This document shows, piece by piece, positions 1 to 52,026 of a stretch of 52,026 bases of DNA. Both the position numbers and the translations under genes were made by a program. Origin of the DNA: Acholeplasma laidlawii (GTDB lineage Bacteria; Bacillota_I; Bacilli_A; Acholeplasmatales; Acholeplasmataceae); contig NZ_JADNRS010000010.1 of the NCBI RefSeq assembly GCF_015709225.1, positions 1 to 52,026 of the forward strand, given 5' to 3'. The notes beneath the pieces are model-generated. The model was not told the origin of the DNA and did not search any database. It worked only from the letters and a program-made list of their open reading frames with translations. Each line of letters starts with the position of its first letter. Position 1 is the stretch's first letter.

Positions 1-1205
1 ACTATAAGGCACAATATTACTATTTAGATGGTACTAAGTTAAATACTAATCCAACATCAAATCCACAACCTCCATTTTCATTTGAGGGTACAGATTATAT
101 TAATCAAAGTGCCTTCTCATATGATTTTGTTACGGAATATTTTGATATTGTATCAGGTAGTTATTATAACCCTTCAAATTATGAGGCAGTTATTGTTGTA
201 GATGAAAGACATAGATTACCTAATAACATCATGACTTTCTTAGGGGTGAGTCAAAATACAATTATTCCTTTTGAAAATTTAGTTGGTCAAACATTTAAAA
301 TATTTACAAATAATGCAATGTATAAACCAAATGACGGTATCTTCACAGAGAAAAATACAAATGTAGATACAGCAGACTTGTTATCATTATATAATGATGA
401 ATCTAACCAAAACGTCATCACTGTTACAATTTCAGGTATTATTAAGGTGAATACAGATTTTGTATCAGTAGGTGAAGGGATTTATTATACACCTAAAGTA
501 GCTAAAAGAATTATTGAACTTAACACTCAATCAGATGTTGTAGTTGCACAACGTGCAAGTGAAACATCTGTTGTCAACGGTGTAACAATTAGCTTAAATA
601 ATACAAAAGAAGATGTGTTATATACCTTAGGTGGTTATGATCTACCAAGTGGTATCTTAGTTTATCCAAATAGTTTTGATGACAAAGAAGCAATACTAAA
701 TATATTAGATGGTTATAACATTGGTAAAGATGAAGAGGCTCAAGTAAATTATGTGGACACTGTTGCATCCGCTGTAGGTATGATTAAAACAGTGATGGAT
801 TCAATTAGTGCTGTATTAATTGCATTTGCAGCAATATCCCTTTTTGTATCCAGTGTTATGATTGGTATTATTACCTATACCTCAGTATTAGAACGAACCA
901 AAGAAATTGGTGTGCTACGTTCTATTGGGGCTAGAAAAAAAGATATATCACGTGTATTTAATGCAGAAGCTATTCTTATTGGATTATTTGCTGGTACATT
1001 AGGTATTATCATCACTTATTTACTAGTACCTGTTGTAAATATTTTCTTAGCTGAACCAACAGGTAATGATCAAATTGCTCAGTTATTCTATCTACACGCA
1101 TTCTTGCTTATAGCAGTTTCTGTGTTACTTACATTTATTGCAGGATTAGTACCTGCAAAAATTGCATCCAACAAAGATCCTGTAGCTGCTTTACGTAGTG
1201 AGTGA
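1..1205 (+). CDS. ABC transporter permease (MacB/FtsX type), 5' end outside the window
   Basis: The reading frame is open from the first complete codon (position 3), so this is the C-terminal 400 residues of a longer protein; the ATG at 231 is internal. The visible part has an extracytoplasmic domain (about 3-790) followed by three hydrophobic segments at about 800-870, 965-1045 and 1085-1150. The cytoplasmic loop TKEIGVLRSIGA at about 897-932 and the ending DPVAALRSE are typical of FtsX-like permeases of the LolCE/MacB class. Such proteins use a partner or fused ATPase to move lipids, lipoproteins or peptides, or to work mechanically on the membrane. The substrate cannot be told. The serS T-box promoter overlaps the gene's last codons. 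Confidence 0.85.
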   Translation, partial: YKAQYYYLDGTKLNTNPTSNPQPPFSFEGTDYINQSAFSYDFVTEYFDIVSGSYYNPSNYEAVIVVDERHRLPNNIMTFLGVSQNTIIPFENLVGQTFKIFTNNAMYKPNDGIFTEKNTNVDTADLLSLYNDESNQNVITVTISGIIKVNTDFVSVGEGIYYTPKVAKRIIELNTQSDVVVAQRASETSVVNGVTISLNNTKEDVLYTLGGYDLPSGILVYPNSFDDKEAILNILDGYNIGKDEEAQVNYVDTVASAVGMIKTVMDSISAVLIAFAAISLFVSSVMIGIITYTSVLERTKEIGVLRSIGARKKDISRVFNAEAILIGLFAGTLGIIITYLLVPVVNIFLAEPTGNDQIAQLFYLHAFLLIAVSVLLTFIAGLVPAKIASNKDPVAALRSE

Positions 1206-1218
1206 AATAGAGTATAAT
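1190..1218 (+). promoter_or_regulatory. Promoter of the serS T-box transcript
   Basis: A perfect -10 TATAAT (1213-1218) lies 17 bp after a -35-like TTTACG (1190-1195). The -35 sits inside the last codons of the upstream permease gene, and transcription would start just before the T-box leader. Confidence 0.6.
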
Positions 1219-1229
1219 ATACATAACAC

Positions 1230-1453
1230 GATGAAAGAGCTAATTTTAACTTTTATGTAGTAGAGAGTCTGTGGTTGGTGAAAACAGATCATATAGTTAG
1301 AAGTTCCACTCTGGAGTGATGCTAAAAACATCCGAGTTATTCCCGTTAAGAATGTATGAGCGCTATTGTTTATATACAATAGAATTAAGGTGGCACCGCG
1401 ATAATTAATGGATCGTCCTTAGACTATTTTTAGTCTAAGGACGTTTATTTTAT
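1230..1453 (+). promoter_or_regulatory. T-box leader specific for tRNA-Ser (serS)
   Basis: The leader carries the conserved T-box sequence AAGGTGGCACCGCG (1387-1400) before an intrinsic terminator, and a stem I region containing the GTTGGTG and ACTCTGGAG elements (about 1261-1317). The likely specifier is TCC at 1305-1307, a Ser codon, placed just upstream of ACTCTGGAG. The bulge residues TGGC (1391-1394) would pair with 3'-terminal GCCA, which fits the G discriminator usual for tRNA-Ser. Uncharged tRNA-Ser should stabilise the antiterminator and allow serS transcription. The element is recognised from sequence motifs; the fold was not computed. Confidence 0.93.
1414..1453 (+). terminator. 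T-box conditional terminator
   Basis: A perfect 13-bp stem (1414-1426 with 1431-1443, loop TTTT) is followed by a T-rich run. It is the terminator arm of the serS T-box. Confidence 0.9.
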
Positions 1454-1467
1454 AAGGAGAAGGAAAA

Positions 1468-2739
1468 ATGTTAGATTTAAAATATATAACTGAGAATATA
1501 GATGAAGTCATATTGAAGTTAAATACTAGAGGTGGTGATTTTAGCCACTTAAGACAATTAATAGATTTACAAGAAGAGCGTAAATCTGTAATTAAAGAAG
1601 TTGAAGACTTAAAAGCAAAGAGAAACGGGTACTCTAAAGAAATTGGGGAACTTAAAAGACAAAAACAAGACGCTTCTCACTTATTATTAAAAGTAGAGAC
1701 AATTAAAAGTGAAATACCAGCACTTGAGTTAAAACTTGGTAAGATTGATGAAAAAATTAATAAAGAACTCATCGTTTTACCAAATATTCCTGCTGACGAT
1801 GTACCGGTTGGTAAAGATGAATCTGCAAATATTGAAATTAAAAAATGGGGTACTATTAGACATTTTGATTTTGAAGTAAAAGATCATACTCAATTAGGTG
1901 AAGCACTAAATATATTAGACTTTGAACGTGCAACTAAAATCACTGGTCCGCGTTTTGTAGTAGATAAAGGGTTAGGCGCTAGACTTGAAAGAGCGCTTAT
2001 TAACTTTATGATAGATACCCATGCATATACACATGGTTATACCGAAATCATTCCACCCTTTATTGTGAATGATAAATCCATGTATGCAACAGGTCAATTT
2101 CCTAAGTTTAAGGAGGATGCTTTTAAATTAGAAGGATTTGATTGGTATTTAAATCCTACAGCTGAAGTGCCTACTATAAACCTATTTAGGGATGAAATCA
2201 TCGATAACGATGCATTACCAATTCAGTATGTATCTTATACAACAGCATTTAGATCAGAGGCCGGTTCTGCTGGACGAGATACAAAAGGTATTTTAAGACA
2301 ACATCAATTTAATAAAGTTGAGTTAATTAAATTTGCACGACCTGAAGATTCTGAACAAGCACATCAAGATATGTTAGCAAACTCCGAAAGAATACTACAA
2401 CTACTAAATATTCCTTATCGAGTGGTTGTCTTATCAACAGGAGACATGGGTTTTGGTATGAGTAAGACATATGATATTGAAGTATGGTTACCTGGGCAAA
2501 ATATGTACCGTGAAATTGGATCTATTTCAAATGCTAGAGATTTTCAAGCAAGAAGAGCCAACATTCGCTTTAAACGTTCAAAAGATGCTAAAACAGAATA
2601 TGTGCATACATTAAACGGTTCTGGTTTAGCTGTTGGTAGAACAATGATTGCAGTACTAGAAAACTATCAAAATCAAGATGGATCAATTACGATACCAGAA
2701 GTCTTAAAACCATATATGGGTGTAGAAGTTATAAAATAA
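1468..2739 (+). CDS. serS: Seryl-tRNA synthetase
   Basis: This class II synthetase (423 aa, the usual length) charges tRNA-Ser with serine in the cytoplasm. Residues about 30-110 form the N-terminal helical arm that holds the tRNA long variable arm. The catalytic part shows motif 1 near GYTEIIPP, motif 2 around FRSEAGSAGRDT with the RQHQF segment, and motif 3 GSGLAVGRTM near the C-terminus. The ATG is preceded by AAGGAG at 1454-1459. Expression is under the Ser-specific T-box directly upstream. A hairpin follows the stop, so it is probably a single-gene transcript. Confidence 0.97.
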   Translation: MLDLKYITENIDEVILKLNTRGGDFSHLRQLIDLQEERKSVIKEVEDLKAKRNGYSKEIGELKRQKQDASHLLLKVETIKSEIPALELKLGKIDEKINKELIVLPNIPADDVPVGKDESANIEIKKWGTIRHFDFEVKDHTQLGEALNILDFERATKITGPRFVVDKGLGARLERALINFMIDTHAYTHGYTEIIPPFIVNDKSMYATGQFPKFKEDAFKLEGFDWYLNPTAEVPTINLFRDEIIDNDALPIQYVSYTTAFRSEAGSAGRDTKGILRQHQFNKVELIKFARPEDSEQAHQDMLANSERILQLLNIPYRVVVLSTGDMGFGMSKTYDIEVWLPGQNMYREIGSISNARDFQARRANIRFKRSKDAKTEYVHTLNGSGLAVGRTMIAVLENYQNQDGSITIPEVLKPYMGVEVIK

Positions 2740-2769
2740 TGTTATTCATTACAATAAATAACATAGTTT
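2739..2769 (+). terminator. Weak intrinsic terminator after serS
   Basis: An 8-bp inverted repeat ATGTTATT/AATAACAT (2739-2746 with 2757-2764) starts at the last base of the stop codon and is followed by AGTTTTT. All pairs but two are A-T, so it would be weak alone. Confidence 0.4.
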
Positions 2770-2837
2770 TTCATAAAGATTGAGAAAAAAAGGTATAGCC
2801 TATATACTAGAGGTACTTCATTTTTCTCTCTCGAAAC

Positions 2838-2866
2838 GCCACCTTAAAAAAGGTGGCTTTTCCTTT
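2838..2866 (+). terminator. Intrinsic terminator before the two-component genes
   Basis: The stem GCCACCTT/AAGGTGGC (2838-2845 with 2850-2857) is followed by TTTTCCTTT. It lies about 100 bp after serS and insulates the response-regulator operon. Confidence 0.8.
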
Positions 2867-2940
2867 ATAAATACTAAGTTTCAAATTATGTGATAAAATT
2901 ATAATATGAAAATTAATTAATCCAAGGGGGAATACAATTA

Positions 2941-3591
2941 ATGAAAATATATTTTGTTGAAGACGAAGTTAATATTTCAGAAATTATTCGTAAATATTTA
3001 ACAAGAGAAAATTATGATGTTACAGTTTTCTATGATGGTGAAACAGCAATGGAACACGTTGGTGATCCAGTTGATTTATGGATTTTAGATATTATGTTGA
3101 CTGGTGAAATTGACGGTTTTGATTTAATTAAGGCGATTTCAAAAGCAAATCCAGAAGCTGCTGTCATATTTACTTCAGCCAGAGATCAAGCTTTAGATAA
3201 AATCAAAGGTCTTGAATTAGGATCTGATGATTATATTGCTAAACCATATTCACCTAAAGAATTAATGCTTAGAGTCAAAGCTGTTTTAAAACGTAAGAAT
3301 TCAAGACCAGGTCATATGACTTATAGTGATTACTCTATTCAATTAGACTCTAGAGAAATCAGACAAGGTGATAAACTGATTGAACTTACTAATAAAGAGT
3401 TTGAAATGTTACTTGTATTCTTAAAAAATAAACAAGAACCAATTGAAAGAAAACTTTTATTAGAAACTATATGGGGTAAAAACTATGTGGGTTCTGATAG
3501 AGTTGTAGATGACTTACTACGTCGTCTGCGTTCTAAGATGCCATTATTAAGAATAGAAACTATTTACGGATTCGGCTATAGATTATTATGA
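2941..3591 (+). CDS. OmpR-type DNA-binding response regulator
   Basis: The 216-aa protein has a receiver domain (about 1-115) and an OmpR/PhoB winged-helix domain (about 120-216). Acidic residues E7, D8 and E9, the phospho-acceptor D50 (in WILDIML), the S79 region and K101 (AKPY) are all in place, so phosphorylation should be normal. The C-terminal domain shows the LTNKEFEMLL and IETIYGFGYRL segments of the family. RBS CCAAGGGGG precedes the ATG and TATAAT at 2900-2905 is a likely -10. The stop overlaps the start of the sensor kinase by 4 bp, so the two form a pair. The regulated genes and stimulus cannot be read from the sequence. Confidence 0.95.
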   Translation: MKIYFVEDEVNISEIIRKYLTRENYDVTVFYDGETAMEHVGDPVDLWILDIMLTGEIDGFDLIKAISKANPEAAVIFTSARDQALDKIKGLELGSDDYIAKPYSPKELMLRVKAVLKRKNSRPGHMTYSDYSIQLDSREIRQGDKLIELTNKEFEMLLVFLKNKQEPIERKLLLETIWGKNYVGSDRVVDDLLRRLRSKMPLLRIETIYGFGYRLL

Positions 3592-4904
3592 CCAAACTAA
3601 AACTTGCCACACAACTCAATATCATATTTTCATTTGTCACGATATTAGGTGGTATGTTTTTTTTGTTTATCGTTAATTTGAGTTTTACTAAAGCTTATGA
3701 AAATCAAAACAGAATTTATTTAGATAGTTATTTTAATGAAATATTAAGACTCTATGAAGAAAATCCTATGGGATTTTCTTATGAGAGTCTTACAAAATAT
3801 AACGACTTTTTCATTATCGTAGATGACCAAGTAGTCCATTATTCTAAAAATAATGTAACACTACAAGATTTTAATCAAATATCTAATCTCATGTTAAGAG
3901 AACATTTTAAGGGTCAGGAAACATATACCAACAGAACACTTAGATATACCATAGATGGTAATATAGCCTATATGGGACGCATTAAAAGACCATTAAATGG
4001 TACGAAGTATGGTGTGTTTGTAGTATCTAACGTGACGGAGTTTGTTGAAGATATGACAGGTAATATCCCGTTTTATACAACACTCGCATTCTTAAATATA
4101 TTAGTACTCGGTAATATCATTGTGTGGCTTTGGAGTACTAGTACAGTAGGAAATTTAAAAGATCTACAATCTAGTGTGAAACAAATGATTGAAGATGATT
4201 ATCAATCAGAGGTGAAAGTAGATAGTGGTGCAGAAGAGATTGCTTCTCTTGCTGAAACTATTAATAATATGCGTATTGAAATTAAAAATAATGAAGATAC
4301 TAAAAAAGAAATGATTCAAAACTTAGGGCATGATTTGAAAACGCCGATTGCTGTCATCAGGTCTTATGCAGAAGCGATTCAAGATGGTATTGAAGGCGTG
4401 GAATCGACTGATCTTATTATTAAACAATCAGATTTACTCAATAAAAAGGTTAAGCAAATTATTGAGTATAGTAAGATCGGCTATATTGATAACCATAACA
4501 CTTATGAAAAGACATCATTTAAGACAATTGTTGAACAAGTTGTAAATAACTATAAATATATCACGAATTTAAGGTTTATTATTGATATTGAAACAGATTG
4601 GATTCATCTAATGGATCCGGAGGGGGCACATATTGCAATATCTAACATTGTAGATAATGCAGTGCGCTATGCACAAACTAAAATTGTTATCCAAATTACA
4701 GAAAAAAAGCTCACCATCTTTAATGATGGGGAGCATATAGAAGAAAATGTTCTACCAAAGATTTTTAAAGCCTATGAAAAAGGCAGTAAGGGTCAATTTG
4801 GTTTAGGTCTAGCTATTGTAAAAGAAACAATGGATAGATTTGGTTTAAAGGTTTCGGTTAATAATCACGCTAATGGTGTATTATTTACGATAGAGCTGCA
4901 ATAA
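3588..4904 (+). CDS. Sensor histidine kinase
   Basis: This membrane sensor (438 aa) is the partner of the upstream response regulator, overlapping it by ATGA. Two transmembrane segments (about 10-32 and 162-185) enclose an extracytoplasmic sensor domain of about 130 residues, followed by a HAMP-like linker (about 186-240). The dimerisation and phosphotransfer helix has H248 in GHDLKTP. The ATPase domain shows the N box around N357 (IVDNAVRYA), a G1-like NDGEH at about 379-383 and G2 GQFGLGLAIV at about 402-411. All catalytic elements look intact. The signal is unknown. The last 20 bp overlap the convergent HIT gene. Confidence 0.95.
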   Translation: MTKLKLATQLNIIFSFVTILGGMFFLFIVNLSFTKAYENQNRIYLDSYFNEILRLYEENPMGFSYESLTKYNDFFIIVDDQVVHYSKNNVTLQDFNQISNLMLREHFKGQETYTNRTLRYTIDGNIAYMGRIKRPLNGTKYGVFVVSNVTEFVEDMTGNIPFYTTLAFLNILVLGNIIVWLWSTSTVGNLKDLQSSVKQMIEDDYQSEVKVDSGAEEIASLAETINNMRIEIKNNEDTKKEMIQNLGHDLKTPIAVIRSYAEAIQDGIEGVESTDLIIKQSDLLNKKVKQIIEYSKIGYIDNHNTYEKTSFKTIVEQVVNNYKYITNLRFIIDIETDWIHLMDPEGAHIAISNIVDNAVRYAQTKIVIQITEKKLTIFNDGEHIEENVLPKIFKAYEKGSKGQFGLGLAIVKETMDRFGLKVSVNNHANGVLFTIELQ

Positions 4905-5301
4905 TCATTGCTGCTCTATTTTTGTAATCATCAGCCGTGATTGTTTTTGAAGTATCATTTAGTTTAATTGTAATCTCTTCTTTATCATATCGTGGGATAA
5001 TATGTACGTGATAATGAAAAACAGTTTGTCCTGCTGTTGAACCATTGTTATTTAATAAGTTAATCCCTAAGGGATTAAATGCATGCTGAATACCTTTAGA
5101 TAATTTTTGTACGACACCAAACAAATGTTTTAAAATATTTTCTGGAACCTCTAATATATTTTCATAAGGCGATTTTGTAACAACTAACGTGTGCCCTTTA
5201 GTACTTTGTGTAATATCTAAAAATGCAATGACTAAATCATCTTCATATACGATATGACTAGGAATCTTTCTTTCCACTATCTTTGTAAATATTGTTTCCA
5301 T
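4885..5301 (-). CDS. HIT-family nucleotide hydrolase
   Basis: This 138-aa protein belongs to the histidine-triad superfamily, soluble hydrolases or transferases acting on nucleoside phosphoramidates and dinucleotides. The active-site triad HYHVHIIP lies near residues 90-97, and the N-terminal segment FTKIVERKIPSHIVYEDD matches Hint/HinT-like proteins. I chose the METIF start because AAGGAG lies 9 nt upstream of it; an in-frame ATG seven codons earlier would overlap that RBS. A TATAAT lies on this strand at 5323-5328. The gene converges on the kinase and overlaps it by 20 bp. The physiological substrate is unknown. Confidence 0.93.
   Translation of the reverse strand: METIFTKIVERKIPSHIVYEDDLVIAFLDITQSTKGHTLVVTKSPYENILEVPENILKHLFGVVQKLSKGIQHAFNPLGINLLNNNGSTAGQTVFHYHVHIIPRYDKEEITIKLNDTSKTITADDYKNRAAMIIAALS
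4892..4924. terminator. Shared hairpin at the convergent kinase/HIT overlap
   Basis: An inverted repeat AGAGC-T-GCAA / TTGC-T-GCTCT (4892-4901 with 4908-4917) spans the kinase stop codon and is followed by ATTTTTG on the + strand. It lies within the 3' ends of both genes. The T tract favours + strand termination; on the other strand the tail is weaker. Confidence 0.65.
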
Positions 5302-5342
5302 AATTATCATCTCCTTATACATATTATATCAAATATCTTTTC

Positions 5343-5371
5343 TTGTGGATGTTTCTTATACGTGATATAAT
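5343..5371 (+). promoter_or_regulatory. Promoter of pduL
   Basis: TATAAT at 5366-5371 lies 17 bp after TTGTGG at 5343-5348. The intergenic region is 103 bp and also holds the divergent HIT promoter. Confidence 0.6.
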
Positions 5372-5404
5372 TTATATAAAGATTTAAATTGGAAGGAAGA
5401 AATT

Positions 5405-5995
5405 ATGAAAAAAATACCTGTGGGCATCTCTGGACGCCACGCTCATGTTACAAAAGAGCATTTAGAAATATTATTTGGAGCTGGTTATGAATTAACCATT
5501 TTAAAAGAATTAAGCCAACCTGGTCAATATGCAGCTGAAGAAAAAATTAATGTTGTATCCCCAGATGGTAGAGTATTAGAAGGCGTTCGTATTCTAGGAC
5601 CAACACGTAAAGGTACTCAAATTGAAATCTCACAAAGTGATGCAATCCGTTATAAATTTGTTGCACCTGTTCGTTCAAGTGGTGATACTGCTGGATCAGG
5701 AAAAGCTAAATTAATTGGACCTAAAGGTGAAGTAGAAATTAATGAGGGTGTCATCATTGCTGATAGACATATTCATTTCTCACCTGAAGATGCACTAACT
5801 TTTGGTGTTAAAGATAGAGATGTTGTCTCAATTAAAATTGATGGTATAAAAGCGGGTCTATTAGATAACGTATTATGCCGTGTACACGAAAGTTTTAGAT
5901 TAGATTGCCATTTAGATACAGATGATGGTGCAGCATTTATGCTAAGAAATGGTGATATGGTATCACTTGTTAAAAAATATCAAATTTTAGACTAA
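5405..5995 (+). CDS. pduL: Phosphate propanoyltransferase / phosphotransacetylase PduL
   Basis: PduL exchanges CoA and phosphate on short acyl groups, here most likely acetyl-CoA to acetyl phosphate, which acetate kinase can use for ATP. The 196-aa protein has the two beta-barrel repeats of the family, with zinc-type histidines in GRHAHV (H12, H14) and ADRHIHF (H122, H124), plus H161 and H169. There is no N-terminal microcompartment targeting extension, fitting the housekeeping form that replaces Pta. RBS GGAAGGAAG precedes the ATG. It is monocistronic or ends at a weak hairpin before the HD gene. With pyruvate formate-lyase at 20666 it gives an acetate-forming route; the substrate preference is inferred. 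Confidence 0.93.
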   Translation: MKKIPVGISGRHAHVTKEHLEILFGAGYELTILKELSQPGQYAAEEKINVVSPDGRVLEGVRILGPTRKGTQIEISQSDAIRYKFVAPVRSSGDTAGSGKAKLIGPKGEVEINEGVIIADRHIHFSPEDALTFGVKDRDVVSIKIDGIKAGLLDNVLCRVHESFRLDCHLDTDDGAAFMLRNGDMVSLVKKYQILD

Positions 5996-6003
5996 AAATA
6001 GAT

Positions 6004-6024
6004 AAGTGGCATTTGCCACTTTTC
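6004..6024 (+). terminator. Hairpin between pduL and the HD gene
   Basis: A perfect 8-bp inverted repeat AAGTGGCA/TGCCACTT (6004-6011 with 6014-6021) is followed by only a short T run. It may end the pduL transcript partially. Confidence 0.5.
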
Positions 6025-6043
6025 ACTTCATAAGAGGTAATAT

Positions 6044-7249
6044 ATGGTAAAACTTGAAAGACAAAAAGTGTTTAGAGACCCATTATATGGTTATATTCAT
6101 GTAGATTATGACTTCATTATTGAATTAATCGATACATCAGTATTTCAAAGGCTAAGACGTGTTAGACAGTTATCTGGTGTTCATATGGTCTTTCATGCTG
6201 CAGAGCACTCTAGATTTTCACACGCACTAGGCGTTTATGAATTAGCGAATAGATTCTTAGATATCAAAGAAATTAAAGAAAACTTAAATGAACGTGAAAG
6301 TTTGTTGTTTTTAGTTGCAGCACTCTTACATGATATCGGACATGGTGCATATTCACATGCATTTGAGTATGTATTTAAAGTAAACCATGAAGTCATTGGT
6401 GCAACCATTATTAAAACACACCCTGAAATAAGAAATATTTTAGATAAGATAGATGCTTCATTTGCGGATGATGTTGCAAGTATTATTTTAAAGGATAAGA
6501 AATTTCCATTAATTGAGCAACTCATCTCTTCTCAACTAGATGTGGATAGACTAGATTACTTGGAAAGAGATGCTTATTTTACCGGAGCCGCTTATGGGCA
6601 TATTGATTTAGACCGTTTAATGAGAGTAGTTAAAATACAAAATAAAAAATTAGCCTTTAAAGCATCAGGTATTCACGCAATTGAAAACTACTTAGTTGCC
6701 AGATACCATATGTACTGGCAAGTATATTACCATCCAAAAGCAAGAGCTTATGAAGTGATACTAGAAAAAATATATTTTAGAGTTAGAGATTTACTAGAAA
6801 CTAATTTTGATTTTGAGCATGATGTTACATCACTTAAAACCATACTAAAAGACCCAACTAACATGTATGCTTACTTAAAGATAGATGATTACTATATGAA
6901 TGGCCTAATTGCATATTTTTTAAATTCAAAAGATCCTATCTTAAAAGAATTATCAAATGACTTTTTAAATCGTAATATTTGGTCATACATTGATGATACT
7001 AAAGAAAACCAGCGAAAAATCAATGACATCTTAAACTCAAGAAGCGAAGATGATATTAAATACTTTACACTTAAAACAAGTGTTGAGCAAAGTGCCTACC
7101 GTGAAACAGAAGCCAATTTAGGGGATCAAATTTACATTTTCAATGAGAAAGGTAAGATTGTAACTTTATCTGAACATTCATCCATTGTGCACTCACTTGT
7201 AACATCGAGTGTAAAATCAGATCCTAAGTTCTTCTATAAAAAACGATGA
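6044..7249 (+). CDS. HD-superfamily phosphohydrolase (dGTPase/YwfO-like)
   Basis: This 401-aa cytoplasmic protein resembles the SAMHD1/dGTPase branch of metal-dependent phosphohydrolases, as in Bacillus YwfO. The motif residues are visible: H55 and H60 in AEHSRFSHALGV, the H96-D97 pair with H100 in LLHDIGHGAYSH, and the later aspartates in SQLDVDRLDYLERD. Members hydrolyse deoxynucleoside triphosphates or related nucleotides; the substrate here is not established. The stop overlaps the start of rnmV by 4 bp, so this gene and the RNA-processing genes rnmV and rsmA are co-transcribed. Confidence 0.92.
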   Translation: MVKLERQKVFRDPLYGYIHVDYDFIIELIDTSVFQRLRRVRQLSGVHMVFHAAEHSRFSHALGVYELANRFLDIKEIKENLNERESLLFLVAALLHDIGHGAYSHAFEYVFKVNHEVIGATIIKTHPEIRNILDKIDASFADDVASIILKDKKFPLIEQLISSQLDVDRLDYLERDAYFTGAAYGHIDLDRLMRVVKIQNKKLAFKASGIHAIENYLVARYHMYWQVYYHPKARAYEVILEKIYFRVRDLLETNFDFEHDVTSLKTILKDPTNMYAYLKIDDYYMNGLIAYFLNSKDPILKELSNDFLNRNIWSYIDDTKENQRKINDILNSRSEDDIKYFTLKTSVEQSAYRETEANLGDQIYIFNEKGKIVTLSEHSSIVHSLVTSSVKSDPKFFYKKR

Positions 7250-7785
7250 AACAAAAATTATATGTTGTTGAAGGCACGCATGATGAAACTTTACTTAAAC
7301 AAATTGATCCAAATATAAAAACTGTTTCGGTAGGTGGATCACAAATTAAAGAGGATGTAATCCAGTTTTTAAAAACCTACGAAGATAAATTTCAAATTAT
7401 ACTTTTATTAGATCCTGATTATACTGGTGAACAAATTAGGAAAAGGATTGCCAAACATTTAGTAAATCCTACACATATCTTTGTTCAAAAACATAAGGCG
7501 ATAAGTAAAAATAAAAAGAAGATAGGTGTTGAACACCTATCTTTAGAAGACTTAAAGACTATGTTACTCCATGAAGTGCAAGAATTACCAAAAACAGAAT
7601 CTATTACATTAGATAGTTTATATAAATTGGGACTTAGTGGTCAAATAGACTCTAAAGCCAAAAGAGACTATTTAACCAGCAAATTAAACCTAACTTATAG
7701 TAACTCCAAAACACTCATACAAAGGCTTAATTGGCTCGGGTTAAGTTATAAAGATTTAGAGGATATATTATATGCATCAAGCTAA
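7246..7785 (+). CDS. rnmV: Ribonuclease M5 (5S rRNA maturation)
   Basis: RNase M5 trims the precursor of 5S rRNA to its mature ends, normally on the 5S-L18 complex. The 179-aa protein begins with a Toprim domain: VVEGTHDE with catalytic E9 and LLLDPDYTGEQ with D56 and D58. The C-terminal part (about 95-179) is the family-specific extension that binds rRNA. It overlaps the HD gene by 4 bp and rsmA by 14 bp, the usual rnmV-rsmA pairing in Firmicutes. Confidence 0.95.
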   Translation: MKQKLYVVEGTHDETLLKQIDPNIKTVSVGGSQIKEDVIQFLKTYEDKFQIILLLDPDYTGEQIRKRIAKHLVNPTHIFVQKHKAISKNKKKIGVEHLSLEDLKTMLLHEVQELPKTESITLDSLYKLGLSGQIDSKAKRDYLTSKLNLTYSNSKTLIQRLNWLGLSYKDLEDILYASS

Positions 7786-8560
7786 AAAAAGATTTGGTCA
7801 AAACTTTTTAACGGATAAGAATTTATTGAAAAAGATTGTTGACTCAGCACAAATTCATGATAAAAACGTACTAGAAATTGGTCCTGGGTTAGGTGCACTA
7901 ACTCAGTTTATTGTTAAAGATTCTAAAAAGTATCTTGCATATGAAATTGACTACTCTCTAAAAGCTGTTTTAGAAAGTTTTGTTAGTGATGATAGTAACA
8001 TCATATTCCAAGATTTTCTAGAATCTGATGTTACAAGTGATTTAAATAACTATTTTAATGGTGAACCTATTCATTTGATTGGTAATTTACCATACTACAT
8101 TACAACACCAATTATTTTTAAATTCTTAGAAATAGATCAACTTAAAACAGCAACAATTATGGTCCAAAAAGAAGTAGGTGACCGAATGATTAGTAAAAAG
8201 AATTTAAAAAGTTATAATGCCTTTTCCGCAATCTTACAATACTTTACTGACGTAAGGCTAGTCGTTAATGTAAATAGAAAAATGTTTAATCCAGTCCCTA
8301 AAGTAGATTCCATGGTTGTTCAGCTTACTAAAAAAGAGACTAAACTTGATAAATCATTGGAACCTAAGTTTATTCAAATTGTCAAGTTAAGTTTTATGCA
8401 TAAAAGAAAAACCTTGCTAAATAATTTATCTACAGGTTTAAATGAAGATAAAGTTAAGGTACTTGAATCATTAAAGTCACTTAATTTAGATGAAAACACA
8501 AGAGCTGAATCTCTTGGTGTGGATGATTTTATTACACTAACTGAAAAACTGTATCAATAA
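7772..8560 (+). CDS. rsmA: 16S rRNA dimethyladenosine transferase KsgA
   Basis: RsmA dimethylates two adjacent adenosines in the 3' terminal hairpin of 16S rRNA during late small-subunit assembly, using S-adenosylmethionine. The 262-aa protein starts with KKRFGQNFLTD, has the SAM-binding motif VLEIGPGLGALTQ and the catalytic motif GNLPYYITTP, and ends with the helical RNA-binding domain (MHKRKTLLNNL). It starts inside rnmV (14-bp overlap), suggesting translational coupling. A terminator follows. Confidence 0.97.
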   Translation: MHQAKKRFGQNFLTDKNLLKKIVDSAQIHDKNVLEIGPGLGALTQFIVKDSKKYLAYEIDYSLKAVLESFVSDDSNIIFQDFLESDVTSDLNNYFNGEPIHLIGNLPYYITTPIIFKFLEIDQLKTATIMVQKEVGDRMISKKNLKSYNAFSAILQYFTDVRLVVNVNRKMFNPVPKVDSMVVQLTKKETKLDKSLEPKFIQIVKLSFMHKRKTLLNNLSTGLNEDKVKVLESLKSLNLDENTRAESLGVDDFITLTEKLYQ

Positions 8561-8568
8561 ACTAATAA

Positions 8569-8599
8569 AAATATTGAGCGTTTGCATCAATATTTTTTT
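8569..8599 (+). terminator. Terminator of the HD-rnmV-rsmA operon
   Basis: The stem AAATATTGA/TCAATATTT (8569-8577 with 8587-8595, 9-nt loop) runs directly into a T tract. Confidence 0.85.
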
Positions 8600-8703
8600 A
8601 CTTTTAGTAAAGCAAACATTTAGAAAAGCACAAATAATTACATAAAAACATATCAAAGATTATTTTAGCACATAAAAAAGCCATAAATATTATTATTTTA
8701 TAA

Positions 8704-8739
8704 TGTAAGCGCTTGAAAAAGCGAAAAATATGCTATAAT
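8704..8739 (+). promoter_or_regulatory. spoVG promoter with a cre-like element
   Basis: An extended -10 TGCTATAAT (8731-8739) follows TTGAAA at 8713-8718 with a short 15-bp spacer. The 14-mer TGTAAGCGCTTGAA at 8704-8717 matches the CcpA cre consensus TGWAANCGNTNWCA at 12 of 14 positions and overlaps the -35. CcpA control is inference. Confidence 0.55.
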
Positions 8740-8770
8740 ATTTTTGTATCAAACATCCGGGAGGGGCAAA

Positions 8771-9055
8771 GTGAAAATAACAGACGTCAGAGTAAGACAC
8801 GTAAGTAGTGACTCAAGATTAAAAGGTGTAGTAACAATTACATTTGAAGATGCATTCGTAGTGCATGACATACGAGTGATTGAAGGTGAAAATGGATTAT
8901 TCGTTGCAATGCCTAGCAAGAAGATGCCAAATGGCGGTTTCAGAGATATAGCACATCCAATACATGCGGATATGCGTAAACAGATCGAAGATTCTATCAT
9001 TAAGGCATATAAAGAAACACTAGATGCTGAAGCAACTGCTTCAGTTGAAGAATAA
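8771..9055 (+). CDS. spoVG: SpoVG, nucleic-acid-binding regulator
   Basis: SpoVG is a small, widely conserved DNA- and RNA-binding regulator. In sporulating Bacillus it affects septation, but it is also kept in non-sporulating bacteria, as here. The 94-aa protein starts at GTG (8771), placed 6 nt after GGGAGGGG. An ATG 27 bp earlier would put that RBS inside the gene and add residues the family lacks. The core [22 protein letters not shown] and FVAMPSKK segments match the family. It has its own promoter and a terminator on either side, and lies before prs as in Bacillus. Its role here is unknown. Confidence 0.94.
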
Positions 9056-9115
9056 ACTAAAGAATTAATAGGGTTTAGAGGATAATTAGTACTCGCAAAA
9101 CAGCATCAATCGAAG

Positions 9116-9139
9116 ATATTGCCGATGGCAATATTTTTT
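9116..9139 (+). terminator. Terminator after spoVG
   Basis: The perfect stem ATATTGCC/GGCAATAT (9116-9123 with 9127-9134, loop GAT) is followed by TTTTT. Confidence 0.9.
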
Positions 9140-9151
9140 GATTATAGAAAT

Positions 9152-9184
9152 AAACAACAATTCGCGTAAAAGGTTGTTTTTCTC
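9152..9184 (+). terminator. Second terminator-like hairpin before prs
   Basis: AAACAAC/GTTGTTT (9152-9158 with 9173-9179) with a 14-nt loop is followed by TTTTTCTCT. It could back up the spoVG terminator. Confidence 0.55.
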
Positions 9185-9216
9185 TCTAAAGATAAGTTAT
9201 TATAGATAATTGATGA

Positions 9217-9222
9217 TATAAT
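9217..9222 (+). promoter_or_regulatory. -10 element of the prs operon
   Basis: TATAAT at 9217-9222 lies 30 bp before the prs start. No convincing -35 is seen. Confidence 0.5.
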
Positions 9223-9251
9223 GGAATTTAGAAAAGGGAGGCTTACTAACA

Positions 9252-10217
9252 ATGACTATTGATGAAAAAAAGGCTAAATTATTTACACTTTCCGCTAATA
9301 AACCGCTAGCTGAAAAAATAGCTAAAAGTGCAGGAATTCCATTATCAAATGTTGAAGTTATTCGATTTGCTGATGGAGAGATTACCGTTAACATTGAAGA
9401 ATCTGTAAGAGGTAATCATGTATTCGTGATTCAACCAACATCAGAACCAGCAAATGACCATTTAATGGAGGTATTAGTATTGACGGATGCACTTAAGAGA
9501 GCATCTGCGGCATCTATTACAATTATCATGCCATATTTTGGTTATTCAAGACAAGATAGAAAAGCTAAATCACGTCAACCAATTACTGCTAAATTAGTTG
9601 CTAACCTACTGACTGTAGCAGGTGTTGATCGTGTCGTAAGTATTGACTTACACGCGGCTCAAATTCAAGGTTTCTTTGATATTCCAATTGACAATTTCCC
9701 TGCTGCACCAACACTAGCTTCATATTTTAGAAGAAAAAAATTGGAAAATGTTGTTGTAGTATCTCCTGACCATGGTGGTGTGACACGTGCACGTGTATTT
9801 GCATCATTTTTTAATGCCCCACTTGCAATCATAGATAAGAGAAGACCTGAACCTAATAAGGCAGAGGTTATGAATATCATTGGTGATGTAAATGGTGCAA
9901 CATGTATTATGATTGATGACATCATAGATACTGGTGGTACATTAATGGCTGGAGCAAATGCTTTAAAAGAAGCTGGTGCTAAAGAAGTGTATGCAGCAGC
10001 TACTCATGGAGTATTAACATCTAATGCAACAGAAAGACTACAAAATTCAGTAATTAATGAGATTATTATTACAGATACAATCTACCTGGATCCAGCTAAA
10101 AATCAACCAAAACTTAAACAATTATCGATTGGTGCACTATTAGGTGAAGCAATTATTCATATCCTACAAGACGAACCAATCTCCCAAATATTTAATAGAA
10201 TTCAAGAGGATCAATAA
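9252..10217 (+). CDS. prs: Ribose-phosphate pyrophosphokinase (PRPP synthase)
   Basis: Prs transfers pyrophosphate from ATP to ribose 5-phosphate, giving PRPP for purine, pyrimidine, NAD and salvage reactions. The 321-aa class I enzyme shows RFADGEITV, the flexible-loop segment [13 protein letters not shown], the [13 protein letters not shown] motif, [11 protein letters not shown] and the PRPP loop [12 protein letters not shown] at about 220-231. RBS GGGAGG lies 10 nt before the ATG. The stop overlaps the pth start by one base (TAATG), so pth is translationally coupled. Confidence 0.97.
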
Positions 10218-10792
10218 TGAAACTCATTGTCGGTTTAGGAAATCCCGGCAAACAATATGTTCAAACAAGGCACAACATAGGTTTCATCGCTATAGATAAA
10301 CTCTTAAGCCACTTAAATACCGAATTAAAAGTCGATTCTAAACTACAAGCAGCATACACTAAAACCAAAATTGAAGGTCATGATGTTATCATCGCAAAAC
10401 CACTAACCTACATGAATTTATCTGGTGATGCTGTTACAAAATTAATGAATTTCTATAAAATAGATGTAGAAGATATACTAGTTATTTTAGATGATACCGC
10501 ATTACCTTTAGGTAAGATAAGAATACGTCAAACAGGTAGTCATGGTGGTCAAAATGGCTTAAAAGATATCATTAATAAATTAGGAACTAAAGACTTTAAA
10601 AGATTAAGGATAGGTATTGGAGAACATGCCCATATGGACAAAGTTGACTTTGTCCTTGGCAAGTTCTCGACAAATGAGTTAAATACGATACTACCTACGA
10701 TTGAATATATAAATGATGCCATCATTGAGTGGATTTCAACAAACAACTTTAACAATATAATGACCAAATACAACACCCCCCAGACTCTTTAG
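10217..10792 (+). CDS. pth: Peptidyl-tRNA hydrolase
   Basis: Pth cleaves peptidyl-tRNA released from stalled ribosomes and recycles the tRNA. The 191-aa protein has the N-terminal VGLGNPG motif, catalytic H19 in QTRHNIGF, the YMNLSG segment, and the [12 protein letters not shown] and [12 protein letters not shown] motifs. It lies between prs and mfd, as in Bacillus (prs-ctc-spoVC-mfd) but without ctc. The stop codon is inside a strong hairpin, which may reduce read-through into mfd. Confidence 0.97.
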
Positions 10793-10804
10793 TCTGGGCT
10801 TTAT
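10779..10804 (+). terminator. Hairpin across the pth stop codon
   Basis: A perfect 8-bp stem CCCAGACT/AGTCTGGG (10779-10786 with 10791-10798) spans the TAG and is followed by CTTTATC. The short T tract suggests partial termination or 3'-end stabilisation before mfd. Confidence 0.6.
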
Positions 10805-10827
10805 CACGTGCAAAAAGGAAGCATTTT

Positions 10828-13800
10828 ATGATTAAAAACCTATTAAACTCCATATATAAAGATGCCGCCATTTTAAACGCCAGAACAGGCGATTTTAAAG
10901 GTGTGTCCCATAGCTATCTACAGACAATGCTTTCGCTTAGATATGATATTTCTAATAAAAATATTTTTGTAGTCTTACCAAATCTATATGAGGCTCAAAA
11001 ATACTATGATACATTATCTTCTATTATTGATGAAAGTAAAGTACTGTTTTATCCAATGGATCAGACATTAACCTCGATGATGGCGCTAGGTTCTCCTGAA
11101 TTTAAAAACGAGCGTTTATTTACTTTAAGAAAACTTCTACAAGCGGATGAAAAGTATATTATTATCACCACTCAAGAAGGTATTTTACATAGACAATTAA
11201 AACCTGAGGACTATGAGCGTAGTGTTAAAAAAATAAACGTTAACGATAACTATGATCTTACAGACCTTACAAAAAAACTAATATATGATGGCTACCAGTT
11301 TAACTATACAGTAGAAAGACCGGGCGAGTTTTCAATTAGAGGTTCTATATTGGATATCTATACACATGATTATAAAGATCCTTATCGTTTAGACTTTTTT
11401 GGTGACACCTTAGAATCTATTAAGACATTTGATGTACAAACTCAAAAGAGCATGAACCATATTACATCTATAGATATTGCCCCATTAAACGAATTATTTT
11501 ATACTGATGATTTAAAAGAACAAGCACTTCAAAAAATAAATGAATATTTTACTAGTATTGAATTATCCGAAAAAGAAGATAAAAAATTAGAAACTGATCT
11601 TATGCATATCGAAGAACGTAAACGTATGGATAGTCTATCTATGTATATAGAGTTTTTTAATGATGAAGTGACAACTATTTTAGATTTTAGTAATCCATAT
11701 GATTTAATACTGGTAGATAGTTATAAGATGGAGCTCAATGAGGAAACTACTGACCAAGATTTATTGACCTATGGGCATACGATGCAAGGAAATGCATTTA
11801 TAGGTTTAAACTTTAAAATTAAGTTAAAAGAGTTACTCAAAAAAAATCATTTATCATTTCAAATATATTCGGTAACTGATAAACCATCTATTGATTTGGG
11901 TGTTATAGATGTCGATCCTTTTGTAGGACATTTAGAACAACTGATCTTATTTATCAATGAATATAAGGGATTTAATATACTTATATCTACCAAGACTATG
12001 GTATCTTTTGAACGTATTAAAGAGCACTTATCTAATCATAAAATAAACTATAACGTTAATAAATTTAAAGATGAACAAGTTGTATTAGTAGAAGAAGATT
12101 TACCAGGATCGTTTATTGATTTAAATCATAAGTTTATCGTTTTAACGGAAGATGCAATCTTAGATACTAAGAAAAAAGCTAAGGTTCGATACCGATCAGT
12201 TATTAACCAAGCAGTAAAAATTAGAGATATCTCAGAACTACAAAATGGTGATTATGTTGTACACTATGATTTTGGTATTGGCCAATATATTGGACTTAAG
12301 ACGATGACTTTATCAGGGGATAAAAGGGATTACCTGCATATTGTTTATGATAAAGATGAAGCACTTTATGTACCAACAGATCAAATAGATTTAGTATTAA
12401 AATATAAAAGCTATGATCAAGTTAAACCTAAACTATCTAAGTTAAACGCCAAACAATGGAGTAAGACAAAAGCCCAAGTCAAACAAAAGATTAAAGATTT
12501 ATCCGATAGATTACTCAATCTCTATGCAAAAAGACATCAAGCACAAGGGTATCAATTCGGTCCTAGAACGGATATGTTAACAGCTTTTGAAAAAGACTTT
12601 AATTATGATGAAACAATTGACCAACAAAAAGCAATTGATGCGGTATTTGAAGATATGGAAAGTTCTAAACCGATGGACAGGCTTATAGCAGGTGATGTTG
12701 GTTATGGTAAAACAGAAGTGGCACTTCGTGCAGCTTTTAAAGCTGTCGTAGATGCAAAACAAGTTGCTTACCTAGTACCGACAACGGTACTGGCTAGACA
12801 ACATTATTTAACCTTTAAAGACAGGTTTGAAAAGTATGGTGGGAGTGTTGCACTACTCTCAAGATATGTCAGTAAAAAGGAACAAAAAGAAGTATTGGAA
12901 AAGATAGCAAAAGGCTATATTGATGTCGTTATTGGAACGCATAGATTATTAAGTGATGATATCATTTTTAAAGATCTAGGTTTATTTATTATTGATGAAG
13001 AACAACGCTTTGGAGTTCAGCATAAAGAAAAAATCAAAGAAATTAAAGTGAATGTAGATACCTTAACATTATCTGCAACACCTATCCCAAGAACGCTTCA
13101 AATGGCGATGTACGGTCTTAAAGACTTATCTATGATTGATACACCACCTTTAAATAGGTATCCAGTACAAACTTATGTTGTTGAAAGACAACCTGCATTG
13201 ATTAAAGAAGCAATTGATAGAGAACTATCGCGTGGTGGACAAGTATTTTACTTATTTAATAATACAGAGAGAATGGAAGCTCAAGTACTAAAGCTTCAAC
13301 AACTTGTACCAAATGCAAGAATTACTTATGCACACGGTAAGATGACGAAAAATAGAATTGAAGATACACTGTCTAGATTCGTTGAAAAAGAATTTGATAT
13401 CTTAGTTTCAACAACTATTATAGAAACAGGTGTAGATATACCCAATACCAATACACTTATTATCCATGATGCCGATCACTTAGGTCTTGCACAACTCTAT
13501 CAATTACGTGGACGTGTGGGTAGATCAGATAGAATTGCTTATGCGTATTTAATGTTTGATGGCTATAAAGATGTAAATGATGAATCCAAGAAACGTTTAT
13601 CTGTTATTGAAGACTTTACTGATTTAGGTTCAGGGTTTAAAATTGCACTAAGAGATTTAGGTATTCGAGGTGCAGGTGATATTTTAGGTGAAGAACAATC
13701 AGGGTTTATTGATTCAGTAGGAATGGACTTATACATGAAACTTCTAGATGAAGTTATGACGGGTAAAGCATATGAATCTCCTAAAACAGATACAGTTGAT

Positions 13801-14259
13801 CAAGTATTTTCTAAACGACATATACCACCGACATATATTAATCATGACCCAGTCAGAATTGAAATACATAAAAGAATCGCATCTTTAAATAAGATGCAAG
13901 ATTTAGAAGATCTAAAACAAGAATTACTAGATAGATTCGGGCCAATTGATATAGATATGATGACCTATATGTATGAGAAACTTTATAAGAAGTTAGGACA
14001 TCAAGTCGGTATTGAAAAAACCGTCCATGAAAAAGATTTTGTTAAAATGGTCATATCCTTAGAAAAAAGTGAACTTATAGATGGTATGAGACTACTTTAT
14101 GTAGCATCTAAATCTAAGATGAACATCAGACTTGGACAATCTAGAGGACATGTTGAAATCAACATGTCTACTAAACATGAAACAAAACACTGGCTATATT
14201 TAGCATGTGAATTATTAGAAATGTATATTGATTTAAAGGAGATAACAATTAATGAGTGA
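10828..14259 (+). CDS. mfd: Transcription-repair coupling factor Mfd
   Basis: Mfd is a DNA translocase that pushes stalled RNA polymerase off DNA and recruits UvrA for nucleotide excision repair. The 1143-aa protein has a UvrB-like N-terminal region, an RNA-polymerase-interacting CarD-like domain beginning near residue 472 (NGDYVVHYDFGIGQY), and a RecG-like motor with Walker A GDVGYGKT (K628), the DEEQ box (723-726) and SATPIPRTLQM. The C-terminal TRCF domain ends near residue 1140. The next gene starts 8 bp before its stop, so they are probably co-transcribed. Confidence 0.97.
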   Translation: MIKNLLNSIYKDAAILNARTGDFKGVSHSYLQTMLSLRYDISNKNIFVVLPNLYEAQKYYDTLSSIIDESKVLFYPMDQTLTSMMALGSPEFKNERLFTLRKLLQADEKYIIITTQEGILHRQLKPEDYERSVKKINVNDNYDLTDLTKKLIYDGYQFNYTVERPGEFSIRGSILDIYTHDYKDPYRLDFFGDTLESIKTFDVQTQKSMNHITSIDIAPLNELFYTDDLKEQALQKINEYFTSIELSEKEDKKLETDLMHIEERKRMDSLSMYIEFFNDEVTTILDFSNPYDLILVDSYKMELNEETTDQDLLTYGHTMQGNAFIGLNFKIKLKELLKKNHLSFQIYSVTDKPSIDLGVIDVDPFVGHLEQLILFINEYKGFNILISTKTMVSFERIKEHLSNHKINYNVNKFKDEQVVLVEEDLPGSFIDLNHKFIVLTEDAILDTKKKAKVRYRSVINQAVKIRDISELQNGDYVVHYDFGIGQYIGLKTMTLSGDKRDYLHIVYDKDEALYVPTDQIDLVLKYKSYDQVKPKLSKLNAKQWSKTKAQVKQKIKDLSDRLLNLYAKRHQAQGYQFGPRTDMLTAFEKDFNYDETIDQQKAIDAVFEDMESSKPMDRLIAGDVGYGKTEVALRAAFKAVVDAKQVAYLVPTTVLARQHYLTFKDRFEKYGGSVALLSRYVSKKEQKEVLEKIAKGYIDVVIGTHRLLSDDIIFKDLGLFIIDEEQRFGVQHKEKIKEIKVNVDTLTLSATPIPRTLQMAMYGLKDLSMIDTPPLNRYPVQTYVVERQPALIKEAIDRELSRGGQVFYLFNNTERMEAQVLKLQQLVPNARITYAHGKMTKNRIEDTLSRFVEKEFDILVSTTIIETGVDIPNTNTLIIHDADHLGLAQLYQLRGRVGRSDRIAYAYLMFDGYKDVNDESKKRLSVIEDFTDLGSGFKIALRDLGIRGAGDILGEEQSGFIDSVGMDLYMKLLDEVMTGKAYESPKTDTVDQVFSKRHIPPTYINHDPVRIEIHKRIASLNKMQDLEDLKQELLDRFGPIDIDMMTYMYEKLYKKLGHQVGIEKTVHEKDFVKMVISLEKSELIDGMRLLYVASKSKMNIRLGQSRGHVEINMSTKHETKHWLYLACELLEMYIDLKEITINE

Positions 14260-15439
14260 TGTAGGTGTTGTAGCACGAGGTATACGTACCCCAATTATTC
14301 GTAGTGGAAATGATTTAAGTCAAATTGTAGTAGATTCAATTATGAAGGCTTCAAAAACAGATAACTTTAACTTTGATGATAAGGACATTATCGCTGTGAC
14401 AGAAGCTGTTGTAAGTATTGCACAAGGCAATTATGCAACACTTGATCAAATAGCTTATGATGTGAAAGAAAAGTTTAGTTCAAAACATATAGGATTAGTA
14501 TTTCCAATATTATCAAGAAACAGGTTTGCAAACCTGCTTCGTGCTATTGCACGTGCAATGGACAAATTAACCATTTTATTAAGCTATCCTAAAGATGAAG
14601 TAGGTAATAGTATTTTATTTGAGAAAGACCTAGAAAGACTAGGTATTAATCCATATAATACTATCATCGATGAAGCAACCTATCAAAAAGAATTTAGCCA
14701 TTTTAAACACCCGTTTACGGGTGTCAATATGGTTCAATATTATAAAGACATTATAGAAAAAGAAAACTGTGAAGTTAGCTTTCTATTTTCAAATAATCCA
14801 GAAGATATTTTAAAGTATACAAGCGAAGTATTAGTGTGTGATATCCATACAAGAATAGCTACAAAAGAAAGACTAAAAAGCCATCAAGCAAGTAAAGTCT
14901 TAGGGCTAGATGATTTATTAAATAAACCCGTATTGAACTCAGGGTTTAATGAAGTCTATGGTCTATATGGATCAAATGCTGCTGGAAGTGAAAGTGTCAA
15001 GTTATTTCCTCATCATAATGATCTAATAGTTTATGATATTCAAAAGAAATTTAAAGCGTTAACTGGGAAACATGTAGAAGTATTAATTTACGGAGACGGG
15101 GCCTTTAAAGACCCGGTTGGTGGTATTTGGGAGTTGGCAGACCCTGTTGTGAGTCCTTCTTATACAAAAGGCTTAGAAGGTACACCAAACGAAATTAAAC
15201 TTAAATATATGTCAGATGATAAATATAAAGATTTATCTGGTGATGCACTTAAAAGTGCAATCATTAGTGAAATTAGTCAAAAATCAAATACGTTAACGGA
15301 TGATGCCAAATTAGGTACTACACCAAGAAGATATGTGGATTTAATTGGATCACTTTGTGATTTAGTAACCGGTAGTGGCGATAAGGGTACACCGGTCGTA
15401 TATATCAAAAACTATTTTAAAAACATTTCTGATAAATAA
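14252..15439 (+). CDS. CofE-like (F420-0:gamma-glutamyl ligase superfamily) protein
   Basis: The 395-aa protein resembles the CofE domain family, GTP-dependent enzymes that add glutamate to coenzyme F420. Features that fit are the start RGIRTPIIRSGNDL, the VTEAVVSIAQG segment, NRFANLLRAIARAMDK, VCDIHTRIA, and YGDGAFKDPVGGIWELADP. No F420 genes are seen in the window and F420 is not expected in Mollicutes, so the real substrate is probably another acid or peptide. It overlaps mfd by 8 bp. The family call is moderately sure; the reaction is unknown. Confidence 0.75.
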   Translation: MSDVGVVARGIRTPIIRSGNDLSQIVVDSIMKASKTDNFNFDDKDIIAVTEAVVSIAQGNYATLDQIAYDVKEKFSSKHIGLVFPILSRNRFANLLRAIARAMDKLTILLSYPKDEVGNSILFEKDLERLGINPYNTIIDEATYQKEFSHFKHPFTGVNMVQYYKDIIEKENCEVSFLFSNNPEDILKYTSEVLVCDIHTRIATKERLKSHQASKVLGLDDLLNKPVLNSGFNEVYGLYGSNAAGSESVKLFPHHNDLIVYDIQKKFKALTGKHVEVLIYGDGAFKDPVGGIWELADPVVSPSYTKGLEGTPNEIKLKYMSDDKYKDLSGDALKSAIISEISQKSNTLTDDAKLGTTPRRYVDLIGSLCDLVTGSGDKGTPVVYIKNYFKNISDK

Positions 15440-15467
15440 CCACAAAAGTTACGTAATCATAATACAT

Positions 15468-15498
15468 GCTAAAATGATATATATAGATATGTTTTAGC
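15468..15498 (+). repeat. Inverted repeat before the aminotransferase gene
   Basis: GCTAAAA (15468-15474) and TTTTAGC (15492-15498) flank a 17-nt A+T spacer directly before the RBS AAGGAG. TGCTAAAAT at 15467-15475 could be an extended -10, so the repeat might be an operator or a 5'-UTR hairpin. Confidence 0.45.
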
Positions 15499-15511
15499 GA
15501 AGGAGAATCTA

Positions 15512-16693
15512 ATGTCTAAAATTGATATATTAAAAATTGCTAAATCAGCACAAATAGCAAAGTCTAAAAATGAGCATGTCATTGATGCTACAATCGGTAT
15601 GTTTTATAATGATGACTCTAAACTCATCATACCAGCAGTAGAAAAAGCATATTATGATCTAGATTTACTAGAAGCATTTAAATATGGTGCTACCGATGGT
15701 GGGCCTATGTTTGTAGAAAACGTCATAGATTGGGTATTAGATGATAAAAGAAAATCGGTGGAAGAAAAGTTTTTAATAGGAGCACTATCTACACCGGGTG
15801 GTAGTGGTGCTATTTCACTTATTTTTAATACCTATGGTCATGTCGGTGATAAAGTCTTAGTACCAAGCTTAAGATGGCGTTATGAATACTTTTTGAATGC
15901 AGCTAAACTTAAAGTGCATGAGCATAATATGTTTAAAGGTGACGGATTTGATTTAGAAGATTTCAAGACACAATTAAACCATTTAACCAGTATTCAAAAG
16001 CGCGTGATTGTTGTTATTAACGATCCATGTCATAATCCAACAGGTTTTAGCTTATCAGATAAAGAGTGGCAAAGTATCATTGAAATACTAAATAGTTTTG
16101 ATAAGAATGAACTTATTTTAGTCTACGATATCGCCTACTTTGATTATGATCCTAAAGGTTTTAATAATGCTAGAAATAATTTCTTAGCATTTAAACAACT
16201 GAAACCACACGTTCAAGTATTAACCGCCTTTAGTGCATCTAAATCTTTTGCAATGTATGGCGTAAGACTAGGTGGTTTATTAGGTTTATTTCATACAATA
16301 GAACAACAAAACTTCTTTAAAGCTCATGTCCTTGAAGATGCTTTAGGTAAATGGTCAACTGCCCCATCTGTAGGTGTAGGTATCTTTAATAAACTAGCAA
16401 CTAGAAAAGATGAATATGTTCAGTACTTAAACACGCTCACACTAACTCTTAAACAACGTGGTGAAATATTCATTAAAGAGGCTTTAGAAAATAATTTAGA
16501 TATTTGTCCTTATAGAGGGGGATTCTTTGTTTTAGTAAAATCAAATAATCCAGAAAAAGATTATGAAAAACTAATGGATGATAACATCTACCTTATTCCT
16601 ATGGAAAAAGGGCTTAGAGTAGCGCTTTGCGGGATAACTACTAAAGAAGTTATAGGTCTTGCAAAACGTATTAAACACGTTGTAGGAGCGTAA
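15512..16693 (+). CDS. PLP-dependent aminotransferase (fold type I, class I/II)
   Basis: The 393-aa enzyme is of the aspartate/aromatic aminotransferase type. PLP-site residues are visible: the N175-P-T-G motif (DPCHNPTG), D206 in YDIAYFDY with Y209, and the Schiff-base lysine K244 in SASKSFAMYGVRLGG, with R252 close by. The substrate cannot be told; aspartate or an aromatic amino acid is likely from the overall type. A Maa-like acetyltransferase follows 5 bp later. It is one of few amino-acid enzymes here, fitting a nutritionally dependent organism. Confidence 0.9.
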   Translation: MSKIDILKIAKSAQIAKSKNEHVIDATIGMFYNDDSKLIIPAVEKAYYDLDLLEAFKYGATDGGPMFVENVIDWVLDDKRKSVEEKFLIGALSTPGGSGAISLIFNTYGHVGDKVLVPSLRWRYEYFLNAAKLKVHEHNMFKGDGFDLEDFKTQLNHLTSIQKRVIVVINDPCHNPTGFSLSDKEWQSIIEILNSFDKNELILVYDIAYFDYDPKGFNNARNNFLAFKQLKPHVQVLTAFSASKSFAMYGVRLGGLLGLFHTIEQQNFFKAHVLEDALGKWSTAPSVGVGIFNKLATRKDEYVQYLNTLTLTLKQRGEIFIKEALENNLDICPYRGGFFVLVKSNNPEKDYEKLMDDNIYLIPMEKGLRVALCGITTKEVIGLAKRIKHVVGA

Positions 16694-16698
16694 CAAGT

Positions 16699-17307
16699 AT
16701 GAGCCAATTAAAACGTATGCTAAGCGGTGAACTCTATATGGCTGAAGGCGAAGAGTTAGGCAAAATAAGAGATAATATGCTAGATAAACTTTATCAGTAT
16801 AACCATGCACACTATAACAATCACAAACTAAGAGATGAACTTATTAAAGAGATTCTTGGCGGTTATAAAGATAAATTAAAAATCACACCACCGGTTTATT
16901 TTGACTATGGTAAACACACTTTTGTAGGAAAGAATTTCTATGCTAATTTTGATTGTATTTTCTTAGATGTAAATACAATCACCATTGGAGACAATGTCAT
17001 GTTTGGTCCACGTGTTGGATTATATACTGCAGGACATCCAATTGATAAAGATATAAGAATTACAGGTTTAGAATATGGTCTACCAATCACTATCGGTAAC
17101 AACGTATGGATTGGTGGTAATGTAGTTGTAATGCCTAGTGTACATATTGGAGATAATACCATCATTGGAAGTGGTAGTGTTGTAACTAAAGATATACCAA
17201 GTGATGTGATTGCTGCTGGAAACCCATGTAAAGTTATAAGAAAAATCACAACAGAAGATAAGATCTATTGGGAAGGTAAGAAGAAAAAATATGAAGAAAG
17301 TTTTTAA
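16699..17307 (+). CDS. Sugar O-acetyltransferase (maltose/galactoside acetyltransferase type)
   Basis: The 202-aa protein has the Maa-type N-terminal helical domain (MLSGELYMAEGEEL, about 7-58) followed by a left-handed beta-helix of hexapeptide repeats (about 75-185). The catalytic histidine is H113 in YTAGHPID, and NNVWIGGNVVVMPSV and AAGNPCKVIR are typical. It uses acetyl-CoA to acetylate sugars, perhaps to detoxify excess sugar. It follows the aminotransferase closely and overlaps the next small gene by 17 bp. Confidence 0.92.
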   Translation: MSQLKRMLSGELYMAEGEELGKIRDNMLDKLYQYNHAHYNNHKLRDELIKEILGGYKDKLKITPPVYFDYGKHTFVGKNFYANFDCIFLDVNTITIGDNVMFGPRVGLYTAGHPIDKDIRITGLEYGLPITIGNNVWIGGNVVVMPSVHIGDNTIIGSGSVVTKDIPSDVIAAGNPCKVIRKITTEDKIYWEGKKKKYEESF

Positions 17308-17593
17308 TATCTTAAGATATGTTCACATCATCTTAACTGTAGTTACGGTACTTAGTTTTTTCTTATATTTAATTTATTTTAAAACTGAGTATAAAAATGT
17401 GACTGCAATCCTTGTTGCTACAACATACCTTAATTTTGTCGTATCTTTAATATTTTTTATACCGGTTATAACGTTCATGATTAAATTTAGAGATGAAAGA
17501 GAAAATTCACCTTATTTAATGAGTTATGTGATTTATGTTGTAAGTACCATAGCATCCATTATGTTAATGCCCCTGATTCAAAGTTTCTTTTAA
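17291..17593 (+). CDS. Small membrane protein, unknown function
   Basis: The 100-aa protein is mostly hydrophobic, with three predicted membrane segments at about 10-28, 37-62 and 74-97. I do not recognise a family. The ATG at 17291 lies inside the acetyltransferase gene after GGTAAGAAG, so it is translationally coupled. Cardiolipin synthase follows 18 bp later, which may hint at a role in the membrane, but this is only context. Confidence 0.7.
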   Translation: MKKVFNILRYVHIILTVVTVLSFFLYLIYFKTEYKNVTAILVATTYLNFVVSLIFFIPVITFMIKFRDERENSPYLMSYVIYVVSTIASIMLMPLIQSFF

Positions 17594-17611
17594 ATATAAA
17601 AGGAGTTTAAG

Positions 17612-19120
17612 ATGAGAAGGTTTATAAATTTATTAACGAATAGACTAACAATCATTGGACTAATTTTGTTACTTCAAATTGGTATTTTATGGTGGTTTGT
17701 ATATGAGTTTGCAGCAACCTGGTATTATCTTCATTTTGTATCGATGATACTTGGTGTAATACTAAGTTTATATATTATTACAACCGATGAAAACCCAATG
17801 TTTAAGTTGATGTGGGTTGTATTTATGATTGTGCTACCTGTATTTGGTGTGCTCTTTTATTTATATGCTAAAACAGAAAGACTATCTATTTCTTCTTCAT
17901 CCACCATGAGGCGGATGCAAAAAGTAAGAGAAAATGAGATGCGCAAAATTGAACCAGTATTTGATACAAAGTACTTAAAACAACAAAAATACCTAACCAA
18001 TCTAAACTTTCCATCTTTTAAAAACACCTCCTCCATCTTTTTGGGTAGTGGTGAAGAAAAACAAACTGAACTTTTAAGACAACTTAAACAAGCAAAAAAC
18101 TTTATCTTTATGGAGTACTTTATTATTACGATTTCAAAGATGTGGGATGAAATACTCCAAGTTCTTATAGAAAAACAAAAGCAAGGTGTAGAAATTAGAA
18201 TCATGTATGATGATTTTGGTTCTGCAACTAAATTACCTTTTTATTACCATAAGAAATTAACTAAAATGGGATTTAAAGTTGTTCGCTTTAATCCGATGAA
18301 ACTACACGTGAATTTTGCTATGAATTTTAGAGATCACAGAAAAATTGTAGTTATAGATAATAAAGTAGCCTTTACTGGTGGATTTAATATTGGTGATGAA
18401 TACACAAACAAGAAGAAGGTATTTGGTCACTGGAATGATGCCGGTATCATGATTGAAGGTGAAGCTGTTTGGAGTATGACAATGCTCTTTTTAGAAAACT
18501 GGTCGTTTTCTAAAAAAGATGATAAAACTGATTTTTCAAAATATAACATCAAATATCCACCAATTATAAATGATGCAATCTATATTCCGTTTGGAGATAT
18601 CCCGGTAGATAATAATCTAACAGCTAAAAATATATATCTACACTTAATTAATGATGCACAACACACAATTTATATTACTGCACCGTACTTAATTTTAGAT
18701 AATGAAATTGCAACTGCTCTTAAACTAGCCGCTCAAAGCGGAGTCGATGTCCATATTATTATGCCGAGTATACCAGATAAAAGATTTGTCTATATGGTGT
18801 CCAAGTCTTATGCAGAAGAACTGGTTCATAGTGGTGTTAAAGTATATAAATATAAACCCGGGTTTATCCATTCTAAGATGATAATTTGTGATAAAGAAGC
18901 TGCAATGATTGGATCAAGTAATTTAGACTTTAGAAGCTTATACATGCACTTAGAAAACAACTTATGGTTAAATGATACAAAAACTATTTCTAACATGGTT
19001 AATTATTATGAATACACACTCAAAGAAAGTGAACGGATTACAATCAAAGATTTTACTAAAAGAAATATTATATATAGAGTAGTACAGGCAGTATTAAAAG
19101 GATTCTCACCATTATTATAA
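17612..19120 (+). CDS. cls: Cardiolipin synthase (phospholipase D family)
   Basis: Cls joins two phosphatidylglycerols, or transfers a phosphatidyl group, to make cardiolipin in the membrane. The 502-aa protein has two N-terminal transmembrane segments (about 10-30 and 40-62) and two HKD motifs: H242-R-K244 with D249, and H420-S-K422 with D427 followed by GSSNLDFRS. Length and layout match bacterial ClsA. RBS AAAGGAG precedes the ATG. Cardiolipin matters more than usual for a wall-less membrane, but regulation is not visible. Confidence 0.95.
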   Translation: MRRFINLLTNRLTIIGLILLLQIGILWWFVYEFAATWYYLHFVSMILGVILSLYIITTDENPMFKLMWVVFMIVLPVFGVLFYLYAKTERLSISSSSTMRRMQKVRENEMRKIEPVFDTKYLKQQKYLTNLNFPSFKNTSSIFLGSGEEKQTELLRQLKQAKNFIFMEYFIITISKMWDEILQVLIEKQKQGVEIRIMYDDFGSATKLPFYYHKKLTKMGFKVVRFNPMKLHVNFAMNFRDHRKIVVIDNKVAFTGGFNIGDEYTNKKKVFGHWNDAGIMIEGEAVWSMTMLFLENWSFSKKDDKTDFSKYNIKYPPIINDAIYIPFGDIPVDNNLTAKNIYLHLINDAQHTIYITAPYLILDNEIATALKLAAQSGVDVHIIMPSIPDKRFVYMVSKSYAEELVHSGVKVYKYKPGFIHSKMIICDKEAAMIGSSNLDFRSLYMHLENNLWLNDTKTISNMVNYYEYTLKESERITIKDFTKRNIIYRVVQAVLKGFSPLL

Positions 19121-19126
19121 AATGAC

Positions 19127-19145
19127 TTTATAAAGCGATTATAAA
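19127..19145 (+). repeat. Short inverted repeat between cls and a small membrane gene
   Basis: TTTATAA/TTATAAA (19127-19133 with 19139-19145) has no following T tract. It could be an operator for the next gene or a weak 3'-end hairpin. Confidence 0.35.
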
Positions 19146-19174
19146 GAAGTAATATTATACAAGGGGATTTAAGA

Positions 19175-19414
19175 ATGGGAAAAGATTACAAATTTATTAA
19201 AAATCAAATAAAGGTTGCACAAATACGCGCTATTGGCTCAGTTATTATAGGATTGATGGTGTTATTTGGTGGAATATATTTTGTCGAATTATTTGAGACT
19301 GAAAAGGAACGAATAATAGGGATTACTGTTACAATTGCGCTGCTTTTCTTATTTATTATTGCTTTTTACTCAAACATAAGGGCAATCAAAAAGTATAAAA
19401 GTTTTTTAGAGTAG
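19175..19414 (+). CDS. Small two-helix membrane protein, unknown function
   Basis: The 79-aa protein has a basic, polar N-terminus (MGKDYKFIKNQIKVAQIRA) and two membrane segments at about 20-38 and 50-68, with a short charged tail. RBS AAGGGG precedes the ATG. A strong bidirectional terminator follows. No family is recognised; its reading frame and RBS support a real gene. Confidence 0.65.
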   Translation: MGKDYKFIKNQIKVAQIRAIGSVIIGLMVLFGGIYFVELFETEKERIIGITVTIALLFLFIIAFYSNIRAIKKYKSFLE

Positions 19415-19458
19415 AAGATAAGTTTATTAAAACGGATTTTCTAACACATATATAAAAC

Positions 19459-19494
19459 AATGGTTTGATACCTAGATATCAAACCATTTTTACT
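19459..19494. terminator. Bidirectional terminator between convergent genes
   Basis: The perfect 12-bp stem AATGGTTTGATA/TATCAAACCATT (19459-19470 with 19477-19488) has T tracts in both directions. It touches the stop of the kinase-HD gene. Confidence 0.9.
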
Positions 19495-20467
19495 TTTTAT
19501 TACTATGTATTTTTTCATTTCTTGGCATATTTGTAATACGGCTTACTTCATCAATTTCATTAAATTGTTCAATGTAACCTACGACATGTGGTTCTAACTT
19601 ATTTTTTTCAATAACACTTGGCGATATTCCGTGGTGAGCCGCCATATGTTGAAGTACAGTTTCTACAATATCTCTTGGGATGATATCTTTTGGTATGTTT
19701 TTAACTTCATCAAAGAATCGTAATGCATAGATACTAGAAATGGTTTCATGACCTTTGTAGTGTCCATTGTCTTTAGCTTGAGATTTACCAAGATCATGTA
19801 ATGCAGAAACAATGTGCATAACTGGATCATGTGAATTTTTAATACACATATCGATATGTGTGTCAATATCTTCTAAATGATAAGGCGTTTCATGATTTTC
19901 ATTTAAGCGTTCAAACTCGGGCATATATGCAGCAGATACGTATTTTCTAACAGTCTTATAAATGCCATCTTTTAAAGCGCTACTTATAAAGTCATTATAA
20001 TCTGTGTTTGAATTTAAGAATGTAGACTGGCTAATAATCTTATAGTCATCACAATCTACTCCAACTCTAGGTGGTGCCATAAATTTATACATATGCTCGA
20101 TAATATGAAAAGGCACTACCTTTTCAAAAGAACGCTTCTCATTTTGATATTTTGCAAACATAAGTGGTTCTAAGACCATATGAATTTCTACGGTGTAACC
20201 ACGTGCTTTAAATTTCTCATAAAGAGATGAACGAAGGGCTCTTGAAATATTGGTTGCATCAAAAATTAAAGATTGATCATAAGAAAAGACGCGGTCATGT
20301 AATAAATTAAAGACTGTCTCATCATCTTTCTGGCTATGGTGTTTTCTTAAAGTACCAAATAGTTCTAAACGAATCATATCTGATGAAAAATGCATGTATT
20401 CAAGTTTTTTTGCATAAGTAGATTTTCCAGAACCTGGAACACCTACTAAAATAATTGCTTTTTTCAT
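19490..20467 (-). CDS. P-loop polynucleotide-kinase-like / HD phosphohydrolase fusion
   Basis: The 325-aa protein joins an N-terminal kinase-type P-loop domain (about 1-150) to a C-terminal HD domain (about 190-260). The kinase part has Walker A GVPGSGKST (9-17), SSDMIR and FDATNISRALR (69-79), as in T4 Pnk-type AAA_33 proteins. The HD part has H204, the H224-D225 pair in ALHDLGKS, and GHYKGHE (H236, H240), resembling the HD domain of CCA-adding enzymes. The pair suggests nucleic-acid end healing (5'-kinase plus 2',3'-phosphoesterase). The ATG at 20467 follows GGAGG; a longer reading frame upstream has no RBS. Function is inferred, not known. Confidence 0.8.
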   Translation of the reverse strand: MKKAIILVGVPGSGKSTYAKKLEYMHFSSDMIRLELFGTLRKHHSQKDDETVFNLLHDRVFSYDQSLIFDATNISRALRSSLYEKFKARGYTVEIHMVLEPLMFAKYQNEKRSFEKVVPFHIIEHMYKFMAPPRVGVDCDDYKIISQSTFLNSNTDYNDFISSALKDGIYKTVRKYVSAAYMPEFERLNENHETPYHLEDIDTHIDMCIKNSHDPVMHIVSALHDLGKSQAKDNGHYKGHETISSIYALRFFDEVKNIPKDIIPRDIVETVLQHMAAHHGISPSVIEKNKLEPHVVGYIEQFNEIDEVSRITNMPRNEKIHSNKK

Positions 20468-20556
20468 GAAACCTCCGAATAAACATATATGAATATATGA
20501 TACCATAATCATAAAATAATTTCTCTTAAATATCACACATTCTCATAGTGCTTTAG

Positions 20557-20570
20557 GGTAAGCGTTTTCA
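20557..20570 (+). promoter_or_regulatory. cre-like CcpA operator upstream of pflB
   Basis: GGTAAGCGTTTTCA matches the cre consensus TGWAANCGNTNWCA at 13 of 14 positions (first base differs). It lies 96 bp before the pflB start in the intergenic region shared with the divergent kinase-HD gene. Confidence 0.6.
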
Positions 20571-20665
20571 TTTATAACATTCCAAGCAAAATACTTTTGA
20601 AGGTTATAAAATGATAGTAAGAATACATGATTCATATGTAAACATTAATTAGGAGGAATGAAATC

Positions 20666-22936
20666 ATGGCTCAATCATGGAAAGGTTTTAAATCTGGTAA
20701 CTGGGAAAAAGAAGTCGACGTTGCAGATTTCATAAAACAAAACTTTACAGAGTACACAGGAGACGGCACATTTTTAGAAGGTGCAGTAGAAAGTTCTTTA
20801 TCATTAAATGAATCTTTTAAAGATTTATTAAAACTTGAAAAAGAAAAAGGTGGCGTTATTGATTTAGATACAAAAGTTGCATCTACAATCGTAAGCCATG
20901 CGCCAGGGTATATCGATAAAGATATCGAAAAAATTGTTGGTTTACAAACTGATGCGCCATTAAAACGTGGATTCTTTCCTGAAGGTGGAATTAACGTTGC
21001 TGTAAAAGCAGTGGAAGCTTATGGTTATAAAGTAGAACAAGAAACAATTGATATTTATACAAACGTTAGAAAAACACATAACCAAGGTGTATTTGATGCA
21101 TATACTAAAGAAATTAGAAGTGCTAGAAGTTCTCATATCATTACTGGGTTACCAGACGGATATGGTAGAGGACGTATTATTGGAGATTATAGAAGAGTAC
21201 CTCTTTATGGTGTAGACGCTTTAATCAAAGATAAATATGCACAACAAGAAGAATTAACATTCCCAATGTCTGAACACAAAATCCGTTTAAGAGAAGAGTT
21301 ATCTGATCAAATTAAATCATTAAAGGAATTAATTCAATTAGGTGATATGTACGGATTTGATTTAAGAAGACCTGCAAATGACTCAAAAGAAGCGATTCAA
21401 TGGTTATACTTAGCTTATTTAGCTGCTGTTAAAGAACAAAACGGTGCTGCAATGAGTTTAGGTAGAGTCGATGCATTCTTAGATATCTATATCGAAAGAG
21501 ACTTAAAAGCTGCAAAATACAGCGAATTAGAAATTCAAGAATTTATTGACCATTTTGTTATGAAATTAAGAATGGTACGTTTTGCTAGAACTCCAGAATA
21601 CAACCAATTATTTACAGGGGATCCAACATGGGTTACTGCTGTATTAGGTGGTATGTCAAATGATGGTAGATCACTTGTTACAAAAACAGCATTCAGATTA
21701 TTACAAACTTTATATAACCTAGGTACATCAGCTGAACCAAACTTAACAGTTTTATGGAGCAACAACCTTCCAGAAGGATTTAAAAACTTCACAGCTAAGG
21801 TAAGTATTGATACTTCAAGTATTCAATATGAAAATGATGATACAATTAGACCACTACATGGCGATGACTATGGTATCGCATGTTGTGTGTCACCAATGGC
21901 AATTGGTAAAGAAATGCAATTCTTTGGTGCACGTGCAAACATCGCTAAAGCATTATTATATGCATTAAACGGTGGACGTGACGAAGTAAGTGGCAAACAA
22001 GTATTTGAAAAATCTAAGATGGAAGTTTTAAAAACTGATGTATTAGATTATGATGTTGTTATGGCACGTTATGAAAAGACATTAGAAGAATTAGCTGAAG
22101 TTTATGTGAATGCTTTAAACATTATTCACTACATGCATGATAAATATGCATATGAAAAACTAGAAATGGCTTTACATGATCGTGATGTTAAGAGATTATT
22201 TGCTACTGGTATTGCAGGTTTAAGCGTTGTTGCTGACTCCTTATCAGCAATCAAATATGCTAAAGTACACCCAATCTATGATGAAACATCAGGTTTAATT
22301 ACTGACTTTGAAACTGTTGGTGAATTCCCATGTTATGGTAATGATGATGATAGAGTTGATGATATTGCTGTAGATGTATTACGTAAATTCATGAGCTATA
22401 TTAGAAAGAACCCAACATATAGAGAATCACATCCAACAATGAGTGTTTTAACGATTACCTCGAACGTTGTATACGGTAAAAACACAGGGAATACTCCGGA
22501 TGGTCGTCGTTATGGTGAACCATTTGCTCCAGGTGCTAACCCAATGCACGGTAGAGATAAATCAGGTGCATTAAAATCATTAATGTCTGTTGCTAAATTA
22601 CCATATGAAGATGCAGAAGACGGTATTTCAAATACATTCACAATTATTCCAAAAGCATTAGGTCATTCTATTAGTGCTGAAGGTTCAATTGTTCATCTTG
22701 TAGATGATGTACAAGTTAATAACCTTGTATCCTTATTAGATGGATACTTTACATCTGGCGGATATCATTTAAACGTTAACGTGTTTAACAGAGAAACATT
22801 AAAAGCTGCTTATGATAACCCAGAATTATATCCAAACCTTACAATTAGAGTATCAGGTTATGCTGTAAACTTCTCAAATCTAACGAATGAACAAAAATTA
22901 GAAGTTATGAAGCGTACATTCCATGAAGGATTCTAA
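20666..22936 (+). CDS. pflB: Pyruvate formate-lyase (formate C-acetyltransferase)
   Basis: PflB cleaves pyruvate with CoA into acetyl-CoA and formate under anaerobic conditions. The 756-aa protein matches the usual length and has the catalytic pair C406-C407 ([12 protein letters not shown]) and the glycyl-radical site G731 in [13 protein letters not shown] near the C-terminus. RBS TTAGGAGGAA precedes the ATG. The activase gene pflA overlaps its end by 14 bp. A cre-like site is upstream and a Crp-type regulator gene lies 145 bp beyond pflA, so both carbon and redox control are plausible. Confidence 0.97.
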
Positions 22937-23684
22937 TCTACTAGAAGTAGTAGGTAACGTACACTCAATAGAAACATTTGGTGCCTTTGATGGACCAGGA
23001 CTTAGATATGTATTATTCTTGCAAGGCTGTCCTTTAAGATGTAAATTCTGTCACAACAGAGACACTTGGGGTACAGAAGATAATAAGTTAATGACCGTAG
23101 AAGAGATATTAAACGACTACAATAAATATAGAGCATTCTATAAAAAAGGTGGTTTAACAGTATCAGGTGGCGAAGCTACCTTACAAATCGAATTTTTAAC
23201 AGCATTATTTAAAGAAGCTAAAAATAGAAATATACATACGTGTTTAGATACATCAGCAGGTACATTTAGTGAAGCAAGATTACCTGAGTTTGAAGAACTT
23301 CTCAAATACACAGATCTTGTATTACTAGACATTAAACATATTGATGATGAACGTCACAAATGGTTAACCGGTGCAAGCAATAAAAACATATTAAAGTTTG
23401 CAAGACTCTTAAGTGACAAAAAGATACCTACGATATTAAGACATATTCTCTTACCACAAATTAACTCACAAGATATTTACTTAGAAAGATTAAGAACATT
23501 CATTGACTCATTAGACAATTTTATTGGCATTGATATTCTTCCTTATCATACTAAAGGTATTATGAAGTGGGATAACATGGGTATTGACTATGAACTTAAA
23601 GATACACCAGAACCTACTAAAGAAGAGGTTTTAAGAGCAGAACATATACTTAAAGACAACTATAAGTATATGAAACTAAATTAG
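22923..23684 (+). CDS. pflA: Pyruvate formate-lyase activating enzyme
   Basis: PflA is a radical-SAM enzyme that abstracts a hydrogen from G731 of PflB to create the glycyl radical. The 253-aa protein has the [4Fe-4S] motif C36-x3-C40-x2-C43 ([11 protein letters not shown]), the GGEATLQ stretch and an (FDGPG)LR-type N-terminus. It starts within the last codons of pflB, so the two are made together. An imperfect 18-bp hairpin terminator follows. Confidence 0.96.
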
Positions 23685-23695
23685 TTCCTAATTAA

Positions 23696-23742
23696 GGGAT
23701 AGCATAGCATCTGAAAACAGATGATATGTTATCTCTTTTACT
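23696..23742 (+). terminator. Terminator of the pflBA operon
   Basis: A long imperfect stem (23696-23713 with 23718-23735, loop AAAA, three mismatches) is followed by TTTTACTTTAT. Confidence 0.8.
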
Positions 23743-23800
23743 TTATATGGCCCTACCTTATAAGGAAATTGAATGTGGCAAAACTTAATACCTTTTAGTG

Positions 23801-23806
23801 TATAAT
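23801..23806 (+). promoter_or_regulatory. -10 element of the Crp-family regulator gene
   Basis: TATAAT at 23801-23806 lies 22 bp before the chosen start. A frame that begins at 23805 would start inside this box, which supports the later start. No clear -35 is present, so an activator may be needed. Confidence 0.6.
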
Positions 23807-23828
23807 GGATATAGATTGGAGTGATTTT

Positions 23829-24518
23829 ATGTCTCATACACTAAAAGATCATGACCATACATGCTTGGTCACGGTACCTATATTTAATCACCTAGAATTA
23901 GATGAACTAACAAAGATCACAGAACTTGTCAAATCTAAATCATTTGACAAAGGTGAACTTATTTTTAGTTATGGTGAAAAATCAGATACCTTATATATTG
24001 TAAGAAGTGGCCAAATTAAAATGTACTACTTATCTGAAAATGCTAAAGAACATATTTTAAGAATGTTATTTCCCGGAGACTTTATTGGTGAATTAAGTAT
24101 CTTCTTAGATGAAAAAAATAATGCTTATGCAGAAGCAATAACGCAAGTTGAAGTATGCATGATAAAAAAAGAAGATATTTCAAAGCTTATGGAGATATAT
24201 CCTAAAATTGGTCTTAAAATTATTGGTGAATTAACTCAGAGATTAAAGAAATCAGAGAAACAAGCAAGTTGGATTGCTACAGAACAAGTAGAAAAGAGAA
24301 TCCTGTTATATATGCTTGAACTGTATGATTCAAATGAGCCATTAAAGCCAATTGAACTACCCATGAGTAAAAAAGATTTAGCATCCTTTCTAGGTACTAC
24401 ACCAGAAACTTTAAGTAGAAAACTAGCTTACTTAGAAGATTTAGGTATGATACATCAATTAAGTAATAAACAAATTAAAATTGTTAAAATGGATTTACTA
24501 TTAGAATTTTTAAATTAA
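23829..24518 (+). CDS. Crp/Fnr-family transcriptional regulator
   Basis: The 229-aa protein has an N-terminal cyclic-nucleotide-binding-type beta-roll (about 10-130), a dimer helix, and a C-terminal winged helix-turn-helix (SKKDLASFLGTTPETLSRKL, about 180-200). Start M at 23829 is chosen because TTGGAG lies 8 nt upstream. Only two cysteines are present (in HTCLV and VCMIKK), so an FNR-type four-Cys oxygen-sensing cluster is not possible. Its place after pflBA suggests it controls fermentation genes. The effector is unknown. A perfect 13-bp terminator follows. Confidence 0.92.
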   Translation: MSHTLKDHDHTCLVTVPIFNHLELDELTKITELVKSKSFDKGELIFSYGEKSDTLYIVRSGQIKMYYLSENAKEHILRMLFPGDFIGELSIFLDEKNNAYAEAITQVEVCMIKKEDISKLMEIYPKIGLKIIGELTQRLKKSEKQASWIATEQVEKRILLYMLELYDSNEPLKPIELPMSKKDLASFLGTTPETLSRKLAYLEDLGMIHQLSNKQIKIVKMDLLLEFLN

Positions 24519-24525
24519 ATGTAAT

Positions 24526-24557
24526 AAAAACATAAGAACTAAAATTCTTATGTTTTT
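24526..24557. terminator. Strong terminator after the Crp-family gene
   Basis: A perfect 13-bp stem AAAAACATAAGAA/TTCTTATGTTTTT (24526-24538 with 24545-24557, 6-nt loop) gives A/T tracts on both strands. Confidence 0.9.
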
Positions 24558-24585
24558 ATGTATGAATAAAGTTAAGGAAGATATC

Positions 24586-25284
24586 ATGACAATTATTTTT
24601 GCACCTACAAAGCTATTTAACCCTGAAGCGAAAACTACAGAAAATAAAACAATGTTTGATACTGTAACAACCTCAATTGTAAAAGAAATTCAAACAATCA
24701 ATAAAGCCGATTATAAAACACACTTTAAGTTAAGTGATAACTTAGTAGATACGGTATTTGATTATTATCATAATTTTGAATTGAATAATAGATTCACTGC
24801 ATTCGATTATTATTTAGGAGAATCTTTTAAGGCATTTAATTATAATGAACTAGACGATAAAAAACGCACATACTTAAATGACAATGTATATATCATTGAT
24901 GCATTGTATGGTGTTATAAAGCCATTAGACGGTATTAAGCCATATAGAATGGACTTTACTTTAAAACAATCTAAATCAGTTTGGAAAGATTTGATTAATG
25001 ATTACTTTTTAAGTAAAGGAACCAAACAGATACTAAGCCTTGCCTCTAAAGAGTTTAGTGCATTAATTGATAAAACAAAGTTCGATCTATATGAAGTATC
25101 CTTTATAGACTGCAAAGAGGATGTCTGTAAAAAGATCAGTGTATTTAATAAACAGATGAGAGGCACACTATTGAGATATATTGTTGATCATGAAATCAAT
25201 GATGTTTCTGGTTTACCAAAGATCTTTTTAGGATATCACTTAACGGTTGTGGATAAAGAAATAAACTATATTAAAAGTGTTTAA
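24586..25284 (+). CDS. yaaA: YaaA-family peroxide-stress protein
   Basis: The 232-aa protein matches the YaaA (DUF328) family, linked in Escherichia coli to lowering free iron and DNA damage during peroxide stress; it binds DNA. Typical segments are IIFAPTKLF at the N-terminus, ALYGVIKPLDGIKPYRMDF in the middle, and VFNKQMRGTLLRYI near the C-terminus. The start at 24586 follows AAGGAAG; an earlier ATG at 24550 lies in the terminator arm and lacks an RBS. It lies just after the Crp-family terminator, with no obvious promoter of its own. Confidence 0.88.
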   Translation: MTIIFAPTKLFNPEAKTTENKTMFDTVTTSIVKEIQTINKADYKTHFKLSDNLVDTVFDYYHNFELNNRFTAFDYYLGESFKAFNYNELDDKKRTYLNDNVYIIDALYGVIKPLDGIKPYRMDFTLKQSKSVWKDLINDYFLSKGTKQILSLASKEFSALIDKTKFDLYEVSFIDCKEDVCKKISVFNKQMRGTLLRYIVDHEINDVSGLPKIFLGYHLTVVDKEINYIKSV

Positions 25285-25329
25285 AAATACTAAAAGGTTA
25301 TATTACAAAAATTACACTCGTAAATTTTG

Positions 25330-25335
25330 TATAAT
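25330..25335 (+). promoter_or_regulatory. -10 element of the fhs-folD operon
   Basis: TATAAT at 25330-25335 lies 44 bp before the fhs start. Possible -35 hexamers (TTACAA at 25303, TTACAC at 25312) have poor spacing. Confidence 0.5.
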
Positions 25336-25378
25336 ATACATATAAGTTTTAAAAAAGCAAATAAACGAGGTTGATTGC

Positions 25379-26962
25379 ATGAATAAGTATAATTACCTAA
25401 TTGATGAATTACATATCTTAGATGATGAAATCATATCCTATGGTAAGGATAAGTTTAAATTAGAGTTGAGCTTACAAGAAAGATTAAAAGATAAAGCACC
25501 TGGTAAACTTATTCTTGTAACAGCGATTAACCCTACATCTAGTGGTGAAGGTAAAACAACACTTTCCATTGGTTTAGCCCAAGGGTTTAAGAAGAATGAC
25601 AAAGATGTAATGTTAGCACTTAGAGAACCATCCATGGGTCCTGTTTTTGGTATGAAGGGTGGTGCTACTGGTGGAGGTGTTTCTATTTTAGAACCTTCAT
25701 TAGATATCGACCTTCATTTTAATGGTGATATACATGCACTCACATCAGCGAATAATCTTTTATCCGCAATCATTGATAATCATATGTACTTTGGTAATGA
25801 ATTAAATATTAAAGATGTTTTTTGGCAGCGTGCACTAGATGTTAATGACCGTAGCTTAAGGGAAGTTAAGACAAAAGCTAGAGATGATAAATTTACCATT
25901 ACAGCAGCAAGTGAAATGATGGCTATTCTAGCATTAGCAAGGGATTTTAAAGATTTAAAAGAAAGATTAAATAATATTTTAATTGGCACCGATATTAACG
26001 GTAAAGATTTATTTGTAAGTGATTTAAAGTGTGCAGATAGCTTAGCATTAGTACTAAGGGATGCTATTAAGCCAAATTTAGTATTTGCTAAAGAAATGGT
26101 ACCAGCACTTGTACATGCCGGACCATTTGCAAATATAGCACATGGCTGTAATAGCGTTATAGCGACAAATACTGCATTAAAGTTAGCTGATTATGTTATT
26201 ACAGAAGCTGGGTTCGGTGCGGATTTAGGTATGGAAAAGTTTTTACATATTAAGCAACCACATTTATACACAAAGGTTAGTGTAGTGGTTGTAGTTGCAA
26301 CTATTAAAGCGCTTAAGCTACATGGTGGTGTTACAGAATCTAATTTAGATGAACCAAATATTGAGGCACTTTCTAAGGGATTAGAAAACATTGAAAAACA
26401 CTTAGAGAATATTAAGCTGTTTGGATTAAACAGTGTTGTAGCACTTAACAAGTTTGATACTGATTCAGAAGAGGAATTACAATTTTTAAGAAACTGGGCA
26501 AAGGATAGCAATCTAAACTACGGTATTTCAGAAGGATACAGTAAGGGTGGGGAAGGTACCAAAGACTTAGCTAAGTTAGTTGAAAAAGTAGCACAAGAAC
26601 CAGCTAAATTTAAAAAACTATATTCTAATGAAGAGAATCATGAATATAAGATTAGAAAAATCGCGGAAAACATTTATGGTGCAAAAGATGTCACATTCTC
26701 TCATCAAGCAAAGAAGAAACTAAACCAATATAAACATTTAGAAATTCCTATTTGTATTGCTAAAACACCACTTTCTTTATCGGGAGATCTTAAATTAAAG
26801 GGTAGACCAAGAGATTTTGTTTTAGAGATTAGCGACATTAAAGTTTCTTTAGGTGCGAACCTTTTAGTAGTTCTTACAAAGGGGATTAATACGATGCCTG
26901 GTTTAAATAAACATCCACGTGCATTAGATTTTAAGTTGGATGATAAAGGAGAACTCATATAA
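25379..26962 (+). CDS. fhs: Formate-tetrahydrofolate ligase
   Basis: Fhs makes 10-formyl-tetrahydrofolate from formate, THF and ATP. The 527-aa protein has the P-loop PTSSGEGKTTLSIGL near residue 57, the MKGGATGGG stretch and EAGFGADLGMEKF, all typical of the monofunctional bacterial enzyme. It is about 25-30 residues shorter than the common 555. The stop overlaps the folD start by one base. With pyruvate formate-lyase as the formate source it links fermentation to one-carbon metabolism. Confidence 0.96.
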   Translation: MNKYNYLIDELHILDDEIISYGKDKFKLELSLQERLKDKAPGKLILVTAINPTSSGEGKTTLSIGLAQGFKKNDKDVMLALREPSMGPVFGMKGGATGGGVSILEPSLDIDLHFNGDIHALTSANNLLSAIIDNHMYFGNELNIKDVFWQRALDVNDRSLREVKTKARDDKFTITAASEMMAILALARDFKDLKERLNNILIGTDINGKDLFVSDLKCADSLALVLRDAIKPNLVFAKEMVPALVHAGPFANIAHGCNSVIATNTALKLADYVITEAGFGADLGMEKFLHIKQPHLYTKVSVVVVVATIKALKLHGGVTESNLDEPNIEALSKGLENIEKHLENIKLFGLNSVVALNKFDTDSEEELQFLRNWAKDSNLNYGISEGYSKGGEGTKDLAKLVEKVAQEPAKFKKLYSNEENHEYKIRKIAENIYGAKDVTFSHQAKKKLNQYKHLEIPICIAKTPLSLSGDLKLKGRPRDFVLEISDIKVSLGANLLVVLTKGINTMPGLNKHPRALDFKLDDKGELI

Positions 26963-27795
26963 TGTTATTAGACGGAAGAAAAACAGCAGATACACTTAAT
27001 GAAGCACTTAAAGTTAAGGTGGAACAATTAACTAAAAAACCTAAATTAGAAATTATTTTAATTGGCAATGATGAGGCAAGTAAAAGTTATGTTAAAGGAA
27101 AACTAAACACCGCCTCTAATTTAGGCATGGAAGTACATATAAATTATTTAGATGAAGCAATTGATCAAGTAAGCGTAGAGGCTTTGATACAAAAGTTAAA
27201 TACGGATAAAGATGTTCATGGTATATTACTTCAATTACCTATACCTAAACACTTAGATTCAGATCATCTTATATCTTTAATTGACTATAAAAAAGATGTG
27301 GATGGATTTCACACGATGAATCAAGGTTTATTGTTTCAAAAAAAGGATGGTATCAGACCTGCTACACCACTAGGTATTATGATGTTACTAGATTTTTATA
27401 ACATTCCTATTGAAGGTAAACATGTAGTTATTATTGGTAGAAGTCAAATCGTTGGTGCACCACTATCCAAAATGTTTTTAGATCGTAATGCGACAGTGAC
27501 GATTACACACTCGAAAACTAAAAACCTTCCATCCATCACCAAACAAGCAGATATTTTAGTGGCTGCAATTGGTAAACCTAAATTTGTTACTAAAGATATG
27601 GTCAAAGTAGGTGCTGTTGTTATTGATGTTGGGATTAACCGAGTAGATAAAAAATTAGTAGGGGACGTCGACTTTGAACATGTAGAACCGATTGCTTCAT
27701 ATATTACACCCGTACCTAAAGGGGTAGGCCCCATGACAATTTGTGCACTGGCACATAATTTATATGCCCTGTATCTTAAACAGGAGAAAGAATAG
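26962..27795 (+). CDS. folD: Bifunctional methylene-THF dehydrogenase / methenyl-THF cyclohydrolase
   Basis: FolD interconverts 10-formyl-, methenyl- and methylene-THF with NADP(H). The 277-aa protein has the catalytic lysine motif SYVKGK (about 42-47), QLPIPKH, KDVDGFH and the nucleotide-binding GRSQIVGAP segment, followed by VGINRV and TPVPKGVGPMT. It follows fhs with a TAATG overlap, so the two act in sequence. GDPD starts 2 bp after its stop, in the same transcript. Confidence 0.97.
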   Translation: MLLDGRKTADTLNEALKVKVEQLTKKPKLEIILIGNDEASKSYVKGKLNTASNLGMEVHINYLDEAIDQVSVEALIQKLNTDKDVHGILLQLPIPKHLDSDHLISLIDYKKDVDGFHTMNQGLLFQKKDGIRPATPLGIMMLLDFYNIPIEGKHVVIIGRSQIVGAPLSKMFLDRNATVTITHSKTKNLPSITKQADILVAAIGKPKFVTKDMVKVGAVVIDVGINRVDKKLVGDVDFEHVEPIASYITPVPKGVGPMTICALAHNLYALYLKQEKE

Positions 27796-27797
27796 AT

Positions 27798-28919
27798 ATG
27801 AAAATATTATTAAAAATAGTTAAATGGACACTGATTACAGTTTTAAGTTTTATCTTAGTACTTGCAGTACTTAATATCGTACCATTTAGTTTATCTAAAG
27901 CTAAAAACGAAAACCACTTTAGAAAAACCTCAGATTATCCTATGGTCATTCCTCATGGTGGGGCTAAACTATTAGCACCAGAAAACACCATATGGGCATA
28001 TGATATGTTAATTAATGAATTTCAAGCAGATGTCTTAGAAATAGATTTAGCACTAACAAAAGATAATATCTTAATTGCACATCACGATCTTGATTTAGAG
28101 TTTTCAAGTGAATCCGATATGAATGGTACACTAATTAGAACACATGACTACCAAGATATCTTAGATGAGTACGAGCGTGACGATTACTATTTAGCTAGAA
28201 GATTTACGTATCCTAGTGATTATGCATATGATCCTGTTAAAGGTATCAAACCATTTGAAAATGAAACAGATGAAGCAATCCTATCTAAATTAGTACCTGC
28301 TAAATTAGAAGATATCTTCACAAATGTTGGTGATGATGTGTTATACATCTTAGAAATAAAAGATTCACCAACATCTGAAGGATATGATGAAGAAATTCAT
28401 GACTTTGAATTAGCTTCTCAAATACTGATTGATTTAGTTAAAGCGTATAATATAGAATCCTATGTAGTCTTAGCATCATTTTCAGATGATGTCACAACTT
28501 ACTTTAAAGACAATGCACCAGATATTTTAGTAAATGCTGGTACATCAGAAGTTACAATGTTTGCAGTATATAGTGCATTCTTTATAGATTTCTTTTGGAC
28601 AGTTAAATCAGAGGTGTTAATCCTTCCGACACCATCATCTATGTCTATTACCGGCTCAACAGCAAACCTTTTGGACATGTTACCGGGCTTTATTAGAAAT
28701 AATATTGCAATTAAGGGTGATGATGATATCTACCGAGCAAATCTTATGGGTAAAGAAATCATAAATGATGCACATAGGAAAAATATGGCTGTCTTATACT
28801 GGACAGTAAACTCTAAAGAAGAGATGAGACTCCTAATTGAAAATGGTGCAGATGGTATCATTACAGATAGACCTGATTTATTAATTGAGGTCATCAATGA
28901 ATTAGAAGCAGAAGCTTAA
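27798..28919 (+). CDS. Membrane-anchored glycerophosphodiester phosphodiesterase
   Basis: GDPD enzymes hydrolyse glycerophosphodiesters from lipid headgroups to glycerol 3-phosphate and an alcohol. The 373-aa protein has one N-terminal transmembrane segment (about 8-28) and a TIM-barrel domain that begins with the motif IPHGGAK, LAPENT, the E-I-D metal pair (VLEIDLALTKDN) and AHHDLDLE. ADGIITDRPDLL near the C-terminus is also typical. It is predicted to face outward, useful for scavenging lipid products. It lies in the fhs-folD operon, which is an odd partner. The substrate is not known. Confidence 0.92.
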   Translation: MKILLKIVKWTLITVLSFILVLAVLNIVPFSLSKAKNENHFRKTSDYPMVIPHGGAKLLAPENTIWAYDMLINEFQADVLEIDLALTKDNILIAHHDLDLEFSSESDMNGTLIRTHDYQDILDEYERDDYYLARRFTYPSDYAYDPVKGIKPFENETDEAILSKLVPAKLEDIFTNVGDDVLYILEIKDSPTSEGYDEEIHDFELASQILIDLVKAYNIESYVVLASFSDDVTTYFKDNAPDILVNAGTSEVTMFAVYSAFFIDFFWTVKSEVLILPTPSSMSITGSTANLLDMLPGFIRNNIAIKGDDDIYRANLMGKEIINDAHRKNMAVLYWTVNSKEEMRLLIENGADGIITDRPDLLIEVINELEAEA

Positions 28920-28955
28920 AAATTTTAAAATAATTGTATATAATTTTGAAAATAG

Positions 28956-28991
28956 GCCATAATCATTTGATAGATTATGGCTTTTATTCTT
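28956..28991 (+). terminator. Terminator of the fhs-folD-GDPD operon
   Basis: The perfect stem GCCATAATC/GATTATGGC (28956-28964 with 28973-28981) is followed by TTTTATTCTTT. Confidence 0.9.
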
Positions 28992-29021
28992 TATCTAGGA
29001 AAGTTCGTCTTTTCTAGATAA
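28991..29021. repeat. Inverted repeat downstream of the decayed gene
   Basis: TTATCTAG (28991-28998) and CTAGATAA (29014-29021) pair perfectly, extended inward by A-T and one G-T pair with a 7-nt loop. It lies between the GDPD terminator and the 3' end of the minus-strand pseudogene, with no T tract. Confidence 0.5.
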
Positions 29022-29088
29022 TGAATAATAACTATTAAATTCTATGCAAAATAGCCACTGCTGTAGTGACTTAAAGATATAGATGGAA

Positions 29089-29460
29089 TTAATCGTTATA
29101 ACTGTTTAAAACATCTTGATAGGTAATTGGGTTACCGTCTAAATCAAATAAAAACTTAGGATACATCGCACCACGCTTTTTAGTATGAGAACAGTTGGGA
29201 CAAGCAAGTGCATGAAGCCCTTTATTGCCAAAGTTGAGTTCAATTAAAATTTCATGAGGGACAGACTCCTCATAGTTACATTTATAACATCTCATATCAA
29301 CACTGGGTTCGTGATAGAGGGTGTCAGGATCATTTAAATCAAATCATAGTTCACCAACTTCATCACGTTCATCACCAAGTATGAATAACTCTTTCTAATA
29401 TGTCTGATAAGAGTGTTAGGTTGGATCAAAGAATCTAGAACTTCTTTGTAAGATTGTCAT
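29089..29460 (-). pseudogene. Decayed gene for a CxxC zinc-ribbon-like protein
   Basis: The intact ORF (29089-29295) encodes 68 residues with two CxxC pairs (MRCYKCNYEE and ALACPNCSHTKK). Reading further upstream in the same frame gives protein-like sequence (for example FDLNDPDTLYHEPSVD and KELFILGDERDEVGEL) to an ATG at 29458-29460. It is broken by three in-frame stops: TGA at 29344-29346, TAG at 29395-29397 and TAA at 29416-29418. This looks like a recently inactivated gene of about 123 codons. Its original function is unknown. The neighbouring IS end suggests a mobile or accessory patch. Confidence 0.75.
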
Positions 29461-29528
29461 AACAAAGAGCATGATAGATTCAATAAAAATAAAATTAATT
29501 TTGATAATGATGGTAATTATAGAATTGT

Positions 29529-29557
29529 TTGACATAAAAATGTAAATAATATATCAT
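29529..29557 (+). promoter_or_regulatory. Promoter of the lipoprotein gene at 29633
   Basis: A perfect -35 TTGACA (29529-29534) and TATCAT (29552-29557) are separated by 17 bp, leaving a leader of about 70 nt. Confidence 0.7.
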
Positions 29558-29611
29558 TGATGCATATAAAGAATAATACGTAAATTGAATCTAATAATAT
29601 AAATATTGAAA

Positions 29612-29620
29612 GGGGGGGGG
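29612..29620 (+). repeat. Nine-G homopolymer at the ribosome binding site
   Basis: GGGGGGGGG lies 12 nt before the lipoprotein ATG and takes the place of the usual AAGGAG. In this A+T-rich sequence such a run stands out, and slippage could change RBS strength or spacing. Confidence 0.85.
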
Positions 29621-29632
29621 ATCAAATTTATA

Positions 29633-30298
29633 ATGAAAAAAGTAGCATTTAATTTGCTTTTTTTATCGTTAGTTTTGATATTATCAGGATGCGGTAAAAA
29701 TAAAGTTGTCGATGAAATTAATATTGGTCATGATGGAAGGAGCACAGAACAAGTAAAGGTTTTTATGTTAGGTATTTTTTCTGAAGATATTGTTTTCAAC
29801 ATTGATGATATAACATTAGATATTTCATTTGGACTAAATAGTGATTTTATTGATGATCTAGAAGAACTTGGTTTTGTCACTTCATCAGATAGTGAAATAA
29901 TTATTTATGTCCATTGGGCTGATACTAATAATGGTTATAGCCTCCGTGGCAATCATGAAACTATTGAATCAATTCCTAATCTACAAATTCTAGTAGAATA
30001 TAATATCGAAGATTTTTTAGAACGAGATTATATAGTAAGCTATTCTCCTAAAGGTTTTTTGGGTGATAAAGGGAAAACCACATTTAATCATAAGGAATCT
30101 TTTACTATTTCTAAAGATTTTGTACAAACTACAAACTATACAGGAATGTTTACAATTGGAATTGCAATTGTTAATTATGAAAGTGACAGAATTCAGGTTA
30201 TAGTGACCAATCAATATGAGTTTAGATTTGGGGATATTTTAGATGACTTAGTATATATAAGATATTGGTATGATGCAAATGAAAATAATATGGGGTGA
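29633..30298 (+). CDS. Lipoprotein, unknown function
   Basis: The 221-aa protein starts MKKVAFNLLF and has a lipobox with C20 (LILSGC), so it should be cleaved, lipidated and held on the outer face of the membrane. The mature part is acidic and predicted beta-rich. I do not recognise a domain. The ATG at 29633 is preferred; a TTG at 29606 would put the G9 tract inside the coding region and has no RBS. A promoter lies at 29529-29557. No typical terminator follows on this strand. Confidence 0.75.
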   Translation: MKKVAFNLLFLSLVLILSGCGKNKVVDEINIGHDGRSTEQVKVFMLGIFSEDIVFNIDDITLDISFGLNSDFIDDLEELGFVTSSDSEIIIYVHWADTNNGYSLRGNHETIESIPNLQILVEYNIEDFLERDYIVSYSPKGFLGDKGKTTFNHKESFTISKDFVQTTNYTGMFTIGIAIVNYESDRIQVIVTNQYEFRFGDILDDLVYIRYWYDANENNMG

Positions 30299-30323
30299 GG
30301 GTTTTTATGAAAGCAAATTAAAA

Positions 30324-30356
30324 AGCCATACACCTTTAGAATATAGGCATATGGCT
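30324..30356 (-). terminator. Terminator on the minus strand beyond ohr
   Basis: AGCCATA/TATGGCT (30324-30330 with 30350-30356) has a T tract on the minus strand (the A run at 30320-30323). The IS-like end lies between it and the Ohr gene. Confidence 0.45.
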
Positions 30357-30379
30357 ATCTAATTTTATACTATTTACCG

Positions 30380-30404
30380 TGTCTACTTGACAAGGGGCTG
30401 TTCA
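30380..30404. mobile_element. Solitary IS3-family-like terminal repeat remnant
   Basis: TGTCTACTTGACAAGGGG followed by CTGTTCA resembles the terminal inverted repeat of IS3-type elements, which end in CA and carry a CTTGACA(A)GGGG core. I see no transposase and no second end in the window, so this is probably a relic. The resemblance is from memory of such elements, not a search. Confidence 0.4.
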
Positions 30405-30447
30405 GATATCATGGCATCCATATTTTTTTTATTGTTATGTATAAGTC

Positions 30448-30870
30448 TTATGCTTGATAAGGAACAATTGTTAATGTAACTCCCGGTTTATCACCAATTA
30501 ATTTAGATACCGGACATAATCTGTGTGCGTAATCAATAATTTCTTTGGTAGTTACAGGATCTAAGTCTTCAATTGCAGCAGTTGCATCTAATGTAAAACT
30601 GTATCTTTCAATTGGGTGTAACCATAGTTTAACCTTCACATCCACTCTAGAACGGTTTGTTAACTTTTTAGAACGGATTACAGAAATAATCGCTGCATTT
30701 AAACAGGTAGCCCATGCAGCACCAATAAGTTGCTCAGGATTTGTATGTTCAGTGTCCGCTTTTAATACAGAAGCAAGACCAAAAGCATGTCCGTTATCTG
30801 CAGTAGCAAATCCTTTAGTACCCTCCATATTAGTTATAACAGTTTCATATATTTGTTTTAAATCATCCAT
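30448..30870 (-). CDS. Ohr/OsmC-family organic hydroperoxide reductase
   Basis: The 140-aa protein belongs to the OsmC/Ohr superfamily, thiol peroxidases that reduce organic hydroperoxides. The two redox cysteines are C56 (WATCLNAA) and C119 (HRLCPVSK), with GHAFGLASVL and EQLIGAAW matching the family. The start at 30870 is chosen because AAAGGATG lies 7 nt before it; an ATG six codons upstream is within that RBS. TATAAT lies on this strand at 30893-30898. With YaaA it suggests a small peroxide-defence set in the region. Confidence 0.93.
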   Translation of the reverse strand: MDDLKQIYETVITNMEGTKGFATADNGHAFGLASVLKADTEHTNPEQLIGAAWATCLNAAIISVIRSKKLTNRSRVDVKVKLWLHPIERYSFTLDATAAIEDLDPVTTKEIIDYAHRLCPVSKLIGDKPGVTLTIVPYQA

Positions 30871-31010
30871 AAAAACACATCCTTTCATATCTATTATATA
30901 GATGCTTATAAATAATATGTGGATTTATACTATTTAGATAAGAATTTTTCTCTAATATTGTAGTTTTTCACATTTAGAATAAAACTTTTGAAGACTTGAT
31001 GTCTAATTCA

Positions 31011-31039
31011 TTGATAAGGTTATATCATTAAGATATAAT
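31011..31039 (+). promoter_or_regulatory. Promoter of the amidase-lipoprotein gene
   Basis: TTGATA (31011-31016) and TATAAT (31034-31039) are 17 bp apart, the best sigma-70-type match in the window. Confidence 0.8.
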
Positions 31040-31046
31040 CAATATG

Positions 31047-31060
31047 TGAAAGCGTTATCA
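31047..31060 (+). promoter_or_regulatory. Perfect cre site at the amidase transcription start
   Basis: TGAAAGCGTTATCA matches the CcpA consensus TGWAANCGNTNWCA at all 14 positions. It starts 8 bp after the -10 box, so it covers the expected transcription start, a position typical for CcpA repression. Confidence 0.75.
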
Positions 31061-31077
31061 ATATTAGGAGGAATTCA

Positions 31078-33687
31078 ATGACAAAACTATTTTCTTACCC
31101 TATGAAAAAATTAGTTGTCTTAACAGTGCTTATAGCTACATTATTTACACTTATAGCTTGTACAAATGAAAATGAAACTGAAAATAAAAATGATACAGAT
31201 GTTACAATTACATTTGAAACAAATGACACAGTATCTAAAGAATCAGTAACAATCAAATCAGGAACTTTATTAAGTGAAACAGAGCTATCCATTCATGATA
31301 GAGAGGATTTCACTTTTAATGGTTGGTATACAGATGAGGCATTAACGAAACCTTTTGACCCTTTAAAAGAAATAGAGGAATCTATGAAATTATATGCTAA
31401 ATGGACAGAGGATGAAGTACCTACTTATCGTTATGAACTTCTGTTCAATGGCGGTAACTACCGGTATGAGAACAGAGAACAAATGGTAGATGATTTTATA
31501 AGTGATTATAATACATTTAGTGATAATGCATATACACTTGAAACTTTACCGATGGATAAAGACGGTTTATTAGATATTGCTGAATTTATGTATGAAGAAA
31601 CCTACAGAACAAAGTGGTTATGGTTAACAAGATATTTAAGATTAGTTGGATCAGATACTAATAAATCCTCCATGAGTGCATTATTAGCTCAATCTAGTTT
31701 AGATAAGTTCTTGGCACAAAACGAGAAAAATAGAAAAGCTGTATCTTATGAAATTAGAGCGTTTATCAAAGGGGCACAGTTTACAGATGATGAAACATTA
31801 AGTTCATCAGATTATACAGACACTGAACTTAAAGAAGGCTTTTGGCCTTTCATAGTCGGATCTCAACAAGCCATATTTGAAGATGCAAAACACGAGGTGA
31901 TATTACCAACCACCTTATACAAAGAAGGCTTTGTGTTCTATGGTTGGTATTTAACTGAAAACTTTTATGGTGAACCAGTGACTAAAATTAATGGTTCAGC
32001 AACTTTATTTGCACGATTTGATGGTGAAAATCCAATTGATTCCGTCATTATTGAAAACGAAGTAGAATATATGGAAAAAGGCACAGAGTTAGCACTGGAT
32101 ATAACAATTCTTCCACTAGATGCAACCTATAAAGATTTAAGTTTTGAAATTAGGGAACAATCTATAGCATCTATAAGTGCTGAGGGTGTGATCACTGCAT
32201 TAAATGAAGGAGAGTTTACAGTATATATCATGGCTGAAAATGGTAGATTATTAAAGGTTGTTGACATGACAGTTTATCCAAAAGATGATATTAACTTAAC
32301 CTTTAATGAAGGCTTTAATGGTTATTTAAAAGTGAATGAACAATTTGAAATTGAAGTTACTGGAGTAGGCAGAGATGCATCAAGTAACCACTATACATTT
32401 AGCGTTGTTGATGACAGTGTGATTCAAATGTCTGAGTCGGGTGTATTTAATGCTCTTAAAGTAGGTTCTACAGAAATAAACATTTTAAACTTGGATACAG
32501 TTGTAATGACATATACTGCAATTGTACAAGATGATTTATCTACATCTAGAGTTGATCAATTACTTGAGTTATTAAGAGATGGGCATAATGCTGTAGCTAC
32601 ACCATTTACTCTAGTAACTAGATATGAAACGACCAATGAATGGCGTGATCCTAGACACGAGAGTGTCAACACATATCTATTTGATGATTTAGTCATTGAT
32701 AAGGATAGTTATCCAATGCCAGATGGCTTAAAAAACAGTGGTGCTAGACCTTCAACAGAGTTTATCTTATTACATGATACAGCAAATCTCCATATTGGAT
32801 TAATGGCACATGGTGCATTCTTCCAAAGTGCTGCAAATGCAGTATCTATTCACTATATTACAGGAGATTATGGTGTGCTACAAAGCTTAGCTGAAGATAG
32901 AATTGGATGGCATGCTGGTGATGGCACAGGTACAAGTTTTGAGTGGTATAAGACAGGTGTTATGGCAACAAATAATGAAAAACCATTTATTGATATTTCA
33001 GAAGACGGATTCTTTACCTTTAATGGTGAAAAATCAGTAGTTGAAGCACCAAGAGGTTTAAATGGTGAAATACTTACTAGAGATTACTTTACATATTTAG
33101 GACCAACATGGGATATATTTGATGGTGAATATGTCATCGGTAGAACATACCTTGCAACTAATCAACAAAAACGTGGTGTGATTGCATCCTTTGGTGGAAA
33201 TAGAAACTCAGTGGGTATTGAAATGAGTATTAATGTCGATGGTGATATTGTCGATACAGTACAAAGAACAGCAAAACTTGTTGCATACCTATTAGAAAAA
33301 TATGACTTACCAAATCATAGAGTCATTACACATAATACAACAGACGGTAAAGGAGATCCTTACACATTACACAATACGGTATATAAAGGCACTTGGTACT
33401 TTGATAGATTTATGGAACACGTTGAAATAGAACGTGAGATATTAGTGAATTATAGCGATGCTAAAATTACACTCACATCGGATTCTGATTTAGTATCTTC
33501 AACAGGTAGAATAACAAGATTCCCTGATGTGACAACTGAGGTTAAGTATACAATTACAGTTGAAATTGACGGTGTGTCAAAATCAATAGATTTAGTAAGT
33601 GTTGTTCCAGGTATGAGTACATGGAATCAATACCATGGCTTCTTTACACCAACACAAGCATGGGCTAAAGCAGATTATAGAAAGTAA
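31078..33687 (+). CDS. Large lipoprotein with N-acetylmuramoyl-L-alanine amidase domain
   Basis: The 869-aa protein has a lipobox with C28 (LFTLIAC), two beta-repeat segments of the InlB/Flg_new type (FNGWYTDEALTKPF near 80-95; FYGWYLTENFYGEPV near 290-305), and bacterial-Ig-like stretches (about 330-500). The Amidase_2 domain spans about 540-770, with likely zinc ligands H566 (LLHDTAN), H752 (ITHNTTDGKGDP) and D760, plus H592 and H612 (GWHAGDG) and the VGIEMSIN motif. It should act at the cell surface on peptidoglycan peptide stems, which the organism itself is not thought to make. RBS AGGAGG lies 6 nt before the ATG. Confidence 0.88.
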   Translation: MTKLFSYPMKKLVVLTVLIATLFTLIACTNENETENKNDTDVTITFETNDTVSKESVTIKSGTLLSETELSIHDREDFTFNGWYTDEALTKPFDPLKEIEESMKLYAKWTEDEVPTYRYELLFNGGNYRYENREQMVDDFISDYNTFSDNAYTLETLPMDKDGLLDIAEFMYEETYRTKWLWLTRYLRLVGSDTNKSSMSALLAQSSLDKFLAQNEKNRKAVSYEIRAFIKGAQFTDDETLSSSDYTDTELKEGFWPFIVGSQQAIFEDAKHEVILPTTLYKEGFVFYGWYLTENFYGEPVTKINGSATLFARFDGENPIDSVIIENEVEYMEKGTELALDITILPLDATYKDLSFEIREQSIASISAEGVITALNEGEFTVYIMAENGRLLKVVDMTVYPKDDINLTFNEGFNGYLKVNEQFEIEVTGVGRDASSNHYTFSVVDDSVIQMSESGVFNALKVGSTEINILNLDTVVMTYTAIVQDDLSTSRVDQLLELLRDGHNAVATPFTLVTRYETTNEWRDPRHESVNTYLFDDLVIDKDSYPMPDGLKNSGARPSTEFILLHDTANLHIGLMAHGAFFQSAANAVSIHYITGDYGVLQSLAEDRIGWHAGDGTGTSFEWYKTGVMATNNEKPFIDISEDGFFTFNGEKSVVEAPRGLNGEILTRDYFTYLGPTWDIFDGEYVIGRTYLATNQQKRGVIASFGGNRNSVGIEMSINVDGDIVDTVQRTAKLVAYLLEKYDLPNHRVITHNTTDGKGDPYTLHNTVYKGTWYFDRFMEHVEIEREILVNYSDAKITLTSDSDLVSSTGRITRFPDVTTEVKYTITVEIDGVSKSIDLVSVVPGMSTWNQYHGFFTPTQAWAKADYRK

Positions 33688-33711
33688 TTATAAAAAACAA
33701 GATAATAAGAT

Positions 33712-33762
33712 AACACTCCAAGTTTAAATGTGACCTACATCTAAAACTTGGGGTGTTTTACT
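33712..33762 (+). terminator. Terminator of the amidase-lipoprotein gene
   Basis: A 14-bp stem with one mismatch (33712-33725 with 33744-33757, loop of 18) is followed by TTT. Confidence 0.8.
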
Positions 33763-33885
33763 TAATTAAATACATATATTGAAAAACGACTTGCTTATTT
33801 GATATAATAAAACACCGCAAAAGATAGAAATATACCTAATTTAGTGATACAATGTATATGCTAATAGAGGAAAAAGGTGAATATT

Positions 33886-34428
33886 ATGAATATATGGCAT
33901 GACATAAATCCATCCCGCATAACACCGGAGCGTTTTATTGTTTGTATTGAGATTACTAAAGGTAGTAAAAAGAAGTACGAACTAGATAAAGAAACAGGGA
34001 TGATTATTTTAGATAGAGTATTATACACATCAGCGCATTATCCAGCAAACTATGGATTTATTCCTAGAACTTATGCAGGGGATAATGACCCACTAGATGT
34101 TTTAGTACTATGTCAAGAAGACATTGAGCCAATGTCTTTAGTAGAAGTGTATCCAATTGGTGTCATAAAAATGATTGATAGTGATGAAGTAGATGAGAAA
34201 ATTATTGCAATTCCTTATGGGGATCCATCTATGACACAGTATAAAGATTTAAAGGGGTTACCACATCATTTACTTTCCGAGATTTCTCACTTTTTTGAAG
34301 TGTATAAATCCTTAGAAGGAAAGAAAACATACATTCTTGACATTGAGTCAAGAGATGAGGCAATTAAAGTTGTATCTGAGGCTATGGTCTCATACGACAA
34401 AGTATTTACAAATAAGAAAGAGAAGTAA
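33886..34428 (+). CDS. ppa: Soluble inorganic pyrophosphatase (family I)
   Basis: Ppa hydrolyses pyrophosphate and so drives biosynthetic reactions in the cytoplasm. The 180-aa protein shows the active-site region YPANYGFIP, the signature GDNDPLDVLVL and the K-D-Y-type C-terminal half (QYKDLKGLP). I chose ATG 33886 with AGGTG before it; an in-frame GTG three codons earlier (33877) is the alternative. The YebC gene follows 5 bp later. Confidence 0.95.
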   Translation: MNIWHDINPSRITPERFIVCIEITKGSKKKYELDKETGMIILDRVLYTSAHYPANYGFIPRTYAGDNDPLDVLVLCQEDIEPMSLVEVYPIGVIKMIDSDEVDEKIIAIPYGDPSMTQYKDLKGLPHHLLSEISHFFEVYKSLEGKKTYILDIESRDEAIKVVSEAMVSYDKVFTNKKEK

Positions 34429-34433
34429 ACATT

Positions 34434-35153
34434 ATGGGTAGAGCATTCGAAGTAAGAAAAGCATCAATGGCAAAAACTGCCGCAGCAAAATCAAAAGTAT
34501 ATTCAAGATATGGTAGAGAAATCTACATGGCAGCTAAAGCAGGAACACCAGATCCTGAGACAAACCAAGCTCTTAAAAGAGTTATTGAACGTGCAAAGAA
34601 GGAACAAGTCACAGCTGATATTATTAAACGTAATATTGATAAAGCTAAAGGTGGCAGTGATGAAAACTATGCAGAAATCAGATATGAAGGTTTTGGTCCA
34701 GAAGGTAGCTTAATTATTATTGAGTGTTTAACTGATAATACAAATAGAACTATTTCAGATGTAAGAAAACTGTTTAATAAGGCATATGGAAAACTAGGTG
34801 TATCCGGTTCTGTATTACACCAATTTGATCATAAAGCAGTATTTGAAGTTGAAGCACCTGAAAATAAATTATTAGAAATCTTATTAGAAAACGATGTGGA
34901 TATTACTGACTATGAAGCAGAAGAAGGTGTAGTTACAATTTATGCTGAACCTACTGAGTACGGTAAAATAGCTGACGTTTTAAAGGATAACAACCTAGAG
35001 AGTAAGGAAGAAGCAATTATGTTTATTCCGATGCAAACTATGGAAATTAAAGATCCCGAAGAACAAGCTAAATTTGATCGTTTGATTGAAGGATTAAACG
35101 AACTTGATGATGTTAAAGACGTTTTCCATAACGTTATAAGTTCGGGCGAGTAA
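34434..35153 (+). CDS. YebC/PmpR-TACO1 family regulator
   Basis: The 239-aa protein belongs to the YebC family. Members are described as DNA-binding regulators or as ribosome-associated factors that help translate proline-rich stretches. The N-terminus MGRAFEVRKASMAKTAAAKSK and the segment YEGFGPEGSLIIIECLTDN identify the family. It follows ppa by 5 bp, so both form one transcript ending at a strong terminator. Its target here is unknown. Confidence 0.93.
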   Translation: MGRAFEVRKASMAKTAAAKSKVYSRYGREIYMAAKAGTPDPETNQALKRVIERAKKEQVTADIIKRNIDKAKGGSDENYAEIRYEGFGPEGSLIIIECLTDNTNRTISDVRKLFNKAYGKLGVSGSVLHQFDHKAVFEVEAPENKLLEILLENDVDITDYEAEEGVVTIYAEPTEYGKIADVLKDNNLESKEEAIMFIPMQTMEIKDPEEQAKFDRLIEGLNELDDVKDVFHNVISSGE

Positions 35154-35177
35154 TTCTTAATACTTAATAAAAACCTT

Positions 35178-35223
35178 GAGGTATATCACTTACGTAATCG
35201 GTGTGATATACCTCGTTTTTTTA
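35178..35223 (+). terminator. Strong terminator of the ppa-yebC operon
   Basis: A perfect 12-bp stem GAGGTATATCAC/GTGATATACCTC (35178-35189 with 35203-35214) is followed by GTTTTTTTATT. Confidence 0.92.
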
Positions 35224-35308
35224 TTTATTAGTAGTTTTATAAATCGATAGCAAGTTTAATCGCTACATGTTTATTCTGATAATTATAATCTGATAATATT
35301 GCTAATAT

Positions 35309-35494
35309 ATGAGCACTATGAAAAAGAAAAAATTAATTGATATAAGTGACTTTGTTAATGTTGAAACAATACAAGTAGTCACGTATAATTTGATGAATAG
35401 ATTTAGATTAAGAAGAAAATAACTTGGTTTACTTTCAGAGTTTAATTATTTATTTAGTAGACCTATAATTAAGGATATTCGTAGGGATAAATGA
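35309..35494 (+). pseudogene. Degenerate short reading frame, possibly an HTH-protein relic
   Basis: An ATG at 35309 opens 37 codons ending at TAA (35420-35422), then the same frame continues for 23 more codons to TGA (35492-35494). The joined sequence, with RFRLRRK before the stop and LGLLSEFNYLFSRPI after it, vaguely recalls an XRE-type helix-turn-helix (RLRRKxLGL). No good RBS is seen. A terminator-like hairpin lies 100 bp downstream. This is a weak call. Confidence 0.3.
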
Positions 35495-35594
35495 ATTTCG
35501 ATGCTAAGCGACATAATATAACCTATAACAATAAAGTTGTTGGTTATATAGTAGGTATAAGGAAATGTGAATAGACTTTTTTAAACTGATTGAG

Positions 35595-35622
35595 AATGTT
35601 TAGATGATTATAAACATTTTTT
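35595..35622 (+). terminator. Terminator-like hairpin after the degenerate frame
   Basis: AATGTTTA/TAAACATT (35595-35602 with 35611-35618) runs into TTTTTT. It has no intact gene to serve and fits a lost gene upstream. Confidence 0.7.
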
Positions 35623-35653
35623 GTAATTTATAGATAAAATACGATAAAAATGT

Positions 35654-35667
35654 TGTAAGCGTTATCA
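35654..35667 (+). promoter_or_regulatory. Perfect cre site upstream of glyA
   Basis: TGTAAGCGTTATCA matches the CcpA consensus at all 14 positions. It lies about 120 bp before the glyA promoter, a distance more usual for activation or for a different promoter. Confidence 0.7.
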
Positions 35668-35763
35668 ATTATAGGTTTATTTGCAATTAGATTATTTAAT
35701 CTATAAAATATATGTATTGATTTACTTTACACATTTTTTTGTTATGTCCAAATCACCATTGCA

Positions 35764-35785
35764 ATGTATAAATATATTTATACAT
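35764..35785. promoter_or_regulatory. Perfect 22-bp palindrome in the glyA promoter (likely operator)
   Basis: ATGTATAAATA directly followed by TATTTATACAT is an exact palindrome. Its last bases include the T of the TGG of the extended -10, so a bound dimer would block RNA polymerase. Confidence 0.65.
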
Positions 35786-35793
35786 GGTAAAAT
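35785..35793 (+). promoter_or_regulatory. Extended -10 of the glyA-rnf operon
   Basis: TGGTAAAAT (TG at 35785-35786, TAAAAT at 35788-35793) lies 34 bp before the glyA start. No good -35 exists; the place is taken by the palindrome. Confidence 0.6.
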
Positions 35794-35827
35794 ATAGTGA
35801 AAAGATATTTTACGATGAGGTATAACT

Positions 35828-37057
35828 ATGACATTAAAAGACTATGATCTTGAATTATTTAACGCGATTCAAAGAGAAGATAACAGACAAAAAGAACATA
35901 TCGAATTAATTGCGTCCGAAAACTTTGTTTCTGATGCAGTGTTAGAGGCTCAAGGTTCAATTTTAACCAACAAATATGCAGAAGGCTATCCAAATAAAAG
36001 ATATTATGGAGGTTGTGAATTTGTTGATCAAGTAGAAATACTTGCTCAAGATAGGTTAAAACGAATCTTTAATGCGAAGTTTGTAAATGTACAGCCTCAT
36101 TCGGGTTCACAGGCTAATGCTGCTGTTTATCAGGCACTACTTAGTCCTGGAGACAGAGTTTTAGGAATGGATTTAAATGCGGGTGGTCACTTAACTCATG
36201 GTTATAAACTATCATTTTCCGGACATTATTATGAAACACATGCCTATGGTGTAAGTCCGGTTGATGAAAGAATTGATTATGAAGAAGTACTAAAAATCGC
36301 AATTGAAGTTAAACCTAAAATGATTATTGCAGGGGCGAGTGCATATCCAAGAGTCATTGATTTTAAAAAGTTTAGAGAAATTGCAGATACTGTTGGTGCA
36401 TACTTGTTTGTAGATATGGCACATATTGCTGGACTAGTTGCTTGTGGATTACATCCATCACCACTACCTTATGCAGATGTTGTAACGTCTACTACACATA
36501 AAACCTTAAGAGGTCCACGTGGCGGTATCATTCTTACAAATGATGCGAGTATTGCTAAAAAGATAGATCGTGCAGTATTTCCTGGCCAACAAGGTGGGCC
36601 ACTAATGCATATTATTGCTGCAAAGGCAGTTGCATTTAAAGAAGCACTAGACCCTAGCTTTAAGGTATATCAAACACAAGTGATTAAAAATGCTAAAGCC
36701 TTAAGTGATACATTTAAATCACTTGGATATAAATTAATTTCAGATGGTACGGATAATCATTTAATCTTAGTAGATGTTAAATCAAAATTAGGTATTACCG
36801 GAAGAGATGCTGAGGATGCGTTATATAAAGCAAATATCACAATCAATAAAAACCAGTTACCGTTTGATCAAGAAAAACCGATGTTAACCTCAGGTATAAG
36901 ATTAGGAACACCTGCGATGACAACTAAAGGTTTTAAAGAAAATGAGTTTATTAAAGTAGCACAACTTATTGATGAAGTACTATCAAACATAAATAATGAA
37001 GAAGTTATCAATAAAGTAAAAAAAGAAGTACTAAAACTAATGAAAGATGTTAAATGA
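35828..37057 (+). CDS. glyA: Serine hydroxymethyltransferase
   Basis: GlyA converts serine and THF to glycine and methylene-THF, using PLP. The 409-aa protein has [11 protein letters not shown], the tetrapyridoxal region [15 protein letters not shown], and the Schiff-base lysine in [22 protein letters not shown] precedes the ATG. It is the first gene of a transcript that continues after 16 bp into rnfC and the electron-transfer genes, an unusual partner. It connects with fhs and folD in folate metabolism. Confidence 0.97.
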
Positions 37058-37073
37058 AAAGGAGTGATTTTCT

Positions 37074-38372
37074 TTGATTACAAGAACAAGATATATACCT
37101 GATGGTAAAGATGTTTTAAAGAAACTACCATTAATCCATCACTTAGAAGCACCATATTTATACTATCCAATTACAAACCAAAGATGCCCGGAAGGTGAAA
37201 CTTGCGTTGTTTTTGGTCAATTTGTTAAGGTTGGTGAAATTATTGGTACAAGAAAGGGTGCTTTCTTTGAACAACCAATTCACTCAACAGTTAGTGGTGA
37301 AGTTGTTGGGCATGAAATGAAGTTTGATGCTTCAGGAAAACGTGTAAACTGTATGATTGTTAAAAACGACTTCAAATATGAATTACATGAGTCTGTTAAA
37401 ACAAGAACTGATGAAGAAATAGACAAACTAACTAAAGAAGATTACGTAAATATTACTAAAGAAGCTGGTCTAGTTGGTCTAGGTGGTTCAGGTTTTCCAA
37501 CTTATATTAAATTAAATACTAAAAATAAGATTGACATCATCTTAGCAAACGGTGTTGAGTGTGAGCCTAAATTAATTTCAGACTATGAAGTTATGATGGA
37601 AAGCCCGGATGAACTTATTAAAGGTTTAATCTATGCAATGAAAGCTGTTGGTGCACCTAAAGGTATAATTGCAGTTAAGAAAAGATATGTGGAATTAGTA
37701 GAAAGAATCCGTTTTTCTCTAAACTCATATACTGAGTATGATATTAAAGTTGTACCAGTTGGTAACCACTACCCACAAGGTTGGGAGTTAGAAGCAATTG
37801 AGGCGGCTACTGGTATTAAGGTACCTCAATTTAAACTTCCAGCAGATTACGGTATCATTCCATTTAACGTTTCTACGTTACAATCTATTTATCATGCAGT
37901 GAAGTTTAACTTACCTGTACTTGAAAGATACTTTGTATTATCAGGTGATGGTGTTGTAAACAAATCATTTAAAGCTAGAATTGGTACACCAATTCAAAGC
38001 TTAATTCAACTTGCCGGTGGTTATGTAGATAAGGCGGTGCCTAAAACATTAATCATGGGTGGGCCAATGATGGGTAGTAACGTAACAAATGATGATATTG
38101 TAACAACACATACAGCAACCTCATTGATTGTTCAAAACTCACTGTTATTAAACGAAGATCCTTGTATTCACTGTGCAAGTTGTGTCTATTCTTGCCCAGT
38201 ACAAATACAACCGGTTCAAATAATGAATGCTGTTAAAGCAAACGATAAAGATTTCTTAAAAGCTTTATCAGTTAATAAATGTATTGAATGTGGATTATGT
38301 TCATTTGTATGTCCATCTAAGATTCATTTAACAGATTACATGCGTGAAGGTAAACGCATCTTAAGGGGTTAA
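37074..38372 (+). CDS. rnfC: RnfC-like NADH-binding iron-sulfur subunit
   Basis: RnfC is the cytoplasmic subunit that exchanges electrons with NAD(H) in Rnf complexes. The 432-aa protein has an N-terminal barrel, the nucleotide/FMN-binding motif GLGGSGFPTYIKL (about 135-147), a SLBB-like region, and two [4Fe-4S] ferredoxin motifs: C364, C367, C370, C374 and C403, C406, C409, C413. The start is TTG at 37074, with AAAAGGAG placed 9 nt upstream. RnfD follows 2 bp after its stop. Direction of electron flow cannot be read from the sequence. Confidence 0.93.
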   Translation: MITRTRYIPDGKDVLKKLPLIHHLEAPYLYYPITNQRCPEGETCVVFGQFVKVGEIIGTRKGAFFEQPIHSTVSGEVVGHEMKFDASGKRVNCMIVKNDFKYELHESVKTRTDEEIDKLTKEDYVNITKEAGLVGLGGSGFPTYIKLNTKNKIDIILANGVECEPKLISDYEVMMESPDELIKGLIYAMKAVGAPKGIIAVKKRYVELVERIRFSLNSYTEYDIKVVPVGNHYPQGWELEAIEAATGIKVPQFKLPADYGIIPFNVSTLQSIYHAVKFNLPVLERYFVLSGDGVVNKSFKARIGTPIQSLIQLAGGYVDKAVPKTLIMGGPMMGSNVTNDDIVTTHTATSLIVQNSLLLNEDPCIHCASCVYSCPVQIQPVQIMNAVKANDKDFLKALSVNKCIECGLCSFVCPSKIHLTDYMREGKRILRG

Positions 38373-38374
38373 TT

Positions 38375-39445
38375 ATGCAAAATATATCAATTTTAAGCCA
38401 AACATCACCGTATATACGTAAAGAAACTTCTACAAAACGTATGATGTTTGATGTGTTAATTGCGCTAACTCCTGTAGTATTCTTTTCAATCTACAGATTT
38501 GGATTAGATGCATTAGCAAGAATATTAATTAGTTTAATTATCTTTGTTGGTGTGGAAGCTTTATATTTTTTAAGTGTTACGCGTGTAGATGGTTATAATT
38601 TCAAAGATAAAATTAAAAATAAGTTTAAAAAATATACAATTAATAACTTTAGTGCACCTGCAGTATCTGCCATCATTTATGCAATGATATTACCAGACCA
38701 ACTACATCTTTATGTGGTTGTTATGGGGGCTTTATTTGGAGCTGCAATCGGTAAAATGATTTTTGGTGGTTTAGGGATGAATATCTTTAACCCTGCAGGA
38801 GTTGGACGTGTATTTATTGCATTAGCATTTACAACATTCTTCACAGGTTCTTATGGGTTCATTGATGCTGCAGCAGGTGCTACAGCATTATCTACAAGTT
38901 TTCCTGAAGTATTAAATAGTTATTCATTAATCGATTTACTCGTTGGTAATATCCCAGGATCTATGGGAGAGATTAACTCACTAGCTATTTTATTTGGTCT
39001 TGCATATCTATTAATTAGAAAAAGTGCAGATTATAGACCTGTTTTATCAGGACTATTAATCTTTACAGCACTTGCTACAGTTGCAGGATTCATACTACAT
39101 CCTACATTAGTATTTGAATATGTGATATTCCAATTATTATCTGGTGGTTTATTATTTGGTCTAACCTTTATGATTACGGACCCTGCAACATCACCAATCA
39201 CAAGACCAGGTCGTTGGTGGTTTGGCTTAATTGTAGGTTCATTAGTATTCTTCATTAGAATTTTTGGTAGTCTTCCTGAAGGTGTAGTATTTGCATTACT
39301 ATTTGGTAACTTAATGGTACCTTTACTAGATTATCCAATGTGGGCAAATAATAGTTTTACAAAGAAATTCTATCTTAGCTTTAGTTTAGTATTTGTAGCT
39401 TTAGTAGCACTTACCTTCGTGATTTTAGGAGGTTATGCAATATGA
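38375..39445 (+). CDS. rnfD: RnfD-like membrane subunit with covalent FMN site
   Basis: The 356-aa integral membrane protein (about eight to ten helices) matches the RnfD/NqrB family. The flavinylation motif DAAAGATALS carries T170, where ApbE would attach FMN, and the C-terminal part has the family's TFMITDPATSPITRPGRWWFG segment. It overlaps rnfG by 4 bp. In Rnf and Nqr this subunit helps couple electron flow to ion transport; whether it pumps H+ or Na+ here is unknown. Confidence 0.93.
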   Translation: MQNISILSQTSPYIRKETSTKRMMFDVLIALTPVVFFSIYRFGLDALARILISLIIFVGVEALYFLSVTRVDGYNFKDKIKNKFKKYTINNFSAPAVSAIIYAMILPDQLHLYVVVMGALFGAAIGKMIFGGLGMNIFNPAGVGRVFIALAFTTFFTGSYGFIDAAAGATALSTSFPEVLNSYSLIDLLVGNIPGSMGEINSLAILFGLAYLLIRKSADYRPVLSGLLIFTALATVAGFILHPTLVFEYVIFQLLSGGLLFGLTFMITDPATSPITRPGRWWFGLIVGSLVFFIRIFGSLPEGVVFALLFGNLMVPLLDYPMWANNSFTKKFYLSFSLVFVALVALTFVILGGYAI

Positions 39446-40383
39446 CAAAAACAGTTAAAAGTATGATCACATTAGCGGTGGTATTAATTTTAGGTATTGG
39501 TCTTTCAATTGGTACCCACCTAATATTTAATCCGATTAAAGAAGAACGTGCTAAACAAGAAACACTTTCTATATTAGATGATTACTTTATAGGTGTTACA
39601 GATTTTGAAGGAAACAAGCTTGAAGTAATCGAAGGTGTTGAAATCTTAAGATCTGTTCGTGTTTATAAAAATGAAGATCCACTAGGTTATCTATATGAGG
39701 CAAATATTACAAATGATTTTGGTAATATGAAAGTTCGTTTAAGCGTGGATGTTAAAGATGTCATTCAAACTATTGAGTTCTTAGAACTTAATCAAACAAT
39801 GTACTTACAACAAACAACAACAATGCTTGAAACATATGTATTAAGCAAGTTAAGTACAGATATTTTTGATGGTGCTGCTGGTGCAACATCCATCTCAAAA
39901 AATGATCTATCACACTTAATGAGTATGGTAGGATTACATCATGATAAAACAGATAAATTTGAAATCCAAGCACCTTATAAAGAATTCTATGGTGATGACT
40001 ACGTGATTTCAAATACAGAAGAACTATCCAACTCTGGTGCAACTATCAAGGTTGAAACGATTGAAGGTTTAGGTGTTGTTTATACAATTACTAAATCAGG
40101 AATTTACCAAACAGATAGTACTCAAGAAAAATCAATTACACTTGTTCTTGCATTAAATAATGATAATAAAATTATTGGTGTACTTTTACCAGCCGAGTTA
40201 TATAACCACACTAAGGGTGGATTTATGACAAATGCAATGGAATTTGCTCAAAGCTTTAAAGATACGTCAATTCTTGATGTAACAGATGGCAATGCTGGTG
40301 CAACAGGTGATGTTTTAGCACATAATTCAAGAACCTTAATCGAAGATATGGTGTTAATTGTTCAGGGGGTACATATCTCATGA
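39442..40383 (+). CDS. rnfG: RnfG-like protein with two flavinylation motifs
   Basis: The 313-aa protein has one N-terminal membrane helix (about 7-27) and an extracytoplasmic part with two FMN_bind-like halves. Two motifs of the ApbE target type are seen: DGAAGAT with T149 and DGNAGAT with T288. Standard RnfG (about 200 aa) has one. It overlaps rnfD and the second G-like gene by 4 bp each, so all are coupled. It probably holds two covalent FMN groups outside the membrane. The tandem layout is read from sequence; FMN loading is inferred. Confidence 0.85.
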   Translation: MTKTVKSMITLAVVLILGIGLSIGTHLIFNPIKEERAKQETLSILDDYFIGVTDFEGNKLEVIEGVEILRSVRVYKNEDPLGYLYEANITNDFGNMKVRLSVDVKDVIQTIEFLELNQTMYLQQTTTMLETYVLSKLSTDIFDGAAGATSISKNDLSHLMSMVGLHHDKTDKFEIQAPYKEFYGDDYVISNTEELSNSGATIKVETIEGLGVVYTITKSGIYQTDSTQEKSITLVLALNNDNKIIGVLLPAELYNHTKGGFMTNAMEFAQSFKDTSILDVTDGNAGATGDVLAHNSRTLIEDMVLIVQGVHIS

Positions 40384-41297
40384 AAAAAGAAAATTTAATT
40401 TTAGTTTTAATGTTTGGTTTAATGTTACTTGTTAGTCTTATTGCATTAAGTTTTGATTATCTATTCCCAACATCAGTTGTGGATAAGATGTTTAATCAAA
40501 ATGTCAATGTTGTGAATGTAAAACCTGTAATTGATGCTGAATATAACGAAATACTAGAACAAGCAGAAGTTACAACATTAGATGGTAAAAAAATTGCAGA
40601 TCTATATACAGTTAGAATTGATCATACTTACTTCTATTTAGAACTATATGTAGGTATTGATTTGGATGGTAAAGTTTATGCAAGAGATAAATACGTTAGA
40701 ACAAAAGATGATACATCATCTAGTTACTTTCCACTTGTTCGTGCATACTTACTAAAAAACTATAATGGTCTGTATTATGAAAATGTTCAATTTATTGATG
40801 GTGCAGCAGGCGCAACAACGATTGTCGTATCAAGATCTATTATAAAAAATGCTGTAAGTAAAGTTGTAGTCTTCCACGTAGGTGAAGAAGTAGATCACAT
40901 TGAAACATTACTAGGTGATAAATACACATTGAATAGTGAAGCTACAGACGGTAATGTAACAACTTATGATGTAACATTTAATAATTTAGACTATACAGTT
41001 TATATGGCAACAGGCACTGATACATATTATGACTTCCAAAGTGTAAATGAAGGCAGTATCACAATTTATGTTGCAGTCGATAGTGATGGTAAAATTACAC
41101 ATACATTATTACCTGAAGCATTATATGGCCATTCAGGTGGAAACTTCTATAGTGCAACAAACACCTTCTTAAGTGGTGTTATCGGTTATAATTTAAATGA
41201 TCCAATGCCAGATGCAACAACTGGACCAACAACAAACTCAAACGGTTCACAATACTTAGTAAATCAGTTATTACTAGATATTCAAGGAGGGGCTTAA
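40380..41297 (+). CDS. Second RnfG-like protein (paralogue)
   Basis: The 305-aa protein resembles the one before it: one N-terminal helix (about 5-29) and two extracytoplasmic halves. The first half has a clear flavinylation motif DGAAGAT with T146. The second has only a similar stretch, DATTGPTTNSNG (about 278-289), where Ala of GAT is replaced by Pro, so it may not be flavinylated. It probably arose by duplication with its neighbour. RnfE follows 1 bp after its stop. Confidence 0.8.
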   Translation: MKKENLILVLMFGLMLLVSLIALSFDYLFPTSVVDKMFNQNVNVVNVKPVIDAEYNEILEQAEVTTLDGKKIADLYTVRIDHTYFYLELYVGIDLDGKVYARDKYVRTKDDTSSSYFPLVRAYLLKNYNGLYYENVQFIDGAAGATTIVVSRSIIKNAVSKVVVFHVGEEVDHIETLLGDKYTLNSEATDGNVTTYDVTFNNLDYTVYMATGTDTYYDFQSVNEGSITIYVAVDSDGKITHTLLPEALYGHSGGNFYSATNTFLSGVIGYNLNDPMPDATTGPTTNSNGSQYLVNQLLLDIQGGA

Positions 41298-41298
41298 G

Positions 41299-41877
41299 AT
41301 GAATAAAAACAATTTAAAACCATTTATTTTATTAAGCATCCTACCGCTTATCTATTTAGCAAATACATTAGAAACTGCGCTTTTTATGGGGTTAGTTTAT
41401 GTTATATTAGCACTTATCATTTATGCTGGTGGTCTATTGATTAATAAATTTAGTGAAGGTAGAATGCGCTCATATGCATATATCTTATTAACAGCTTCAA
41501 TTGTAACAATCATTATGACAGTATTAGGGACATATTTCTCATTAAATCAATTAATGGGTATTTACTTAGCACTTACAATATTTACAATTCCTCAACTAAG
41601 ATTAGAAACAGTTGAAGAAAAATCTATTTTGGATCATGGCCTTATGATTCTAGTAGGTTTTGTAGCACTCGTACTGATTGGTTTCTTAAGAGAGTTCTTA
41701 GGTACTGGAAGTATTGGTTTACTAGCATTTGGATTAGACACAGTACAAGTGTTTGATGCTAAATTTGGTATTGCTATCTTAAAAGACAACTCAGGTGGTT
41801 TCATCTTAGCAGGATTTATCTTTGCTATTATAAATGCCATACCTTTTGTAAAGGAGGATAAAGCAGATGTTATTTAA
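41299..41877 (+). CDS. rnfE: RnfE-like membrane subunit lacking cysteines
   Basis: The 192-aa protein has about six membrane helices and matches RnfE/NqrD, for example GFLREFLGTGSIG and the SGGFILAGFIFAIINA end. Known RnfE proteins carry two conserved cysteines that, with those of RnfA, bind an intramembrane [2Fe-2S] cluster. This protein has no cysteine; the GLCPLLA-type region reads LSILPLIYLA. It overlaps rnfA by 11 bp. Its role may be structural or ion-conducting. Confidence 0.85.
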   Translation: MNKNNLKPFILLSILPLIYLANTLETALFMGLVYVILALIIYAGGLLINKFSEGRMRSYAYILLTASIVTIIMTVLGTYFSLNQLMGIYLALTIFTIPQLRLETVEEKSILDHGLMILVGFVALVLIGFLREFLGTGSIGLLAFGLDTVQVFDAKFGIAILKDNSGGFILAGFIFAIINAIPFVKEDKADVI

Positions 41878-42424
41878 TTTATTATCTAGTTTACTAGGTG
41901 CTGCAATCCTTTCAAATGTTATTTTACAAGGGGTTGGATTAGAAGCGATTAAAGATCGTGAGATCAGAGTTAAACCAGTATTAGTGAAATCTTCACTGAT
42001 TAGTTTACTAGCACTTGTAGTTTTCTTAGTTGATTATGTTGTATTAGAATTTGTTTTAGTACCAATGGATATGGCATTCCTAAATATCATTGTATTAGCT
42101 TTATTGATGATTGGTGTGAACGAGCTTTATAAACTTGTTACTGATAAAACAAAGTTTGCATTACCTAAAGAAGAATTATTTGGATTACACTCTATTGTGA
42201 TTATTGTTGGATTTATGGGGTTGTCAAATGTTGCATTTGATGAAGCATTTATCCAAGTTGTTGGTTCATTAATAGGCTTTATTGGTCTATCCATATTACT
42301 TACAATGATTCAATCTAGAATGCGTGTAAATCCGCTTATCAAGTCATTTAAAGGATTACCAATTCTACTCATTATACTGGGCTTAATTGCTTTAGTATTT
42401 AGTGGGTTAGCAGGATTATTTTAA
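41867..42424 (+). CDS. rnfA: RnfA-like membrane subunit lacking cysteines
   Basis: The 185-aa protein has about six membrane helices and is placed where rnfA normally lies, after rnfE. Similarity to RnfA/NqrE is modest (LLGAAILSNVILQGVGLEA at the N-terminus). It contains no cysteine, while standard RnfA has two that bind the shared [2Fe-2S] cluster. In a normal operon rnfB would follow; here the next gene is apbE. The call rests on position, size and helix pattern together. Confidence 0.78.
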   Translation: MLFNLLSSLLGAAILSNVILQGVGLEAIKDREIRVKPVLVKSSLISLLALVVFLVDYVVLEFVLVPMDMAFLNIIVLALLMIGVNELYKLVTDKTKFALPKEELFGLHSIVIIVGFMGLSNVAFDEAFIQVVGSLIGFIGLSILLTMIQSRMRVNPLIKSFKGLPILLIILGLIALVFSGLAGLF

Positions 42425-42449
42425 AAACATATAAAAAGGAAAAAAGAAC

Positions 42450-43532
42450 ATGAAAAAAATATGGGCAGTTATCAACTTAATATTAATCAGTGTTCTTTTT
42501 TCTGCTTGTACTCAAACATCCGTAGAAAATAGTTTAGCCATATCATCAATGCATACATTTATTGGTGGTACAGTATATGCACCCAAGTCTGTTTTTAATA
42601 AAGCAGATAAAAAATTAAAAGAAATGTATGATTTTTATAACAAACTAACAGATAACTATAGAGGTTATGAAGATGTACAAGGCATCTATTATATTAATCA
42701 GTTAGTTGAGACAACTAAAACTGATCAAACAGTCGAAATTAAAAAAGAACTATATGATCTATTAAGTTTAGGGGTTGAACTCTATGAATTTACTGATGGA
42801 TACTTTGATATGTCCATTGGTAAAATAATTGATGTTTGGAAAAACTTAATTGATGAAAGTGATTATACAGGTCAAGAAATACCTAAAGAAGATATCGACT
42901 ATGCCATAAGCTTAGTGGATACAATTGATATCGTTGAAGATCCCGTGATTTTAAGTGAAGTGGATAATAAATATTATGTAACACTTAAATATGGTGCAAA
43001 ACTAGACTTAGGTGCGCTTGCTAAAGGCTATGTCACTCAATTAGCCGCAGATTACTTAAAGGATTTAGGTATAAGTAATTATTTAATTAGCGGTGGTGGT
43101 TCTTCCATGTTATATGGTGAAGGTAATCCAAAGACTGAGGATGGTAGTTATAGAACAGGACTTATTAATCCACAAGATGTCATAGATAACTTAGATATTA
43201 TTGGATATCGACCTAAAAATTACGGCATTTATACATCTAAAAACTATAACTTCACAACATCAGGAACTTATAATCAATTTATCGTAAGTGAAAATGTGAT
43301 GTATCATCATATTGTCTCACCAAAAACAAAACGTCCGGTAAATCATTATCTAACACTTTCAATTGTTGGAACAGATGCTGGATTTAATGATGGTTTATCC
43401 ACAGCACTATTTAGTATGCCACCGGAAGTTTTAGAACAGTTTTTAGAAACAAATGGTTATGAGGTCTATACATATTTATTTAATAATACTTATAAATCTT
43501 ATAATCAATCTGAAAACTTTAGACCACTTTAA
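42450..43532 (+). CDS. apbE: FAD:protein FMN transferase (ApbE) lipoprotein
   Basis: ApbE cuts FAD and attaches FMN to Thr or Ser in target motifs of RnfD and RnfG-type proteins. The 360-aa protein has a lipobox with C20 (LFSAC), so it works on the outer face. Motifs seen are DLGALAKGY, YLISGGGSSML, HHIVSPKTKRPV and the metal-binding DAGFNDGLSTALF. Its place directly after the rnf genes matches its substrates, up to five candidate sites in the same operon. Confidence 0.95.
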   Translation: MKKIWAVINLILISVLFSACTQTSVENSLAISSMHTFIGGTVYAPKSVFNKADKKLKEMYDFYNKLTDNYRGYEDVQGIYYINQLVETTKTDQTVEIKKELYDLLSLGVELYEFTDGYFDMSIGKIIDVWKNLIDESDYTGQEIPKEDIDYAISLVDTIDIVEDPVILSEVDNKYYVTLKYGAKLDLGALAKGYVTQLAADYLKDLGISNYLISGGGSSMLYGEGNPKTEDGSYRTGLINPQDVIDNLDIIGYRPKNYGIYTSKNYNFTTSGTYNQFIVSENVMYHHIVSPKTKRPVNHYLTLSIVGTDAGFNDGLSTALFSMPPEVLEQFLETNGYEVYTYLFNNTYKSYNQSENFRPL

Positions 43533-43544
43533 TTAGGTGATGAT

Positions 43545-44009
43545 ATGAAGAAAAGAGATTATATCATCATTGGTGGACTATTATTTGTTGTAGGTATACT
43601 CTATATTTGGGTTACATTTTTTGGAGCCCCAACTGGTAGTATTGCTTATGTATATCAAGATAATGATGTGGTAATTAGTGTAAACTTTGATGACAATAGT
43701 TATGAGTTAACACCACAAACGATTGATAATAACTACCCACTTCTTACAGACCCTGTACCTAATGAGGGTGGTGATGTTGCCTTTATTATTAAGGGTGCTT
43801 ATATCCATGAAGGTGAAAGAACGTTAGTCTATATCGAAATTGATTGGGATAAAAAGGCAATACGTATCCAAAAAGATGAGACACCAAGACAAATTGGTGT
43901 TAGACGTAATTGGTATGATGGCACAGGGTTACCTGCAGTATCCTTACCAAGTAAAGTGTTTATCGTATTTGAAACAGTAGAAGATGATGGGATTGATGGT
44001 GTTGTATGA
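43545..44009 (+). CDS. NusG domain II-type protein
   Basis: The 154-aa protein has one N-terminal membrane helix (about 7-26) and a beta-rich outer domain (about 35-120). It resembles the NusG-II (DUF1312) proteins often found next to Rnf or ApbE genes in Firmicutes. Its role is unknown. It overlaps the next gene by 4 bp. The family call is moderately sure, supported mainly by context and size. Confidence 0.65.
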   Translation: MKKRDYIIIGGLLFVVGILYIWVTFFGAPTGSIAYVYQDNDVVISVNFDDNSYELTPQTIDNNYPLLTDPVPNEGGDVAFIIKGAYIHEGERTLVYIEIDWDKKAIRIQKDETPRQIGVRRNWYDGTGLPAVSLPSKVFIVFETVEDDGIDGVV

Positions 44010-44515
44010 AAAACTTAAATAGAATTACAACATTGTCGATGCTAATTGCAGTAGCAATTGTCTTAAACGTCATTGAAATCTCAATTAATGTCATACCTGT
44101 ACCAGGTGCAAAAATTGGATTTGCAAATATCGTAACGGTCATTGTCTTATATATGTATGGATTTAGATCTGCTTCACTTGTTACGATTTTAAGAGTATTC
44201 TTAGTAGGGTTACTCTCAAGATCGTTTACCATACCATTTTGGATGGGCTTGGGTGGTGCAATTGTATCTATTACAGTGATGGGTATCTTCAAAAACTGGT
44301 TTAAATTACACTTAATTAGCGTCTCTGTCCTAGGTGCTATCACACATACATTAGGACAAGTGATTGTAGGCATATATCTATTAGAAACAGACCTACTTAT
44401 ACTCTACTTACCACTGATGTTACTCATTAGTATACCTGCTGGTATTTTAATCGGTATCATCGCCCAGCGATTCTTTAAAACATTTAACCGTAGCAAATAT
44501 CAACGCTCATTATAA
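44006..44515 (+). CDS. Gx transporter family membrane protein (HepS-I-like)
   Basis: The 169-aa protein has about five membrane helices and shows the family pattern PGAKIGFANIVTVIVLYMYG and FWMGLGGAIVSI. Such proteins are annotated as Gx transporters or component I of heptaprenyl diphosphate synthase and often follow NusG-II genes near Rnf operons. Substrate unknown. It is the last gene of the glyA-rnf transcript. Only a weak hairpin (about 44515-44535) follows, so the end of the operon is not clear. Confidence 0.75.
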   Translation: MKNLNRITTLSMLIAVAIVLNVIEISINVIPVPGAKIGFANIVTVIVLYMYGFRSASLVTILRVFLVGLLSRSFTIPFWMGLGGAIVSITVMGIFKNWFKLHLISVSVLGAITHTLGQVIVGIYLLETDLLILYLPLMLLISIPAGILIGIIAQRFFKTFNRSKYQRSL

Positions 44516-44589
44516 ACCCACCTAAAATCAGTGGTTGTTACAAAAATAAGTAATAAATATGTGAGTATTTATATTATGAAATTATGGTG

Positions 44590-44617
44590 TTGCATTACTT
44601 TAAATACATGATATAAT
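44590..44617 (+). promoter_or_regulatory. Promoter of rpmE
   Basis: TTGCAT (44590-44595) and extended TGATATAAT (-10 at 44612-44617) are 16 bp apart. Confidence 0.75.
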
Positions 44618-44672
44618 AACTATTGCGAAACTTACTATGAGTATTATTTTCTCATGGCGGAAGGAGAATTCT

Positions 44673-44930
44673 ATGAAAGCAAATATTCATCCAAAAACAA
44701 GACTAGTAATCTTTGAAGATGCTCAAACTAAAAAACAATTTTTAATTGAATCATCTGTCAATACAAAAGACACTGAAGTTTATGAAAAAGATGGTAAAAC
44801 CTATCCGGTCGTCCGTTTAGAAGTTACATCTGAAACGCACCCATTCTATACAGGGGAACAAACTTTCGTTGCTCAAGCTGGTCAAGTGGATAAATTTAAC
44901 AAGCGTTTAGAAAAATCTAAAAAAGAATAA
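44673..44930 (+). CDS. rpmE: 50S ribosomal protein L31, type B (zinc-free)
   Basis: The 85-aa protein begins MKANIHP and shows THPFYTGEQ and QVDKFNKRL, typical of L31 type B. It has no cysteines, so it is the zinc-independent form. The ATG at 44673 follows AAGGAGAA; an ATG 36 bp upstream lies in the leader. It is flanked by its own promoter and a strong terminator. The leader has a small ATGAG/CTCAT hairpin (about 44637-44655) of unknown use. Confidence 0.94.
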   Translation: MKANIHPKTRLVIFEDAQTKKQFLIESSVNTKDTEVYEKDGKTYPVVRLEVTSETHPFYTGEQTFVAQAGQVDKFNKRLEKSKKE

Positions 44931-44938
44931 TCATTACA

Positions 44939-44960
44939 GCGAGATTGCATCTCGCTTTTT
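44939..44960 (+). terminator. Terminator of rpmE
   Basis: A perfect stem GCGAGAT/ATCTCGC (44939-44945 with 44949-44955, loop TGC) followed by TTTTT. Confidence 0.92.
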
Positions 44961-44990
44961 GTTATAATAGTATTAAGTGGGGTAAAAAAC

Positions 44991-45584
44991 ATGTATCATA
45001 CATACCGTAATGGTTTCATTGAAGTAGTTTGCGGACCGATGTTTGCAGGTAAAACTGAAGAACTTATAAGACGTGCAAAACGACTTAAATATGCTAAGCA
45101 AAACTATTTAGTATTTAAACCAGTCATTGATAATAGATATAGCAGTAAAGCAGAGATTGTATCACACAGTTTATTAACAGAAAATGCCATATTAATAGAA
45201 AAGTCTAAAGATATTCTAGAACATATGAATGATTCTATTGAAGCTGTAATCATTGATGAAGCACAATTCTTTGATCAAGATATCGTAGAGATTGCTGATA
45301 GACTCGCAGACAGTGGTGTGCGTGTGATTATCGGTGGTTTAGATAGAGATTTTAAGGGGGAACCCTTTGGTCCAATGCCACAACTTTTAGCGATTGCAGA
45401 GTTTGTTGTAAAACTCACTGCGATATGTCCTAAAACTGGTACACCAGCAACGCGTACACAACGCATCATTAATGGTAAGCCAGCACGTATGGATGATCCA
45501 CTGATTGTTGTAGGTGCATCTGACTCTTATGAGCCAAGATCTAGACATGCCCACGAAGTACCGGGAAAATATGATAAAAAATAG
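44991..45584 (+). CDS. tdk: Thymidine kinase with degenerate zinc site
   Basis: Tdk phosphorylates thymidine for salvage of dTTP. The 197-aa type II enzyme has the P-loop GPMFAGKTEELIRR, the catalytic E90 in IDEAQFF, GLDRDFKGEPFG and the ATRTQRI lasso. Of the four zinc-binding cysteines usual in this family only C146 is present; the others read T149, S184 and A187 (CPKTG; RSRHAH). H186 and H188 remain. A -10 TATAAT at 44963-44968 precedes it. tadA overlaps its end. Confidence 0.94.
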   Translation: MYHTYRNGFIEVVCGPMFAGKTEELIRRAKRLKYAKQNYLVFKPVIDNRYSSKAEIVSHSLLTENAILIEKSKDILEHMNDSIEAVIIDEAQFFDQDIVEIADRLADSGVRVIIGGLDRDFKGEPFGPMPQLLAIAEFVVKLTAICPKTGTPATRTQRIINGKPARMDDPLIVVGASDSYEPRSRHAHEVPGKYDKK

Positions 45585-46026
45585 TCATGAGTACTTCATG
45601 AATGAGGCTCTAAAAGAAGCTAAAAAAGCTAATGATAAAGATGAGGTTCCTGTTGGTGCGGTTGTCGTATTAGACGGTAAAATTATTGCAAGAGCACATA
45701 ATTTGCGTGAAAGTAGACAATCCATCCATGCGCATGCGGAATTTTTAGCAATAGAAAAAGCAGCAAAAAAAATAGGTAGTTGGCGTTTAGAAAATGCAGA
45801 AGTATACGTTACATTAGAGCCTTGCCCGATGTGTGCAGGTGCAATGATACAAGCGCGTATTAAAAATTTGTATTACGGCGCAAAAGACCCAAAGACCGGT
45901 GCAGTTGAAAGTGTTATAAAACTGCTTGACAATCCCTTTAATCATAAGATATACTATGAAGGTGGATTGTTGATGGATAAGTGTTCAAACATCCTTTCAA
46001 CATTCTTTAAAAATAAGCGAAGATAA
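45571..46026 (+). CDS. tadA: tRNA-specific adenosine deaminase TadA
   Basis: TadA converts A34 to inosine in tRNA-Arg(ACG). The 152-aa protein has the zinc-deaminase motif HAHAEFLAI with catalytic Glu, and PCPMCAGAM with two zinc cysteines. The start at 45571 gives MIKNSHEYFMNEALKEA, matching the family N-terminus; an inner ATG at 45598 is the alternative. It overlaps tdk by 14 bp. The SRP RNA gene follows at once, the order seen in Bacillus (tadA-scr). Confidence 0.94.
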   Translation: MIKNSHEYFMNEALKEAKKANDKDEVPVGAVVVLDGKIIARAHNLRESRQSIHAHAEFLAIEKAAKKIGSWRLENAEVYVTLEPCPMCAGAMIQARIKNLYYGAKDPKTGAVESVIKLLDNPFNHKIYYEGGLLMDKCSNILSTFFKNKRR

Positions 46027-46033
46027 AAGAGTA

Positions 46034-46148
46034 AACATCCCTATAGGGTATTCTCATTCAATATTAAGGATCGAACCTGGTCAGGCCTTGATTGGAGCAG
46101 CCATAAGATACCTGATATGTGGATGAGAATACCCTATGGGGATGTTTT
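46034..46148 (+). ncRNA. ffs: Signal recognition particle RNA (small bacterial form)
   Basis: The conserved SRP domain is seen in GGTCAGG (46079-46085) and AGCAGCC (46096-46102). The ends form a long stem: CATCCCTATAGGGTATTCTCAT pairs with ATGAGAATACCC and TATGGGGATG. Length is about 112 nt, ending with a T tract (46145-46148). The RNA binds Ffh for co-translational membrane targeting. The apical loop CC-TTGATT-GG (46086-46095) lacks the usual GGAA tetraloop. Boundaries are approximate. Confidence 0.9.
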
Positions 46149-46167
46149 ATTAAAACATAAAGCGATA

Positions 46168-46176
46168 TGATATAAT
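46168..46176 (+). promoter_or_regulatory. Extended -10 of the membrane-protein/tkt transcript
   Basis: TGATATAAT (TATAAT at 46171-46176) lies 41 bp before the next start; no clear -35. Confidence 0.6.
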
Positions 46177-46217
46177 TAAAACTAGAATATAAACTTAAAA
46201 TTTGGAGGATTTAAAGT

Positions 46218-46895
46218 ATGAAAATGTTACCAAAAGATTACGCTAAGGCAGTAGGCACTCCTTTTAGAGTAGAAAAATATAATGATGCTACTTTAGAAAT
46301 GTATTATTTAAATGATAGAAATGATTTCCACAAGTTTGCATCACGTGGTAGATTTTCTGTTTGGACATCAGATGGTATAAACTATAGACTATTTGTTGAA
46401 AAAGGATATTATGAAGCAGTAACTGATCTATATACAAATGAAGTGAATACAATATGGTTAGATTTTACAAATACAATCTATGCACAACAACGTAAAATGT
46501 CACGTATGTATATGATGGTATCGATGATTGTATTACTGGTTGTATTAGGTGCATCTATTGGATTGCAACAAATTATTCCTGAACAAGCAGATAATGTATT
46601 TTTAGCTGCAATGGTTGTGTTATTTATTGGTTTATTTGTGTCATCTAATAGACAACAAAAGAAATTAAGAACACTTGTTAGTGATGAAAATAAAAAAGCG
46701 ACACAATTAATTAAAGACACATTAGGGGAAACAAGATTCCAAGGTATTTTAGAAGGTCAAGAAAAATACTACGAAGCATACTACAAATCAGATGATGAAG
46801 TCACAGAAGAAGAAGCATCTGAAGAAGAAACACCAGCTCAATTAGAAGATTCAGAAACAGAAAACAATTCAGAAGAAAACAATAATAAGGAGTAA
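46218..46895 (+). CDS. Membrane protein with acidic tail, unknown function
   Basis: The 225-aa protein has an N-terminal soluble part (about 1-95), two membrane helices (about 97-118 and 126-144), a basic stretch RQQKKLR, and a strongly acidic C-terminal tail of about 35 residues rich in Glu, Asp and Asn (EEEASEEETPAQLEDSE). RBS TTGGAGG precedes the ATG. The transketolase gene starts 4 bp after its stop. I do not recognise the family; it may be specific to Acholeplasma-type bacteria. Confidence 0.75.
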   Translation: MKMLPKDYAKAVGTPFRVEKYNDATLEMYYLNDRNDFHKFASRGRFSVWTSDGINYRLFVEKGYYEAVTDLYTNEVNTIWLDFTNTIYAQQRKMSRMYMMVSMIVLLVVLGASIGLQQIIPEQADNVFLAAMVVLFIGLFVSSNRQQKKLRTLVSDENKKATQLIKDTLGETRFQGILEGQEKYYEAYYKSDDEVTEEEASEEETPAQLEDSETENNSEENNNKE

Positions 46896-46899
46896 TTAA

Positions 46900-48858
46900 A
46901 TGATGGATATAAACAAATTATCTATTGATTCTATTCGTTTTTTAGGAATTGACGCTATTAATAAAGCAAATAGCGGGCATCCTGGTATTGTAATTGGTGC
47001 TGCACCAATGGCGCATACGCTATTTACAAAACATATAAATGTTTATCCAAAGATGAGTCACTGGATTAACCGTGACCGTTTTATTCTTTCTGCCGGACAT
47101 GGTTCTATGCTACTTTATGCATTAAATCATTTATCTGGTTACAAAATCTCTATTGATGATTTAAAAAACTTTAGAAACTATCCTGGAAATACACCGGGAC
47201 ATCCGGAATATGGTCATACAGATGGTGTTGAAACAACATCTGGTCCGCTTGGACAAGGTATTTCTAATGCTGTAGGTATGGCGATTGCTGAAAAGCATTT
47301 AGCTGCACGTTTTAATGAACCAAACTTTGATTTAATCAACCACTATACTTATGTATTAGTAGGTGATGGTGACTTACAAGAAGGCGTAGCATTAGAGGCT
47401 ATTTCACTTGCGGGCCATTTAGGATTAGGTAAACTTATCGTTTTATATGATTCTAATGATATTCAATTAGACGGTGAAACAAATCTAGCAATATCAGAAG
47501 ATGTTAAAAAGAAATTTGAAGCACAAAACTGGCACTACACTAAAGTAGAAGATGGTGAAGATTTAGATCAAATTAACCGCGCTATTTTACGTGCTAAAAA
47601 GATAGTCGATAAACCAACCATTATTGAAGTTAAAACAATCATTGGTAGAGGTACAACATCAGAAGGTACTTCTAAAGTTCATGGTTCACCACTTGGTGAA
47701 GCTGAACGTGAAAAGTTAGCACAAAAATCAAACTATAACTACAAACCTTTTGAAGTGGACAGTGAAGTATACAGTTTCTATAAGGGTAAAGTATTTAACA
47801 AAGGTAAACGTGTCTACAACAAATGGGTTAAGATGTTAGACGCTTATAAAGCGCAATTCCCAGAAAAATACGATTTGTTCAATCAATTCTTAAATGGAAA
47901 TATCAAAGTGGATTTAAGTAGCCTAGCATATAATGCAGGTTCTAAAGAAGCAACACGTAACGTATTAGGTAAAGCTTTAACACTTCTAAGTAGTCAAAAC
48001 TTAAATATTATTGGTGGGTCAGCAGATCTTACCTCATCTACTAAAGCTAAAGGTAATGATGGAAACTTTAATAAGGATAATGCATTATCAAGAAATATAA
48101 ACTTTGGTGTTAGAGAACACGCAATGGGTGCTGTAGTCAATGGTATTACACTACATGGTGGACTAAAATCATTTACAGGTGCATTCTTTGTATTCTCAGA
48201 TTATATGAAACCACCAATTCGTTTAGCTGCAATGATGAAAATACCAAGTGTATTTATCTTCTCACATGACTCAGTTGCAGTTGGTGAAGACGGTCCAACA
48301 CATGAACCGATTGAACAACTTATTGGATTACGTAGTATTCCAGATTTAAACGTCATTCGTCCAGCGGATGCAAATGAAACAAAAGCAGCAGTTGAGATTG
48401 CATTTGAATCTAAAGATACAGCAACAGCGATTATCACTTCTAGACAAAATGTCTTAAATTTAGAACACACAAATAAAGAAGGCGTTTTAAAGGGAGCATA
48501 TATCGTAAGTAAAGAAGAAAACAAATTAGACGGTATCTTATTAGCATCTGGTTCTGAAGTAGGACTTGCTTATGAAGCAAAACAAATCCTAAAAGAAAAA
48601 GGATTAGATATCCGTGTTGTTTCTATGCCATCACATCATGCATTTTTATTGCAAAATGAAGACTACAGAAGTAAAATACTTCCGGCAAATGTCAAAACAC
48701 TTGCAGTAGAGATGGGATCTAGTTATTCATGGTATAGATTTACACCTCATGTATACGGTATCGATACGTTTGGACTTTCTGCAAATGCTGATGTTGTATT
48801 AAACCATTTTGGCTTTAATAAAGAAAGTATTGCAGAAGCATTTATAAATATTAAATAA
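46900..48858 (+). CDS. tkt: Transketolase
   Basis: Tkt moves two-carbon units between sugar phosphates in the non-oxidative pentose phosphate pathway with thiamine diphosphate. The 652-aa protein has the cofactor motif GDGDLQEGVALEA with NDIQLDG, the N-terminal GHPGIVIGAAPM and HPEYGHTDGVETTSGPLGQG, and the central SVAVGEDGPTHEPIEQL. The first of two ATGs is chosen, with AAGGAG before it. mnmG starts 20 bp after the stop. It supplies ribose 5-phosphate to Prs. Confidence 0.97.
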   Translation: MMDINKLSIDSIRFLGIDAINKANSGHPGIVIGAAPMAHTLFTKHINVYPKMSHWINRDRFILSAGHGSMLLYALNHLSGYKISIDDLKNFRNYPGNTPGHPEYGHTDGVETTSGPLGQGISNAVGMAIAEKHLAARFNEPNFDLINHYTYVLVGDGDLQEGVALEAISLAGHLGLGKLIVLYDSNDIQLDGETNLAISEDVKKKFEAQNWHYTKVEDGEDLDQINRAILRAKKIVDKPTIIEVKTIIGRGTTSEGTSKVHGSPLGEAEREKLAQKSNYNYKPFEVDSEVYSFYKGKVFNKGKRVYNKWVKMLDAYKAQFPEKYDLFNQFLNGNIKVDLSSLAYNAGSKEATRNVLGKALTLLSSQNLNIIGGSADLTSSTKAKGNDGNFNKDNALSRNINFGVREHAMGAVVNGITLHGGLKSFTGAFFVFSDYMKPPIRLAAMMKIPSVFIFSHDSVAVGEDGPTHEPIEQLIGLRSIPDLNVIRPADANETKAAVEIAFESKDTATAIITSRQNVLNLEHTNKEGVLKGAYIVSKEENKLDGILLASGSEVGLAYEAKQILKEKGLDIRVVSMPSHHAFLLQNEDYRSKILPANVKTLAVEMGSSYSWYRFTPHVYGIDTFGLSANADVVLNHFGFNKESIAEAFINIK

Positions 48859-48878
48859 GGTTTTAAAGGAAGATATAT

Positions 48879-50732
48879 ATGATTTATGATGGCATTATTG
48901 TAGGTGCAGGACACGCTGGTGTCGAAGCTGCACTTGCTATGGCAAAAATGAAACTTAATACTTTACTCATTACAGGCGATCTAACAAAGGTTGCTACTTT
49001 GCCATGTAATCCATCGATTGGTGGACCTGCTAAAGGTATTGTAGTTAGAGAAATTGACGCACTTGGTGGTCAAATGGCAAAGTCAGCAGACTTAAGCCAA
49101 ATTCAAATGAAGATGTTAAATCCTTCAAAGGGTCCAGCAGTTCGTGCGCTACGCGCTCAAATTGATAAATTAAAATATCCTAAAATCATGTTAGATGTGT
49201 TACAAAACACACCAAATCTGACTTTACTTCAAGGATTTGTTGACACATTAATTGTTGAAGATAATACCGTTAAAGGTGTAAACCTAGAAGATGGTACACA
49301 AATATTTGCCCAAACTGTAATTATTACAACAGGTACATATTTAGGGTCTCAAATTTTAATTGGTCACGAAAAAACATCAAGTGGTCCAAATGGTGAACGT
49401 ACAACACGTGGTATTTCTAATCAACTTAAAAACTTAGGTTTTGAAATGCTTAGACTAAAAACGGGTACACCACCAAGAATTGCGAAAGATTCTATCGACT
49501 ATTCTAAAACTGTACCACAACCAGGTGATGGTGTTTTCCAAACATTTTCACATGATTCACCAATCACTGATTTAGGTCACCAAGAATTTAGTTACTTAAT
49601 TCATACATCACCAGATACTAAAGATATTATATTCAATAACCTGGATGCATCTGCAATGTATGGTGGTGTTGTAGAAGGTGTTGGTCCAAGATACTGTCCA
49701 TCTATTGAAGATAAGTTTGTTAGATTTAAAGATAAAGACAGACATCAAATATTTATTGAACCAGAATCCATGGATTTAAATGAAATGTATATCCAAGGAT
49801 TATCTACATCGATGCCAAGACATATTCAAGAGCAAATGGTAAGATCTTTACCTGGTATGGAAAATGCACGTATTGTGCGTTATGCATACGCAATCGAATA
49901 TGATGCAATTAATCCAAGACAACTCTATCAGTCCCTAGAAACTAAAGTGATTAACAATCTATTCTGTGCTGGTCAAATTAACGGTACATCAGGCTATGAA
50001 GAAGCTGCTGGTCAAGGTTTAATGGCAGGTATTAATGCAGGATTAAAAGTTCAAGGAAAACAACCACTCGTATTAAAAAGAGATGAAGCTTATATAGGTG
50101 TATTAATTGATGATCTTATTACTAAAGGTACTAGTGAACCATATAGACTTTTAACATCACGTGCAGAACATAGACTGTTATTAAGAAATGATAATGCCGA
50201 TATGAGATTAAGAGATTATGGCCATCAAATTGGTTTAGTCGATGATGCAACGTATGAAAGATTCGAACACAAAAAAATAGCATTAAAAGAAATGATTCAA
50301 AGAGCAAAAACAACAAAGATTAACCCAACTGAGGAGAATCTAAACTATTTAGCTTCAGTAAACTCAAGCCCAATTTATGAAGGCGTTACAGTCTTTAAAT
50401 TACTTGAAAGACCGGAACTTAAAATAGAAACCCTAAAACATTTTTTACCATCAGACTATAGTCATGAAATTTATGAACAATTAGAAATATATATTAAGTA
50501 TGATGGTTATATCGAAAAAGCTAGAAGAGAAGCGGATAAATTATTACGCTATGAATCTAGATTTATTCCAAACGATATTAATTATCATAGTATTCACAAC
50601 ATATCTGCAGAAGCTAAAGAAAAATTAAGTAAGATTAAACCTGAAACATTAGGTCAAGCAACTAGAATCCTAGGTGTTGGACCAACGGATGTATCCATGT
50701 TACTCGTTTATCTAGAATCTAAAAATGCTTAA
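48879..50732 (+). CDS. mnmG: tRNA U34 modification enzyme MnmG (GidA)
   Basis: With MnmE, MnmG adds carboxymethylaminomethyl groups to U34 of several tRNAs, using FAD. The 617-aa protein has the dinucleotide fold [17 protein letters not shown], the [10 protein letters not shown] motif, GTPPRI and the C-terminal helical domain that binds MnmE. RBS AAAGGAAG precedes the ATG. rsmG overlaps by 8 bp, the usual gidA-gidB pair, often near the replication origin. Confidence 0.97.
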
Positions 50733-51417
50733 TACATACATTACAAATATATTAGGCATCAAGTTAACCGAACAACAAATCGGGCAATTTGATGCCTATT
50801 ATAACTTATTAGTAGAATATAATAAGCATACGAATTTAACACGTATTACTTCAAGAGATGATGCAGACATCAAACACTTTTTAGATTCCGTACTGATAAG
50901 TAAGTTAGTAGATTTAAGTAAAGTTGTGACATTATGTGATATGGGTGCAGGTGCGGGGTTTCCATCGATACCTTTATTAATAGTTTTTCCTAATATTCAA
51001 GTGACGATTGTAGAGTCACAAATTAAACGCGTACAATTTTTACAAGAACTCAAAAAAACACTTAATTTGGAATTTAAAATTGTTCATGATCGAGCTGAAA
51101 ACTTTAGTAGTAAAAATTATCAACAATTTGATATGGTTACTGCAAGAGCATTAGGCGAGTTAAGACTGATTTTAGAGTTTGGTGTACCAATGTTAAAAGT
51201 GGGTGGATATTTCATTGCACCTAAGGGAAGTAAGTTTGAAGAAGAACTTACATCAGCAGCACACGCAATTAAGGTATTAAATGTCGAATTAATCACACAA
51301 GATTTATTTGAACTTCCTTTAGAATCAGGGTTTAGAGCAAACCTATTATTTAGAAAAGAAAAACACGTATCTGGATATCCTAGAGCGTTTCCAATCATAA
51401 AGAAAAAACCACTGTAA
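50725..51417 (+). CDS. rsmG: 16S rRNA m7G527 methyltransferase RsmG (GidB)
   Basis: RsmG methylates G527 of 16S rRNA. The 230-aa protein has the SAM site [14 protein letters not shown], the segment [20 protein letters not shown], and [13 protein letters not shown]. It overlaps mnmG by 8 bp. A DUF951 gene follows 11 bp later in the same transcript. The sequence otherwise fits the family in length and order of motifs. Confidence 0.96.
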
Positions 51418-51428
51418 GGATTGATTAT

Positions 51429-51599
51429 ATGAGCAAGTATACAATCGGACAAATCGTAAAAACAAAAAAACAACATGTATGTGGATCCAAAGAATGGATA
51501 GTTTTAAGAGTGGGTGTAGATATGAAGCTTGAATGTAAGGGTTGTGGCAGACAAATTATGATGTTACAATTCGAACTTGATAAGCGATTAGTAAAATAA
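51429..51599 (+). CDS. DUF951 family small protein (YyzM-like)
   Basis: The 56-aa protein starts MSKYTIGQIVKTKK and has HVCG and CKGCG, giving C18, C36 and C39 in a ribbon-like layout, with WIVLRVGVDMKLEC matching DUF951. Such genes lie near rsmG and noc/parB in Firmicutes. RBS TAAGGATTG precedes the ATG. Function unknown. Confidence 0.85.
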   Translation: MSKYTIGQIVKTKKQHVCGSKEWIVLRVGVDMKLECKGCGRQIMMLQFELDKRLVK

Positions 51600-51879
51600 A
51601 TCAGACAATTTTTACACTAATAATGGCTTTATAGATTCAATGAAGGCTATAAATGGGTAAAAAAAACATAAATTAGAAATTAATTCATTTTTTGTTTGAC
51701 TTATGATTTGAAATGTCGTATCATTGTATTTGGCTTTTCTAGGGATTTATATAAATTACGCCGATATATATTTATATATATGACGTAAAATATATAAACT
51801 TTAGATTATTCGCCAAAAGACAATAAAATGGTTGCAATTTGACTTAAGTTAAGATAGAATAATAAGGCAATCAAAAAAC
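51600..51879. other. Intergenic region before tRNA-Tyr
   Basis: No gene is seen. It holds an inverted repeat TTTATAG/CTATAAA (51628-51634 with 51647-51653), a long A+T hairpin bounded by TTACG and CGTAA (about 51756-51788) and the tRNA promoter. Confidence 0.6.
51832..51860 (+). promoter_or_regulatory. Promoter of the tRNA-Tyr gene
   Basis: TTGCAA (51832-51837) and TAGAAT (51855-51860) are 17 bp apart, leaving about 20 nt to the tRNA. Confidence 0.6.
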
Positions 51880-51963
51880 GGAGGGGTAGCGAAGTGGCTA
51901 AACGCGGCAGACTGTAAATCTGTTCCTAACGGTTCGGCAGTTCGAATCTGCCCCCCTCCACCA
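51880..51963 (+). tRNA. tRNA-Tyr (anticodon GTA)
   Basis: An 84-nt class II tRNA. The acceptor stem GGAGGGG (51880-51886) pairs with CCCCTCC (51953-51959), followed by A and an encoded CCA (51961-51963). The anticodon GTA is at 51914-51916 in GACTGTAAATC. It has a long variable arm and the T-loop GTTCGAATC. Confidence 0.97.
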
Positions 51964-52013
51964 TTCTAATTTATAAGTTTATAACGGCCTTGTGCATTTC
52001 TTAAAAAAAGTTG

Positions 52014-52019
52014 TTGACA
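52014..52019 (+). promoter_or_regulatory. -35 element at the window edge
   Basis: A consensus TTGACA lies 7 bp before the end of the window. It could start a promoter for a gene just outside, but the -10 is not visible. Confidence 0.35.
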
Positions 52020-52026
52020 AGGTTAT

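Follow-up and report, generated by a model that had tools for sequence, protein, structure and literature searches.

Acholeplasma are wall-less bacteria, among them the model species A. laidlawii. An Rnf-like operon in a 52,026-nucleotide stretch of its genome (the window) raises the question of what an Rnf complex can still do when both RnfB and the intramembrane iron-sulfur site are missing. In Acetobacterium woodii, electrons run from ferredoxin through RnfB, the [2Fe-2S] cluster of RnfA/RnfE, FMN of RnfG, and FMN and riboflavin of RnfD to RnfC and NAD, and without the cluster no ferredoxin:NAD activity remains (PMC11889175). The cysteines of this membrane metal site were called invariant, and the region is described as strictly conserved in Nqr and Rnf (PMC9588780). 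Judged from the sequences, the complex has probably (about 70%) been cut to one arm, with NADH-RnfC-RnfD-RnfG kept as a one-way electron export and the ferredoxin return arm lost.

Operon organization

The operon occupies positions 37074–44515 of the forward strand and comprises nine genes (Table 1). The sequence-only reading had placed C, D, two G-like, E, and A genes at 37074–42424; the open reading frames match these coordinates exactly, and the operon extends beyond them. The name EetA for the product of the eighth gene is our assumption, taken from its position next to EetB. The adjacency of these two genes is conserved among the operon-bearing genomes.

Table 1. Genes of the Rnf-like operon and the gene preceding it (window positions)
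Feature	Position	Strand	Description
glyA, serine hydroxymethyltransferase	35828..37057	+	located 16 bases before rnfC; enzyme named from its own sequence
RnfC	37074..38372	+	432 aa; NADH/FMN site GLGGSGFPT, Gly138 region 37485; [4Fe-4S] motifs at 38163 and 38280
RnfD	38375..39445	+	356 aa; candidate covalent-FMN Thr170 in DAAAGATALS, 38882-38884; PF03116 3e-80
G1	39442..40383	+	313 aa; membrane-anchored at the N terminus, with two FMN_bind-like domains; candidate FMN Thr149 (39886), Thr288 (40303)
G2	40380..41297	+	305 aa; anchored, two-domain flavoprotein; candidate FMN Thr146 (40815), Thr284 (41229)
RnfE/NqrD-like membrane protein	41299..41877	+	192 aa; 0 Cys; PF02508 37 bits
RnfA/NqrE-like membrane protein	41867..42424	+	185 aa; 0 Cys
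ApbE flavin transferase, apparent lipoprotein	42450..43532	+	PF02424 7e-45; signal ...LFSAC, lipobox Cys20
EetA-like protein (NusG domain II)	43545..44009	+	PF07009 9e-10; single N-terminal hydrophobic segment
EetB-like ECF substrate-binding subunit, probable FAD exporter	44006..44515	+	PF07456 2e-34

With the Rnf of A. woodii and Clostridium tetanomorphum, the operon shares RnfC- and RnfD-type subunits bearing the cofactor motifs, RnfE- and RnfA-type proteins, and the gene order, and its two G proteins are candidate RnfG counterparts with conserved FMN motifs. It differs in the absence of RnfB, in retaining 0/4 ligands of the membrane site, and in encoding two G proteins of two domains each where those complexes have a single RnfG. 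With the Listeria locus for extracellular electron transfer it has in common an ApbE-type flavin transferase, an EetB-type flavin exporter, and outer flavinylated proteins (here predicted). In contrast to that locus, family searches of the operon genes revealed neither the type II NADH dehydrogenase Ndh2 nor a PplA-like protein, and an Rnf C-D-G arm replaces Ndh2 and demethylmenaquinone. None of the operon products was recognized as a dedicated acceptor of electrons outside the cell. The eetB family corresponds to PF07456, and 572 Clostridia genomes likewise combine EetB and ApbE with ordinary Rnf (PMC9973259), so that the two are by themselves no pointer to electron export; for this reason, EetA/EetB were no longer taken to indicate extracellular electron transfer.

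Predicted electron-carrying subunits

RnfC matched TIGR01945 at 4e-95, above the cut-off, and aligned to the solved RnfC 7zc6_C at 2e-70 with all motifs, including the eight cysteines, in register. Both CxxCxxCxxxC motifs and the NADH site are thus present, as had been read from the sequence. Thr170 of RnfD lines up with the NqrB site in an alignment with solved NqrB/RnfD. Asn136 and Asp269 fall within the motifs that in solved RnfD contain the riboflavin ligands; they correspond to N123 and D249 of A. woodii by motif, not by structure. PF03116 was the sole family match of RnfD, and the NAD-binding PF00175 domain is not fused to it.

The two G proteins are homologous (hhalign, 8e-28). Both are anchored and carry conserved DxxxGA[ST] motifs, while their matches to FMN_bind and RnfG, for G1 those to FMN_bind and 7zc6_G, are weak. 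The motif of G1 is conserved over 10 genomes, and DGAAG[AG]TT of G2 (Thr146) is near-invariant over the same number; the second G2 site, DATTGPT (Thr284), is less conserved, and the second FMN sites of both proteins are poorly conserved in these alignments. An AlphaFold model of G2 (pLDDT 83) retrieved RnfG chains in Foldseek at a probability of 0.93–0.99 and E of about 0.03–0.05, with low TM-scores and among many poor matches. Flavinylation motifs are kept in RnfD and in both G proteins, which is consistent with the proposal that several covalent FMN sites remain.

RnfE- and RnfA-like proteins

The first match of the RnfE-like profile was the solved RnfE 7zc6_E (1e-15), and that of the RnfA-like profile was the solved RnfA 7zc6_A (1e-20). 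Together with the alignment of the ligand columns, these matches rule out that the two proteins are unrelated to RnfE and RnfA, a possibility that had been named as fatal to the initial interpretation; by profile comparison they are true relatives. No match between the two was obtained with hhalign, so each is tied to its own solved counterpart. The AlphaFold model of the RnfA-like protein was of low confidence (pLDDT 61); its top Foldseek matches, a weak support, were still RnfA chains.

The reported lack of cysteine in either protein was verified, and none of the four [2Fe-2S] ligands is left. The ligand columns are occupied by Leu15 (41341) and Ile97 (41587) in the RnfE-like protein and by Glu26 (41942) and Ser109 (42191) in the RnfA-like protein. 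Ligation of a cluster by other residues is unlikely because RnfE-like proteins offer only Leu/Ile/Val/Ala/Met at both positions. Compared with the close relative G005, dN/dS was 0.107 for the RnfE-like and 0.095 for the RnfA-like gene, indicating purifying selection.

The replacements in the RnfA-like protein bear on whether the pair still moves ions. In the column of RnfA Cys25, Glu was found in 8/8 genomes of the genus and in G008, and Asp in G009; the Cys113 column holds Ser in all ten. In genus g14, another cysteine-less pair, distinct from this one, carries Asp/Glu and Thr in the two corresponding columns. RnfA/RnfE form the Na+ path of canonical Rnf (PMC11889175), and a movement of counter-cations would offset the exported electrons. 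The pair might accordingly act as a redox-free Na+ or H+ translocator working by alternating access, in which a buried Glu26 replaces the [2Fe-2S] cluster and the RnfC-RnfD-RnfG electron flow drives, or is balanced by, cation movement. However, the first of the two positions is deleted in genus g5, the second is not Ser in G015, no matching polar residue occurs in the RnfE-like protein, and both proteins are fast-evolving by identity comparisons. The model of the RnfA-like protein is of low confidence, and a Glu located where a half-helix ends may also simply face the lipid surface or solvent. We regard this translocator as unlikely.

RnfB and the Nqr-type cluster

RnfB (PF04060) had no match in the genome itself (99.7% complete) or in any operon-bearing relative, whereas controls were positive; a hidden RnfB elsewhere is thereby ruled out, and its absence, first read from the operon, extends to the whole genome. 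The parallel claim that NqrF is missing was correct for the operon but not for the genome. A separate cluster on contig C48 encodes NqrB, NqrC with four FMN_bind domains, NqrD and NqrE with two cysteines each, and NqrF. Contamination was rejected because the composition of this 177 kb contig equals that of the window (tetranucleotide correlation 0.986) and because its NqrF gene is found at 99% identity in the single-contig genome G005. Only NqrA is lacking in the cluster, and NqrA_N is absent from the whole genome.

As the C48 cluster supplies the missing types of parts (NqrF and cysteine-bearing NqrD/NqrE) and lacks only the RnfC counterpart, a two-arm circuit could be assembled from the C-D-G core and this second locus, and C48-type clusters do occur in 8/8 genomes of the genus and in G015. 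Nevertheless, the cysteine-less operon is present while NqrF is absent in genus g2 and G014 (genomes G008, G009, and G014; G008 and G014 are each 99% complete in one contig), so the operon does not need NqrF. Moreover, each cluster encodes its own E/A pair, and the driving force of a circuit with NADH at both ends is not obvious. Such a circuit is improbable.

Distribution and constraint among relatives

The operon was found in 12 genomes from three genera of the family, and 12/12 lack the four ligands, RnfB, and pyruvate:ferredoxin oxidoreductase (PFOR, the one ferredoxin enzyme searched for). The loss thus extends beyond a single isolate to other Acholeplasma genomes. In 44 sister Rnf loci of the same order, the cysteines are kept wherever the sequence covers the site, and a small RnfB is kept as well; the cysteines are likewise kept wherever covered in 19 Rnf loci of other families of the class. 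Order-wide, PFOR accompanies RnfB in 92 of 93 genomes, and the lone exception is 74% complete.

Rnf loci of the sister genera (e.g., L058 and L061) resemble the operon in lying beside glyA, in the C-D-G-E-A order, and in mostly having ApbE/EetB near; they differ in that the four cysteines are retained, together with a reduced RnfB (about 106 aa, one FeS domain). The glyA gene is 64–99% identical to the gene beside rnfC in 15 other loci and serves as a marker of this locus in both canonical and cysteine-less genomes, which points to an ordinary Rnf locus that decayed in place. Going by the trees, the co-loss would represent one to three evolutionary events.

Constraint on the subunits is flipped. 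Between the window and L045, identity is 90% for RnfC, 82% for RnfD, 74% for the A protein, and 60% for the E protein, whereas the canonical pair L052/L054 shows 94% for A, 89% for C, 88% for E, and 85% for D. RnfC is thus the most conserved subunit and the RnfE-like protein the least, the reverse of normal Rnf.

The fast divergence of the RnfE- and RnfA-like proteins and the loss of their cofactor could also be those of a decaying remnant without function. Against this, nine intact genes in the same order are found in the genus, in G008, and in genus g5 (except that the EetA-like gene was not identified in G014), dN/dS is 0.016–0.135 across all nine genes, and RnfC is 81–99% identical within the genus. 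We give the remnant almost no credence.

Proposed electron path

By analogy with the A. woodii path, the missing parts are exactly one arm. The initial statement that the standard route cannot work holds for the ferredoxin-to-RnfG arm, whose parts are missing, but not for the RnfC-RnfD-RnfG arm, which appears intact. In RnfC, electrons from NADH would enter FMN and the two [4Fe-4S] clusters. From there they would cross the membrane via riboflavin and covalent FMN of RnfD and arrive at the outer-face covalent FMNs of G1 and G2; candidates for the outside acceptor are oxygen, ferric iron, or a flavin shuttle. ApbE would attach the outer FMNs, with FAD supplied by the EetB-type exporter. The arm leading from RnfG through the [2Fe-2S] of RnfA/RnfE and RnfB to ferredoxin would have been lost along with PFOR and probably had no partner left. 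The RnfE- and RnfA-like proteins may have been retained to scaffold RnfD and G, no longer carrying electrons by the known cluster. The outward direction, the outside acceptor, the scaffold role, and the absence of pumping are what we infer. If electrons left the cell with no cation to balance them, the membrane potential would be dissipated, and a scaffold role alone does not explain this.

Nothing in the sequence fixes the direction, and RnfC is where canonical Rnf reduces NAD+ in its forward reaction (PMC11889175), so that an outside reductant could in principle feed G, RnfD, and then RnfC for NAD+ reduction. The operon, however, encodes no outside dehydrogenase. Fermenting mollicutes have a surplus of NADH to dispose of, not a shortage. 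Inward flow is therefore hardly probable.

No UbiA-family prenyltransferase match was found in the genome (14/14 controls positive), hence there is no sign of quinone synthesis; cytochrome bd was not found in the genome either. Na+-NQR, whose membrane core is homologous, differs in this respect and in that the operon has neither NqrA nor NqrF, NADH entry being via RnfC. In NQR/RNF-like one-arm systems, a single electron path is proposed to export electrons one way, NAD(P)H being the donor and an outer FMN_bind protein the recipient (PMC8238504, PMC10979944). The complex described here would resemble them in having one transmembrane path to such a protein, in the form of a C-D-G arm without a return arm. 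Those systems consist of two proteins, one an FMN_bind protein and the other an RnfD-like domain joined to an NAD domain of the NqrF type; here, RnfC serves as the NADH module, the FMN threonine of RnfD is retained, and cysteine-less RnfE- and RnfA-like proteins remain. All the evidence agrees with the earlier proposal of a re-purposed, NADH-linked, flavin-based extracytoplasmic electron-transfer system, and the fact that RnfB, the four cysteines, and PFOR are absent together strengthens it.

Implications

Nothing direct on RnfB-less Rnf, on Acholeplasma Rnf, or on its membrane NADH oxidase was found in the literature, most subscription papers being outside the search. Natural complexes across three genera keep RnfA/RnfE proteins yet lose the site published as invariant (PMC9588780). 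The two arms of the U-shaped circuit are thereby separated without engineering, so these complexes can test whether ion pumping lies in RnfA/RnfE or in RnfD, which is disputed. According to a published scenario for the origin of Nqr from Rnf, RnfC became non-functional once RnfB was lost (PMC4014512); here, in contrast, RnfB is absent while RnfC is conserved better than any other subunit. If a redox-free translocator were true of the RnfE- and RnfA-like pair, it would represent an Rnf-derived electron-export pump, with an ion channel devoid of a membrane redox centre. For Acholeplasma, whose genome here shows no quinone prenyltransferase, the operon provides gene candidates for membrane NADH oxidation.

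Organization and distribution of the operon

The six genes proposed by the sequence-only reading (C, D, two G-like, E, and A) were found where it had placed them, and three more genes follow in the same operon. Neighboring genes are separated by gaps of no more than 26 bases or overlap by 4–11 bases. The putative start codon of rnfC is TTG, 16 bases after the end of glyA. The glyA-rnfC adjacency is common to this operon and to the canonical Rnf loci of the order, which keep the four cysteine ligands of the membrane [2Fe-2S] cluster in RnfA/RnfE.

Coordinates of the operon features and of related loci
Feature	Location	Position	Remark
Operon	window	37074-44515 (+)	rnfC start at 37074
G1	window	39442-40383	RnfG-like flavoprotein
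G2	window	40380-41297	RnfG-like flavoprotein
E*	window	41299-41877	cysteine-free RnfE-like
A*	window	41867-42424	cysteine-free RnfA-like
ApbE	window	42450-43532	3' of the six genes
NusG domain II protein	window	43545-44009	3' of ApbE
PF07456 protein	window	44006-44515	last gene
NqrBCDEF cluster	L011; contig C48, own genome	8906-14165; about 32905-38164	
Cysteine-less RnfE/RnfA pair, genus g14	L060; L121	6622-11308; 20-1200	adjoins NqrBCDEF cluster with cysteines
Short RnfB, canonical loci	L058; L061	9193-9513; 6287-6604	

The operon was present in 8/8 genomes of the genus searched (g1), in G008 and G009 of genus g2, and in G014 and G015 of genus g5; named records carrying it include Acholeplasma oculi, A. 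granularum, and A. equifetale. It adjoins glyA in every locus whose contig extends far enough. The G009 locus is a contig fragment ending within ApbE, and the EetA-like gene of the operon was not identified in G014.

Loss of the cluster ligands

E* and A* contain no cysteine, as had been claimed. Single-sequence searches gave weak matches (E* to PF02508, 37 bits; A* to RsxA, 1.5e-8). The family profiles matched best the solved RnfE (7zc6_E, 1e-15) and RnfA (7zc6_A, 1e-20), and the low-confidence predicted model of A* (pLDDT 61) had RnfA and NqrE chains as top Foldseek matches. By homology, E* is a relative of RnfE and A* of RnfA.

Ligand columns were read from alignments of 64 sequences for E and 64 for A, with two cysteine columns in the canonical sequences of each. 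In the window, these are Leu15 and Ile97 in E*, and Glu26 (41942-41944) and Ser109 (42191-42193) in A*. The ligands in Clostridium tetanomorphum, RnfA Cys25/Cys113 and RnfE Cys26/Cys109, lie at half-helix kinks and were termed invariant (PMC9588780). In A. woodii the same four cysteines hold the [2Fe-2S] cluster, and their mutation abolishes ferredoxin:NAD activity (PMC11889175). All four ligands are absent from every operon-bearing genome. They are kept in the 44 canonical loci of the same order (in 4, the first E ligand is outside the recovered reading frame) and in 19 loci of other families of the class (in one, the first E ligand falls within a masked run).

The first A* ligand position is conserved as Glu or Asp (Asp in G009) and the second as Ser in g1 and g2; the g14 pair has Asp/Glu and Thr there, and the first position is deleted in g5. 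The conserved residues may be a new ion site or a tolerated change; on this pattern rests a less likely reading of E*/A* as a cluster-free ion translocator. In canonical loci, conservation of A and E equals or exceeds that of C and D; in cysteine-less loci, it falls in the order C, D, A, E. Compared with G005, a single-contig genome whose RnfC, RnfD, E*, and A* share 97–99% identity with those of the window, dN/dS of E* and A* was about 0.1. The two proteins are needed, but the redox site is not.

Co-loss with RnfB and PFOR

Of 160 genomes of the order, 93 gave a match for RnfB (PF04060); the 12 operon-bearing cysteine-less genomes gave none. Pyruvate:ferredoxin oxidoreductase (PF01855) occurred in 92 of the 93 RnfB-bearing genomes, the lone exception being 74% complete, and in 0/12 of the cysteine-less group. 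Since these genomes are related, the co-loss represents one to three events, not 12. A further case comes from g14, where a second cysteine-less E/A pair occurs in a genome without RnfB; in L060, its neighbors also include both cytochrome bd subunits (I and II) and an RnfD-FMN_bind fusion of 496 residues.

All genomes bearing the 44 canonical loci have a PF04060 match, and a small RnfB-like gene lies beside rnfA in nearly all of these loci. This RnfB (L058, L061, and about 40 other loci) lacks the polyferredoxin part: its ~105 residues make up a membrane helix and one FeS domain. It is a possible intermediate on the way to complete loss.

The wider hint that NqrF was missing did not hold, as the genome carries an NqrBCDEF cluster on a separate contig. 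Its NqrC has 656 residues and four FMN_bind domains, NqrA is absent from the cluster, and V-type ATPase genes lie downstream. The cluster sits in a genome without sign of quinone synthesis. This NqrF was found in 8/8 genus genomes and G015; G008, G009, and G014 have the operon without it, and NqrF is thus dispensable for the operon.

Proposed electron path

RnfC aligns full-length to solved RnfC, including both [4Fe-4S] motifs, and in RnfD the FMN threonine is retained, as are the motifs surrounding the riboflavin ligands. G1 and G2 are homologous to one another; both carry two FMN_bind-like domains behind an N-terminal anchor. Across 10 genomes, the first FMN motif is nearly invariant in G2 and well conserved in G1, and the second is less conserved in both.

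In the established U-shaped path, electrons pass from ferredoxin through RnfB, the A/E cluster, RnfG FMN, RnfD flavins, and RnfC to NAD (PMC11889175). Judged from gene content, the missing parts are one complete arm of it; the remaining arm would run from NADH to flavins on the outside. For two-protein NQR/RNF-like systems, a survey proposed a single path with one-way flow (PMC8238504). The operon shares this one-path logic but is built differently, with RnfC as the NADH module and E*/A* retained. ApbE is an apparent lipoprotein predicted to attach the outer FMN, drawing on FAD that the PF07456 protein would export in the manner of EetB in Listeria (PMC9973259). A quinone route is unlikely because neither a UbiA family enzyme nor cytochrome bd was found in the genome.

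This one-arm variant of Rnf is real and conserved, and no description of it was found in searchable papers; we infer the function outlined here with a probability of roughly 0.7. An A. laidlawii membrane NADH oxidase that contains FMN and iron-sulfur was reportedly purified around 1981, and the complex encoded by the operon would be a candidate for this enzyme.
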